Positions 1 to 64,000 of a DNA stretch of 64,000 bases are shown in pieces. The position numbers were made by a program, and so were the translations under genes. The first letter of the stretch is position 1. Each line of letters begins with the position of its first letter. The stretch comes from Acytostelium subglobosum LB1 (taxonomy: Eukaryota; Evosea; Eumycetozoa; Acytosteliales; Acytosteliaceae): contig NW_012236526.1 of the NCBI RefSeq assembly GCF_000787575.1, positions 372,001 through 436,000 on the forward strand. Direction: 5' to 3'. The notes below the pieces were generated by a model that was given only the letters and a program-made list of their open reading frames with translations, had not been told where the DNA came from and made no database searches.

Positions 1-468
1 CTGATGTCCTATTAATGCTCGCGTTGCTGTGATCTCGAGATGAAGCTCCTTGAACAGAACGGGCTTCTTCATTGGTGCAACGAAACCGTCAATCATGCAA
101 ACAGTCTCTGCCTGTAATAATATATTGCCATCGTCATCAAACATCTTGATTGGCTCTGTACTCTGTTTGGCCTCTTCCTCCTCCTCCTCCTTGGCCGAGG
201 CTTCCAGCACTGATCTGATCTCTTGCAGATGTGCTTCGTGCTCGTCGTCCTCCAGATTGAGCGGGTTGTCCTGCGATGTTCCTCTCGTGTCTGACGACAC
301 GAGCACTGCATTGGCAATGCTGCTCCCACTGAGTGTACTAACTGAGCTGCTGGGACTGCCAAACAATGGTTTGCCAGGCGATCGACTATTATTAAGGTTG
401 TGTGCACTGCGTGGTGGCGACATAGAGAGGCTGGGCACACCATATCGATCGAATTGAAAGCCAGACAT
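1..468 (-). CDS. unknown protein, 5' fragment (runs off left edge)
   Basis: The minus strand is open from an ATG at 468 down to base 1 with no stop, giving 156 residues of an N-terminus. The start reads MSGFQFDRYGVPSLSMSPPR, then a Ser-rich stretch (residues about 25-70), an acidic segment (LEDDEHEAHLQEIRSVLEAS followed by a Glu run), then a more structured part (KMFDDDGNILLQAETVCMID). The Ser-rich then acidic layout looks like a disordered N-terminal tail ahead of a folded domain that lies outside the window. I do not recognise the family. It is divergent from the FAM91A1-like gene, sharing a 320 bp spacer. Other open frames in the region, on both strands, are poorer in composition and are taken as shadows. 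Confidence 0.7.
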   Translation of the reverse strand, partial: MSGFQFDRYGVPSLSMSPPRSAHNLNNSRSPGKPLFGSPSSSVSTLSGSSIANAVLVSSDTRGTSQDNPLNLEDDEHEAHLQEIRSVLEASAKEEEEEEAKQSTEPIKMFDDDGNILLQAETVCMIDGFVAPMKKPVLFKELHLEITATRALIGHQ

Positions 469-788
469 GCCCCCCTGTACCGCCCTCCTTTGTCTCGTCT
501 GCATCTGTTCTGTCTGTGTTGGCGTGTTGTGTATGCTTGTTACTTTATATTGTTGCTTATTATCTATATCTCTCTCTATGTGCATGCACACTCACACAAG
601 TTATCTCTATCTCTATTTTCTCTATCTCTCTTTATCACGAATGTTTGAATGAGAGCTGAATGAAATGTAAGGGGGGTATCACACTTTTCAAACAAACAAT
701 CTAGATCAAATGGTGCACTTCATTCATTCATTCATTCATTCATTCAATCATTGTATTACAGATAGACAGATATAGATAGTTATAGTGA
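469..788. promoter_or_regulatory. divergent intergenic spacer
   Basis: This 320 bp gap lies between two divergently oriented start codons. It has pyrimidine-rich CTCTAT tracts (about 565-635) and a (CATT)n run at about 719-746. No promoter box can be named with confidence. Confidence 0.4.
719..750. repeat. (CATT)n tetranucleotide run
   Basis: Six or more tandem CATT units lie 40-70 bp before the ATG of the FAM91A1-like gene, in its probable 5' leader. Similar CATT/CAAT runs precede many genes here and fill their introns. Confidence 0.8.
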
Positions 789-3461
789 ATGGATGCTGCT
801 GCTGAGAAGGAGTTGGAGAAGCATGTGTTGAAACAACAGGCTTGGGATACATTGCCATCACATGCAAAGGCAATACTGGAGAACTCACCAACCAAGTGGA
901 AACACTTCATCATCAAGTTCAGTATAAAGCATCAACTACGTTGGAAGACAAACATAATCAGAGACTATGTACAAGATGAGCGTATCTATTATCAAGAGAT
1001 AATAAGATTATCTATTACCAACCTTGTAGTATGTTCATTCATTGCTCGAGTTACAACATTGATTGAGGCTAACAAACAAGCAATCATACAATAGTTATAC
1101 CCATATCATATAGCCGATAAACTTGTTGGCATGCTCAATGTCACTGCATTCAAATACTACTCAATCATGATGTCTGAGATCATGGCCAATGGTAATCAAT
1201 CAAGTTCATTAACAATGATGATGTGACACACCTCACCTGATACCCTTACTCATTCCTCAATCACTCAATCACTCAATCACAGCCAAGTCCTACGATGAAC
1301 TACCAAACTTTACTGCAGTGGATTGTAAGTAGAGCATCCCCTGGACATCACAGACAGTCATCACTCACATTCAATCAATCAATCAATCAATCGACGAATG
1401 ATATACGCTAAGGTCTCAGAGTATTGGGAATTGGAAGGAATCAGTATATCAATCTTATGAACAAGTATAGATCAAAGGGATTCTTATTCAAGAAGAAGAA
1501 GGATGTGATAAAGAGTCTGCTACCAAGCAACTCAGTGGAAAAGGCATTGGACTATTGGTGGATGCTCAATCGTGGTTGCAACTCAGCTGACGACGAGAGG
1601 AGCTGCACAGCAGAGGAACTGGCCATTTTGGAGGAGTTGGAAAGCTCGCCCAAGCAAGCTGGAATCTTTGATCGTGATGCTGCTCTCTCCCTGCTCACAC
1701 GTGGACTCATCTTTGTCGACATTCCAATCTCCGACACGGATACTATTGCCGTGCCACCTCTGGAAGGATTCGTGATGAATAGAGTGTCTGGCGACTACTT
1801 TGAGAGTCTACTCTACAAGATATTCGTGTCGATCGATGAGAGGACCACTGTACAAACACTGGCAGAGCTACTTCAAATCGATGTCGAGCTCGTCAAACAA
1901 GCCGCATCACTCTACTGTCGACTGGGATTCGCCAAAAAGAAGAACCTTGAGCCACTCATCAACTCTGTATGTATCCTTACCCTACTTTGATTGATTGAGT
2001 AGTGCGCTAACCATTCATACATGGACCCAGACTGAGGAACAAGGTGATAGTAAATTCGTCAGGACGACTTGGCATCAAACCTGGATCAATTATAGTCAAC
2101 AACAGCCAACCAATCCATCACTGGCTGCCATTCAGACGACTGGCGATCAATCAACCGCTAGCACAACGACAGACTCGTCATCGACAGACAGCACTGCAGT
2201 GATAAGGATTGGACTGATATTCGACTCATCAATCACGGCATTTCTGATGATGGGCAACCTTGGCTATGGACTCAAGAATCATGCTGTGACAATGTTTGAG
2301 GTTGGCAAGCTGTCCAATGAGGCACTCGACGACTTCCTTGGAGAGTTGGACAAGATTGACACGACAGAGTTTGTTGAACTCGAGGCCAAGAGATATGCTG
2401 CGTCGGCCATCGCACTGAGGGACACGATCAAATTCCTCAGATACAACGAGAAGATACCAAGCACACAGCATGGCCTCGATCTACTGAGTTGTGAGCGAAT
2501 GAACAGTTTGGAAGAGGCAACGAGGATACGTGTTCTGAGCAAGAACTACTCGGTGCTTATATCAATGTCCCCATTCGCCACGGACAGTTGTCCAGTGATC
2601 AGTTGTGCTCCGCCACACTTTGGACCAGCGATCTACGAGATCCACAGTCTCTGGTTCAAGTTGTACCTCTACAACATCGTTGGCGCCGGACCCAACTCTG
2701 TCCTGCTGGCCAAGGGTCATCGACTCAAGAAGATCCCGGCAGTGTTTAGAGAGTGCGAGAAAGTCCGAGTGTGCTCGTTGGATCATGAATCAATCAATGT
2801 GAACCTTTCCCAGCTTCTTCCAACAGTCAACGAAACTCTACTATCATCGCCAGTGTTGGTACAGGCATTCTCCTACGTGCGCTTTGATAACAGTGGTAAC
2901 AATCGATCGCGTTCCACACATGGCGAACATCAAACGATCAGAGAACAACAGACGGTAATTGACGTGCCATTCCCACTCGACCCGATCGATGATAGTGCCG
3001 TGCCCCCATCAACCGAGTCAGAATACACCGCCGACAACATGCACCTTCACCCGCTGGTCAGACGCATCGAGTCGTTGCTGAACCTGTCGCACAGCATCGG
3101 CTACATATCGATGCTGAGGAAGGATGTCCAGATACCCGACGAGAACACGATCCAGACGACATGGATCCCTTACAACGTATACTTTGGCGTGCCGATATTT
3201 GATGGAACGCTCAACAGACAGGTGTGCGACAAGATCGAGCGATACAACCTTTTGAACGAAGAGAACACCGACGCGCACAACAGTGCCAGCAGGATGCTGT
3301 CACTCAACATTCTTCGCTTCATCTCCAGCACCTGTCCGCCTGTGCATCCCGACCTGGACATCATCGATCAGACACGCATCAACACGACCCTGCCATCGAC
3401 TCAGAACATCCCACTGCCGACACAGAACCTATCCTTTGTCAATGGCGTATTGGACCTATAA
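789..3461 (+). CDS. FAM91A1-like membrane-trafficking protein
   Basis: Exons 789-1028, 1095-1191, 1283-1324, 1413-1966 and 2031-3461 join to 787 residues, close to human FAM91A1 (about 838). In the animal family FAM91A1 works with WDR11 and C17orf75 at the trans-Golgi network and helps TBC1D23/golgin-dependent capture of endosome-derived vesicles; the same job here is inferred. Landmarks that match the family are a Trp-Asp-x-Leu-Pro N-terminus, the [20 protein letters not shown] block built across three splice junctions, and [20 protein letters not shown] followed by YKIFVSIDE and [10 protein letters not shown]. Recovery of the family pattern across the junctions is the main support for the small exons 2 and 3. 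The region between the N- and C-terminal domains has Ser/Thr/Asp-rich insertions. The gene converges on the kinase gene, with 172 bp between stops. Confidence 0.9.
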
Positions 3462-3633
3462 AGACTAGAGAGCCAGCCAGCCAGCCAGCCCTCTGGCATG
3501 CGCTGGCAGGCATGTATATGTATATATCGTAAGGGGGAATTTAATATGATGGACACAGACTCCACCGATGTGAACCTCCATCCAGGCTCCTGCTGCGTGC
3601 AGGACGGATGTCTTTACAAGTTGCTGGGCTGAG

Positions 3634-6600
3634 CTACTTCTTCAAAACAGCTGGCTCGACAGGCGATGACACCGATCGAGTCCTGCTCAAATGATCTGGC
3701 AATGCGGATGGCTTCTTTGGCTCCACCTGCTGCTGCTGATCTTGCTGAGGCGATGGTGGTTGTGCAGGGGGAGGTGATGTTGGTGTTGTTGTTGTCGTTG
3801 TCGTTGCTGCAGCAACAGGTGTTGTTGGTGGAGGGACCACTGGGATGGTACATAGAGCGTCCCACTCTGCTGCATTGGCCATGTACTCGTTCCTGCACTT
3901 GACCACCTCGTCGTAGAGATGCTCAGCGGTGGGTCTGAGTGCAAAGTCCTTGAGCAATGCCTGTGAGACAATGTCGATCAGACACTTGGGTGTGGCGGCA
4001 GGGAATGTTGGACGAAGGTCCTTCTTGGCCGAGGCAATGAGGATCTGGAAGTCAAACTTGAGCTGTGGGTACTCCTGGAAGGGGAACTGGTGCTCGCCGT
4101 TGATGCAACGGTAGATCATCTCCCATACGATCATGCCCATCGAGTACACATCGCTCTTGACCGTGTACTTGTTGCCAAAGTAGACCTCCGGAGCCACGTA
4201 GGCGTAGGTGCCACGCAGCTTGCCAAGCGTCTCCAGGTTGCTACCAGTGTCGAAACGAGACAATCCAAAGTCGCAGATCTTCACTACCCAGTCCTCGGTC
4301 ACCAGCAGGTTGAGACTCTTAAGGTCGCGATGGAGGATCTGTGGCGACCACGTGTGCAACGAGTTGAGCGAGCTGATAGCCTGCAGTGCCAAATTGAAGA
4401 ACTCTGTCCAGGTGAAGCGAATAGTCTTGTCCTGCAATATGTGAAACAGTGATCCCCTGGAGCACAGCTCCATCACAATGCACAGTTTGTCCTTGATCAC
4501 TGCGCCATGGAAGTGGACTACACTTGGTGACTTCAATGAGCTATATGTATGCAAAAGGGAAGAGGTCAGTAAGTTGGATGCGTACATTGAGAGTGCCAGA
4601 CAGACATACCTGACGATTTGGAACTCCTTCTTAAACTCGAGAACATCCTTCTCGTTGGTGAAGGACTTCAACACCTTGATGGCGACCGTGCCACCTTTGT
4701 ACAGGCCCTTGTAGACCTTGCCACTGGCACCCACGCCAAGCAATGTTTGGAACTTGAGATTGGACTCGTCGATCACCCAGGATGCGTCGTCCAGATGGGT
4801 GTGCTTCAGACGGGCCAGCTCATCGACGTCAATCTTGATGTGTGCACCTTTTGCGTCTGGAATGTCCAAGTCATCGTCGACCAGTCCATTGTTATTGCTG
4901 CTATTATTGGTCGTGGACGACTCGCTGTTGCCACTGTTGCTCGATTGTCCATTGGTATCTATATTCTTGGTGGTTGACTCGGCATCACCATTGCTAGCCT
5001 TGAACGGTGAGTTACTATTATTACTAGAGTAGGCTGTTGTCTTGCTCGTACTCGTCTCCACCGTCCTTCCAGATCCAGTGCTATTGGCTAATGAACTACT
5101 TGAATTGGTTAAAGGTGGCACTAAAAGATCAATGATGGATGTTAGTTATAAGTGTTGCGTGTTGGACTGATCTGGACTGGATTGATCACTTACCTCGCAG
5201 TTTACGAATGGCAGCTTGGAGCTTGCTTCGTTGGTCCTTGTCAGTGACTTGCAGTCTGTCTAGTGTGGCCTCGTCTACGTCGGGCAGGACATCAAAGAAG
5301 ATCTCGTTGCCAATGAATATGGGTGTGAGCGAGCCAAGCTGGAGGTTGGCCAGCCACTCACTGATCTCGACCGACATCTGAAGACGTTGTACGATGCTGC
5401 TGTTGTTCAATTGTCTGGCCAAGTCCATCGGTTTCTTTGGCGGAGAGCCGCCCTCCATATTAATGTCTGCGCCCCTCTGTATGAGCAATCTAACAAACTC
5501 AACCTTGGCAAACTTGATAGCATAGAGCAATGGCGTCTCATCATTCTTTGTTTTCCTATGATTCAAAAGATGGTTAGACGATGATGTTGATGATGGTGAT
5601 CGCGCGTGGAGACACATACTGATTGATGTTTGCACCTTTGTTGAGCAGGACCTCTATCAGGAAGGTCTTTGGTGTGGTGGACATGATAGCCGTGTGTAGT
5701 GGCGTCTCGCCAAAGTTGTTCTGGGCATTGGTAGAGCATCCCTTGTCTATCAGCTTCAATATAGGCTCCTCCGATGTCAATGTCAGGCACTTCTGGCTGA
5801 ACAAATGTAGAGGTGAGTTGCCAAGCGAGTCCTTCTGTAAGATCTGTTTGATTGATTGATTGGGTGAGTGAGTGATCAATCACATGATCACATGATGTGA
5901 TAATCATACCTTTGAATCATTATGCTTCAATAATAACATCATTAGGGGTATGTTGTTGGAGGCTGCTGCTAGGTGGAGTGCTGGTGTACCCTCTGTATCG
6001 CATACGTTGATGTCGGTCTGCAACTTTAGGATACTGTCAAGTGTGTTTAGATCATTCTCCTTGATGGCCTTGATCAGAGGGTTCTTCTGCTTCGCTTCGG
6101 ACGATCGCTCGTATCTAAACTTAAGCTTAAGCTCACCTGCCACCTTGGTCACATTCTTCATTGGCTCTAATGGGAACCATTGCATGGTCTCACTCGTCGT
6201 CGAATCATATATCATTGCGATTGGTATTGTAGCCATACCCATTGGGTCATCCGAGCTGAACCTGTCCCAATCATACACCTCTACATATACAAATTGACAT
6301 AGATGTTCTATTGGCCTATATGATTGTGATGTTAGACTACTTGTAGTGATTGATTGATTGAGTCCGCTTACATCTCAAAGTTCTCAGACTCCCATTTGGG
6401 ATTCAGAGTATGTTTGATTGCCTTTGTCTTCTTCTTCTTGTCACCTGCTATCACGACGCAATATGGATCACTAAAGTAGTTGATAGTTGTGAGTATGAGT
6501 ATGAGTAAGAGTATGATTGATTGATTGATTGATTGATTAAATGAATGAATGTAGTTGATCACCTACCTTGCTCCATTGCTATCCTTTGGTGAGAGGCCTC

Positions 6601-6728
6601 TGCCTTCCAACACTGATGTTTGAATGAGTGATTGAATGAATGAATGTATGTATGAGTGTTGATTCAGAGATCATAAACGACATGCATGCCAACATACCAC
6701 TTATATATAATGTTCCAATCCTCATCAT
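3634..6728 (-). CDS. C2-ankyrin-SAM-TKL protein kinase
   Basis: Eight exons (6728-6698, 6612-6567, 6470-6372, 6315-5910, 5843-5620, 5555-5194, 5120-4610, 4540-3634) give 861 residues. The tiny first exon starts MMRIGTLYISV and splices to LEGRGLSPKDSNGASDPYCV, a typical C2 domain opening (residues 1 to about 100, with DPYC and YDWDRFSSDD loops likely to bind Ca2+/lipid). Ankyrin repeats follow (about 140-320, e.g. GETPLHTAI and TPLLYAI), then a SAM-like domain (about 325-389). After a Ser/Asn-rich linker comes a kinase domain (about 505-765) with GVGASGKVYKG, VAIK, HRDLKSLNLL, DFGLSR and VAPEVYF, so it should be active and belongs to the TKL group expanded in Dictyostelium. The tail is rich in Pro, Thr and Gln. 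The 69 bp intron at 4541-4609 has no in-frame stop, so a naive ORF reads through it. The exact role is unknown; membrane-recruited signalling is likely. Confidence 0.88.
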
Positions 6729-7703
6729 GTAATCCTATCTTATTGTGTCTCTACTCTATCACTCTATTTCCTGTTTCCTCTCTTGCTCACTCTATCTATA
6801 TATTCCTACTTCCTGTTTCCTATTCCAATAGTTTCTACTACACTTTCACTCAATCATACAACAATATCAACATCAACAACAATAATAATAATAAGAGGTG
6901 ACTGACTATGATTGATTACTATGATTGATTGAAGTCTTAATAAAGTGCGGTCACTTCACAACCACTCATCTCCAATCACCTCACCACAAACACCAACTCA
7001 TTCATTTTTGATTGTTTGTCAAGGGTTGGGTTTTGGGTTTGTTGTTGATGTAATTCGAGTTGTGTGAGGGTATCTCTGTGAGGGTATGTTCTCACCTTCG
7101 TTGTTCATATCATTTATAAATAAGCCCGGGCATATATTATTGATGAAACAATTCGTTGGATTTTTTTTCATTTGTTTTAATTATTGTTTTGTCGAGCTGC
7201 AGGAGAGTGTGAGCAGGGAGTGGATGGATGGCGAATGACTTAGGCAACTCACTTTACATTGATACAGACCCTTTTCAAGTTTTCCTCGTCACTTACAGGT
7301 ACATCAAGTGAGTGTCTTGTGCAATACAATACTATAGTCAACAACAGGTGGTGTCATTATTAGTTTACAGCAGTCATCATTATTATCATCATCATCTTAT
7401 CATTGACATAATCAAGCTAGCGTTTTGGTTAATGACTATAACTCAATCAAACATTCGAAATGCGATCATGCGATAATAATGTTATGACTCAACGCTCAGC
7501 AAACATATTTATTGATCGATCAATGAATACTTAACAACAACGATGACTTTCACTGGATGTTGTAGTCGATGATGATGATGAATGATTGATCGATTAATGC
7601 TGTGACTATGATGATACTATCTCTTTGTGGCGACTTTGAACATTCGAATATACATGTAGACTAACAACAATGTTACTATTGCCAACCAACAATAGAATCT
7701 AAA
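6729..7703. promoter_or_regulatory. divergent spacer: kinase / S29 gene
   Basis: This is 975 bp between divergent starts. It includes AT-rich and CAAT-type repeats near both genes, a T-rich stretch at about 7160-7190, and a duplicated GTGAGGGTAT box at 7063-7090 that recurs at 17060-17087. No reading frame or RNA gene is convincing. Confidence 0.5.
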
Positions 7704-7949
7704 ATGGCCAGAGAGTTGTGGTTAAGTCACCCAAGAGATATGGGACCCGGTTCCCGCAAGTGCCGCACCTGTGGAAATCACCACGGTCTTATCAGAAAGT
7801 ATGCCCTCAACATGTGCAGACGTTGTTTCCGTGCCAACGCTGAGGCTATTGGCTTCCACAAGGTATGTATCCATCTTATACAACACAGTAGTTTGTACAG
7901 TTGACACTAACTCATTGCCCTTCGTCTTCTACCTCAACAGTACCGTTAA
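7704..7949 (+). CDS. rps29: 40S ribosomal protein S29 (uS14)
   Basis: Exon 7704-7862 joins a 9 bp last exon at 7941-7949 (Tyr-Arg-stop) to make 55 residues; the human protein has 56. The protein shows the S29 pattern: [37 protein letters not shown] and a terminal IGFHKYR. The four zinc-binding cysteines (two CxxC pairs) are all present. It sits in the head of the small ribosomal subunit next to the mRNA channel. Without the 78 bp intron the frame would run into unrelated residues. An AATAAA signal follows 44 bp after the stop. Confidence 0.95.
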
Positions 7950-7992
7950 ACACGCGTGTTTCATGTAGTTGTCTAATCAGCAACAGTGCTCC

Positions 7993-7998
7993 AATAAA
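7993..7998 (+). terminator. AATAAA polyadenylation signal (S29)
   Basis: An AATAAA hexamer lies 44 bp beyond the stop of the S29 gene. Confidence 0.55.
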
Positions 7999-8418
7999 CC
8001 CAACAATACTCTGATATAGTCAATCATTCAGGATGTTAGTTAGTAATACTTTGTTCGTTGTTTTTGTCGTTGTTGTTGATGACGTTGTTGTTGTACACGT
8101 ATAGATGTGTAGAGATGTAATAATATCAACATGTATGTATTTATTCAAGATGCTCTTCAATGATGATCATTGTTGCGCTGTGGAAAGAGAGGTGGATAGA
8201 GTAGAGATAGAGAGATAGAGAGAGTGGGATTTGTAGCGAGGTAATATTACTGCACGCGTTGTTTGTTGTTGCCAGCAGAGGTGGAGGAGGAAGGTCGGAG
8301 GAGTATGCGTGGTGACTGACTGAGGTGGAGAGGAGCGGAATAAATAGAGGAATGATTGTTGTGTTTTGCACCAAGCATGGATGGAGGTCGGATAAGGAGG
8401 AGTGATGATAAGGACTTA
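7999..8418. other. convergent 3' spacer, S29 / gskA
   Basis: About 420 bp between two convergent genes. It has GT-rich DNA (8050-8100) and a purine run of AGAG type at 8185-8225. I see no gene; short frames here are low-complexity shadows. Confidence 0.4.
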
Positions 8419-10255
8419 TTACTGAGCGACTCTTGCTGTTTCTGCAATGTCGGTTGGATCAGAACAAGACGATGTTGTGTCTTGGGCGGCTGCTTCGATG
8501 TTGGCAGCGGAGAGATTGGATGGCGATGGTGTGGGAGTGGTGGTTGACGACGATGATGATGAGGAGGAGGATGTTACAGGTTGTTGATTGGTGGTGCCGC
8601 TGCCGCCGCCACCGCCGCCGCCACTGACCAAGTGTGGGAAGAGTGGCGAGGGCAGCTCGATGGAGTTCATCGCGTGGCTCGGCACGAGGATTGCCGCCGT
8701 CTTGGCACTCATTGTCAATTGCTCGGCAATGGTGAAGTTGAACAAAGGAGGCAGGGGCTTGCCATCGGGCAGTGTCGTTTTGGGATCGCGCAACACATCA
8801 AAGAATGGATGTGCCATTATCTCGGTTGGTTTCAATCGATTGTTTGGTTCATAGTGTAGTATTTTGGATATCAAGTCGATAGTCTCTGGAGGTACCTGTT
8901 TGTTTGATTGGTCGAGTGATTGGAATCATTCCAAATGTGGTGGGGGTGGTGTAAGTGTGTGATCATGGATGGTCCTTCTCCCTTGCGTCCAGCCCCTCTC
9001 ACGGGATGATGACACTTACCTCCTTTGCTCTGAATATCTTTGTCCAGGGATTGGCTTTGATCTCTGGAAACTTGAATGATGAGTAGTATGGGTTCATCAC
9101 GTGTATCTGCTCTTTGGTTGGCGTGCCAAGTACCTTGATGATCTCCACCAACTGGTCGATTCCATTCTCACCTGGGAACAGTGGATGCCCGATGAGTAGC
9201 TCTGCCAGCACACATCCTATCGACCACGTATCAATAGCCGTCGTGTAGTTTGTGGCGCCAAAGATCAACTCTGGTGCTCGGTAATGCCTTGAGCAAATGT
9301 ATGATATGTTTGATTCACCTTTGGTAAGGACTTTAGCGCTATAGATAGAGTACAATGGTCAGTCTTACTATCGATGCAGTGTCCTCGTTGACCCATAACA
9401 TACCTTCCAAAGTCACATAGTTTCAATATGCTTGTCTTTGTGTCCATTAGTAGGTTCTGTGGCTTGATGTCACGATGACAGATGCCAAGAGAGTGGACGT
9501 AGTTGAGTGCTCGGCATAGTTGGTACGCATAAAGTTTGGCGTAGATCCATGGCAACTGTTGTCGAGACACAGAGTGGCTTCTTACCACCCTGTACACCGT
9601 ATCAGGTACATACTCCAATACAAGATTCAGATATACTTCATCGTTCTATTGAGTTTGAGAGATTGAGTTTGAGTTTGAGGTTCATGAGTGAGTTGTCCTG
9701 TCTGTCTGCCTGCCTTCTCTTCATGCCTGCCATCCTGCCCTTCCAGTCAACATACGTCAGAGGTGAAGAAGCTGTTCTTAAGTTGTACGACATTTATATG
9801 ATTAAGCATTTTCATTATCTGTAGTTCTCGATTCTAAAGTACCATGTATGTTAGTACAAGATGATTGATTGATTGATTGATTGAGACGAATGAATGAATA
9901 CCTTGAATCGTTGGTCTTGTAGGACTTTCTTAATGGCTACAAGCTCTTTGGTATCTGCTACGATGGCTTGGGTTACTACACCGAATGAACCATTGCCAAC
10001 GACGCCCTCGGTGATGTAGTTTACACCATTGGCCTTGATCATCACCTTGTCAAACTTGAACCTCAGTCTTGCCTTGTCCTTTTCCTTCTCCTCCTCCTTG
10101 CCCCCTGCTATATTTATCAAAAGGTTTGTTTGAATATGAGCATGTTGTCCTCCTGAAGTCCTGTCTATCTATCTCTATCTATGTCTCTTCTTCTTGAGTG
10201 GTGCCACTCTGACATATCTGATATACATACAATATGATTGAGGAGGTGGATTCAT
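8419..10255 (-). CDS. gskA: glycogen synthase kinase 3
   Basis: Six exons (10255-10231, 10107-9902, 9833-9756, 9645-9404, 9338-9020, 8895-8419) make 448 residues, near D. discoideum GskA (467). A 25 bp first exon encodes MNPPPQSY. The kinase core is nearly that of Gsk[13 protein letters not shown] (glycine loop), [42 protein letters not shown], the activation loop [12 protein letters not shown] with its regulatory Tyr, then [20 protein letters not shown] and [13 protein letters not shown]. In Dictyostelium GskA controls prestalk/prespore choice and chemotaxis downstream of cAMP receptors and the kinase ZAK1. The C-terminal tail is a variable Ser/Gly/Thr/Ala-rich extension. Here the DFG and HRD motifs are intact, so activity is expected. 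Confidence 0.95.
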
Positions 10256-10479
10256 GATTCTGATATTTATATATACTGTACAACTAAATTACAATATACA
10301 CCTACTAAAATATATTTATATGTACAATTACTGTAATGGATGATGGATGATGCTTGAATTATTGAATGTATGAATTAATGAGTTGTTGGCCTGTCCACTA
10401 GTTCTGTCTTTGTTTGTGAGATTAGAAGTGTACAACAAGGGGTGGTGTCAGTGTGTGTGATTGGGTTGAGATGTGGGTG

Positions 10480-10493
10480 TGATTGATTGATTG

Positions 10494-10534
<41 letters not shown>

Positions 10535-10535
10535 A
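10480..10535. repeat. (TGAT)n tetranucleotide tract
   Basis: About 13 units of TGAT with one or two interruptions, the longest such tract in the window. It lies 225 bp upstream of the gskA start codon. Confidence 0.85.
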
Positions 10536-10839
10536 GAATATGTGTGTGAGTGAGTGTGTGAGGTATATGAGTAATGTATAAATATAAATAATAATAATGA
10601 ATGATAGGTAGGATGTTTGGTTGTTTGAATAAGCTGTTATGATGATGTCTAAGAATCTTGATGTGTGAGTGTAGGTCCAAAAAAATAGTTATTTTATAAT
10701 ATCCATCATGATGAGATATGGAAAACAACTGTTTTGTATATAATGACCTTTTTTCTGCCTGTCACCAAAAGGCACCACCCTAGATCATTTCTTTACAAAC
10801 AGTGTAATAATCAATCAAACGAAACGAAGACCTTTTATC

Positions 10840-10845
10840 TTTATT
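10840..10845 (-). terminator. AATAAA signal, first Cys-rich gene
   Basis: TTTATT on the plus strand, i.e. AATAAA in the sense of the gene, 55 bp after its stop codon. Confidence 0.45.
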
Positions 10846-10900
10846 TATTGAAATATACTTGTATGATTGAAAGATTGAATGATGCAATGTGTTTAATCGA

Positions 10901-11227
10901 TTAAGCACATTTGTTCGTACTTAGGTTGCATACTCTTGGGTCTTGGCAACTGGCAAGGTATCCTCTGGCATTGGGATCCATGTTCCTGGGTGTGACGGTG
11001 GAGTTGCAGTAGGCTCCGGCACCAGCACGGTACAGACAGATGTCACAGCAACGCTTGGTTTCAGTAGATCCATCACCTGGGAAAAATTGGCCACCATTTT
11101 GTTTACATGAGCGACGGTTCACTTCCAAACATGCCATCTTATTACATTGAATTGGCTCCTGGGCAGCATAGATTACAACTATTGCCAATACCAAAGCCAA
11201 CAAAATAGGGATAATATTTCTTAACAT
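10901..11227 (-). CDS. small secreted Cys-rich protein, paralogue 1
   Basis: A single-exon gene of 108 residues with an ATG at 11227. Residues 1-21 form a signal peptide (IIPILLALVLAIVVIYAAQE). The mature part has ten cysteines, including a CC-x2-C cluster, and the phrases CNKMAC, GAYCNSTVT and DPNARGYLASC. It is plainly related to the next gene upstream (11790-12131) but not to any family I can name. The even number of cysteines suggests a disulphide-stabilised extracellular protein. Possible roles such as defence, signalling or matrix are guesses. Confidence 0.82.
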   Translation of the reverse strand: MLRNIIPILLALVLAIVVIYAAQEPIQCNKMACLEVNRRSCKQNGGQFFPGDGSTETKRCCDICLYRAGAGAYCNSTVTPRNMDPNARGYLASCQDPRVCNLSTNKCA

Positions 11228-11789
11228 TGTCGAGCGTGATCAAGTTGTTTAATTGATTGATTGTTTGTATAATAGAATGATGATGATGATGATTATGATG
11301 ACGATAAAGATGACTCTATCAAATATACTAACCAAAGTTATTAACTAAAGAGCCTCAACCAAGTTAAGATGTGCTAATCCAAGTGCATATGCATTTACGA
11401 AATGTATACACTGTGAGGCATAGCCCCTGCTCCTTACTTCCTCCCCTACTCTTTGAGATGTCCATTTTATTGTCGACAACATGTAGTTGTAGTAAGAGTG
11501 TGATGTGGCGAGGGCAATCAATCAATTTTGTGGAGTGGTGATGATGGTCGGTCATCCTTGTTAATATAATACATGAGCTCATGTTGTATGACAACTACTT
11601 CATGTATTGGATCACACTAAACTTTCAAATTGCAATTGATAATCATTCGTACGGTAAACATGATTGATTGAAGAATGTATGGTATGTTTGAGTGATGCGG
11701 CCAACTTGAAGTGACTGTGGTGATGATCATGATCACACAGCCCCAATGGCCAATGATTGTAAGCTTTACTGAATGTACTTTATTCTTAT
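11228..11789. other. spacer between the two Cys-rich paralogues
   Basis: 562 bp holding the promoter of paralogue 1 and the 3' end of paralogue 2 (a TTTATT at 11779-11784 lies just past its stop). Weak open frames here show no coding character. Confidence 0.4.
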
Positions 11790-12131
11790 TCAATTGAGGT
11801 ATGGTGAACATTTGTTTTGTCTAATGATGCAGACGTATTGTTGTTCCCAACAACCAGCTAAGTAACCTCTGGCATTGGGATCAAAGTTCTCTAAAGTGAC
11901 TGAGGAGTTGCAATAAGCTCCGTCGAAACCTTGGTATAGACAGACATCACAACAATGCTTGGATGTAGGCGATGACACATCTCCATGGAAAAATCTTCCA
12001 CCATTGCGCCAGCAATTAAAAGGACAAACTTCCGGGCATGCCATCTTGTTGCAAGCAATCATCTCTTCGGCAGCATAAATAGCATACACTACCACTACCA
12101 ATACCAGCAATGTAGGAATTATCTTTGTCAT
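11790..12131 (-). CDS. small secreted Cys-rich protein, paralogue 2
   Basis: 113 residues in one exon, ATG at 12131. It opens with a signal peptide (residues 1-21, LLVLVVVVYAIYAAEE) and aligns end to end with paralogue 1: CNKMACPEVC, NGGRFFHGD, CCDVCLYQG, GAYCNSSVT and FDPNARGYLAGC. It has eleven cysteines, one more than its neighbour (in PEVC), so one may be unpaired or make a dimer. The sequences between the cysteines have diverged a good deal, so the duplication is not recent. No known domain is recognised. Confidence 0.82.
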   Translation of the reverse strand: MTKIIPTLLVLVVVVYAIYAAEEMIACNKMACPEVCPFNCWRNGGRFFHGDVSSPTSKHCCDVCLYQGFDGAYCNSSVTLENFDPNARGYLAGCWEQQYVCIIRQNKCSPYLN

Positions 12132-12576
12132 TATTAATATTATTATTATGAATACTTATATCTTTGATTGAATTGAACAATAATGATTGATTGATTTAAT
12201 ATTGATTGATTGGATGACTGTGATAAAGGATGGATGGATGGATTGAGGTTGGACTCGTGAAATTTTACATGTTCAACTAATCAGTAGGTGATTGATTGAG
12301 TTGACAGTGGTTGTATCCATAACCTTAGCCAACAACAACAACAGGTTATAAACACCAAAGAAAGATGGAGTATCAGTAGAAGTAGGATGTGTGTGTGGTG
12401 TGTTAGGATGGACCGACATCATTGGATGGCCGTGTGTGTTGTTGGTGTCAATCACATGATGTGAGGCTCATTCTACAACTACATTTCATTCATTCAATCT
12501 AAAACACAACATCAAAGAATAGATTGATTGACTTAATTTGTTTGGAGATTGGTATGTTTACTACTACTCTACACCC
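12132..12576. other. spacer upstream of Cys-rich paralogue 2
   Basis: 445 bp with TGATTGAT runs next to the start of paralogue 2 and the 3' end of the flippase gene. No gene is seen. Confidence 0.4.
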
Positions 12577-15500
12577 TTAGGCCAACTTGGTGTATGAGGG
12601 TGGATCAATCTTTTGATTGATCAATCTAATGACATACAGTGGCAGACAACTGACTGCCGTGATCACAGCCACTCTCCAACAGAATCCAAATGATAGAATG
12701 AATGATAGTTCTTTAAATTGATTGATTGTGATGGGGAGTTAGTTAGTTGAATGTGATGTGATGTGATGTGATGTTATATGATGTGATAAAACTAATAACA
12801 TACCGAATGCTGTTACTTGAGGTATCATCATGGTACTGATGTAAATGATCAGTGTGACGACTAGAGAGATAACCATGTATCTGTGCCAGCGATGGATCTC
12901 CACGACGACATTGAGCAACTCACAAAGTATCAGTGAGGTAAAAGTGATCGATACAATGTTGTTAAGACTGCTCTCAAAGAGTATGATGGACAGCAGCATG
13001 ATCACGCCGCCCTGGTACGCACTCTTGAGTACCCATATGGCAAAGGTCTTGTAGGATAGCGAACGTCCCTTTTGCAGCTCATGGTAGAGCTCGGGGAATC
13101 TGAATGCAATGTCCTCGGACACGTCCTCATCGAGGATCAATGAGAAGATTGGCGCGTTCGTGTAGACAGTGGCATATCCAACCAACAATGTTCCATTGTA
13201 AATGGACAGCGCGGCAAAGTAGTAGATGGCAGAGAATACACATTGAATGAACGATATGATCAAACCTCTGTGAATGACAAACTGTGATAGACTAGCTGAT
13301 CGCTTGTATGAGTTCCTTCCATGCCACACTATGTTGATTGGTTGAGTTAGTATGAGTATGATGGAGCGATTAAATGAGCGAATGAACTTACATATCAGAC
13401 GACTTAGATAACTAAACTGATTGATTGAGAAGTCTGCCGCGAGGGAAGCTTGCTTGCCTTCTTTGCCAACGATACCAATACCAACATCAGCTGCTTGGAT
13501 CATGCTGACATCGTTGCCACCGTCGCCAATGGCACAGGTTCTCTTCTTGGTCTTCTCTCGGATCAATCGAACAATGTCCGCCTTCTGGGTGGGCGAGCAT
13601 CGACAGCAGACCACCGAGGGCGCTTTGGACGCCGCGTTGATAAAGTCGTCCTTGAAGTTATCCAGACAGAGTTGCAGTGATGGGCCGTCGATGATCAGAC
13701 AGGCATCACGCAGTCGCGAGAAATGTTCGAGCTTCTCAGATGCGCGGAACTTGTCAGTGACGGAGATTTGGAACAGTGACTGAGTGCGCGACACTAGCTT
13801 GGTCGAGATGGCAATACATGTAGCTGTTTCGATCTTGTCACCAGTGAGCATCCATACCTTGACGGCGGCATTCCGCAGTCGCTCCAGTGTGACCTTGACG
13901 TTGGTCTGCAGTTTGTCCTCTACCCCTGTCAATGCGATCAGCTCGAGGTTCCTCTCGATCGTGCCGATGGCCTCTTGAACACGCGCTGCACGATCCACAA
14001 TCGATGTCTTGGCATTGTTGTATCGGTTCAAGAATTCGTTGTACTCCTGCTCCGACATGACTCGCTTGCCAAATGCCAAGGTCCTGAGTCCCTCACGCGC
14101 CATGTTGCCCGACTCCTCATCGAGCCAATCATTATTCTGGACTAGCTTGGCGATGACCGAGTCAGCGCCTTTCATGTAGAAAGTGATCACGCCCTGGCAG
14201 TCACGCAAGATGATGCCCATTCGCTTGGTCTCTGATGTGAAGGGGAAGATGTTGAGGATCTCGTAGGTCTCCTGCTCGCCGAGTGGTGTGGACAGTGTGA
14301 TCGAGTTCAGCTCTCGGCCGCTGAGCACCAGTCCAATCGACTCTGTGAACTTGACGAGTGCGATCTCGTCTGGGCTCGATGCCTGGTAGCTCTGCTTGGA
14401 TGCGGCGGCGATTGATGAGGACGATGCTTCGTCCTCGTCGTCATCGATCACACATCGATTGGACTCGTCGTCATCGTCATCCTCGGGCTCAGGCTCCTGT
14501 CGCTTGATCTCAGTCACCTTGTCATAGCCATTCTTTGACTTGAAGAACTTGCGTAGTTTAGAGCGACCTTGTTGTTGTTGCTGTTGTTCCTGCTGTTGTA
14601 GTTGTTGCTCCTCATGAATGTCCACACCCTCATGCTCCTCACTGGCGGCCACAGGGGTCACATTATGACACAAAGCAATGGCTGTGATTGCCTCCTTGAC
14701 CTTGAATCCAAGGTTCCTACGTCCTCTAGTAGTCTGCGGTTGTTGCTGTTGTGCACTTGAGTACGACGTGTGGAGCTCTCGCTTGAGTTCCGACAGACTC
14801 TCCTTGGAGTAGGACATCGAGCCAAGATGCAACTTCTTGAATATCATCTCGTTTTGAGTGAGCGTGCCAGTCTTGTCGGTCAGCAGGTACTCAATGCGAC
14901 CAAGTTCCTCGGGAATGGTCGATGAGCGCACCACCGTGCCAGGGATCTGCTTGTCACGCATCATCATCAGAGAGTATGCTGTCTTGCCCAGATCGAGATT
15001 GACCCTCATACTGATGGGGATGATGGCAGAGAACAATAGAACGTACCTGAATAGGTAGATGTACCAGGCACCTCTGAATCCCTTCAGACAGATCATAACG
15101 AATGAGAGAACACATAGCAGGAGGAAGAGAACCTTTGATAGATTGTTGATCTCACTGTCCAGAATGCCACTCTTTGTCGATGGTATGCTTGTGTTCATCA
15201 CACATCGTGTCTCCCTGCCAGTGTATATCGCGCATCCGATCACACTACCAGATGCAATAACAGTGTTGGCCCACAATGTATTCTCCACACTGATTGACTC
15301 TGTTTCGCTCTGATTGATTGAATGGATGGTCAGGTAATGTGAATCGATCGAGTAAATGACCAATCATATACATACAGTGTCATTCTTTGTAAAGTTGCCA
15401 ATGAATGAGTAGATGTCCTTCTTGGGTCGCTCAGCATAGATGGACGCGCGCATGTTTAGTAGGGCGTCGTCGTTGAGCAGCTTTTGTGTGATGTGAATCG

Positions 15501-16731
15501 AACGTCGAAGCTTCCAGTCGGTCTCGCCATCGAGTTGATCAGTTCTAATGAATGAGGCGCCATTCTTCTCGGTGGTCCTCATGAAGACCATATCGCATGG
15601 TACTCTCTGATTAGTCTCGACCTTGATGAAATTGCCAACTTTGATGTCTGAGCTTGGTATGGATTCGTATCCATTTCGAGTCAATCGCAGATAATGTTGA
15701 GAGTTGGCTTCCTTGTCTCGTCTAAATCGCTGGAAGTCATCATAAGCTTCTTTGATAATTGTAATAGAAAGTACAAAGACCAATGGTGATATATATGTGA
15801 ATAGATAGCCTGTTTGTGTCGTGCATGCATGTAAGTAATCCATCCATCCAATCCAACTCAATCCAATTAATGACCAGTCCATTCATACCTGTCTGTAAAG
15901 GTGGGATGAATTGAGATAGCGCTACCATGAGGAAGTACAAGTTGAAGAAGTACTTGAACTGTTCATAAAGAATGACAAAGATGAATGTGTATAGGTTATA
16001 CTTCTGATTCCTAACTACATTGGGTGGGAACCTATGAGTGAATGATGTTAGTCCTCATCAATCATGTGCGCGAGTATGTGTCTTACTTGGTGGTCTGCTC
16101 GTCCAACTCCAAGTTGATCGTCCTTGGGAGATAGATATGCTTGCGCATCACAAAGTCCTTGACCTTTTGAACGAATGTCCTGGTGTCGACCTCCTTTTGG
16201 ATGCGTAGTGATAAGATGTTAGAGATATGGTGAACAACAACAACGTGATCGATGAGTTTGTACATACTGCAAGCATTCGTGAAGAGGAGTTCAGTGATGA
16301 TGAGAGTAGAGGAGATGATCCATCATCTCGTAGATTATCAATTTCGATGTATTTGCCAGTGCTGTCGTGGCTGCTGCGAAGAAGGTCGTCATCGCTGATG
16401 TTGAGTGTGCCACCTGGTGGAGGCGGATGTGCCGAGTATGAGAACGTCTGTGACATCACTGCTGTTGCCTTGTTGTCGTGATGGTCGTCGTTATCGTCAA
16501 ACTCGTCAGAGGAGTGATGATGCAACAATGGTTGGTTGCTTGAGAATGTTGTCAGGGGGATGGCTACAGTCGTAGGTGAGTTTGATGTCTTTGCACGTCT
16601 TAACCTTGATGACAGCGATCCTCCACTCAATGATGAAGGACTAATAATTGGTTCGTTATCTGACGTATTTGGTTGACCACTTGTCGCCAGCTCTGTAGTC
16701 TGGAGTCCGTCTGTCTGGCACTGACTGTCTA
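12577..16731 (-). CDS. P4-ATPase (lipid flippase), Neo1/ATP9 class
   Basis: Coding exons: (about 16731)-16268, 16193-16087, 16031-15889, 15809-15376, 15309-13392, 13328-12804 and 12710-12577, roughly 1,240 residues. The 5' end is uncertain: the first exon frame is open up to 16750 but has no in-frame ATG before TTSQ-like Ser/Thr-rich sequence, so a small upstream exon is likely missing. Motifs: [12 protein letters not shown], the TGE-like [22 protein letters not shown] in M4, phosphorylation site [26 protein letters not shown], and the C-terminal [10 protein letters not shown]. The string [20 protein letters not shown] is diagnostic for the ATP9A/B-Neo1 class, which works at Golgi/endosomes without a CDC50 subunit. 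An acidic, Gln-rich insertion lies between the phosphorylation and nucleotide-binding domains. It should move aminophospholipids to the cytosolic leaflet. Confidence 0.9.
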
Positions 16732-16750
16732 TGTCTGTCCTTCTGTCTAT

Positions 16751-17347
16751 TTATCACTCTTTCTAACTTCCAAGCACGTGATGTTGATTGATACACTTCA
16801 ATGTTTGATTGACCAATTATAATGCTTGTTTGTTTCAAATTGAGATAATATATATATATTAGATATATATATTTTATGTATATATATGTATGTGATGATA
16901 TAAGATATAATGATAATGAATGACCAGTCACTGGTTGCAGCTTATAACTCAAACTTACACACCCAGTTTGACATTCTTGCAACGTGTTTCGTCATGAAGG
17001 TGAAGATTGGGGATACAGTAGTTTGGGGTGATGCAAGTGTGAATGTGTGTGAGTGTGTCTGCGAGGGTATGTCTGTGAGGGTATGTCTCCGGGAATGAAT
17101 GTAAGTTCAAAGTTGCAATGATGATAACAATGATCATTTATTATTAAGTGAGAGTGAGTCAGTCAGTCAGTCACTACTATACTCTCTGTCCACTCCTACA
17201 TCCGCACTGTCTGAAGTTATGGGAGGCGATAATGATTGATTGAAGCTTTGCTATCGTCTTCTTGTTGGCTCGCTGTACACAGTTGATCGAGGCAGTTGAG
17301 TTGTATTGTATACATATATGTTGGTTATGTTGACCGTCGTCGCTCGC
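16751..17347. promoter_or_regulatory. flippase upstream / Y14 downstream spacer
   Basis: About 600 bp. It has a TATATA-rich block (16845-16895), a repeated GAGGGTATGTCT box (17060-17087) and a possible missing first exon of the flippase. A TTTATT at 17137-17142 is the AATAAA signal of Y14 in its sense. Confidence 0.4.
17137..17142 (-). terminator. AATAAA signal (Y14 gene)
   Basis: AATAAA in the sense of the Y14 gene, about 205 bp after its stop codon. Confidence 0.35.
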
Positions 17348-17989
17348 TTAGTATCTTCTCCTGTTGTCACGATCATCTCTGTCATAGCCACCACGACCAC
17401 GACCGCCACCTCCACCACGATTGTAACTCTCGAGTGTACGATGTTGTTGACGAGGTCTGTCTGAACCACCACGTCGTTGACTGCGCAGTTGCAGCACTGG
17501 TCCTGATGTGTCATTGGTCGACACGAATGCATAGTCGACCGATAGTTTCTGACCAGCGATCTCCAGTTTGCCGCTCTCCTTGATGGCAGCGTCCGCCTCG
17601 CTCTGGTTCTCATACTCGATCATGGCGTAGCCCTTGACAAAGCCAGTGCGACGATCGTAGTTGAGATGCAGGTTCCTGATGGCGCCATACTCGCAAAAGA
17701 CATCGCGCAGGTCGCTCTCTTGCACCTCGTCGTGTATGTTGGTCACGATGATGATCCAGCCTTCGATCGAGCGTATTGGTGTACCAGGCTTGATCTCGCT
17801 CTCTGTCGCACTCAGTGGTTCAAACACACCGTCTTGACCAGCATAACGTTCCGAATCGATAGAGTCTGTTGTACCTCTGCCTTTAAACTTTGATGGCAAT
17901 ATACCCTTTCTCAAATCTGATGTATATATCTTCTCCTTCTGATCTCCATCCTTTGATGATGCACCTGTTTCCATTGGTTCATCAGACAT
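17348..17989 (-). CDS. rbm8A: exon-junction complex protein Y14 (RBM8A)
   Basis: One exon, 213 residues. The N-terminal part is charged and disordered. The RRM (about 90-170) starts with the Y14 signature SIEGWIIIVTNIHDEV and continues through LNYDRRTGFVKGYAMIEYEN and LSVDYAFV. The tail has RGG and Arg/Asp repeats. In the exon junction complex Y14 pairs with Mago on the RRM beta-sheet and marks spliced mRNAs for export and nonsense-mediated decay. The pattern of RNP residues matches Y14 proteins that bind Mago rather than RNA. The gene has no intron and is divergent from the M16 protease gene (570 bp apart). Confidence 0.93.
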   Translation of the reverse strand: MSDEPMETGASSKDGDQKEKIYTSDLRKGILPSKFKGRGTTDSIDSERYAGQDGVFEPLSATESEIKPGTPIRSIEGWIIIVTNIHDEVQESDLRDVFCEYGAIRNLHLNYDRRTGFVKGYAMIEYENQSEADAAIKESGKLEIAGQKLSVDYAFVSTNDTSGPVLQLRSQRRGGSDRPRQQHRTLESYNRGGGGGRGRGGYDRDDRDNRRRY

Positions 17990-18529
17990 CTTGTTCTATA
18001 TTATTATTTATGTATGTATGTATGTATACTGACTATTATTATCTCTTTGTTGAATAACAATGAATGAAGAACACAGCTTGATTACAAACGGGTGAATGAA
18101 TGAATGGTCTTTTTCATTCAAACTTGATCTTTTAGCGAACTTCAAACTTTATTGGAATCATTCCTTACTCCGGCACAAAACAATCATTTCAATTCATTCA
18201 TGTTATAACTCTCATTGTTATACATATACAACTTCAACTTCATCTTCAACTTCATCTTCTAGCTAGCTCATACACACTCATTCACACATGCATGACTTCA
18301 CAACAATCCACAACCTTGACCCCCTTCTTCATCAACTTTGTGGTCTAGTGTTGAAGTTGATGGCAGTCGTTTCAAGTGCGAATGATTGAATGAATGAGTA
18401 TGGTGTATGATCTAATACCGATACACCATTGAACTGCAACAAAGTCACAGCAATGGCCACCTTTACTACAACATCAAATACAACCTCAACATCAACATCA
18501 ACATCATCAATTACAATCAATTACAACCA

Positions 18530-18559
<30 letters not shown>
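17990..18559. promoter_or_regulatory. divergent spacer: Y14 / M16 protease
   Basis: 570 bp between divergent starts, AT-rich, with CTTCAACTTCATCTTC direct repeats at about 18230-18262 and an (AAT)n run right at the protease ATG (18535-18560). Confidence 0.45.
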
Positions 18560-18560
<1 letters not shown>

Positions 18561-21500
18561 TGATTAGTATTGAGAATAATCATAGGATTGAGAAATCACC
18601 ATCAGATGATAGGTTGTATAGACATTTGGTGTTGGAGAATGAGATGAGTATTATGTTGGTACAGGACGAAAAGACATCACATGCAGCTGCCACCATGAAT
18701 GTCAGTGTTGGTTCTTCATCAGATCCGGACAACATGCTTGGAATGGCACACTTCCTCGAACACATGCTATTCCTAGGCACCGAAACTTATCCAATAGAGG
18801 GCGAGTATCGATCATTCATACAATCACATGGTGGCAAGTGTAATGCCTTCACAGGATGTAAGTACTCCCTCAATCGTTGACTGGAATCATTCCACTCACA
18901 CTCACACTCACACTTAACTCAATCAATTAGTTCACGAGACAAATTATTGCTTCTTTGTTAATCCTGATCAGTTGGAACCATCCCTGGACAGATTGTCAAG
19001 TTTCTTTAAATGTCCATTGTTGTCGGCTGAGGCATCATTGAGAGAGATCAATGCGATACACTCAGAGTATGTGTTGAGAGCTCAATCAGAAGCCAATCGT
19101 CGTGCCACTGCAATCAAACATTGTTTCACTGGTCATCCAATTGGTCGATTCGGAGATGGCAACCTCAATACATTGAAGCCCGAGGAAGGACTGCATGAGA
19201 GGATGGTGCAGTTCTATCATGACAACTACTCTTCCAACATCATGTGTCTATGCATCGTTGGTCGGGAGCCACTTGATGTCCTAGAGTCATGGGCCAGGAC
19301 ACACTTTGCCCAAGTCAAGAACAACAATGTGGAGAGATACAAGACACCGCCTCTAGTACTGCCTCATCCAACACGTCTATACACCGCGCCATCCAACCCT
19401 CATACCCATGACCTGCAGTTCATCTGGCCAATGCCACCTCATCTAACATACACCAATACGATCAGAAGTGGATCATGTGGACATGTGGTCAACTTGCTTG
19501 GACACGAGGCAAGAGGCACTGTGTTGGCATTGCTCAGACAGTTGGACTATGCAAGTGAGTTGGATGCTAGCAATGTACAATATGATGACAATGCACAGAT
19601 ACTTGTATTGAGTGTCCGGCTGACCGAGCTTGGCCTGTCCAAGACTGATGAGATCATTGGCTTGGTATTCCAGTACATTGGAATGCTTTACGATCAGCAC
19701 ATACCCGACCACATTATCAATGAGCGAGTGTCTATCTCAAAGAATCAATGGACCACGCTGGAGAAGGGATCATCTCTCGACTATTCCATGTCCATCGCAC
19801 AGAACTTGTTCTATCGCTCAGAGACCGAGTTCGTACTGAAACGAAGCTACATGAATGAGTATGTGGACATGGATGCGATCAAGTCAATCCTGGGCAACTG
19901 TACCATGGACAACTTGTTACTGGTGTTCGCGTCAAAGACATTGGAGTCCAAGTTGGATCAGGTGAACGAGGACTACGACTTCAAGTTTGCCACTGATTGT
20001 ATAACATCAATGGAGATGGATAGGTGGAAGGCCGTTCCCAAGAACAGCCAGCTCTCATTCCCAAAGGAGAATCCATACCTCAGCACCGATCATTCAATCA
20101 AGTGTGATCAAACAATGGATAAGTTGTTGCCACAGCCTGTCTACGATCATGATGGAATCACAGTGGAGTACCTCCCGGACACAATGTTTGGATCTCCATC
20201 AGCACACCTGTTTATCAAGCTCCATGGCAATGCATTCGAACATCAATTGACCATTGACAATCTGATCAAGATGAGTATGTTGTGTAAATGTGTCGAGTCA
20301 TATTTGAAAGAGGACATACTATACTATGCTAGATTGGCCGGTATAGTGAGCCAACTCAACATGGCCATTGATTGCATTCAGATGATATTCGATGGACACA
20401 GCGAGAAGTTGATGATCATCGCCCAGCAGGTCATCCAGCATCTTTCATCATTCAACATCTCACCCGTGCAGTTTGAGCAGGTACGCGAGATACTTGGGTC
20501 GGTGATCAAGAGTCGATCCTACACATCACCGCTCAGACAGGCAGAGGAAGAGGAGATCCAGTATCTCAGCAATATCTCCGCCACTGTTGATGAGAAGTTG
20601 GAGGCACTGGCCGCACTCAACATCACATCATTCAACATCTTTGTTCAAAATCTCTTCAACAAGAGTGATTACCGATGTCTGATCGTTGGCAACTTGACCA
20701 AGAATGACGCCATTGCATTTGGATCTCAACTATCCGAGTACATCCCATCTCGACATCTCAGGGTACACGACACAGACATAGACACCATGGCCATGGTCAA
20801 GTCACATTGTATAGAATTGTCACCTGGCTCTCAAACATTGCTTCGCAAGCCATTCAACAATGACAAGGATGCTGGTGCACTGTGTGGAGTGAGTGTGTCA
20901 CTTGGAGACATGAGGGATATACCAAACATGGCAATGAGCAGAGTGATCTTGGCCATATTCAATATAGTTGCATTCAGTCAGTTGAGGACCAGAGAGCAAC
21001 TGGGTTATGTGGTACAAGTCACTCGTAGCAATGTACACGATACATCATTCCACAGTGTAATCATTCAATCAACTAATCGTAATCCAGATTTCTTGTACAA
21101 ACGTATTGTACAATACATCAATCAAGACTTTGTACAAGTGTTGGAAGAGTTGACTCCAGAGACATTCAAGTCCTATATCCACACAGTCCAAGAGAACCTC
21201 CAAACCAAGTTTATGAACATTGGTAGTATGGCATTATTCTACTGGGCATCCACTCTATTATTTAATGATTATCAATTCAGTATGTACTCTATCAATCATT
21301 TTCCAGGACCCAGTTGATCTCTCACTCATTCACTCAATCGATCAATCGATCAATCAAATAGATATGAAGATGGCGGAATACTTGGATGGAGTTACAAAGA
21401 GTGATTTGATTGATTATTATAACAGAGTGTTTGTTAGATCAGATACAAGAACATACTTTGCAGTACAATTATATGGAAATGATCAACAACCGATGAAGCA

Positions 21501-21603
21501 AGATATCAATGATCCATCAATCACTCTAATTGATTGTTCACCATCTGTTTTCAAACAACAACAACAACTTCTACAACAAGGAGGAGGATCGGCAAATCCA
21601 TAA
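18560..21603 (+). CDS. insulin-degrading-enzyme-type M16 metalloprotease
   Basis: Exons 18560-18857, 18931-21279 and 21362-21603 give 962 residues, the usual length for insulysin. The inverted zinc motif HFLEH is at residues 64-68 (GMAHFLEHMLFLGT), and the third zinc ligand Glu is supplied in the EINAIHSEY block. The FHETNYCFFV and HPIGRFGDGNLNTL segments and the C-terminal half's SQLRTREQLGYVVQ motif are standard for the IDE family, whose two halves form a closed chamber degrading short amyloid-like peptides. There is no signal peptide, so cytosolic or peroxisomal location is likely. The second intron is placed because the frame otherwise stops at SINHFPGPS, while the last exon (MAEYLDGVTKSDLIDYYNRV) continues the family sequence. 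Confidence 0.93.
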
Positions 21604-22124
21604 AGAGTTCATCCACTTAATTTGATTAATTGATTGATTGACTTGGCTCATCGGGTAGGGTCCAGTGTCTCTCGGCTTTCATTATGACATCAGTAATAGA
21701 CAATAGAATAAGAACTAATTAGTTTATAGATGGTGACATCCAAATTTTGATTGAATTAGTGGAGTTGATGAGCCACCACCACACTCACAAGGATTAGATT
21801 CTCAAAATGATCAACGATGTCATGGAAGACCATCAAAGGTTTGGGGTGAATGCGAGATTCAAGCTCAGTGAAATTTACATTCGAATTCTCTCTCGTTTGG
21901 GACATCACACTTCTAAAGGACACCTTTTACCTTGATATCAATCAAACCTCATTCTCTCTATCAATCAACTGTAACATTTATATATATATCACTTTGTTAT
22001 TATCTCATTAACTCAATCACATCACATCACATTACATTATATCCTTTCATTCAAATACTATCATTCGTTCAATCAATCAATCAATCAAACATAATTTTAT
22101 ACATAGAGATAGATAGAACGGAGA
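21604..22124. other. spacer between the M16 and CBM20-USP genes
   Basis: 521 bp. The 3' side of the protease gene is GC-mixed and the 5' side of the next gene has CAATCAATCAAT runs (22070-22088). No gene is recognised. Confidence 0.4.
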
Positions 22125-24395
22125 ATGAAGAAGAGAATAATAGTTAGATTCTATGTACAGAAGAAGGTTGAATATGGTCAATATCTAAAGATAACGGGGT
22201 CTGTACCTGGTCTTGGTTATTGGTCAGTGGACAATGGAATAAGGATGCAGTGGACAGAGGGTGATTGGTGGATTGCAGAGTATCAATGTGAGGGTGCATT
22301 GTACTCACAACCAAAGAATCAATTCCGTTTGGATCCTGTATTTGGTCTATGTCTAGAAGAGACCAACAACACAGACCTGTTATCAAGTGCCTCGTCCACT
22401 CCATCTAGCGCCTCCTCGTCCACGTCATCATTCCTTCTCAACAGCACACAGTCACTGTCGCCCAAGCTCAAGGGCGTCTCGCCACAGTTCATCGACCTCG
22501 AGTACAAGTACGTACTGTTTGAGAACTACACCACGGCTTGGGAGTCTGAGCGCAATCACAAGGTCAGCTTCATGGTGTGGTCCGACCCATCAGTCGCCAA
22601 GGACGTTGAGGACATCCTCATAGAGATACGTGATGAATGGAATGGAGGCAACGGCGTCTGCCCCACGCTGGACTTCCAATCGAACCAGCCCATAGTCCTG
22701 GACCGCTCGGCAGCTCATTACTCATCGCCGAGCACAATGGGACTCGGCAGCTATTCCCCGACCTCGTCCAGCTCGTCCATATACTCGAGCTGCTCGTCAT
22801 TGCAGCTGACTGACAGCGAGAAGCAGTACTGCTTCCTGCATCCGATGGACCCGCACCCTGTACCCCGCTACCCGGCCCAGATCTGTACGTTCATCGTGGT
22901 GGGCGAGGGCAACACCGACTCGCACAGCGTGCTCCTGGTCAGCCACTTCTTTGGCTCGGAGTTCCAGAACTCCATCCAGATGATACCAATCGTGCAGCTG
23001 GGCGTACCCTACACGCTCTGGGTGGGCCAGCTGTACGCGCCACAGCCAATCAAGTTTGAGTACAAGTACGTCGTGGTCAGCAATAACAATCGTGGAATGT
23101 TCTGGGAGAAGGGCACGAGATACTTCTCATCGTCGACACAAGGTCCTCGACTCCTAATCAACAATGATGGCCCATTGCGTGTGTCTGATGCCAGTCCATC
23201 ATGGATAATGACTGGTCTCGTTGGACTTGTACAGACTGACTTCAACTGTGCCCTAGTATCCGTTGTACAGATGTTATATCATATATCACCTTTAAAGAAT
23301 GTAAGTGATGATTACTTTGATCATGGATGTACAGTCACTGACATACGACCACAACAGGTATTATTGAACCTAAGGGGAAAGATTGGATTCCCATATACTC
23401 AATGTCTGGCCAATATATTCACATCGATGGAGATGGGCTCTCAAACTACGGAGCTCCATCCACTACAGACAATGATTGGAAACTGCTCAGATGCAGCCGA
23501 AATACTAAACATAATCCTGGTTTCTCTAATCGAGGAGGTATCAAGGGTATGTATCATCATTCAATCACTCAATCAATCGCTCGATCACTCACTCAATCAA
23601 TATACTTCTAGATCTCACAAATATCGAGTCATGACAATATAGTGATTGATCATTTGTTTGAAGGAGAACTTACACAGACATCAATATTTGTGGAGCAGAC
23701 TACATTGGATGGACAACAACAACAACAACAACAACAAGGAGAGATAACAGCAGTCAAGACACATAAGGAGAAGTTTGTCAATATTATACTTCCAGTCCGT
23801 GGATACACATCACTAGAGTCATCCTTCCAATCATACAAACATAATATCGAGCATTACGAATCACCAAACACAGTATGCGAGACAACAATCACAATGGACA
23901 TAATACCAGATATATTCATAATTCAACTTGATCGAACATATTATCAATCATCATCATCATCGAACTCATCCTCGGATAACCAATCACAGCAACAACAACA
24001 ACAACTTGTTAAACTAGTTGACATGTTCTCATTTCCAAAGAAGTTCTATCCGACGGATAACAATGCACAGTATAATCTAAAGGCTATTATATGTCACACT
24101 GGCTCTGTGGATGCGATCAACAGTGGACACTTCTTTATATACGTTCGTCGTGGCAAGCAATGGTACAAATGTGATGGTGCCACAATCCTAAAGGTTAGCC
24201 AGCGAGAGGCAATCAATGACAGCTATGGTGGTGGTGCCAATGATTCATATGCATGTAAGTTATAACTTCATACGTTTAGATTGATTGAGCGATTGATCCA
24301 ATCATACTGATCCTACACAACTAACTCATTCAATCAATCAACCAATATCAGATATACTTGTTTATGAAAAGTTGGTCACACTGGAAAATAGATAA
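22125..24395 (+). CDS. two CBM20 modules fused to a ubiquitin-specific protease
   Basis: Exons 22125-23546, 23612-24254 and 24352-24395 encode 702 residues. The first CBM20 (about 5-150) has the starch/glycogen-binding pattern: GQYLKITGSVPGLGYW, GDWWIAEYQ, EYKYV, and an aromatic/NRK-like WESERNHKV. A second, looser CBM20 (about 245-340) ends FEYKYVVVSNNNRGMFWEKG. A USP domain follows: GLVQTDFNCALVSVVQ carries the catalytic Cys (375), although the usual oxyanion Asn five residues before it is Gln. The His box GHFFIYVRRGKQWYKCDG keeps His 647 and Asp 662 of the triad, and the final exon supplies the standard SYAYILVYEK. It may remove ubiquitin from proteins on glycogen; that is inference. A poly-Gln run sits near residues 500-508. 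I know no well-studied protein with this layout. Confidence 0.82.
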
Positions 24396-24652
24396 TAATA
24401 TTAGATACATAGTTATTAAACAGCTTGATGTACTTATTGACTTAATTAATCATCAAACTTCAAATGGTAATATCAAGGTCTCAACTCAATATTCAAATCA
24501 AAACCTTGGTGTTATCATGGTCTTCTTTTTGCAAACTTAGTTTGCAAAAGCCTCGCAGAGTCACACCAGTCATTTTTTTTTGAAGACTTAATTTATTTTC
24601 AATCAAAGTCAATCATTTCATCTCTTTCCCTATATATATATAAGTAAATAAG
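24396..24652. other. spacer with a 10-bp hairpin
   Basis: The 257 bp between the CBM20-USP and HAP2-like genes is AT-rich and contains a perfect inverted repeat at 24529-24551 (arms TTTTGCAAAC / GTTTGCAAAA, 3-nt loop). The position suits 3' end formation of the upstream gene. Confidence 0.5.
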
Positions 24653-26156
24653 ATGTATCTAAACTTATCTATACTAAATATAACTTTATTATTCTTATTA
24701 ATATTAGTTGTTAGATCTGACAAGATCAATGAGTTCCTCGACAGTGACTCTATAACTGTCGGTTATGGTTGTGTTGAGACCACTCTAACTCCTCTACCAA
24801 ACTCAATTATTAAGTCGAAGGACGCTAGTATCGTGATGAACTTTAATCAAAGACAAATGTAAGTATTCATCAATCCACTCTATCATATCACTCATCTGAT
24901 GAATGCTAACATTATTTCTATCAATCATACTCAACAATATATAGGAAGATAGCCGATTATTCAATTGACACAACTGACAATGAAGTATTACTCAGTTACA
25001 CCAAGACCATCATTGGTGAATATCCCAATGTTGTAAGTAGAAATAATGAATATGGCTATCATAAATAAGAAACTAACATTACTTAAATAATAGTACTTCA
25101 TTGATCTGTACACCAACCGGACCATTGCTCCCATTGGATTGGTTGTGGTTGATGATCAAACCATCAAGTTCACCTTCCCCACTCTCCCAATCTCTGACAA
25201 GTTGGTGTATGGATTCAAGGACATCTTTAACTGGAATGGTCATTTTATTGGTGTAAGTTACTCCTTCATTCATTCAACTAATCCCTATCAATCAATAATA
25301 CTAACATTTACCCATCCAGCCTCAATACGCGGGTGTCTACTCTACGACTGAGCAACCTCCTGCCCCAAACACCCTTCCATCGAGGTCCAAACTTAGTCTT
25401 TGCCCACTAACCAATCCTACCTGGTTTGGAGGTGATACCTCAGTCCAACCATCGGTGTCCCCAATGGCCAAGTTGGTTGCCAATCCCTGCAACTCAACCA
25501 TCTCCATCTGTAAGCCAAGTGATACTTTCTACTATGAGCTGGAGCTTGATCTGCGCCTCTCAAAAGGTAATCTAACAATTCAATTCTACCAGTTCACATT
25601 CGCTGGTCAGAAGTATAATGTCAACCTTCCTGTATGTATCTACATTATCCTCGATATCTTTCACTATTACCTATGACTGACTCTTTAATATATTTTGTGA
25701 TATATATAGATTTTGTTGGAGTCATTGGATTCTATTGTTGAGTATCAAATGAACATAGATGACCAGTCTTACCAGTTCATTGGAGAGGGTACGGCTGACC
25801 TTTTCCAACCATATGAGCCTCCAAGTGATAAGATGGTTGGGATTGTCAGTCCAAGTACATTCAAATCATACATCAGGTCCTTGTATGATAAGGAATTCCT
25901 CAGTGTCACTTTTGGAAATGGATCAGTTGTCCCTGTATGTTTCCAATCTCCCTCAAGTTCCTAATGAGTTTGTTGTAAATGTCACCATCCTAACAATGAT
26001 CACTTCAATTATATTATAGTTTAACTTTGATTGGATTGGATATTTGGCCAAACCTTCCCAAGAGACATTCATCTTCAACTCAAAGGATGTAGCAAGTATG
26101 TTATTCTCTCTAACTGGATATTATATATCAACCGATCAAATCTAATTTGTCTTTGA

Positions 26157-26187
<31 letters not shown>

Positions 26188-27703
26188 CATTCAATATAGG
26201 AATCATTATCTTGGTGAAGGAGGATGGAAATATGTTCTATATGTCCTCTTCCCAGACTAAGTTCTGTCCAACTGGTTCCCCTCGTAACTCTGGTTATGTT
26301 GGAAGTACTCATTACTTGTTCCGTAATGGACCAAAAATGAACAGATACCAACTTAACTCCATGGTACCTAAAATCACAAGGACTTTCAGAATCACTTTGT
26401 TTGGAAAGTCTTATCTATTCAATACTACTCATCTCAACCATGATGATGACCAGGTCAAAATTAGTTTCCATTTCAATGATGCCTCATATGACTGGAGTAA
26501 GTAATAACATTCCAATCGATTCTCAATATACTAACCCAAACTCTATTCTCAAACAAAGTATTGCTTGGCTATTCTATGTTGTACCCAGAGAGTGGTACAA
26601 TCAAAGGTGGCTTGTTCATTCCAGACACTCAATTTGGATCTAACCTCGATCAAATTGGTGTTACACCGGACAAACTCTTTAATCAACCCAACTTCTGTTC
26701 CCAAGGGGAAGGAAGTGGTTTGAGGAACAATCTCAACTATTTTGTTGCCAGAGGTGATTCTTTCATTCCAAATTACATGCCATTCTGGTCCCAGTGTGAT
26801 GGTACCTTGTCTGATCGCAGTCACCGTACCAAGTTGTCCGAGGGCAAGTTAACTTGTGATCTAGCAAGCGAAATCGGCAGGTCCATGATCCAATTCAACC
26901 AAGGCTCCATCCCTATTCTACAACCATTTGTCAGCCAGCCGACAATCAACCGTACCATCAACTCAAACTACATCGATCCCTGCGAAGGAGAGTTTACAGT
27001 TGATGTCTGCAACTCAGGCCAGGTTGAAGGACTTTTCTTCATGGATTTCTCTTGCAACAATGAGATGGGAGAGGTTCTTATTGAACTGATCAACAGGTTC
27101 CAGATTGTGCTCCCAGGTCAATGCCTTCCATTCTCCACCAGAATTGTCTACAAGGAGTATCCAGCCAAACCTCTGCAGTGTCGAGTGGATATGTCCATTA
27201 ACAAACAACTGCTCTGGATCGATGAGGGAATGAAATCGACCGCCAACTTCATCATTCCCATGTACCCATCTTGCACAATGGTCAACCCTTGTTTGGAGGT
27301 CATCTGCAAGCCCAAGCTGGATATTATCGAATACCATCCATCAGAGTTTATGAAGGTGGGCCACTTCCTATATACGTCCAACTTTGATGTGAAGATTAAG
27401 AACTCTGGAGATGCAGGTGGATACTTCAAGTCCACTCTCAATTGCTCCTCTCCGATCATCAAGGATTCGAACTTTGAACATGAGAATGGACTCTATGAAC
27501 AGGTCACCTACATTGACTCCATGAGCAATGATACTCAAAGATTCCAACTATTGGTCGAGCCTTCTCCAACTCCTAATACATTCTTGGAATGCAAGGTGAT
27601 GACAACCATTATGAACCCTAGCAGATGTTGGTCGATTTCTGATACCGACACACACAACAACACCATCCTCACTGCCATTCCATACGACCCTCTAGTCGAG
27701 TGA
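24653..27703 (+). CDS. HAP2/GCS1-like secreted protein (gamete fusogen family)
   Basis: Eight exons (24653-24858, 24945-25032, 25094-25252, 25320-25631, 25710-25934, 26020-26095, 26200-26496, 26559-27703) join to 835 residues. A signal peptide (about 1-22) opens the protein. Near residues 485-520 is LDQIGVTPDKLFNQPNFCS then GLRNNLNYF, which keeps order and spacing of the HAP2/GCS1 signature (IGV..F..QPNFCSxP..SCLHNQL). Around 596-650 NSGQVEGLFFMDFSC and the QCLPFSTRIVYKEYPAK stretch match HAP2 domain III. HAP2 is a class II-type gamete fusion protein. Two of its usual features are absent: the second Cys of the signature is replaced (SGLRNN) and I find no C-terminal membrane segment, so this form may be soluble. 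D. discoideum is reported to have HAP2-type gamete proteins. Family membership is well supported; fusion activity is not shown. Confidence 0.78.
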
Positions 27704-27776
27704 TTGAATGAGCTAGTGAGTCATCTGGTAACACATCCTTACCCACCATCACCTTTGTTATATATAAGGTAGATCA

Positions 27777-27782
27777 AATAAA
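27777..27782 (+). terminator. AATAAA signal (HAP2-like gene)
   Basis: AATAAA lies 74 bp beyond the stop, only about 40 bp from the end of the convergent gene. This supports the HAP2-like reading frame ending where called. Confidence 0.55.
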
Positions 27783-27820
27783 CAACTTGGTAATTGATAT
27801 TAAAATTCATATTATTAATT

Positions 27821-30800
27821 TCATACTTGGACGTCCACCATGATTCGATTGCACATGTCAATGGTCCTCACGCTTCCAACCTCATAAGCATGATGACGAA
27901 CTAAGTTGAGAAGTTTGTTGATACAATTTTGATCGATACCTGCTCGAGTGTAGCAGCCACCACAACCATCTCCATCTCCTTCAAACATATAACTGATCAA
28001 ATGATGATGGTTATTGTTCAATGCCACTTGGATGCTTGGCATTGTTGGGATATGTCTCTGGAGCTGGGCAGGCGTGACACATCTTTGATGTATCAAACGG
28101 AGATTGCTCAGGTTGCCATCCCTGCAGGCTTGGTTGGTGATGAGTTGTAATGAGTTGGACTTGTAGTTGTCCACACTGAGGTAACCTTTGTCTAAAAGAT
28201 ATGCCAATACTGATGGGTTTAAGATCGCTTTCAAACTGAACAATGATTCTATCCTTTCATTTGGACTCCAGATACCATTATTGATGGCCAGTGTGAACAA
28301 ATGGTCAACTGATTGGATAGGTTCACCATCGCCATTCTTAATACAACTTTTGGAAAAGTGGTCGATCGCCTTCCTGATAGCCTCTCTTGTGATAACAAGG
28401 TCCAATGGGAATGTTGTGTAGTGATCGATTACCAATTGGATCAATGATATAGGTCTTTTCAACACATAGGTCAATAGTGAATTGTTTGGTTTGAAGTTGA
28501 TACCAAACTTGAGGACCGTATCAATTGTCACCAAGCTGCCAGGTTCTCCAATGCGATCGATTAGTTTTATCATATCCCCCTGTAACATGGTGCCCGGCTC
28601 TGGCTTCATCTTCCTCGCCATGTTAAGATTGTCCATCCCCAACGCTTTTGAGAATGCAGCCTTACGGTTAAAGGGTGGGAACTTCGAGGCATTACTCTCA
28701 ATGTATTCAATGAAGTCATTGTTACCAGTCGCTATCGCATCGGTCAGACAACCAGTATATTGGCTACAATCGATGTTTGGATGTTCCAACAAACATTTGA
28801 TCAAATTGATTGAATTGATTGAGTGATCTATAAATTCGATCTTGTCTGATTGATTGGCATACTTATCTGCCAGATCTGACTCCAATTCACTCATTAGGAA
28901 GTTGAACACCTCCAGATGTCCATTGACCAATGACGTTGATACGGCATTCAATACATGCTTCGAAGATTGACTGTTGTGATCTACAATGAGTTGATGCATT
29001 CTCTTCACAATGACCAAGTGACCACCTGCTACTGCAAAATCAAACAGTAGAGTGAGGAGTTGATAATGACCATCATCGGGATGTGGTGATGATGAAAGTA
29101 ACATGTTAAACATATCCAAACTTCCACTGTTGATAATTCGTTCGAATAGAATAATCTTATTGATCTCCACTACATCTCGAAATGGATGAACTTGATGTCT
29201 GTTGAGAATGTATCTAAAGACTGATGTGACGTTGTAATCAATGACGATGGTCAACATGTATGAGAGCAACTCATTTGACATGAACATATAATCATCCAAG
29301 AGTGTGATCATCTCCAATGCCCATGGTTTGGTCAGCCAGGTGTCACGGAAATTGTCCAATATATGAATATCATTAATCATCTCGGGATCTATAACACTCG
29401 TCTCAATGAGTCTTTGAAGGAATGCTGGATGATTGATTGATGGCACTAGTTCATCTGAGAAGTAGCAGGGTTTGTCAGTCAACCAGTTGATCATGAGGAA
29501 TTGCTCAAGTATCTGCTCCCAGTGTGGATGTGCACATGATGACAAGTCTCCAAGATTCTGTATGTTATTGCGAGCACGTGTGCTCATGTTGGGATTGGCA
29601 ATGAGTGCATTCAAAGCACGTGTGTCACCTTGAGAGAATGCTTCAGTCAACAATGATGTATTGAATGGATACGTCGTTGGGATAGATTGGTATGCATTGA
29701 GGAACCATTCCGTAGCACCATATTTGATGTAGTCTCTAAGGTTGTGATTGTCCAACAATCTTGAACCCTTGATCACTTTGTCTTGTATGGAGATGTGAAT
29801 ATATCCAATGTGTTCCATGATCAATGGTCCAAGCTTCCTATTACCAAACACCTTGTGGACCAATTCCTCCATCCAACTTGAACATGCCAATCTATGTGGT
29901 TGCGCCGCCAAAGGTATGAGACTGGACAAGTCCCTACGTTAGTTGTATGTCTTTGTATGAATGAATGATGAATGATTGTTATCACTTACTCTCTGAGATG
30001 ATCATCACCATTATCATCACTTTGGCTGAGTGGTTGGATGTGTTTGATGCATAGTTTGATCAAGTGTGTTGCTCCGACATGATAGGCTTTTTGGAGGATA
30101 GTATGGAAAGCGCGCAAACGATGTGACTTGGACAGATTGTTGAATATATCTGAGTTGAAATGGTATTCCATTGAATGATGAGCATTCTCTTTGACCATAT
30201 TCTTCAAAGTTCCAAGACTTAATCCAAATGTAGATACCAAGTCCTGGACCTGTGGTCCAAACTGTCTCTGAAGTGCGATGATATAATCAGGCCGGTCATT
30301 GGTCAAAGCAACTTCGACTATTATCTCGAGATCAGATTGAATCTCTTCAAATGTGAACAAACTGATGATGTACTCAAACACCTCTGGAGAGGCATTATGT
30401 GCCGCCCATATACAGCATCTTGTGTCCTGCCTGACTTTGATTGAGTGCTCCAACATCATCTTGACCTCATCAATGGTTGCTATCTGAATGAAACTTGATC
30501 CCTGCTGCTGGTCCAGATCAAGGCTCATCTTCAAGAGCTCCAAAGTCTCGCCACATCTACGCTTCATGGCTGATGTCAATGAATGTCCACTGATCTCATA
30601 GGGCACATTGAACTTGCGATGTAGCGCCTTCATCACAGCAGCCGAGTAGCCCGCAGCCACTGCCATTGAGCGCGAGGCATAGTCTTGTACAGAGTGTACG
30701 TCCTGGATCTTGCAGTTTTCAATGAACATGCAGACAATGTCGGCGGTGATGTTGGTATCTTCCACCGGTGCCCACACCATGTTGAGCAGTGACTCGCGAT

Positions 30801-32001
30801 CAAATACGAGTGGAGGTGATCGTGGTCTAGAGATAAGTGTGGCCATTGATGCAGACATTCTGTTGCAAAGATTTTCATTCAAACTCTTGATGTGAGTGAT
30901 GAGTAGTTCGGCACTGACCAGGTCATCAGTGCGGATAGCTGCCAAATAGGAGACGTGAATCTTGGATCCAGTCTCATCCAAACTCTCAACTATTTGATCC
31001 TCAGTGTTCATATGGAGTGTGCCATTGCCGACGTGATGTGTGTGTAGGTACAAGACAAAGTCTTCCTTGCCGTATGACACTGCCTCTTCAACAAAGTCTT
31101 GGATGAATATCTCCTTAAGGTATTCGGCACCAAAGGATGTTTGACTGAACACAAGGAAAGCGTCAATGCTTCCATACTTGGCGCAATATACAAGGAAGCT
31201 TTTGAACTTGTTGGTGGCGACACCGGTGTCAGGGAAGTTGGCAAAGATGTACTGGATATTTTCGATTAGGTTGCGCTTGATTGAGTGCTTTAGGACTTGT
31301 TCCCAAATGTGGCGATACACAAATAAGCAGCCAAACTCCTCGTGAAGTACCTTGAGCACGCCTACTTCGATGTTACGTCTCTTGAACTTGAAGTACTCGA
31401 GGCGATTCACGGCATTCTCGATCGACTTTTGGATGTACACGTCTTGGTCCTCGTTGGGATCGTTGTCTGAGGGCACGAGATCATATTGCTCCTGCGGTAT
31501 GCAGCCTCTTGTCTTTAGATGTTGGAGCAGGGTTCGGACAAAGTGTTGGTCGCCATGGGTGATTGCAATGGGCAGGCAGGAAACAAAGTCGACACTCATC
31601 GATGAGAAGCAGGATGTGGCGGCGATGTATGATTGTAGTATGTCAACATTGCCATGTCGGCATGCATCTTCAAGTCTGAACACCTTTTGATCAATGATCA
31701 TATTGGGATGTTTGAGTAAAAGATTGAATACTAGTATGTTGTTGCGTAGTGCAGCTTGTCGTAACAATGTAGTATTGATTGGATAGTTGGAGGCTACTTC
31801 ATTGAATGCCTTGATGAACATCTCTGTGGCATTGTACTTTAGCATCAACATCAGGTCGCCACTCTGATGCAACACCCTGCCCTTGATCGTTGTTAACTCT
31901 TTATACATCTTTTGATGGATGTTACTGACATGGTCAAGTATACGTCTCCACAGAACATGGTTGTGGAACACGTCATAATGGATACTTCGAGTGTTATCCA
32001 T
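27821..32001 (-). CDS. dictyostelid ankyrin-like protein with two tandem modules
   Basis: Two coding exons (32001-29990 and 29933-27821) join through a 56 bp GTAAGT..TAG intron to 1,374 residues. The second exon has no ATG at its natural start, and its frame continues the first (HLRE|DLSSLIP). Each half begins with the same N-terminal module: first half VFHNHVLWRRILDHVSNIHQ then KYNATEMFIKAFNE; second half VFGNRKLGPLIMEHIGYIHI then KYGATEWFLNAYQS, each ending in a (K/A)HPNM or ANPNM unit. Weak ankyrin-type helical repeats follow (residues of the NGHLEVFNFL type). Large families like this are known in Dictyostelids, with unknown role. The repeat of the whole module within one spliced gene is a likely tandem duplication. 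An alternative is two genes, the second starting at MEELVHKV. Confidence 0.72.
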
Positions 32002-32153
32002 GGATGATCACTCACTGTTATGCTTATCTGTACTGATATTAATATAATTACTTAGTTATTGAATGAATGAAATGAATGAGGTTGATCAAAACTTGTAAAT
32101 GTAGTGATCATCGATTATTTATACAAGGTGGATGGTAGTTGTTGCTAATTTAA

Positions 32154-33680
32154 TCAGATCTTCTCCTTCTCAATGATTGTTCCGCTATTGTTGTTGTTGT
32201 TGTTGTTGTTGTTATTGGTTCCTGCTCCAATTGTTACTCCAACTCCAACACCTCCACCAACTCCCACACCACCTCCACCTCCAACACCAGCGCCAGGTCC
32301 GCCAACTACTACGCCAACAACACTGGTGCCGACGCTGCTGGTGCTGCTACTGTTTGGTACGATTGTTTCTCGACCGTCATCCATGTCCTCGCGAGACTGA
32401 CCATCTCGACCAAATGCCTGGGAGCCAGTGGCTGTGTTCTCGTGTGTGATCGACAGAATCCTCTCGCACTTTAGCTTCTTCTTGACACGCTCGTTGTCCT
32501 CCTCGGACAGCAGCACTCTCCTCGGCTGATCCTCCATCTTCCTCGAGTCATCTCCATGCTTGATGTAATAAGAGCTACTGATATCATGTAGCGGTGTTGG
32601 TGCAATGCGATTTGGATCGTCGACCTGTCCTTTGTTGGCATGTCGGCTACCCTTGGCCGGTTGCTCTGTCTGTTGTTGTTGCTGTTGTTGTTCGTTGTTG
32701 TTGTGATTTCCATTGACATTCTTTTGTTTGTTTCTGCCTGGATCCTTTGTTGGATCGAGTGATGGAGTGATGATATTGGGATTGGTGATCGTTGACAAGT
32801 CTGCCAACTTCCTCTCCATCTTCCTCTTTTGTTTGTTCTTTGTCTTCTTGAGTGTATGTGGGTCTGTTATAACCTCTCCAAAGAGCTAATGATTGAATGA
32901 ATGAATGTTAGTATATGATTGATCAATTGATTGATTGAATGATTGACCTGAACATACTGGTGTCTTGGAATAGGTATGTTTGTCTGGGAATTGTGGAAGG
33001 AATGAAGGTACATGTGCTGGAAGCTCGACTGCTGCAGCGGTGGCAGCAGCTTGTTTGTCTGCTCCCTCCTCCTTTTCCTTGTCCTTGTTGCCCGAAGCTT
33101 CACCATCAACCATTTCGACATCTTTGTTATTGGCACCAGATGATGATGATGAAGATTGTGCATTGCTACTTGTACTTGATGTCTGTGCATTGTTGTTATT
33201 GTTGCTACCACCTGTACTACTTGTAGTAGTAGTACTAGTAGCTGATGACAATTGCTTCTTGCTTTGTAGTTGTTGTGCCTCGGCAATTCGACTTGCTGGC
33301 AGAGGGAATGGAGGTATCGTCTTTGCAAATGGTATCTCATCTGCCTGTATCAGAAAACGTTGTAACTCATTCATATCGATCGACATATCCAAGAATGCCT
33401 GATGTACATCATGAAAGTTACATTCAGATCTACTCGCTAATTCACTATACTCTCTTGCTCTCGTTCCAATCTCTTCAATATCTATGTTTGTTTGATTGAT
33501 TGATTAGTATGATACTTGAGTATGAGTATGTTGCTCATTGTTTGATTGATTGATCATACATAAAGCTATTATATCAGTCAGTGATTCACAAGCAGACTGT
33601 GATATTGCAGAGAATCTAAGTCCATGTGATATTTGAGCAACTACAATACGACAGAGTGCTCTAGCATAACTGTCGCTCAT
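32154..33680 (-). CDS. taf8: transcription initiation factor TFIID subunit 8 (TAF8)
   Basis: Exons 33680-33560, 33481-32958 and 32885-32154 give 458 residues. The histone-fold at the N-terminus reads SYARALCRIVVAQISHGL and SACESLTDIIALYIEEIG, joined across the first intron, with NFHDVHQAFLDM closing the fold. After Ser/Asn-rich sequence comes the TAF8 C-terminal box HVPSFLPQFPDKHTYSKTP then LFGEV (joined across intron 2), which in other species is VPxFLPPFPDPHTY. TAF8 pairs with TAF10 and brings it into TFIID. The long tail (from about residue 220) is poorly conserved and ends in Gly/Val and poly-Asn stretches. The gene is divergent from the Tim17-like gene. Confidence 0.92.
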
Positions 33681-33919
33681 AATTATAATGTTGACTCCTT
33701 TTGTGAAGTCTGTATAATGAGAGTATATATGATCTGATTGAATAAGTATCTGTATCTGTATAAAGTAATGGAGATAACTAAAGAATGAAAGACAATGAAT
33801 GAGGTGGCACAAGACTTCATCATCTTCAATTTTTCAAGTTATTGGCGCGACTCACTATGAGGGCGAGTTCATTAGCTCGACCCCAACAATCATCTGTTGC
33901 ACTTGAAGATTAGACAACA
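33681..33919. promoter_or_regulatory. 239 bp divergent promoter, TAF8 / Tim17-like
   Basis: The whole distance between the two ATGs. Any core elements must be shared or packed here. I cannot name a box. Confidence 0.45.
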
Positions 33920-34747
33920 ATGACAACACAATCAGACAAAGATACATTCGTTGAGACGACAACAATGACACCGACATCAGATGAGAATACAACAACTACT
34001 ACTACAACAAGATATCAAGTCGATAGATCAATAGCAATTCAAAGAGTTAATGATATACTTCATCCTCAGTTCGACTCGTTCGGACAGTACTTGTTGAAGG
34101 GAGTCAGGTTTGGATTCCTGACGGGTATACCAATGGGACTTATTATACATAGATTCATCAAGACACCCGACAACATTCTATTGTCCACACTAAAGTCGAC
34201 GATCAACATGACATTCATTGGTACCTCTTACATGGCCACCTCCTACGTGCTGGACAGTCATCTGCTGATACCTGGCATATCAAACGCGTTGGCTAGTGGC
34301 GCCGTCAGCTGCGGCCTGGCCTCAAGCGTCTTTGGCGGACTGAGACAGTTCCCGGTGGGCGCTGCGGCAGGTGGCATCATAGCCGGCGTGGGACACCTCG
34401 TCCATCGCACGGTCATCGCGCCGCGCCCCAAGGCTGGCGAGATTGGCTCGCAGGCAGCCAACGCCAAGGAGCTGACACAGTTGGTGAAGCAGTACAACAT
34501 ACAGCTGAGCCCAATCGACACACACATCTATCGACGTCTACTCGAAGACGAATCACTTCACAAGGATGATCTGACTGCCATCGAGTATCTGAAACAGCTG
34601 TCACCACTTCGCGAAGTATCACCAGACGAGCGCGACACATTGCTAAAGATGAGGACACATGGACAGATCAATCTACCTGGTGCATCATCGCCAACGTCCC
34701 TCTCTCCAACAGGTGGTAATGTTACACCTTCGAAGGAAGATGATTGA
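33920..34747 (+). CDS. Tim17/Tim22/Tim23-like membrane protein
   Basis: Single exon, 275 residues. After a Thr-rich start (about 1-30) there are four Gly/Ala/Ser-rich hydrophobic segments: GVRFGFLTGIPMGLII (about 55-75), FIGTSYMATSYVL (about 100), ALASGAVSCGLASSVFGGL (about 124-143) and VGAAAGGIIAGVGHLV (about 147-163), followed by a charged tail. Repeated small-residue helices of this sort are typical of the Tim17/22/23 family of mitochondrial import translocases and related proteins. The exact member is not clear, and a mitochondrial inner membrane place is inferred. The C-terminus (RKP..KEL..ERDTLLKMRT) is soluble. It converges with TRM112 (122 bp between stops). Confidence 0.5.
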   Translation: MTTQSDKDTFVETTTMTPTSDENTTTTTTTRYQVDRSIAIQRVNDILHPQFDSFGQYLLKGVRFGFLTGIPMGLIIHRFIKTPDNILLSTLKSTINMTFIGTSYMATSYVLDSHLLIPGISNALASGAVSCGLASSVFGGLRQFPVGAAAGGIIAGVGHLVHRTVIAPRPKAGEIGSQAANAKELTQLVKQYNIQLSPIDTHIYRRLLEDESLHKDDLTAIEYLKQLSPLREVSPDERDTLLKMRTHGQINLPGASSPTSLSPTGGNVTPSKEDD

Positions 34748-34761
34748 TTGATTGGACTTCA

Positions 34762-34767
34762 AATAAA
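34762..34767 (+). terminator. AATAAA signal (Tim17-like gene)
   Basis: AATAAA 15 bp after the stop codon of the plus-strand gene, inside the 122 bp convergent gap. Confidence 0.5.
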
Positions 34768-34868
34768 CAACCTGTTCGTTGCTGCTGTATGTTTCATCGC
34801 CGTCGTCGTATTCGTCGTCGTCGTCATCTTTGTCGTCTTTATCGTCTTTGTCGTTTCATTTATTATTA

Positions 34869-35402
34869 TTACTCGTTGTTCTGAACATCTTGATAGATCT
34901 CGTCCTCCTTTAACAACATGTTTGGAATGCCCTGATCGATCAAGTACACTCTTTGACAGTTTGGACATGTCAGTGTTCCTGTCATGACCTTGACCTAAAG
35001 TTGATTGATTGTTTGATAAGATTAGACATGATCTATCTTCATTCATTCATTCATGTATGATACCTACGTTACAAAGTAGATTATATAGATTCTTTAGGAA
35101 CTCCTCATCCTCATGAGACTTGTCTGTTACTTCGCCCAACTGTATATTAAACTGTGAGAGAGTGATGCATCAGTCAGTATTGATGAACCATGGTGATACT
35201 AGCATATCATCAATCAACGTACTTGCTTGGCAGCCATCTGTATACCATTCCAATCGAGCTTGGACATTATATTCTTGACAAACTCATGATTGAACTCTTG
35301 ATTCAATGTGACAACATCCTTAACCTCTAACTTCAAAGGGAAACCTCTTCCCACACACTGTCTCTTTGTACAAGCCATCATATTATATGTTAGAATCTTC
35401 AT
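34869..35402 (-). CDS. trmt112: TRM112-like methyltransferase activator
   Basis: Three exons (35402-35223, 35151-35068, 34994-34869), 129 residues; TRMT112 in other eukaryotes is 125-135. It starts [11 protein letters not shown], then [11 protein letters not shown] and [15 protein letters not shown], and ends [19 protein letters not shown] with the Trm112 C-terminal (LL.ED) pattern. The CPNC pair is half of the zinc site, with CTKRQC at the N-terminus as the other half. Trm112 is the shared partner for rRNA, tRNA and eRF1 methyltransferases (e.g. Bud23, Trm9/ALKBH8, Mtq2). The intron sizes (about 71 and 73 bp) are normal. Confidence 0.92.
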
Positions 35403-35626
35403 CTTTTACTTCTTCTTATTCTTCTTTGTTATGTATATATGTATATATATCTATATTAATAGTTTGTTATTATAACTACAATGTTTATCTCACTTTGTTC
35501 CAAAAAGTGTCGTTCGTCAAACACGAACACCCCTTCAACAACCAAATACACATTCATACACATACATTCTGATGTTGACGATGATGACAATGATGTCATA
35601 GATATATATATGTTTATTATTACTAC

Positions 35627-36361
35627 TTAGAACTTGATACGATAGGTACCAGCATGCTTGAGATGCTCGATCTCGTCTTCTAGTGGCTCCATGATTGTTG
35701 GAAGATGCTTGGCGATGGAAGGTCTCTGGTTCATGCGATCCAACCATGTCATGACATTGGGATACTTCTCATGATGTGGAAGGAATCCCTCACGAATGTA
35801 TACAGCCCATGCATACACTGCCATATCAGCGATGGAGAATTGACCACCGGCAATCCAATCCTTATCCTTCAATTGTTGATCCAACACAGTGTACAGTCTA
35901 TCGGTCTCCTTGTAGTATCGTTCCTCAGCGGCGGGCACTGCCTCGGGGGCAAAGCATGAATAGTAGGTGTACTGGCCGTTCATTGGGCCCAGGCCGGAGA
36001 TCTGCCAGGCCAACCATTGGAGGACGTCGGCATGCTCACGTGGGTTGGTCTTGATGTCTGGAAGGAACTTGCCGTGCTTGGAGGCGAGGTAGAGCAGGAT
36101 GGCGCCCGACTCAAAGATGGGCAGTGGTGGACTGACGGTGTAATCAATGATGGCTGGCACCTTTCCATTTGGGAATGTCTTTTTGAATTCAATCTTCTTT
36201 GGACTCTCGTCATTGAATATATCAATCTCCTCGTACTTGTAATCAATTCCAAGCTCATCAAACATAATCTTTATCTTCCATGGATTGGTAGTACCGCATC
36301 CATAGAACAAGTATGGCTTTCCTTCGTTAAGGATTTCAGAGTTTGAAGTAGTAGTTGACAT
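35627..36361 (-). CDS. glutathione S-transferase, nu/Ure2-like class
   Basis: Single exon, 244 residues. The thioredoxin-fold N-domain has KPYLFYGCGTTNPWKIKI, PNGKVPAIID (the cis-Pro) and IFESGAILLYLASKHGKFLP. The C-domain has WLAWQISGLGPMNGQ, IADMAVYAW and WLDRMNQRPS. The string GTTNPWK at the usual active-site position with no Tyr or Ser/Cys is typical of nu-class (YghU/YfcG, Ure2p) enzymes, which act as disulphide-bond reductases with glutathione. So a general thiol-redox role in the cytosol is likely. The start codon is followed by a short Ser/Thr-rich tail before the fold. Confidence 0.9.
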   Translation of the reverse strand: MSTTTSNSEILNEGKPYLFYGCGTTNPWKIKIMFDELGIDYKYEEIDIFNDESPKKIEFKKTFPNGKVPAIIDYTVSPPLPIFESGAILLYLASKHGKFLPDIKTNPREHADVLQWLAWQISGLGPMNGQYTYYSCFAPEAVPAAEERYYKETDRLYTVLDQQLKDKDWIAGGQFSIADMAVYAWAVYIREGFLPHHEKYPNVMTWLDRMNQRPSIAKHLPTIMEPLEDEIEHLKHAGTYRIKF

Positions 36362-37122
36362 TTTAAAAAATGGTAATTATTATAATATTTAGTTGAATAT
36401 TTGATTGATTGATTGTTTGGTTGTAGTTTGTTTGAATATGATATTGACAGTCTTGATCAAATTTAGTTTAAATAGGATATCAATCGAACAAACAGTATAT
36501 TCCATTGATTGATTAAATGTAAATGCCCAATATTTGACGTTCCATATGGAATTGGATATTTTTATGTTTGTTCAAAAATGTTCATAAATAGAAGATCAGC
36601 GAATGTCCTTCCATTTCGAAGTTTCCCGATCGGTCCGACCAGTATCGTTACTTATACTTTCGTAAAATATATTATTATTATAAAAACTCAATCACATATA
36701 GGATAATATTATTTTTATATTATTATATTTATTATATATAATAAATATTAATATGATCAATTGGAGTTTCATATGCACTATCGTAATAATCACAAAGTGT
36801 GAGCGTGGTAGGGGTTAGTGCCATCAGTGTTACTCTAATTGATGGTAACACTACAAAATAAGGGCTCAACTCTATTGATGACCAAGTGTGTGTACACATA
36901 CACAATCATTAAATACTTGTGGCCACATGTGATAATTGTATGTGAATTCTTTATATGTAAAGTGTATTTACAGGCAGTAGCCACTATTCATATGATACAA
37001 CAATTACCCTACACTCTCTTCACTACATTGTATGATCTAATTGATCATGTATTATTATTCACTCTGATTGATTGATTATTAGATAAAGATAGAACCATTT
37101 ATTAATGGTTATTCCTTCGAGT
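36362..37122. promoter_or_regulatory. divergent AT-rich spacer: GST / M66 gene
   Basis: 761 bp between divergent starts and the most AT-rich stretch of the window (about 36655-36760). It contains an 8-bp inverted repeat at 36826-36852 (AGTGTTAC...GTAACACT) and TGATTGAT runs. No gene is found. Confidence 0.45.
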
Positions 37123-40045
37123 ATGACTATAAAGTCTATAAATCTAATATCAATATTTGTCATTATTATTATTATTTCAGCGACTACTACTAATGGTATG
37201 ATTCCATCCAGAAAAAAATCTCAAAAACTAGTGAACTAATCTTTAATCAAACAGCTGATAGATCACCATTGGCACCACAATGTCGTAGTTATAGTTGTCC
37301 GGTGGATCAGGTGTGTGTAGCATGTCTTGGAGCACCTATGTGCATGCCGATATGTAGATTCCTACAATGTAACACTCCAAACACTCAATGTACGATTGCT
37401 ATTGGTACAGATGGTCTGTTTGAGCCAAGATGTATCAGACTTAGTCTTCCGACCTCATCCCCATTATCAACTACATCTGCAACATCTGCAACATCTGCAA
37501 CATCAATACCAACAACAACCACAACATCAACACCAATGACTACATCGGTATCATCAACAACAACATCAATACCAACTACTTCTATACCAATGACAACATC
37601 TTCTTCTGAACCACCATCATCTTCGGATTCACCATCCTCTGAATCATCATTATCATCTGAATCACCTTCATCTGATTCAGAATCTATGTCCTCAGAGTCA
37701 AGGGGACCTTCATCTTCAGAGTCTATTTCATCTTCATCTTCTGTGGAATCAAGCGAACCAGGTCCAACACCAAAACCAACTTCGACTCCCACTCCTCAAT
37801 CATCAGAGCAACCAACAGAACCACCTACGGAGCCACCAACAGAACCACCAACAGAGCCTCCAACTGAGCCTCCCACTGAGCCCCCTACTGAGCCTCCAAC
37901 CACCAAACCAACTGAGCCTCCTACTGAGCCTCCAACGACAAAACCAACTGAGCCTCCAACAGAGCCTCCAACTACAAAACCAACTGAGCCTCCAACTGAG
38001 CCTCCAACGACCAAACCAACTGAGCCTCCAACTGAGCCTCCAACTACAAAACCAACAGAGCCACCAACTGAACCTCCAACTACCAAACCAACTGAGCCCC
38101 CTACCGAGCCACCTACCGAACCACCAACTGAGTCACCAACTCCTGCACCAACACCAGTCAAATTCGATTCTTACTTTGCCCAGTCACATGTGCTGCCGCC
38201 TCAAGGAAAGCCTTGGAATCTCAAGGGCCAGAAGAATGAGCTTCATCTTACCGGCGATCGTGATACACTTCTGATTGTCAAGGCCAAGCCAGTCCCACCT
38301 ACCACAACAGGTAGAAAGTTCGTTCGCAACGCACATGCAGACGACTTTACCGCCCCGCCCAAGGTCGACATCTACACACCAACGGCTGCATGGACGGTCA
38401 ACAACCCAAGCGCTGTGGCATTGGCAACAACACTCACAACCAACCCACCAGCACTCCTCCCGCCAACCGAGTCCAAAGGCGACCCGGTCTTCACCAATGC
38501 CTACTCAGTGCGCATACCTCGCAAATTCATCAAGCCTGGCATGAAGCTGGTGGTCGATGGTGACGAGACCCAGGCCATCTTCCCCAAGGTCGGCATGGAC
38601 AGCACGATGAAGTTGTTCATTCTACCAATCTATTTGCTTGGTGCCAGGAAGGGCGAGGAGATACCACTGAGCAGGCTGTACCCTGAGGAGGTCAACAAGA
38701 AGGCAATGTTCCAGGAGTGGCCTTGGGCAAATCTCGATGTTGGCATGCATCCAATGTGTGACCTGACCTCGAAACAAATAGCCATTCAACCAATCAACGG
38801 CAAACAGGCATATAAGATGGATATGACCAAGACATTATCAGATCCAACGATACTGATGCCAAGTCTCCTTCCACTTCTAGCTGCCCTACAAATTGCAAGT
38901 TGTGATCAGTTGACTAACATGTTGTACTACGCTCCATTGATTGTCTTGGATGGACCAACTGGAAACAATATCAATATCCCATCAGGACTTGGTGGCAACA
39001 GAGTTGGAACAGGTGATGCAGAATACACCGGTATATTCATCCAAGAGATGGGTCGTGCCATGGGTGCCCGTGTAAGTGTCAATGTACCCTCGCCTCGCTC
39101 ATTCACTCACTTACTCATTCAATCATTCAATCAAATGAACATATATAGAATGCTGGCGATGCCTATAATGATGGAACATATCCTTATGTGGATGGAAGTT
39201 TGTTTGGCTCGGTCAATGGATTCGATATGGATCACAATGAGTTCTTGACCATCTTTATACCTTCAAACTCAACAGACTATGCCACATGCAAGACTACTAA
39301 TGTGTTGAAGGATGGCAAGTGTGTGAAACAGGATCCAATGAAGGATGGAGCAGGTGATCAATCAAAAGGCTACATCTACACAATGTTCTCAGACTTTAAC
39401 CAAGGCCTGTTCCAACGTTATATCGAAGGCACATTAATATACCGCCCTGATAGAGATGTCTATGAGTCATGGGATACGACCAACCTGGCATGGGTCGAGC
39501 GTCCAAAGGTACTCACTCGCGACAAGGGCCTTAATGGTATCAATGATGGCTTGCCCAAACAACGCAATGCCTCCATCTACACAGTGGTCATGCAGTACAA
39601 CTCTGCTGTTGGATCGACCTGTGGCGCGGACTGTTCCATCGTCTATCCACTGTCCCAAAAGCACTTTGGAAACATGGCCGACTACATCGATCCCAACGAC
39701 CCTGTTCAGCTCAAGAGGATCACTGATCCCTCTGGCGACCTGTCGCAGTTCTGCTACGCGTCTGGCTGTGACTACACGATACGCGTCACCTATGCCGATG
39801 GCACCAAGTGGACCAAGCTCCAGCAAAAGGGACAACGTGTAGCTTCCCAGCCAACATCAGACACACTTGATCCCGAGACACAAGACCCAACCAAACCCAA
39901 GAGTTTGGTATGGTTTGTTGAGAACTTCCCTGCCTTTGTCAATGGGGACATACTTCCAACATTAGTCGAGCTACTCTGGACACCCAAAGGATACTCGGGT
40001 CCAACGCCATCCAATGCCAAAGTACTTCTAAGTCTTCCTGTATAA
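37123..40045 (+). CDS. M66 (dictomallein/StcE-type) protease homologue with mucin-like stalk, active site lost
   Basis: Exons 37123-37195, 37255-39071 and 39149-40045 give 928 residues. The N-terminus is a signal peptide (IFVIIIIISATTTNG), followed by a Cys-rich segment (about 30-75), then a Ser/Thr/Pro mucin-like stalk (about 80-350) with TEPPTEPPTTKP repeats. The rest matches M66 peptidases such as dictomallein. At the metal site the family needs HExxHxxGxxH, but here it is QEMGRAMGAR (from residue 621), with all zinc His gone while the flanks (YPYVDGSLFGS and FDMDHNEFL) are kept. So this host gene most likely encodes a non-catalytic secreted lectin-like or adhesive pseudo-protease. A sequence error could change single bases, but two codons would need to be wrong. 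Confidence 0.85.
37807..38140. repeat. coding Thr-Glu-Pro-Pro minisatellite
   Basis: A 12-bp unit for TEPP and a longer 36-bp unit (TEPPTEPPTTKP) repeated about six times inside the M66-like gene. Synonymous changes between units show the array is not freshly copied. The opposite strand is open and Gly/Val-rich only because of this repeat. Confidence 0.9.
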
Positions 40046-40063
40046 AGAATCATCGTCATCAGC

Positions 40064-40069
40064 AATAAA
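40064..40069 (+). terminator. AATAAA signal (M66-like gene)
   Basis: AATAAA 18 bp after the stop codon. Confidence 0.5.
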
Positions 40070-40242
40070 GAAGAAGTAGAGACGGCAAGTGATTGTAGAA
40101 GTGAGTGAAGAATGGTCCAACTTCCAATTTTTGAAAAAGACGATGATTTGATCATTTTGTGTGTTTGACATTACTTCTGATCAACTCGAGTTCCTCATTC
40201 AATTACAATCGTACACATACATACATATATACTTTATACAAG

Positions 40243-40860
40243 ATGAACAATCTGTCTATAAAGTCACTGACAAGATCATTGACCACCTTGTCAGTAGCCA
40301 CAGAATCACCTCTATTATACAGGTATGAATGAATGATCGATCAATCACTCAATCAATCTATGAAGCGATGATTAACAAAGAATGAATCAAACAATAGGAA
40401 CTATGGTCGTGTTATAGACACTATTGAAGTACCAGAAGGACTTGAGAGGTTTAATAGACCACATAGACGTCAACCTACACATGCTCGCAAGCGTAGAGTA
40501 GTTAGATTGATTCAGACTAGAGCCAATCTTAGACTTAAGGAGCATCAGAAACCTATTAGCAACTGGCGCAATGCACCACAGAATCATCTGCCCAAGTTTG
40601 ATGAGAGCAAGGTCAAGCCAAAGATCGACTACAAGGCACGTGTGGATCAGCGACTCGACGAGCCATTCGGCTGGAGGAAGCGTCAGGAGCAGCGCGAGCA
40701 GTTCATCAAGCAGAAGGAGGAGGAGTTCCTCAGCCAGCTGCGAGTCAAGAGAAGTCAGCGTGAAGAGGAGCTGCAGCGAATGAACGAGGCCAAGCGCGAG
40801 GCATTGGAAGCAAGACGTCTGCAACAACAACAACAGACACTGCTATCGACGTCAAACTAA
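40243..40860 (+). CDS. small basic protein, probably mitochondrial
   Basis: Exons 40243-40322 and 40398-40860 give 180 residues. The N-terminus (MNNLSIKSLTRSLTTLSVAT) is amphipathic, Ser/Thr/Arg-rich and free of acidic residues to residue 20, like a mitochondrial presequence. The body is very basic (HRRQPTHARKRRVVRLIQTR), and the C-terminal half is a charged helix (RKRQEQREQFIKQKEEEFLS) likely to form a coiled coil. These features suit a mitochondrial ribosomal or RNA-binding protein, but I do not recognise the family. The gene converges with the glutamate dehydrogenase gene (107 bp between stops). Confidence 0.75.
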
Positions 40861-40967
40861 AGCGAGCGAACGAATGACATAGACAACAGATATATATATA
40901 AATGATGATGAATCAACGATTAAGATACACATAAGTATACACTTTATTGATCAATCAATCAATCGAT

Positions 40968-43900
40968 CTATGCCAGGAGACGAGTGATGAATGTGAAGAA
41001 GGCAAACTCTGGGCTGGACAGACCACACTCGTAGACGAAACGACTGGCGAGGTAGGCGCCAAAGATGGCCTTGACGTAGGGCACGGGAACACGCTCGACA
41101 ATAGCATCAACACCAACAAGACGAAGGAGCTCGGGTGGACAGGCGGCGGCAATGACCTTCTTTCTGAGCACAACGTTGTCCCAGAGTGGCGAGCTCTGGA
41201 TCGAGTCGTTGAGCGAGTTGATCTTGTCTGAGATCAGGTCGGTCAGGATGGTGCGTGGCGTCTTGGTCTTGGCGTTCTCGCGCCAGATGCAGTCAAACTC
41301 GAGACGGGCGTTCTCCTCAATCGTGCGATGCACGTCACCAATGTACGCCTGGTAGAAGGCGGGCACGACGCCAGCCTTGACACACATGTGTTGGTCAAAC
41401 TCGGCGTCGTTGAGTGCAAGCGCGGACAGGACTTCGAGCGACGATGATGTCACACCTCCCTTGTTGGCTGAGGCGTCCTTGAAGATGATGGCACCCTTCT
41501 CCTCGAGGATGAGACGGGCCTTTTGAGTGAAGAACAGGTTGGCGCCCTCGACGATGATCGGGAAGCGGCACTCACCATTGCTTGTGAACAGTTTGTCGAC
41601 GTTGGTGATGCCAACCGCTTCTGGGCGACCACCACATGGCACAAAGATGTCGGCGGCGGCCAGTGGGTGCAGATGGAAGTTGTTGCGGAACATGAGACCG
41701 CTCTCAACAAACTCGCCACCTGGCAGTGTGACGTCATTCTCGGCTACGTCCACTAAGAAACCATTAGCGCTCAAACGCGTCTTGTCAAAGAAACGAGCCA
41801 TCTGACGCTTGCCGGCGACACGCTCCAACTCCTCGCGGTTCAGGCCCAATGGGTCGTAGAGCACACCACTGCCATCGACAACACCGATTGTCTTGTCTTT
41901 GGAGATCTTGATCTCGTTGGAGCCGAGGTCACCGTCTGGACCACCAGTCTGGAACTTGCTGCATTGAGCTTCGTCGCGACCAAGCTTGGCCAACGTGCCA
42001 AGTACGTATTGATGTATCGAGCGAGTGGTCATGCCGTACAGGTCGTGAGGGATACCACCGCGTGTCAATGACTTGCCAGTGGTGAAGGCTTTCCAGAAGT
42101 GTGCCCCGCGTGCCTTGGCATGCTCCGAGGCCCAGTCCATAAAGTCTGCTGTGCCCTCGTCTGGGCCGAGGAAGAGGATCTCCTCGCGAGCATAGTGATC
42201 GACAATCTCGACGTTGGGCAGGAGCAGGTCGAGCAAGCCATCAATGTACTTCCTAAAGGCCACCTCAGCCTTGTTCTGGTGGTCGAGACTGAGTAGCACT
42301 GTTCCCTTGCTGCCACCCTCGGGTATGTCCTTGTTCTTGGACTGCTGTGTCGAGGCCAGATTGTAGTTCTCATCGAACAAAGACGAGCTGTTGTGGTCGT
42401 ACTGTGTGCCATTGAGAGCGCGGATGATACGAATGCCACCACGAGCAATGTCGCGGAAACGGATGTGGAAGCCACGGAACTCAGATCCCACGACAAAGAA
42501 CACGGCAAATGGACGTGAGGCGTACTCCTTGGCCGAGAGGAAGCCTGGGTCCAGACGGAAGGACAGGGCAGTCTTGGTCTGCTTGTAGAAGTTGGTCTTG
42601 AGGAGGTGTCTGTTGAAAGAGAGCACAGCGCCAAAGATCTGAGTGTCGAGCTCGTTGTTGACTGAGCGCTTGATCTGGGCTAGGATCTCCTGGCCGTGGT
42701 TAACGTCGTACTTTAGTGCACCGCCAGTGTTGGAGGCGTTGTGGTAACGCTCAAAGTCGGTGTATAGGAGCTTGACAAGCTCGGGGAACTGGACGATGGC
42801 ATCACGCACACGGCCCTCGGTGAAGGTGTCCTTGCTTAGACGGGTCTTCAACTGGGCGAGCATGGACTGCTTGGCAGGGTCGTCACCAATAGCTTGTGCC
42901 AGGGCTGAGTACTCGGTGGCATAACGGTTCAAGAACTGATAAGCGAACTTCCAGGCAACGTAGGCATATGTCACCTCTGGGAAAGACAACTGATGAGACA
43001 GGAACAGTGGAGTCAATGAAGTACGTGGGAGTACGTATACCAGTGATGCCTACATTGATTGATTGAATGAGCGTGAGTGATTGAGCGATTGGAATAGTTA
43101 CATCATACAAGGTGGATACATACCTGCTCAGCAATCTTGTTGATGAGTGTGTTGATGTCAACCTCGGGGTGGAGTGGACGGAGATAGACAGAGTAGATGA
43201 CGATGCCATTGGAGAACTGCTCGACGTCCTTGTGTGTGGCGTACATTTGGTGGAAGTGGTAGAGCTCAGAAATGGCCGACCAGTATGAGTGGGTGGATCC
43301 ACGACGGTGGGCAATGACAAGACGAGCTCCATTGGACTTGTATGGGAAGTGCTGGATGACTGGTCCCAGACGATGTACTGCCTGCGACATGATGTCCGAG
43401 TAGATGGTCTTGGTCTCCTTGGAGGCGCGTGCCAAGAAGTTGAGATCGCCAACTTTGTTAAGGTCGGTCTCCAACTCTGATGTGACGTTGCTGTTGGCAA
43501 AGACTGGCTTGGTTAGATGGTAGAGACGCAGATGGATGGGTGCATCGACCGACACTGTGCCCGTAGTACGGTAACAGGCCAGACGGAAGCCGTGTGGCGC
43601 ATTGACATCAACCTTAGTAGATTGGTTTCCCTCTCCAAAGTACTGAGACTCGATCAGTTGCTCGATGGCCATGGCTGGAGAGTCGCGCTTGCCTGGGTTG
43701 GAACGTGTGATGAAGGTGGCCGAGCCCTCGGTCTTGGACTGCAGCTGGATCTCCAGCTTGGAGCCGGTGGCATGTGAGATCATCTTGGCGGCATAGAGCG
43801 ACAGGATGTGCTTGGCAACGACCAACGATGGAGTGCACTCAAAGTAGCTGTTGTCGAGTCCCAGCTTGCAGTAGAACCAGTTGACCTCGTCGTCGATGCG

Positions 43901-44092
43901 AGACTTCTCAATCAAATGCTCGGTGGACAGCATGGTCTTGACCTCGTGTGCCTGCTGCTTGAAAGGGCAAGCCTCGAGCAAATCCTTAATTGGCGAAGCA
44001 ACATCCTTTGCACCAGCGGTGAAGTAGGCCGGTACCTTATTGGAATGAATATTTTGTGTTATCTCTTGACTGGCAGAGAGTGATTCAATCAT
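40968..44092 (-). CDS. glud2: NAD-dependent glutamate dehydrogenase, large type
   Basis: Two coding exons (44092-43124 and 43049-40968) give 1,016 residues, close to the about 1,040-residue D. discoideum GDH2. It converts glutamate to 2-oxoglutarate and ammonia with NAD. The N-terminal third is the regulatory part unique to this class. The catalytic core includes GFHIRFRDIARGGIRII, a lysine-bearing KGTVLLSL, DEGTADFMDWASEHA, FKTGGPDGDLGSNEIKISKD and DVAENDVTLPGGEFVESG. Ammonia from amino-acid breakdown is important in Dictyostelium starvation and development. The 74 bp intron is placed at EQ|ASLVY. The 5' side has a (TGAT)n run (44147-44170). I see no targeting peptide. Confidence 0.93.
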
Positions 44093-44739
44093 TCTTTCTT
44101 TGTTTGTTTGAATATATCTATGTATAACAATATGTTAATGTTTATGTGATTGATTGATTGATTGATTGATTAGAAGATTGATTGATTGAGTTGATGATGG
44201 ATGTTATGCGTCACCTCACTCTCTAGCCTTTGTAAGTTGGTTGGTAGTTTGATTGACCGTCTCTCTATTTAACCTTGCTAGACCATCCATGGTTCCCTTG
44301 TTTCTCCCAGCACCATCACTCACTTATGATGAATAAATAACCTTTGGGAACTCGATCAATCACACACCCATAATGATCGACTCGAGTGTGTGAGTGTGAG
44401 TGAAGGGATGTGTGGTGTGTGGTGAGTGATCAATGATGTTGTGTGGGGAAATTTCAATTCCAACGTGATTTACCACTGATTAATCACAAGAATGATCAAC
44501 CTATTCCAGTGAGAATACTCATACAGATAGATAGATAGATACACACTCTGTATATCAAGTGTTGCCAACACAACATTCAATCACTCACTCGCTCACACAC
44601 AAGTTCGATGAATGTACAAAGGTCACTTTATGTGTGATTGATGATCATAATGAATCAATCAACGACATTGATTGGTAATTGCCAACCAAGTATACTTGTG
44701 TGTTAGTTAGTTGGTTAGTTCGATAGGATAGGTAGTCGT
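44093..44739. other. GDH upstream / protease 3' spacer
   Basis: 647 bp between two minus-strand genes. It contains the GDH promoter side (TGATTGAT repeats near 44150) and a GT-rich block at 44385-44430. One CCCATAA-like string at 44366 resembles the dictyostelid small-RNA upstream box, but no RNA gene is seen downstream. Confidence 0.4.
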
Positions 44740-46503
44740 TTATGGAAGAGCGGCAACGTAGGCCAACAAATTCTTGAAGACTGGAGTACCAAGTCCAGTG
44801 ATTGGGTCCCAACCAGCGGTGGCGTAGAAGCCGTCGGCCTTGGTGCAGCACTCCTCAGTGCAGAGGTTGTTGCCAATGGTGATGTCGTTGAAGCAGCTGG
44901 CTGGTGCACTGTAGAGCAATGGGTTGATGAAGCCCAGTGGACTCTTGCCGGCGTTCAGACGGAAGGAGTTGAGCAGGGCGATGATACCACCCCAGACTGG
45001 AGTCGAGGCGGAGGTACCGTCGACGACCAGCGAGCTGCCGTGCTTGTAGATGACGTAGTTGTGGCCGAGAGCGGCAACGTCTGGGAAGGCACGGTTGGAG
45101 GCGTTGAACTTGGTCGAGTCTGGGAGGACTACGCCCGAGCTGAGGTAGGCGGCAACTTGGGCCGACTGGTACGAGGGCATTGGGGCGTAGGTGGAGAAAC
45201 CGCCACCACTGGTGATGAGGGCCTCTGGGTGCGAGCACACGATCTCTGAGGTGGAGTTGGCGCACTTCTTGTCAGTGCAGAAGGGTGGGATTGCGTCGTC
45301 CGACTGCTGGCTGGCGGCGGGGGCGGCGGCGAGCATGGTGGCACCGACGGCCAGGACGTATGGTGACGAACCTGGGAAGGTGTTGGACATTGGGGTCTTG
45401 GTGCTGAGGCAGTCGTTGTTGGAGTCACCTGGGGCGCCCTGGTCACCAGAGGCGACGACGGTGGTGATTCCACGGACTCCCATCTTCATGAACTCGACGT
45501 TGACACGGTTGATGTAGTCGGCGTTGGTCTCGTTGCTTGGGCAGCTGACCAGCGAGCAGGTCATGTCCTCGGGCCAGCCCCAGGAGATGGAGACGACGAG
45601 GGGTGCGGGGTAGGTCGAGGCCATCTCGGCGACGAACTCGTACATCCAGCCATCGACAACCCAAAACCAGAGATCGGCAGACTGAGCGGTGGCGCCACCG
45701 TACTGGACGTCGAGGATCGACTCGTCGTCTGGCAGGAAGGTGTCGAAGCGGCCGACGGTGTGGGACACGTTGAAGGGGGGAATGCCCATGAACTGCGAGA
45801 AGGTCACGAGGTCGGCGGGGAGGAATGCGTGGTCGTTCTGGAACTCAGCAAGGCAGAGCGATGAGTTGGCGTTGTTGGCGTAGCCGGATGGGATTCCGTA
45901 CACATTCTGGATGGTCTCGGGGATGACGTATCCCTTGTCGACTGGGGTGGCACCGGCGGTGACGGTCTGGCGACGGGGTGCGGGGCGCTGCTTGGTGTAT
46001 GGGAGCTCGGTGATACCGGCGATCATGTGCACGGCGCTGTCAAACTGGGCGGGCACGGTGTACATCTCCGAGGCACGGATGATGTTGTAGTTCTTCTTGA
46101 TCTTGTGAGCATAGACGTACATGTCGACGGCAAAGATGCTCTCGATGGCCTTGACGGTGGCCTCAGCCTTGATAAAGTCGCGGTGGTTCTCAATGTTGAA
46201 GGCGCCGCTCTGGGTGAGGAAGGCGACAATCTCCTCAGAGACGTGGTTGGCGGGTGCCACCAAGTCGAGGATCTGCTCAACGCTCCAGTGCTTGCCGTAG
46301 TTGGCCGACGAGGGGTCGGACACGTCGTACAGGGTGTTCTCGAGTACGTCAATGTTTTGCTGGCGGAGTGCCACGCGGAACTCCAGCACCTCGTTGGCTG
46401 GTGCTCTAACAGTCTGTCTCCAATGCTTTGATTGACGCTCAGCTGCTGTTGAGGCAGATGCCAACAAGCAGAGTGCAATAATGACTGATACAAATAACTT
46501 CAT
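44740..46503 (-). CDS. sedolisin (S53) serine-carboxyl peptidase, TPP1-like
   Basis: Single exon, 587 residues with a signal peptide (MKLFVSVIIALCLLASASTA). The pro-domain (about 20-190) is of the S53_N type (SSANYGKHWSVEQILDLVAP). The catalytic domain has the Glu/Asp pair in ESILDVQYG, the oxyanion Asp in ASGDQGAP, and the Ser in DGTSASTPVWGG; all are present. The calcium site near the C-terminus is seen in GWDPITGLGTPVF. This is an acid, lysosomal tripeptidyl-peptidase type enzyme (as in human TPP1), made as a zymogen. Its codons are highly biased with strong GC, which suggests high expression. It is divergent from the SR-protein gene. Confidence 0.94.
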   Translation of the reverse strand: MKLFVSVIIALCLLASASTAAERQSKHWRQTVRAPANEVLEFRVALRQQNIDVLENTLYDVSDPSSANYGKHWSVEQILDLVAPANHVSEEIVAFLTQSGAFNIENHRDFIKAEATVKAIESIFAVDMYVYAHKIKKNYNIIRASEMYTVPAQFDSAVHMIAGITELPYTKQRPAPRRQTVTAGATPVDKGYVIPETIQNVYGIPSGYANNANSSLCLAEFQNDHAFLPADLVTFSQFMGIPPFNVSHTVGRFDTFLPDDESILDVQYGGATAQSADLWFWVVDGWMYEFVAEMASTYPAPLVVSISWGWPEDMTCSLVSCPSNETNADYINRVNVEFMKMGVRGITTVVASGDQGAPGDSNNDCLSTKTPMSNTFPGSSPYVLAVGATMLAAAPAASQQSDDAIPPFCTDKKCANSTSEIVCSHPEALITSGGGFSTYAPMPSYQSAQVAAYLSSGVVLPDSTKFNASNRAFPDVAALGHNYVIYKHGSSLVVDGTSASTPVWGGIIALLNSFRLNAGKSPLGFINPLLYSAPASCFNDITIGNNLCTEECCTKADGFYATAGWDPITGLGTPVFKNLLAYVAALP

Positions 46504-47479
46504 TATATATTATATATGTTTGATTGTTTGATTGAGTGATTGATTGATTTGTTTGATTGATTGAGTTTTTGAGTGAGTGCAAAGCTGCAAGGCAATGGCC
46601 TAGGCCGTGTCCGTCCCTCCGACAAGCACTGCACGCATACAGCAGCAAGTGACCCAATGATGGGATTGTTGGATGGACAGTCGTGTGTGTTTGGCCCCCT
46701 TTGTCACTTCATGATTGTCATCGTGTTGCGCGTTCATTCATGCCAACATTGGTACATCCCACACACTCTTGATGGATATTTTAGTGAATTGTTGAGTCAG
46801 AAGACTCCAAAGAACAAGGTTTGGGTAACTGGGGAGATAATTTAAGGACTCAAACCTTCTTCTACACATTCCAAACCATTGAATAACTTTCAATCTACTA
46901 TTCCAATAGTTAGTTATAAATATACACGATCAACATCATATTTATAAGTCCCTTGTCTCTTAGTTTAGAATACATTCTCCAAGGTGCTTTACGACCTAAT
47001 TTGGAATTGATCATCACTTCACCATTGTGATGATCACAACAACATTCATCTCATTCATGCACTCATCAAAGGTTGTATTCTTTGGAGTTGAATCATAGGA
47101 CACATAAGACCTCATTGGATGTTGTCAATCTTATGTGAGTGTTGGAATAGAATGAATGATTGAGTGAATGAATGAGTGATTGAAACCGATTGATGAACTT
47201 TGATAAGACACGGAACTTCAAAAAGTTATTTTATTTCTGTTTGGAATAAAAAAAACCAAATTCTCTCACCCTCTTCGCGTTCAAGTTCAACAACTCACTC
47301 ACTCACCAACATCTCTATCTCACCGTCTATTCATTCCATTCACTCACTCACTCATTTATTCTTTGTTTGATAACTTTGTATTATATTTATATATTTATAT
47401 ATACTTATATATTTATATATAATTATAATATATATTATTATATAGTTGTTGTAAGAGTAAATAGAATAGATAGATAAAT
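46504..47479. promoter_or_regulatory. 976 bp divergent spacer: sedolisin / SR protein
   Basis: It holds TGATTGAT repeats next to the sedolisin start, a perfect 10-bp inverted repeat at 47007-47035 (TGATCATCAC...GTGATGATCA), and an AT-rich TATATA block (47390-47450) just before the SR-protein ATG. A plus-strand frame of 90 codons at 46573 has no coding signs. Confidence 0.45.
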
Positions 47480-48219
47480 ATGGACAGAGAAAGTAGATCA
47501 AGGTCTGGAGAGAGACGTGCCGATTCAGGCAATGGAGAGCGTGGAAGTCGTTCGAGAGATCGTTCAAGATCGAGATCAGGCGATAACAACGGTGGCAACA
47601 ACAACAACCGTGATAGATCAGGATCTCGCGGTGGAGCCCTCGCTGAGGGACTCGAGGACCGTCGTATCTACGTTGGTCACATCTCAACCAAGACCAGACG
47701 TGACGACATTGAGGACAGGTTCAGAAAATTCGGAAAGATTCTAAGTCTTGATATCAAGGCTGGTTATGCTTTTGTTGTAAGTTATTTAGTTTATTATTTG
47801 TTTGTTAAATATTAATCAATCAAATAATCGATCAAACAAATAAATAGGAATATGAGGATGAGAAGTGCGCAAATGATGCCATTCAAGAGATGAATGACAT
47901 GGATATCGATGGATCAAGAATCCTTGTTCAAAAGTCACATGGCGGAAGAAAGAGAAACGCTGATGAGTGTTACATCTGTCATGGAAGAGGTCATTGGTAT
48001 GTATTATTATTGATTGATTGAGTGATTCATTCATGTACTTACTATGTATTCATGTTCACATATTTAGGGCTCGTAACTGTCCAAGGAACAACTCTAGGTA
48101 ATTATCTCCTCTTTAACCCTATCCCCCAACAACAACCAACTATCACCGCCGGCCTCGTCTCGCCCGCTACACGCCACTATCCCATCATCCCCCATGTCAT
48201 CACCTCCACCCAGGTAGCA

Positions 48220-48250
<31 letters not shown>

Positions 48251-49362
48251 TAGTACTGAGATATCATGATTGTGTTGCTATGCTATTGCTACTGCTGCTG
48301 TGTTCGTCTATCGCCATCATCACCAACCACCCTCGCACCGCACCGCACCGCAATCGCCGTTCGCCATCCGTTCCCCGGCCCGCCCCGAGATGAGACCTGG
48401 AGGAGATCGAGCCCAGTCCATCGTCGTCGCCTGCCCCCACTTGCTGTTCACCATCTTCATCATACTACTGTGTTGGTTGTTGCTGCTGCTACTTTTGATG
48501 TGATGGATCTAGCCCAGCCAAGGCCATTGAATGAGAGGTGCTCTTGAGAAGGCCAGTGAAGCTGAAGCTGAAGTGAAGTGAAGTGTTGTCTAGCGCGCCT
48601 CCCTCCAACCACAACCAAATCAACCAACCCAACCATTCAATCAATCAAATGTTGTGTGCTATCCATCCATCCATCATCCCTCCGCCATTGCCAAACGCTC
48701 CTGAGCTAAGCTTTGAAGCAAGCGATCGATCGACGAAGATGAGCCGAGACTGCCCCATCCTCCCTTCGCCAACTCAGTCCGACGGCCATGCCATGCCATG
48801 CCATCCCCTTTGTGTTCAATGTTGTGTTGCACCAACCCCCGAAGAATCCAATGAGCATTCTGCTGCCGGGAGAATCCAATTCGAATGAGAATCGTCGCGA
48901 GGCATTGTTGCAAGTACATCATCCATCGCTCAAACAACTAACAAACCCTTTTGATCACCCTCATATAGCCGCGACGTCAAGTGCTACAGCTGCAACGGAT
49001 ACGGTCACTTTGCTCGTGACTGTCGCTCGGCCTCGGGTGGAGGCGGTGGCGGAGGCGGCCGCAGGGATTCGTACCATCCCTACCGCAGGTCGAGCAGCCG
49101 CGACAGAAGAAGAAGCAGCAGGAGCAGAAGCAGAAGCAGAAGTGGACGCAGAGACAGGAGCAGAAGCAGAAGTGGAGGACGCAGAGACAGCAGACGCGAG
49201 AGAGACAGAAGCAGAAGCAGAAGCAGAAGCGGACGCAGAGACAGAGACCGCAGAGACAGGAGCAGGAGCAGAAGCGGCGGACGCAGAGAGAGGAGAGAGA
49301 GGGAGAGAGACAGATCCCCAGCGAGGAGCTCTCCAGGCAGGAGAGATGGCGCCACCGTTTAA
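47480..49362 (+). CDS. SR splicing factor with RRM, two zinc knuckles and RS tail
   Basis: Exons 47480-47776, 47848-47996, 48068-48097 and 48969-49362 give 289 residues. A short N-terminal RS segment (about 1-55) precedes an RRM (RRIYVGHISTKTRRDDIEDR, GYAFVEYEDEKCANDAIQEM). Two CCHC knuckles follow: CYICHGRGHWARNC, built across the second splice, and CYSCNGYGHFARDC, entirely in the last exon. The RS tail has SRSRSRSGRRDRSRSRSGG repeats. Proteins with RRM, two knuckles and an RS tail resemble plant RS2Z; animal SRSF7 has one knuckle. It should act in splice-site choice and mRNA export. The third intron is 871 bp, about ten times longer than others here. The tail ends DGATV at a TAA. Confidence 0.9.
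48098..48968 (+). other. long (871 bp) intron of the SR-protein gene
   Basis: Bounded by AG|GTAATT and ATATAG|CC, its removal joins the frame exactly (NNSR|RDVKCY). It holds a (GA)n run (48220-48247), CTGCTGCTGT pyrimidine clusters and several candidate AG sites. Such introns in SR genes elsewhere carry poison exons. Confidence 0.55.
48220..48247. repeat. (GA)n dinucleotide run
   Basis: About 14 GA repeats inside the long SR-gene intron; GA-rich RNA is a typical SR-protein binding element. Confidence 0.85.
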
Positions 49363-49849
49363 TGATCGAGTTGTTAAATGGTAATTAATGTACTTGCTAA
49401 CAACATTTAGTGATGCTGTCGGTTCGCTTGAGCAATGATCATGATACTTGCCCAACGACCCGACATTAGCATGTGCAGTGGCGGCAGAGTATATATGTGT
49501 ATGTGTGTTTGTCGGTGTTGATTAGTTAGTTAGTGTTTGTGTCAACGCAACAGAAACAGCAGCAGCAACAGCAACAACAACAACAGATAGGAATAGAATA
49601 GAATAGCAATAATAAACTTCAAATCAATGATGTATTGATCTTAACTTCTTTTTCTCTTTCTTTGATCTTGACCATAACCCTTGCCTTCTCGCGCTCGACC
49701 CCCACACCCACCATCTTGTGATCGCGCCATCACAATGTCATTAAGCCATGCCACACCCATCAATCAATCAATCAATTACTTGTACAATAACTATAACATA
49801 CACCTACAACTACTACAACTACAACATACATGTACATATATAATATAGA
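49363..49849. other. SR gene 3' region and upstream of the STB6-like gene
   Basis: 487 bp with an AATAAA at 49611-49616, CAG/CAA-rich sequence (49555-49585), and CAATCAATCAAT runs (49763-49780) before the next ATG. No gene is seen. Confidence 0.4.
49611..49616 (+). terminator. AATAAA signal (SR gene)
   Basis: AATAAA about 250 bp after the stop codon of the SR gene, giving a long 3' UTR. Confidence 0.45.
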
Positions 49850-52568
49850 ATGAACAGCCCTTCAAAGTTACAACAACAAGCGCAACAGCAACAACAACAT
49901 CTTATAACGGCTGAGGAGAGGTTGTTGTTGGATAGTATTGGTGATGAGGATGAAGATGATGACAATCATGATCTAAGTAATAACTCTGATGATAATATTG
50001 ATACTTCTCATGATAATGATGTCGACCCTATCGAGCGTGAGCTGCGAAGGAAGATGCTGTCAATGCTGACAAGCAGCACAGGGCAAGGCATCAACAGTGA
50101 CAATGCCAAGCATCATCAACAAGCGCGTCCAAATCTACTCAAGAAGCACCAACATCAACACCAACAACAACAGCAACAGCAAGAGCATGTAATGCACAAC
50201 AACTCAACTAGCCTCAGCAACACCATCAACAGCAGCAAAAGCAAGAGTGTTGGTGGTAGTAGTAGGGCTGGCAACAACATAAGGAGCAACAACAGCAGCA
50301 ACATCAACAACTACGATGGTCTCAGCGATGCAGACGATACATTTGTTTGTTGTGAGGGTCAGCGTATTGCACAGATGGCCTTGGACAACAAGTGGGTGGT
50401 TGTCGCCAACAACTGCGTGCTGAAGGAGTATAAGCTGTACGCTGTTGAGGAGTGGATATTCAAGAGCAGCCGCCTGTGGTCGGCTGTCGAGTACACCGGC
50501 AATCAGAACGATGAGATCAAGGTCAGCGTGGTCAAGGCTGGCCCCAGCGCCAATGCATCACAGATCAAAGCCCTGCAGTCGATGCTGTCTAAAGCGCCAA
50601 GTGGATCATTCTACACGATCCGCACTAAGATGGGGCAACTCGTGTTGGCCAACTCATCAGTGTCGTCGCACTTTGGCCTCAATCTCATACCCATTGAGAA
50701 GGGTGACTTTGACAGTCACATCGATACTCTCAAGCTCAACCTATCGCTCAAACGATTGGGTTGCACACGACCCAAGTACCAGCTGTCCACCACACTGCTC
50801 GATGTCTATGAGAAGTCGCGCTTCGAAGCTTTGGCTGGCACGGCAGTCACCAACCTCATGACCGTCACCAGCTTTGTCAAAGAGATTCAAGCTGCACTCT
50901 CCCATCTCAACTATCTTCCGCTGCTCACCAAGATTGATGGTATCTACGATCAAAAGACAATCAATGCAGTCAAGGCCTTCCAGATTGATTATAACAAAAG
51001 GAATGCAAGTGATGTATGTTTACCAACCGTCCAGCCATCCATCCACTCAATCAATCATTCTAACTAACATTATCCAATGATTATGTAGATACTACAAGTT
51101 GAAGGAAACATTGATATACCCACATTCAAGGGTATTGTAACAGAGATAATGACACTCAAGAAGAAGATTGAGTCACTTGGCTTCAAGACACCAGACAATC
51201 CAATCAAGAACTACATGGAGTTCAATGAGCTGATGAAGAATTTCCAGGACTCCTATGGTATCTACCCAGATGCACCAGGAAAGAACATCCTTACATATTT
51301 GGAGAATGTTAGCAAGGTAACAAACTATATGCATCGGATTCTAATGAATGAATGACTAACCAAAGAATGCCAATGATTCAGCACGCAACTTTCTACCACG
51401 ACAATGACAATGACGATGACAATATGAGTGAGAAGAGTGAGAAGAGTCTGGTGGACAGTACAAATAGCTTCAGCGAGTCAGAGGGCAGCTCAGGAGATGT
51501 AATAATGCCCGCTTCACCATTACAACTAAAGAGACCATCGGCAATCACCAATGCCTCAACACCAACATCAGATTATTCCAGGCACTCTTCACCAATGCCT
51601 CCAAACAACAGCTCTTCCAGTCCATTGTTTTCCTCATCTCCCATTGTACAATCACAGAACTATCCATTGGTGCGATCAACGAAAGGACTGATCTTGGACT
51701 ATCATCAACATCAACAGCCCTCCCCACCATCTCATCAGCCAACACTTGTACATCATCAACCACCACAATCTCAACAACAACATCAACAACATCCTCAGCA
51801 ACATCCACAACATGGACATATGCCTGGTGCGATCCATGTTGAGCAACCACACCATCCTCAGCAACAGCAACCATTCTTCACTGAGGAGATGTATGACGAC
51901 TATGAGACACCAGAGGATGCCGAGGAGAAGCAGAAGCTTCGCGAGACCATTGTTAAACTGGAGAAGATGATGGACACTCAACAGGCAGAGTACGATAGAC
52001 TCAAGAAGGAGTTTGAGGAGCTCAACGACAATTATGTAGAGCTGCGAGAGCAGTCACGTCGATCGATTGCCATTGTATCCACCAACGAGCGTATATTCCA
52101 GGAGACTCACCACCGTTGGTCCAGGACATTCCACAAGGAGCTTCCAGAGATTGAAGAGAAGATCAATCAGAATGTGGACACTATTCAATCTTATTCCAAC
52201 AGGGTAAGTAATTGTTTGCTTGATGGTTGGTTCCACAAAGTACTAACATCCCCTGATAATGACAGATCAAAAGGTTGGAGGACATTGTCATATCTGTACA
52301 AAAGAAGAACGAGAGGAATGTGTTTACAGTGCTGTCATCATCACTGCTTAGTATAGTCTCTCTTATTGCCGTTGGTTTTGCCTATCTAATCATGTTCTTC
52401 CATGGACTGAAGCGCAAGTGGTATCCATCTTCCAAGCCCAAGTCATCCAGTGAGGAGATTCAAAGATTCATATCCAATCAGAAGCTCAAGGTCTCTGAGT
52501 TAATAGAAGACCTGGATGACAATGACAAAGATCAAACTGAGGATGTCGTCAATGATAAAATACAATAG
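49850..52568 (+). CDS. STB6-like protein with a C-terminal membrane segment
   Basis: Exons 49850-51013, 51089-51316, 51382-52203 and 52266-52568 make 838 residues. The N-terminal 150 residues are Gln/Asn/Asp-rich. A domain at about 165-390 resembles fungal STB6/STB2: a LKEYKLYAVEEWIFKSSRLW block, LNLIPIEKGDF and NLSLKRLGC, then a peptidoglycan-binding-like helical unit (LTKIDGIYDQKTINAVKAFQ). After a disordered, Ser/Gln-rich stretch comes a coiled coil (about 650-700, EEKQKLRETIVKLEKMMDTQ) and a single hydrophobic helix (about 760-780, LLSIVSLIAVGFAYLIMFF) with a basic patch behind it, fitting an ER/nuclear membrane tail anchor. The exon 3 acceptor was chosen because the alternative AG gives a stop at once. 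Family function is unknown beyond Sin3 binding reported in yeast. Confidence 0.8.
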
Positions 52569-52617
52569 TTGGTCGGTTTACAAATAACTACATGAAGCTG
52601 TTGATTGATTCACTTTG

Positions 52618-52623
52618 TTTATT
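52618..52623 (-). terminator. AATAAA signal (MYCBP2-type gene)
   Basis: AATAAA in the sense of the E3 gene, 22 bp past its stop, inside the 77 bp gap to the convergent STB6-like gene. Confidence 0.5.
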
Positions 52624-52645
52624 ATATTGTTGTGACATTGATCGT

Positions 52646-55600
52646 TTAGAACTCTCTGACATTTCTACAGATGCCACATCCAAGTGCAAACTCGGTACCA
52701 GTCTTGGCATGTTCAATGTGGAGTGGACACTCGTCACCTGGCAACTCGATACCTCCTGGACCCACAGGACATGGAGGGTGGCTGGATCGACTAGTGAGCT
52801 CAGTGTGCTTGTTGTGACAGGTCTCGCAGAAGTGATGTGTTCCGAAACAGTACCAAATGGCAACAGAGCAGCAATATCTACACTTGAACTCCAAATAGTC
52901 CTTGCCGTGCTTGGGACAGATTGGCAGTACATCGTCGGAGGAACAGCCTCCACAAATGAGCTCCTCTGGGTTGAACTTCTCTGGCGATGCCATGTTGGCA
53001 GCACATTGGTTCGAGCCTCCAAAGTATGGTTGCTTGCATTTGAAGCACAGGTAGTATGCAAACTGTTCCATGATGTATCCCTCCATGTTGTTCTCATACG
53101 AACCACCTGGGAGCAGCATTGGGTCCTTCTGGATGCCAAGGAAGTCGATCCTGAGTTTGCCCTTGCGGATGATCTCACTGCCAATGTGCTCAATGACTGA
53201 GGTCAGAGCCTTGAGTGTTGGATGCTGGATTGACACCTTACAGATTGGGCACTTGGAGAATCTGAGTGTGATTCTTGCTCCAACCCATCTGGCCTCGAGC
53301 AAGTGCTTGATACATGTGTGATGGAACACATGTCCACAGTCCAGTTGGATGGATGGGGCCTCTGACAGACACTCAGTCCAGCACACCAGACAAAAGTCGT
53401 CGGCGTCTTGTGTGACCTTGAAGTTTCTTGTGAGGGGCGCTGCATTCTCTGGTCTCTTGCAACCGTGAAGACAGGGCAGGCACTCCTCCTCATCGCGCAC
53501 ACCATAACAGTAGTGTCCACATGGGTGTACCTTGGTACAGTTCCTTGGGGCCTTCTCCCTGCAGTCAGCGTTTGAACACACATTGGAGATACCGTGCTTG
53601 GGGATGAGGTTCTCAAGGTCCAGCTTGCTGTGACAGAAACGACATGTCTCGGAGCTGGACAGGTTGATAGTCTGGATAATGGCCTTTTGCTTCTCATTGT
53701 CCAGGACAAACAAGGTGGTGGAGAGCTTGAGACGAACACACGACTCATGAATCTCAATGGTGATGACATCGTTGAGCAGTGGTGAGCGTTGATGGTCGCG
53801 CTTGGACTTGGGCATGTGAATGACACGGTCACACTCTTGGCAAAGGTTCATCTGACAGATGCTGCATGTGGACTGTGCCTCAGTGACACCGTCGTCATGG
53901 TTCTGGCAAGTCTTGATCTTGCTCTCAGAGTTGATGTTGGAAGAGTTGATCGAGGTCACGATCTTTTGGTTGTCAAAGGCGATGAGCAGGCCAGACAGTG
54001 CAGCCCAGAATGTTGGTGTGACCAAGTAGGTGTTGACTGGCATTGTTGCGGCATTCCTCATGGACAGGATACAGTTGACAATCTCAGTCTCCATCACTTG
54101 GCGCCACGACTCGGACTTTGAGATGAGCTCCTTGACCAGCACCAACAACTCCTTGCCATTCTCCAATGGGAAGTCACCCTCGACCATTGATGGGATCATC
54201 GTGTCGATGGTGTACACTTGCTTGAGTGTGTTGGATGCGCCCTTGACCTGGACGTTGATTGGCTTGGCGATCACCAACAACAGATACTGAGCGAATGAAG
54301 AGATTGCCTGTGAAGCAGTGGGTAGGTCTTGGATAAACTCGGCAAACAGTGCGGGCTTGAGGTTGACTAGCATCCTCTTGCAGATGTTGATGCACAGGTG
54401 TTGGATGCGGTCGGCACCCTTGTGGATCAGTGGCAGCAGGGCAAAGATGGACGACTTGGAAGGGATGAATGACTTGCCCTCCTCTGACTCGAGCAGAGTG
54501 GAGAGGGTAGTGAGCAGCTCATAGAGGTACGAGTCCTTCTTTGGCATCTCCTTGATGGTCTGCCAGCCGATGCCCTCGAGATGCTGGATCTCCTTTTGCA
54601 CCTCTGAAGAGATGAGCGAGAAGATCTGCTTCTGGATCTTTGAGACACCGGTGGATGACAGAAGGCCTACGACCTGGTTCTTGAGATCCTTGGAGATGTT
54701 GTTGTTGACGTTGGCGTTGATGCCAAAGATCTGGAAGGTGAGCAACTTGAGCAGGGCCAGGGTGGCGTCGAATTTGGCAGATGGTGCCACTGGCAGTAAC
54801 TCCTGCTTGTCTGGGACCATGATCTTGAGCTGGCGGACACGGATCGATTCGAAACCTGTGAAGGAGATCAAAATGTTGCTGACGAGTGCGCCCTCCAATG
54901 GGATCACCTTCCAGCCAACAAAGTTGTGGCCAATCTCGTGGACCTTGGTGATGTCGCTGTGGCTGCTGTTGAGGCCGGCTCTGATCTTAACAGTGAAGAT
55001 CAGGTACTCAGCGTCTGTGTTGTCAATGTAGAGACAGATCTCCTGGACGGGCGTCACCTTCTCAATCGTGACGGTGATCGTACCCTTTTGGGAGGCCTCC
55101 CAGAAACTGAGCGTAGAGTCATCAAACAGCGACGCCATCATCTCGGGCGACTTGGACAGCACGACCTTGCACTTGTTGGCAATGTTGACAAACGATGAGT
55201 TCTGGACGGGAACGACAATGTCGCTGGTGTTGTCAAAGACGTTGGGCGATGAGGCAATGGACAGGGATGTGGACGAATGCTCAATCAACTCGAGCTCCTG
55301 TGGCGACAGACGCTCCTTGCCCTTGGACTTTGGCGTGGATGGGATCGACTTGTTATCATTGCTATGCAGCTCAGACAGAATCTTGGAGATAAGTGGGAAG
55401 ATCTCACTGGTCTGGACAAAGGCGATGTCCTCGGGCAGCAGGTGGATGGAGAAACAGGACAGGGCATTGAGGATGATGGCGTCAGAGTAGTGGCCGTGCT
55501 TGATACGCTTGGAGAGTGTCTCGAGGAGCGTGTGGAAGTGTTGGATGAACTCCTTCCTGTAGCGGTGGTTGATACAGCTGGATACGGCGAGGTTCTGCGC

Positions 55601-58600
55601 CACGCTGCCCTGCCAGTCGGCTGGCAGCAGGTCCTTGGACGCCTGGTTCGAGTGCAGGGTCGTGGCCATCATCCACACGACGTTCTCAAGTGCAGACGGC
55701 ACCTGGATCATTTCAATGAGGCGCGACCACATCTTGATCGAGTCAATCTTGGACTGATTCTTAGCGTTGGTCGTCTCGATGATCTCCTGGAAGTTGATCT
55801 TGGTGAACTCGTCCAGGAAGAGGGACAGCAGTCCTACGCTGATCGGTGATCTGTTGACCACGCCATTCTCTGCGTCACCCTTGCCCGAGCCTGCCGAGGA
55901 AGATGCCTTCTTGTTGCTCTTGTACTGCAACAGGTTGTAGGTGCTTGTGTTGATGTTGGAGGAGTGCATAAAGTCCTCAAAGCTGTAGTTGAGTGAACGT
56001 CCTACGCTGTCGGAGGGGGAGGAACTGGAGCCACCAGCATCTGATGCAGCTGGTTGTGATGATGAGCTGCCGCTGGAGCCGGCGCGGGAGGCTGGGGCGA
56101 GGGTGGCGATGAAGTCAAAGAGGTAGTCAAACTTCTCAATGGGCAACACCTTCTTTCTGGAGTCGGACTCGCTGGTCTCAAAGGGTTCGTCTCCAAACAT
56201 GCCCATCAATCCGTCAAACTCTTCAAAGTCGACCACCTGGCGCAACGACCACTTGTTCAGACGTCGCTGGATATTGCGCCACAGCTCAAGGTAGGGCTTG
56301 AACTGGTCGTTCTCCTTGCAATCGGCAAATGACTTCTTTTGGTTCTTCAGAGTGTTGATCACCGTGGCAAAGTCGGACTCGGCATTGTTCAGTCTGAGTA
56401 TCTCGACAAACAGCTTCTTGGTGATGATGGACCAACCAACATAGTCGATGTATGTTGAGATGTTCTCCTTGAGGTTGGATGCGGGAAGTTGTGCGGCATC
56501 AACGGGAACATCCTCTTCATCCTTGTCGTCATTCTTGGCCTCGTCCTCAACCTTCTCAGCAACATCAATATCAGCTGATGGTTCTGGCTTGTCATCGTCA
56601 TCCTCATCGTCCTCACCATCGTCTTCACCGTCATCCTCCTCCTTTTCTGGGACCTCTGAGACCTTGACCTTCTCCTCTGCTGGCTTGGCCGCATCCTCTG
56701 GGATAACTGAGGATGAGGATGCCTCATTGTCGGTCTTCTTCTCGTCGTCGTCGGTGAGCATAGAGTCGTCCCAGTCGGAACCGGCGCTGAGCTCGCCCTC
56801 CTCTGGCTCGGAGGACTCAGAGTCGGATTCAGAGTCTGACGAGTCGGAGTATTCGTCTTCATCCGAATCATCATTGTCGTTCTTGTTGTTGGCCTTTTGC
56901 TCTTTGATGAACTTGGCCATGCGCTTCTTGCGTCGCACCAACAGAGCGAGACGGCGGAGACGAAGCTTGTCGCCAATGGACTGGAGATCGTCAATGCTGA
57001 TGGGGAAGTCCTTGAATTTCTCTTCGATCTTCTTCTGCTTGGACTCGGCCTTATCAGCGTCCTTGGCATCGGCATTGTTGTTGTTGTTGTTCTCGTCCTT
57101 GTTGGCGTCTTCTTTGTCCTTGTTCTTGGCCTTGTCCTTCTTGTCATCCTTGTCCTTGTGCTCAGCCTTCTTGTCCTTCTTGTCCTTCTTCTTGTCGTCC
57201 TTCTTGGCGTCCTTGGCATCGGCCGCGTTTTGAGGCTTGCCAAAGAGCTCCATGCCGACTGTCTTGAAAAAGGTGCTGAGCTCATCGCCAACTGTGCCAC
57301 TCTTCTCGTTGATAAAGTCGAGCAGAAGAGGGTTGCTCACGCCGTAGCTGTGCTTGGGGTTGGCCTCCAGCTGATCGGCAACCTTGCCCCATACGATAGA
57401 GAAGAGTTTCTCTGAGCGCTGCACTTGCACCGACTTCTCGGATGGGGCGGCGTGGTCGACCTTGATGTTGGATATGTCGAGCTCCTCCTCAAACTTGTCG
57501 ATGTTGTTGATTGAGTCCTCTTCGTCATCCACTTCGTCCTCCTTCTCTTCGGCGTCGACGACCTTGTCTTCGTCCGATGATTTTTCCGAGTCTGACTCGT
57601 CTTCGTCCCATCCATTGCGACGCGCCCTGGCCTTCTTGGGGACCTTGGCCTTCTTGGCCTTCTCCTCTTTCTTGTCGTCATCTTTCTTGCCCTTCTTTGC
57701 GGCGGGCTGTGCGGCCACCTGGATGTTCTCAAAGAACTGGCGACTAGAGATCTGGGCGATGTAGAATGAGACCTGACGCTCCAGCTTGCTCAGAGGGTAG
57801 TCGTCATCCATGTCGATCACTTCGTAGCCTGTGATGTTGGCCATGTATCCAAAGCGGTCGATAGCAATGTTCTGTGGGTTGGATGCGGTCTGGAAGTCAA
57901 AGATCAGGCGGTTGCCTGGCACAATGAAGGCTGTGGCGGGGTAGTTCTTCATGGAGAATCCGTTCTTGGTAATCGTGCTGTTGTACTCGCCGTTCAGCCA
58001 GATCTGCAGCTTGTCGGTCTGCTGGCTGGTGATGGAGCGCGGGTCGAACTGGATCACCATCCACTTGACGCTCTTGGGGAACTCGACAATGTTGGTCTGC
58101 TTGGCGCACTCCTCGTAGGGGTGGCTGCTCTCCATCTTGATCGTGTGCTTGCCCTCGTAGGGCAGAGCGGCCGGGTGGCGTGGCTGGAATGCATGGTTGA
58201 TCTTGGTGGTGCACTCGAGGAACTCGAGAAGACGCTTCATACGTGCGGGGGCTTCCTCAGCCTTGCCAGTGTTGGCGTATGAGTCCACGATAAATGGCAG
58301 CAGGGACTGCAGGAAGTAGTCGTTCTTGATAGACTGCTGCAGGGGTGTGTTGTCAAACTGCGCAAGGTGTTGGCAAGAGTTGAACAGCTCGCGAAGGATG
58401 ACGAGCGAGCGGTCCAGCACCATCTTGGAGACCTCGCGTGTGCCCTCGATCATATTGTTGTTGATGTCCGTTGTCTTGGGACTAGTCTCAAACTGGAAGT
58501 AGATGACGGGGATCTGGCCACTCTGCACAGACGTTCCGTTGTCCGTACCGTTGGTGATATGCGTCGTCGAGAACTTGAAGTTGACACCCTCGGCATTGAC

Positions 58601-61600
58601 GCTGTCCTTGCCCTTGTAGCCACTGGACGATGAAGGGCCAGAGATCTTGGTGTAGATCGAAACGTAGTCGCCAGCACGCAGCTGGAACGGCTCGGTGAAG
58701 TCAATGCGCTGGATATGTTTGTTGGTCTTGTTGGTCCAGGTGGTGGCCGTCTGGTACATCATTGGCGCGTTCAAGCCGGGCGTGAAGCCGACCTTGGCCG
58801 TGTAAGTGCCCTTGTCACCATAGAGACCGACACCCGTGACGTAGATTTCGCGGTCCGTCTTGAACGAGATGGCGTCGACCATCTCATCGTACGACCACGA
58901 CGAGCTGACGCTGTTGAAACGCGACACGTTGAACACCTTGGGCTGGTGGGCATTCTGCTCCTCAGACTTGGTGATCAGCGAAGACGACCAGATCTTCTTA
59001 ATGAGCTCAATCGACTTGGACTTGTAGTCGTCCAGCAGCTGGTTGTTGGAGCTGGGCTCGGCAGACAGCGCGTCTGTGATGAGCTGCTGTGGGCGATCGG
59101 AGCAGATTGACATGAGCACCTCAGAGAACAGCGGCAGGATGTCGTCGCTGGCCTGGGCCTTCTGCTTGCCCAGCTTCTTGTTGGAGGTCTTGCAGCGATA
59201 GATGATCGTTTGGACGTGGTCGTAGAAATAGACCAAGGCTGGGTCGATGTTCTCGCGTGAGAATGCATCGTCCTCAACGGGGATGCTCAGCAGCGACTTG
59301 ACGTCCAGTTCAAACATCGACTGGAGCAGTGCGGTGAGGATGTATGGCGCGCCGTCGAGCTCGGTAGCGCCGCCATACTTGATTAGGAAGTACAACATGT
59401 GGATTGCGCTCACCTGGAGGTTGGGCGTGTTGTAGACCATTGTGAAGCTCTGGCAGAACAACTTGTTCATCTGCTTCATTACGCTGAGGAAGAAGGCGTG
59501 GTCCGAGGCCACGTGCTTGAACAGCGACTCATGTCTGAAAGTACTGTGAATGAAGCCAATCACTCGGCTGCAGTTGACAGGGTCCTCCAACAATGTCTTG
59601 ATATTCCTGCCCAGCAAAGAGAGTGCTCGGGTGAGTGGCTGCTCAAGGTATGAGAGCACGTCGTTCACCTTGTCCTTGGCGCCATTCTGCAGTGAGCGAT
59701 TCATTGAGATACTGCCAGCGAACTGGTCCCACATAGTCTCTACCGAGTCGAACAGGTCGAGAGTGGCGTCGTGTGTCAGGGTGACCTCGGGCAGTGCAGG
59801 CGAGACAAAGGTCATCGAGGCGCTGGACAGCTCGGTGAAAGACAGACCATAGAGCATCTGTGACACCTGGCTGTACTCCACTGGTGTGCGGAAGTCAAAG
59901 TTGACATTGGAAACGTTGATTATAGTGTAGGCTGTGCTGGGCAGAACGAACTTGATGTTGTTTGAGAAGATATTGAACTTGTACTGGATGCCCGTGCGCA
60001 GCTCGAACGCCTGGTCCAGGTCGAGCTTGGGGTCCGTTGTGACAAACTTTTGGTTGTGGCGCTGGGTGCCATCGCCAGACTCTATGACGACGTTGACCTC
60101 AGTGTTCTCCTTGAGGCTTGGGAGGACGAGACCCCAGAGCAACACTGGACGATCCACACGGAGGAACGAGGTGGACACTCGCATCATCTTACCCTCCTTC
60201 ATCTGTTGCTTGGCGATCGTGAATGTGATCTTGGGCTTCGACTTGATATAGTCAGTCTGTGGCGAGGGTACCTTGATCACGCGGTGCGATGGCTTGCCAT
60301 CCTGGTCGAGGGCATCGAGCAACGCATTGACCAAGACCAAGTTGTCGACCTTGTCTCTTGGGCTAACGAGCTGTACGCGTGGGTTGAATGGCACGCTTGG
60401 ACGCTCTTGGTTGGCGATGAAAATGAGGCGTTGGGTGGCAGTGTCGAACTCAAAGCTCGAGTTCTTGGACAGGTGGAAGGGGCGTGGCGTCGGGTTGATG
60501 GTGGAGGCAGTAACCAGGTCGAGCGACTTGGTGCCGTTGTGATAGAGCTGGTAGGCGTTGCCCGGTAGGAATACTCCGAGGAATCCACGCTCATCGCTGA
60601 TCGCTTTGACACTGGGCAGTGATTTCCTCAGAGTCTTGGCGTTGGTGTTTATCGTTTGCTTCAGCACGATGAAGCCGTACTCACCGCCGCTGACGTCCAT
60701 GATCATCTCCTCTCGCTCGTGCAGTGTGTCCACCTCGCCAAAGCCTGCGTACAATGTGAAGTTGCAGACCTGCTTCAAACCCTTGATATTACCCGAGTAG
60801 TAGAGCTGGTTGGAGAGGCCGACGCGAGCCATCACCACAATATAGGTGAGGCCAATCTCGATCTTTGTGACGGCCGATGTGTCAAAGGGCGCGGTGATCT
60901 TGGTGAATTCCTTGGTGTTCTTGTAGTGGCCCGTTCCAAGCTGGCCAAACAAGTTGTTACCTTTGGCGTAAATACCAGTGTCAGTGACCACAAACACCGA
61001 GGAGTAGGCCGCTTGCAAGTGTAATGTGTTGCCTGTGATATCGGACAGGGGCTCGGGACTGTCCAAGCTGTCCAATGAGACAGCTTCGCCAGACTCTTTA
61101 ACCAGGTAGACCTTGGGCGTGATGGCATCATCGTCGAATCCAGACTCGGTGGCGGCGATCGACTTAATCTTGAGATCCTCAGTGATTTTGGCATGTCCAG
61201 TCGTGGGTGCCATGCCCGGGTACTTGATGACGTTGCCAGCGTCGTTTAGTGCGTACAAGTCTTTGTTGACGAGCACACCGCCAACAAAGATCTGGTCCGT
61301 CTTCTTGTCGTCGCTCTCCGTCTTTGCCAAGCCCAACTCGCTAAAGTTGGCTGCGTTGGAGGATGAAATTGGGGCCAGCTTGTGGAAGAGTCCACTATCG
61401 TCAATGACCAACAACACAGGGTCTATACTAATCACCTTGGACACCTTCTTTGTCTGATCACTGAAGCTCAGTAGCAATGGCTCACTCTCTGCAGTTAGTA
61501 TATCACTAAAGTATTGATTGATTGATTGATGGTTAGTTGATTGATCGATTGATTGAATGAATGAATGAAAGAGTCTACACATACTTCTTGCCAATAAAGA

Positions 61601-63348
61601 ATAGGTTGTTGTCCTTGGTCAAAAAGAAGAGTCCTCCGCGAGCTGATGAGTAGATCTTGGCGATTTGGAAGGAGGTCAACGCTGCGATGATCTTGGGATC
61701 TTCCTTCTCACTGATGATCGATGCGTTGATCGGCTGCAATGTGTTGGTGGTATTGTACAGGTTGATTGGTACCGAGACGCCATCTTGCTCGAAATGGCCC
61801 TCGTCCGAGAGACGCAGGTATCGCAGTCTTGTCTGTGGGAACACGGACGACTGGTCCTCCACCATCTCTATCACGCCAATGCGCTGGGCCTGTGCGTCGG
61901 CAAACAGCGTATAGGGACGTGCACCGAGAGCCACGTCGCCGCGCTCCACGCTCACATAGGTCTCCTCGAATGAGGAGATATTCAGCTGGGCGATAAAACC
62001 CGTCGACATGTCCAGACTCCTAAAGTATATAGTGTCGTCGAATATGATGATCCACGACTTGCTCGCTGATGACGATGATGAAGATGAATGTGCAGCGGCA
62101 GTCGACGAGGAGGAAGAGCCCTCGCCATCATCATCTGCGGTGCATGGACGTGTGTGATAGTCCTTCTTCCATTGAACGACAGTATACTGCTGGCTGTTGG
62201 TCAATGCCAGCTTGAGCAGACCGAGGTTGCAGTGAACAAATACAAAAGGTCCATTGGTGGCCATAGAGTAGACAGTGGTGACCTCGGCGGCCTTGTCCTT
62301 GCTTTCAAACACGATACTCTGACGGAAGTCGAATCGTTCCAAAGGCAAGTAACTCTCGTCGTACTTTTTTAGGTTGGCTGGCAAACTGATGATCATGTGA
62401 TTGAGTGAGTGAGTGATTGCTGACATTCAAGCGTGATGGTAATTGAACTTACAATGATTGATATTTGGATGTCAAGATGAACTTTACAATGTTGAGAGTG
62501 AGGGTTGGATGATTGCGTCCAATTACCAATGACACGAGAGCGGACGACGCCACCAAGTGCTCGAGGTCGTTGTTGTTGGAATGCTGAATGATGTTGATGA
62601 GGAGATCGACCGATGTCTTGATGAGCTGTGCCGAGAACGAATACAGTGATCCTGGCTTTACGTTGTGGAAGTAGTCCTGAAGCAGTTGGAAGCCCCTCTG
62701 ACGAATGACGTCGCTCTTGTCGCCGAGCAGACCAAACAGAAACTGGAAGAACAGCTCGGATGACTTGATCGTGTCGAGTGCCTGCTGGCTGACTGGCGAC
62801 GAGGCGTCCGAGTCACTGCGTGGGGCAGGCGAGGCGCCGTCCTCCTTGGACTGGGTGGATGACGGCGCGGTGGATGCAGACGATGTGGTGGTGGAGGTCG
62901 AGGACGAGGAGTCCTGCATTCGGTCGGGCAGGAAAGACACTGGGTTCTTCCAGAGTATCTGTCGCATGTGCAACAATGCATTCGAGTGCGACATTGGTAT
63001 GGACGATCGGAGGGATAGGAATTTGTTTGATGGCTTGTCCTCGTCGTCATCAGCCTTGTCCTTCTTCTTGTCCTTCTCCATCTCCTTGTCGTCATCGTCA
63101 CCATTACCATCGAGGTTGGTGTAGTAGTCTGTATGCTTTAGGACCTCTTTGTAGAGGTGCAGGAATCTCTCCAACTGCACGCCCTCAATCAGACCATTAT
63201 CGCGGTTAAAACCATTTGAGCCATCCTGAAATGAAGATGTGAATGAAGCTGGAGAGGCATAGCCCTCCATCAATCCAACAACCTCTGTCTTATTCAACAC
63301 ATCACCACTACCATCACGTTGTTGTTGTTGTTGTTGTTGTTGCTCCAT
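52646..63348 (-). CDS. PAM/Highwire/RPM-1 (MYCBP2-type) E3 ubiquitin ligase
   Basis: Exons 63348-62453, 62385-61585 and 61505-52646 give 3,518 residues, the last exon being 8.86 kb. It starts with poly-Gln. RCC1-like repeats lie near residues 770-850 (GIYAKGNNLFGQLGTGHY), a PHR domain at about 1,425-1,580 (FNVSRFN..YVTGVGLYGDKG), a very acidic/basic KEKE-type stretch at about 1,835-2,235, a DOC-type domain at about 2,698-2,790 (FWEASQ, VGWKVIPLEG), a B-box-like motif (about 3,100-3,150), a RING-H2 (CLVCWTECLSEAPSIQLDCG then HHTCIKHLL and CPIC), and the tandem-cysteine C-terminus (FKCRYCCSVAIWYCFGTHHF, HNKHTEL, DECPLHI, GCGICRNV). That tail is the RING-Cys-relay catalytic part of MYCBP2, including the HFCETCH region holding the Thr-directed Cys. 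In animals it controls axons, synapses and turnover of DLK; the role here is open. Confidence 0.93.
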
Positions 63349-63806
63349 TATTAATGTATAATGTTGTTGATGTTAAATGTTGTTGATGTTTGAATGATTG
63401 ATTGAATGATTGATTTGAAAGTTGTTTGGATTATGATTATACAACAATCAAAACAACAAATATGATATATGTACACTATATATCAATATAATAATAGTGT
63501 ATGTACGTCCACTTATATAATATATATGTATGTATGTTGAACAGAGATAGATTAATGTTTGATTGAAAGATTGGATGAACAGAGATGAAAGAGTTGAAGT
63601 CAGACTTTGAAGAATGAACCACACCTTTGGAGGATATTAATATGATTTTGAAATTAATTGAGAAAGTGACTTCAAGGTCATCCGATCAAGCATGGTCGTC
63701 AAACCCTCGACCTTACCTTACCTTGTTGTACCCATATTGTAGGAGTAGGAGTAGTTGGTCATTCGTTTAATCATATTTATTGATATCGTCCCGACAATGA
63801 CACTCT
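63349..63806. promoter_or_regulatory. upstream region of the MYCBP2-type gene
   Basis: 458 bp with TGTTGATGTT direct repeats and TGATTGAT runs next to the ATG, a TATA-rich block (63470-63535), and the 3' end of the next minus-strand gene. Confidence 0.4.
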
Positions 63807-64000
63807 TCATGGCACTGGGGACTTGGTAACTGCTGATGCTACATTGGCACATAGTTGAGTGGCTAATGTCACTGCATGATTGATTACCATCCATGCACTA
63901 TTACCTCCACTATTACTATCACTTCTTACTCTATTGGCTTCCAAGTGGAGTTGGAGGTTGGAGTTAGTTGTTGATCGATCCAATCTATCAATCAAATAAC
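63807..64000 (-). CDS. unknown protein, last exon (runs off right edge)
   Basis: The minus strand is open from base about 63980 to a TGA at 63807 with about 55 codons of coding-like sequence (RSTTNSNLQLHLEANRVR, AWMVINHAVTLATQ, CANVASAVTKSPVP). A likely acceptor (TTGATAG) near 63981 precedes it, so this should be the C-terminal exon of a gene lying mostly outside the window. An alternative frame at the edge ends early in a stop. I do not recognise the family. Confidence 0.45.
   Translation of the reverse strand, partial: YLIDRLDRSTTNSNLQLHLEANRVRSDSNSGGNSAWMVINHAVTLATQLCANVASAVTKSPVP

What the first reader, a model, noticed from the sequence alone, without database searches (positions are those of the whole stretch)
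24653..27703. HAP2/GCS1-type gamete fusogen relative without an obvious membrane anchor
Joining eight exons brings together the HAP2 signature (IGV, then QPNFCS, then LRNNL) and a domain III-like NSGQVEGLF..FDCS-style block. HAP2 is the gamete fusion protein of protists and plants. This copy lacks a C-terminal hydrophobic segment, and one Cys of the signature is replaced. A soluble member might be a decoy, a recognition partner or a diverged paralogue.
Basis: partly seen in the sequence, partly recalled or inferred. Interest (0 to 1): 0.75.

Follow-up and report, generated by a model that had tools for sequence, protein, structure and literature searches.

The report
Anchorless relative of an amoeba fusion protein
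A social amoeba carries a seemingly intact gene for a secreted-looking cousin of the proteins that fuse its mating cells; it lacks the part that would hold it in the membrane, so it probably does not fuse cells itself but may act on those that do.

Summary
The window is Acytostelium subglobosum LB1. Eight exons (24653-27703) join into an 835-residue protein with an N-terminal signal sequence, a HAP2-like signature, a domain-III-like block and no later hydrophobic segment. Two of the three signature cysteines are missing, not one.

It is not a canonical HAP2. PF10699 scores 20.9 bits (cut-off 27.4) and the cysteine-rich fusion-loop region is absent. The canonical HAP2 lies elsewhere in the genome (295 bits). 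Homology to HAP2 over signature and domain III still exceeds chance (0 of 300 shuffles).

One close paralogue was found, on contig C39: 53% identity, all seven intron positions shared. It continues for about 770 residues to a transmembrane helix. The window copy stops at a domain boundary, with a poly(A)-type hexamer just downstream and no remnant of the missing half in the window. dN/dS is about 0.2-0.3.

The pair resembles dictyostelid HgrB, a second HAP2-like protein that D. discoideum needs for gamete fusion; no HgrB sequence was available for comparison. Best reading: a TM-less, probably secreted HgrB-like paralogue that binds or modulates the fusion machinery. A decoy role is untested.

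The parts
24653..27703 (+). whole gene: 8 exons 24653-24858, 24945-25032, 25094-25252, 25320-25631, 25710-25934, 26020-26095, 26200-26496, 26559-27703; 835 aa
   Evidence: open frame over all exons, all seven introns GT..AG; same seven intron positions and phases in the C39 paralogue; public protein P0001 agrees over its 774 aa
24653..24718 (+). signal sequence, residues 1-22 (possible cleavage after VRS; read by eye)
   Evidence: 19-residue hydropathy mean 2.38 at residue 2, the maximum of the protein; the C39 copy has a hydrophobic N-terminus in the homologous exon. Cleavage not tested.
24719..26635 (+). N-terminal part, residues 23-480 (introns included): no confident HAP2 similarity; only 5 Cys
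   Evidence: hhalign alignment to HAP2 begins at residue 481 (lowering the threshold adds only zero-confidence columns); Cys 40, 179, 208, 215, 378
26636..26743 (+). HAP2-like signature, residues 481-516, with C501 kept and the two flanking Cys replaced (L484, G508)
   Evidence: hhalign to HAP2; aligned with Arabidopsis HAP2 5ow3_C by a profile search, E 0.95; Pfam match covers residues 479-667
26981..27274 (+). domain-III-like Ig domain R1, residues 596-693
27293..27700 (+). second Ig-like repeat R2, residues 700-835; the protein ends at its boundary
   Evidence: profile match to repeat R3 of the C39 paralogue, probability 86.8, 0 of 40 shuffles
27701..27703 (+). stop codon TGA, where the C39 paralogue reads on for about 770 residues
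27777..27782 (+). AATAAA poly(A)-signal-like hexamer
27821..29938 (-). convergent open frame; leaves only 117 bases after the stop, no room for a long 3' exon
   Evidence: no Pfam family at E <= 1

Best explanation
The gene encodes a short, transmembrane-less paralogue of a dictyostelid HgrB-like protein. Shown: it is a duplicate of the C39 gene, introns included, that lacks that gene's remaining repeat-like segments, TM helix and tail; it keeps an open frame, 18 of its 19 Cys are shared, and the pair's sequence is constrained. Shown with moderate strength: its signature and first Ig domain are homologous to HAP2. Inferred: the signal sequence sends it out of the cell; because it has neither anchor nor a recognisable fusion-loop region it is not a fusogen on its own; it most likely acts on gamete surfaces by binding the membrane-anchored HAP2/HgrB-like proteins or their partner, tuning fusion as ligand, co-factor or competitor. 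The sign of the effect (help or block) is open.
For: 8-exon model and signal sequence. Paralogue P0002, 393 of 779 columns identical to P0001; seven intron positions and phases shared, last exon 1145 vs 3452 nt. NG86 dN 0.355, dS 1.43; YN00 0.351/1.88; LWL85 0.339/1.17 over 827 codons; R2, at the truncated end, is about as constrained (0.38/1.57) as the rest. 18 of the window's 19 Cys are conserved in C39. No TM or GPI-type tail. No remnant of the C39 C-terminal 767 aa elsewhere in the window: best tblastn E 0.12, lying inside the gene's own repeats. Homology to HAP2: Pfam E 1.5e-4, hhalign P 2.4e-4 with 0 of 300 shuffles, pairwise blastp to the HAP2 fragment on C34 E 8.9e-5 (window) and 1.4e-6 (C39), R1 fold. 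HgrB parallel: motif at 496-556 in HgrB, 283-331 in HgrA (Fig. 1 legend), 484 onward here, 493 onward in C39, about 294 onward in the genome's own HAP2. HgrB is needed for gamete fusion in D. discoideum types I and II. Soluble EFF-1 monomer and soluble domain III block EFF-1 fusion (review passages).
Against: No expression, secretion or function data. No HgrB sequence could be compared: of 3 protein searches, one search returned only the two A. subglobosum proteins and only P0002. dS is near saturation, so dN/dS averages over both lineages and does not exclude recent loss of function. AlphaFold gave no usable model of the whole protein (pLDDT 30). Pfam score below cut-off and no PF10699 match for the C39 copy. 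The intact HAP2 itself gives only blastp E 0.049 with the window protein.
Confidence: 0.5

Rival explanations
1. Canonical HAP2/GCS1 fusogen whose TM exon was missed.
For: Signature and domain-III homology.
Against: A canonical HAP2 followed by a TM exon lies at C55:813083. The paralogue's TM lies in the same exon as the signature, without an intron, and the window copy ends in a stop there. Only 117 bases separate the stop from a convergent frame, with AATAAA starting 74 bases after the stop. HAP2's domain II tip has seven invariant Cys (PMC6089408, passages); this protein has five in its first 485 residues.
Confidence: 0.04
2. Membrane-held non-fusogenic subunit: the N-terminal hydrophobic stretch is an uncleaved signal-anchor, or the protein is held by the C39/HgrB-like partner, and it serves as a co-receptor subunit.
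For: One hydrophobic N-terminal stretch; D. discoideum may use a multi-component fusogen complex (authors' suggestion).
Against: VRS before D23 fits the usual -3/-1 cleavage rule (recalled, by eye); no cleavage predictor was run.
Confidence: 0.22
3. A decaying duplicate: it lost its C-terminal half and is on the way to a pseudogene, without function.
For: Loss of the TM half; two interrupted HAP2 fragments elsewhere in the genome show that such copies do break down.
Against: 835 intact codons and seven intact introns at dS above 1; dN/dS 0.19-0.29; 18 of 19 Cys shared; clean end at a domain boundary; AATAAA.
Confidence: 0.17
4. Assembly or strain artefact: the true gene continues into the missing half.
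For: A single draft assembly decides where the frame stops.
Against: The 767-aa half is not found downstream in the window. P0001 in public databases ends at the same residue, though it may rest on the same assembly.
Confidence: 0.05

Closest known systems
HgrB of Dictyostelium discoideum (DDB_G0281923), second HAP2-GCS1 homologue
   Same: N-terminal signal sequence; HAP2 similarity centred on the motif region; motif near residue 500; restricted to dictyostelids according to the paper (PMC4910948, whole text)
   Different: HgrB has a probable TM near the C-terminus, as does the C39 paralogue; the window protein has none. Sequence not available here, so orthology is not shown.
HAP2/GCS1 (HgrA orthologue; in this genome C55:813083)
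   Same: signature core QPNFC; domain-III-like Ig fold; signal sequence
   Different: PF10699 below cut-off; two signature Cys lost; no Cys-rich domain II tip; no TM; part before the motif about 190 residues longer and not confidently alignable
MatD and MatT of the D. discoideum mating-type loci
   Same: weak similarity to the HAP2 motif, said to be with conserved cysteines (one passage of PMC4910948)
   Different: not compared; sequences not available. Whether the window is a mating-type locus was not tested by sequence.
[quoted passage not shown]
   Same: as an idea only: a fusogen relative that restrains fusion (abstract starts in the listing; its truncated, TM-less form is recalled)
   Different: a retroviral envelope relative, recalled to have an unrelated fold; acts through the receptor ASCT2 (listing); no homology claimed or tested

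Membership tests
HAP2/GCS1 (PF10699) | score at or over the curated cut-off (27.4 bits) | tested here: not met
   20.9 bits, 21.3 for P0001; own-genome HAP2 295 bits
HAP2/GCS1 (PF10699) | three-Cys signature C..IG..QPNFC..GSC | tested here: not met
   1 of 3 Cys kept (C501); L484 and G508 instead; core QPNFC present
HAP2/GCS1 (PF10699) | domain II tip with seven invariant Cys around the fusion loops | tested here: not met
   five Cys in residues 1-485; invariant set from PMC6089408 passages
HAP2/GCS1 (PF10699) | domain III Ig-like fold after the signature | tested here: met
HAP2/GCS1 (PF10699) | C-terminal transmembrane helix | tested here: not met
HAP2/GCS1 (PF10699) | needed for gamete fusion | not testable with these tools
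   needs an experiment
HgrB (dictyostelid) | HAP2 similarity centred on the motif, motif near residue 496-556 | tested here: met
   alignment starts at residue 481, motif from 484; HgrB numbers from the Fig. 1 legend
HgrB (dictyostelid) | signal peptide and C-terminal TM | tested here: not met
   signal sequence present, TM absent in the window protein; C39 paralogue has both
HgrB (dictyostelid) | direct sequence orthology with D. discoideum HgrB | not testable with these tools
   HgrB was returned by none of 3 protein searches, which need shared 5-residue words
HgrB (dictyostelid) | found only in dictyostelids | tested here: inconclusive
   only two A. subglobosum proteins found; the searches are word- and length-limited

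The most novel reading that the evidence does not exclude
The gene is a naturally evolved soluble competitor of class II gamete fusion: a secreted HgrB-like ectodomain with two domain-III-like Ig domains in tandem that binds the anchored HAP2/HgrB-like machinery on gametes and limits fusion (self-fusion or multiple fusion), a cellular counterpart of the laboratory finding that soluble EFF-1 monomer or domain III blocks fusion.
Probability: 0.17. Interest if true: 0.75.

Novelty: new variant of a known kind. Interest (0 to 1): 0.45.

Why it matters
D. discoideum needs a second HAP2-like protein, HgrB, besides HAP2 itself; in 2016 its discoverers called the reason elusive. A species with two related HgrB-like genes, one anchored and one without an anchor, is a natural experiment on what the second protein does. 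If the short form proves to regulate fusion, it would be an endogenous soluble regulator of a gamete fusogen. The listings (15 of 193 papers shown; 6 of 6; no paper) show no title on such a HAP2 relative; I did not open most of these papers, and papers not held were not searched.

Tried and rejected
Canonical HAP2: rejected by Cys pattern, Pfam cut-off and missing TM. Hidden 3' TM exon: unlikely, because the paralogue has its TM in the same exon and only 117 bases separate the stop from a convergent frame. Remnant of the lost half: none in the window. Mating-type locus: not tested by sequence; of the 40 frames of 180 aa or more, four were scanned with Pfam (a CBM20 and ubiquitin-hydrolase gene, an ankyrin-like frame, one without match), the others were only read by eye.

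Led nowhere: whole-protein AlphaFold (pLDDT 30), not used; phmmer against PDB (no match at E <= 10) and profile against PDB (HAP2 at E 0.95, behind an envelope polyprotein at 0.78); NCBIfam; three protein searches for other dictyostelid members; HAP2 alignment of residues 1-480. Foldseek's two best hits (E <= 0.001) are chains of the mouse sperm axoneme central apparatus, not fusogens; HAP2 domain 3 comes at rank 17, E 0.0095. Of 21 segment pairs compared, 6 beat 40 of 40 shuffles (R1-HAP2 D3, R1-R3, R2-HAP2 D3, R2-R3, R2-R4, HAP2 D3-R4), only R2-R3 with a high probability; R1-R2 was reached by 1 of 40, and the other 14, among them all 11 with R5 or R6, by 2 or more. The PF10699 genome search at E <= 10 also rings in 1 of 14 control genomes, below the cut-off. 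Papers: Bloomfield 2010 (PMC3648785) is not held; term look-ups in PMC4334915 (genome paper: no occurrence of macrocyst, sexual, HAP2, GCS1, hetero- or homothallic in the main text), PMC5580921, PMC13046832, PMC5055082 and PMC9279424 (passages) gave nothing on this gene, so I do not know how LB1 mates.

Full report
What is there. The window is from Acytostelium subglobosum LB1 (public protein SAMD00019534_040450, P0001, identical over its 774 residues) and is G000:C50:372001-436000. P0001 starts at an internal methionine and so misses the first 61 residues with the hydrophobic N-terminus. That the longer start is right is supported by the paralogue on contig C39, whose first exon also codes a hydrophobic N-terminus followed by a conserved stretch.

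The paralogue. One close relative was found in the genome and in the protein database: P0002 (SAMD00019534_084750), identical to P0001 in 393 of 779 aligned columns. Rebuilt with its first exon, its own C-terminal frame and a stretch that the public model removes as an intron, it has 1612 residues; its seven intron positions and phases are those of the window gene (exon lengths 227/88/159/312/231/76/294 against 206/88/159/312/225/76/297, the differences being whole codons that fall on alignment gaps). The last exon differs: 3452 nt in C39, 1145 nt in the window. In C39 it goes on through four more segments that I cut by eye as repeats (R3 and R4 have profile support, R5 and R6 do not), a TM helix (from residue 1452, hydropathy 2.89) and a Cys-rich tail. 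The window copy stops after its second repeat.

The end is real as far as sequence can tell. tblastn of the missing 767 residues against the whole window finds only the gene's own repeats and noise (best E 0.12), AATAAA lies at 27777, and a convergent frame ends 117 bases away. After residue 60 no 19-residue stretch exceeds a hydropathy mean of 1.19.

Constraint. Over 827 aligned codons the two copies are 53% identical; NG86 dN 0.355 and dS 1.43, YN00 0.351 and 1.88, LWL85 0.339 and 1.17. In ten segments NG86 dN/dS is 0.50 or less (highest in exon 1); R1 is the most conserved (65% identity), and R2, next to the lost half, is not relaxed. 18 of the window's 19 Cys are conserved in C39. dS is near saturation, so these are averages over both lineages.

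What is missing from HAP2. Of the signature's three Cys only C501 remains; L484 and G508 stand where HAP2 has Cys, and C39 lacks the same two, which suggests (inference) that the two pair with each other in HAP2 and were lost together before the duplication. HAP2's domain II tip has seven invariant Cys with a Glu-Arg salt bridge (PMC6089408, passages seen); the window protein has five Cys in its first 485 residues. No fusion loop can be pointed to.

Other HAP2 genes in the genome. A canonical HAP2 lies at C55:813083 (295 bits; TM exon downstream). There are two partial, interrupted copies: C34:152876 (signature region, frame broken upstream, no domain III match; 42-44% identity) and C55:727857 (signal sequence and domain III only; 38-41% identity). 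So the window gene is not this species' HAP2.

Closest described system. Okamoto et al. 2016 (PMC4910948; whole text) found two HAP2-like proteins in D. discoideum gametes: HgrA, the HAP2 orthologue, and HgrB, similar only in the motif, limited to dictyostelids, with signal peptide and probable C-terminal TM. Both are needed for mating of types I and II, not of type III. The motif is at 283-331 in HgrA and 496-556 in HgrB; here it begins at about 294 in the canonical HAP2, 484 in the window protein and 493 in C39. By position and by motif-centred similarity the pair is HgrB-like, C39 being the full form. I could not compare sequences: the three protein searches found only the A. subglobosum pair or P0002 alone.

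How it probably works. Without anchor and without recognisable fusion loops it should not be able to pull two membranes together by the class II mechanism. With a signal sequence, eleven N-x-S/T patterns (two lie in the signal sequence) and conserved Cys it looks like a secreted or surface-bound glycoprotein. The parsimonious role is binding to the same partners as the anchored form. Soluble EFF-1 monomer and soluble domain III inhibit EFF-1 fusion (PMC8784728, passages), so competition is a concrete possibility; co-factor is the equal alternative. The same passage says soluble EFF-1 trimers stimulate fusion. The steps from secretion onward are inference.

Verdict. A real gene, correctly spotted, with an interpretation one step too narrow: an anchorless HgrB-like paralogue and not a HAP2 fusogen. 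New variant of a known kind; interest moderate until expression or a knock-out is known.

Noticed in passing
L017 4735-5299 (G000:C55:727.7-728.3 kb): A signal sequence followed by HAP2 domain III only (38-41% identity to the genome's own HAP2), in two frames around a single N base, with a frame downstream (from about 5360) that resembles the HAP2 TM exon (MYEQCR...): possibly a membrane-anchored domain-III-only HAP2.
   Followed up: partly
L016 4344-5087 minus (G000:C34:152.9-153.7 kb): A HAP2 fragment covering the signature region, its frame broken upstream, with no domain III match; 42-44% identity to the canonical copy.
   Followed up: partly
L019 2201-2512 and 1480-1706 (C39 paralogue): The public model P0002 lacks the signal-sequence exon and removes as an intron a stretch (SLCPLT..W.GG..SV.PSVS) that is conserved as coding in the window copy; likely annotation errors.
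   Followed up: yes
L019 3432-6883: The C39 protein carries repeat-like segments after the domain-III-like one; R2-R3 are clearly related (probability 86.8); R1, R2 and R4 each beat 40 of 40 shuffles against HAP2 domain III, though with probabilities of only 3-11%; R5 and R6 are not supported. Perhaps a tandem array of domain-III-like domains.
   Followed up: partly
window 22113-24265 +: Upstream frames carry a starch-binding CBM20 domain (E 1.9e-16) and a ubiquitin carboxyl-terminal hydrolase domain (E 1.8e-4 on the same frame, 1.2e-14 on the next).
   Followed up: no
window 27821-29938 - and 29986-32007 -: Two neighbouring long frames, one ankyrin-like (E 1e-5, under cut-off) and one without Pfam match; similar-looking long frames flank the C34 HAP2 fragment too (by eye).
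   Followed up: no
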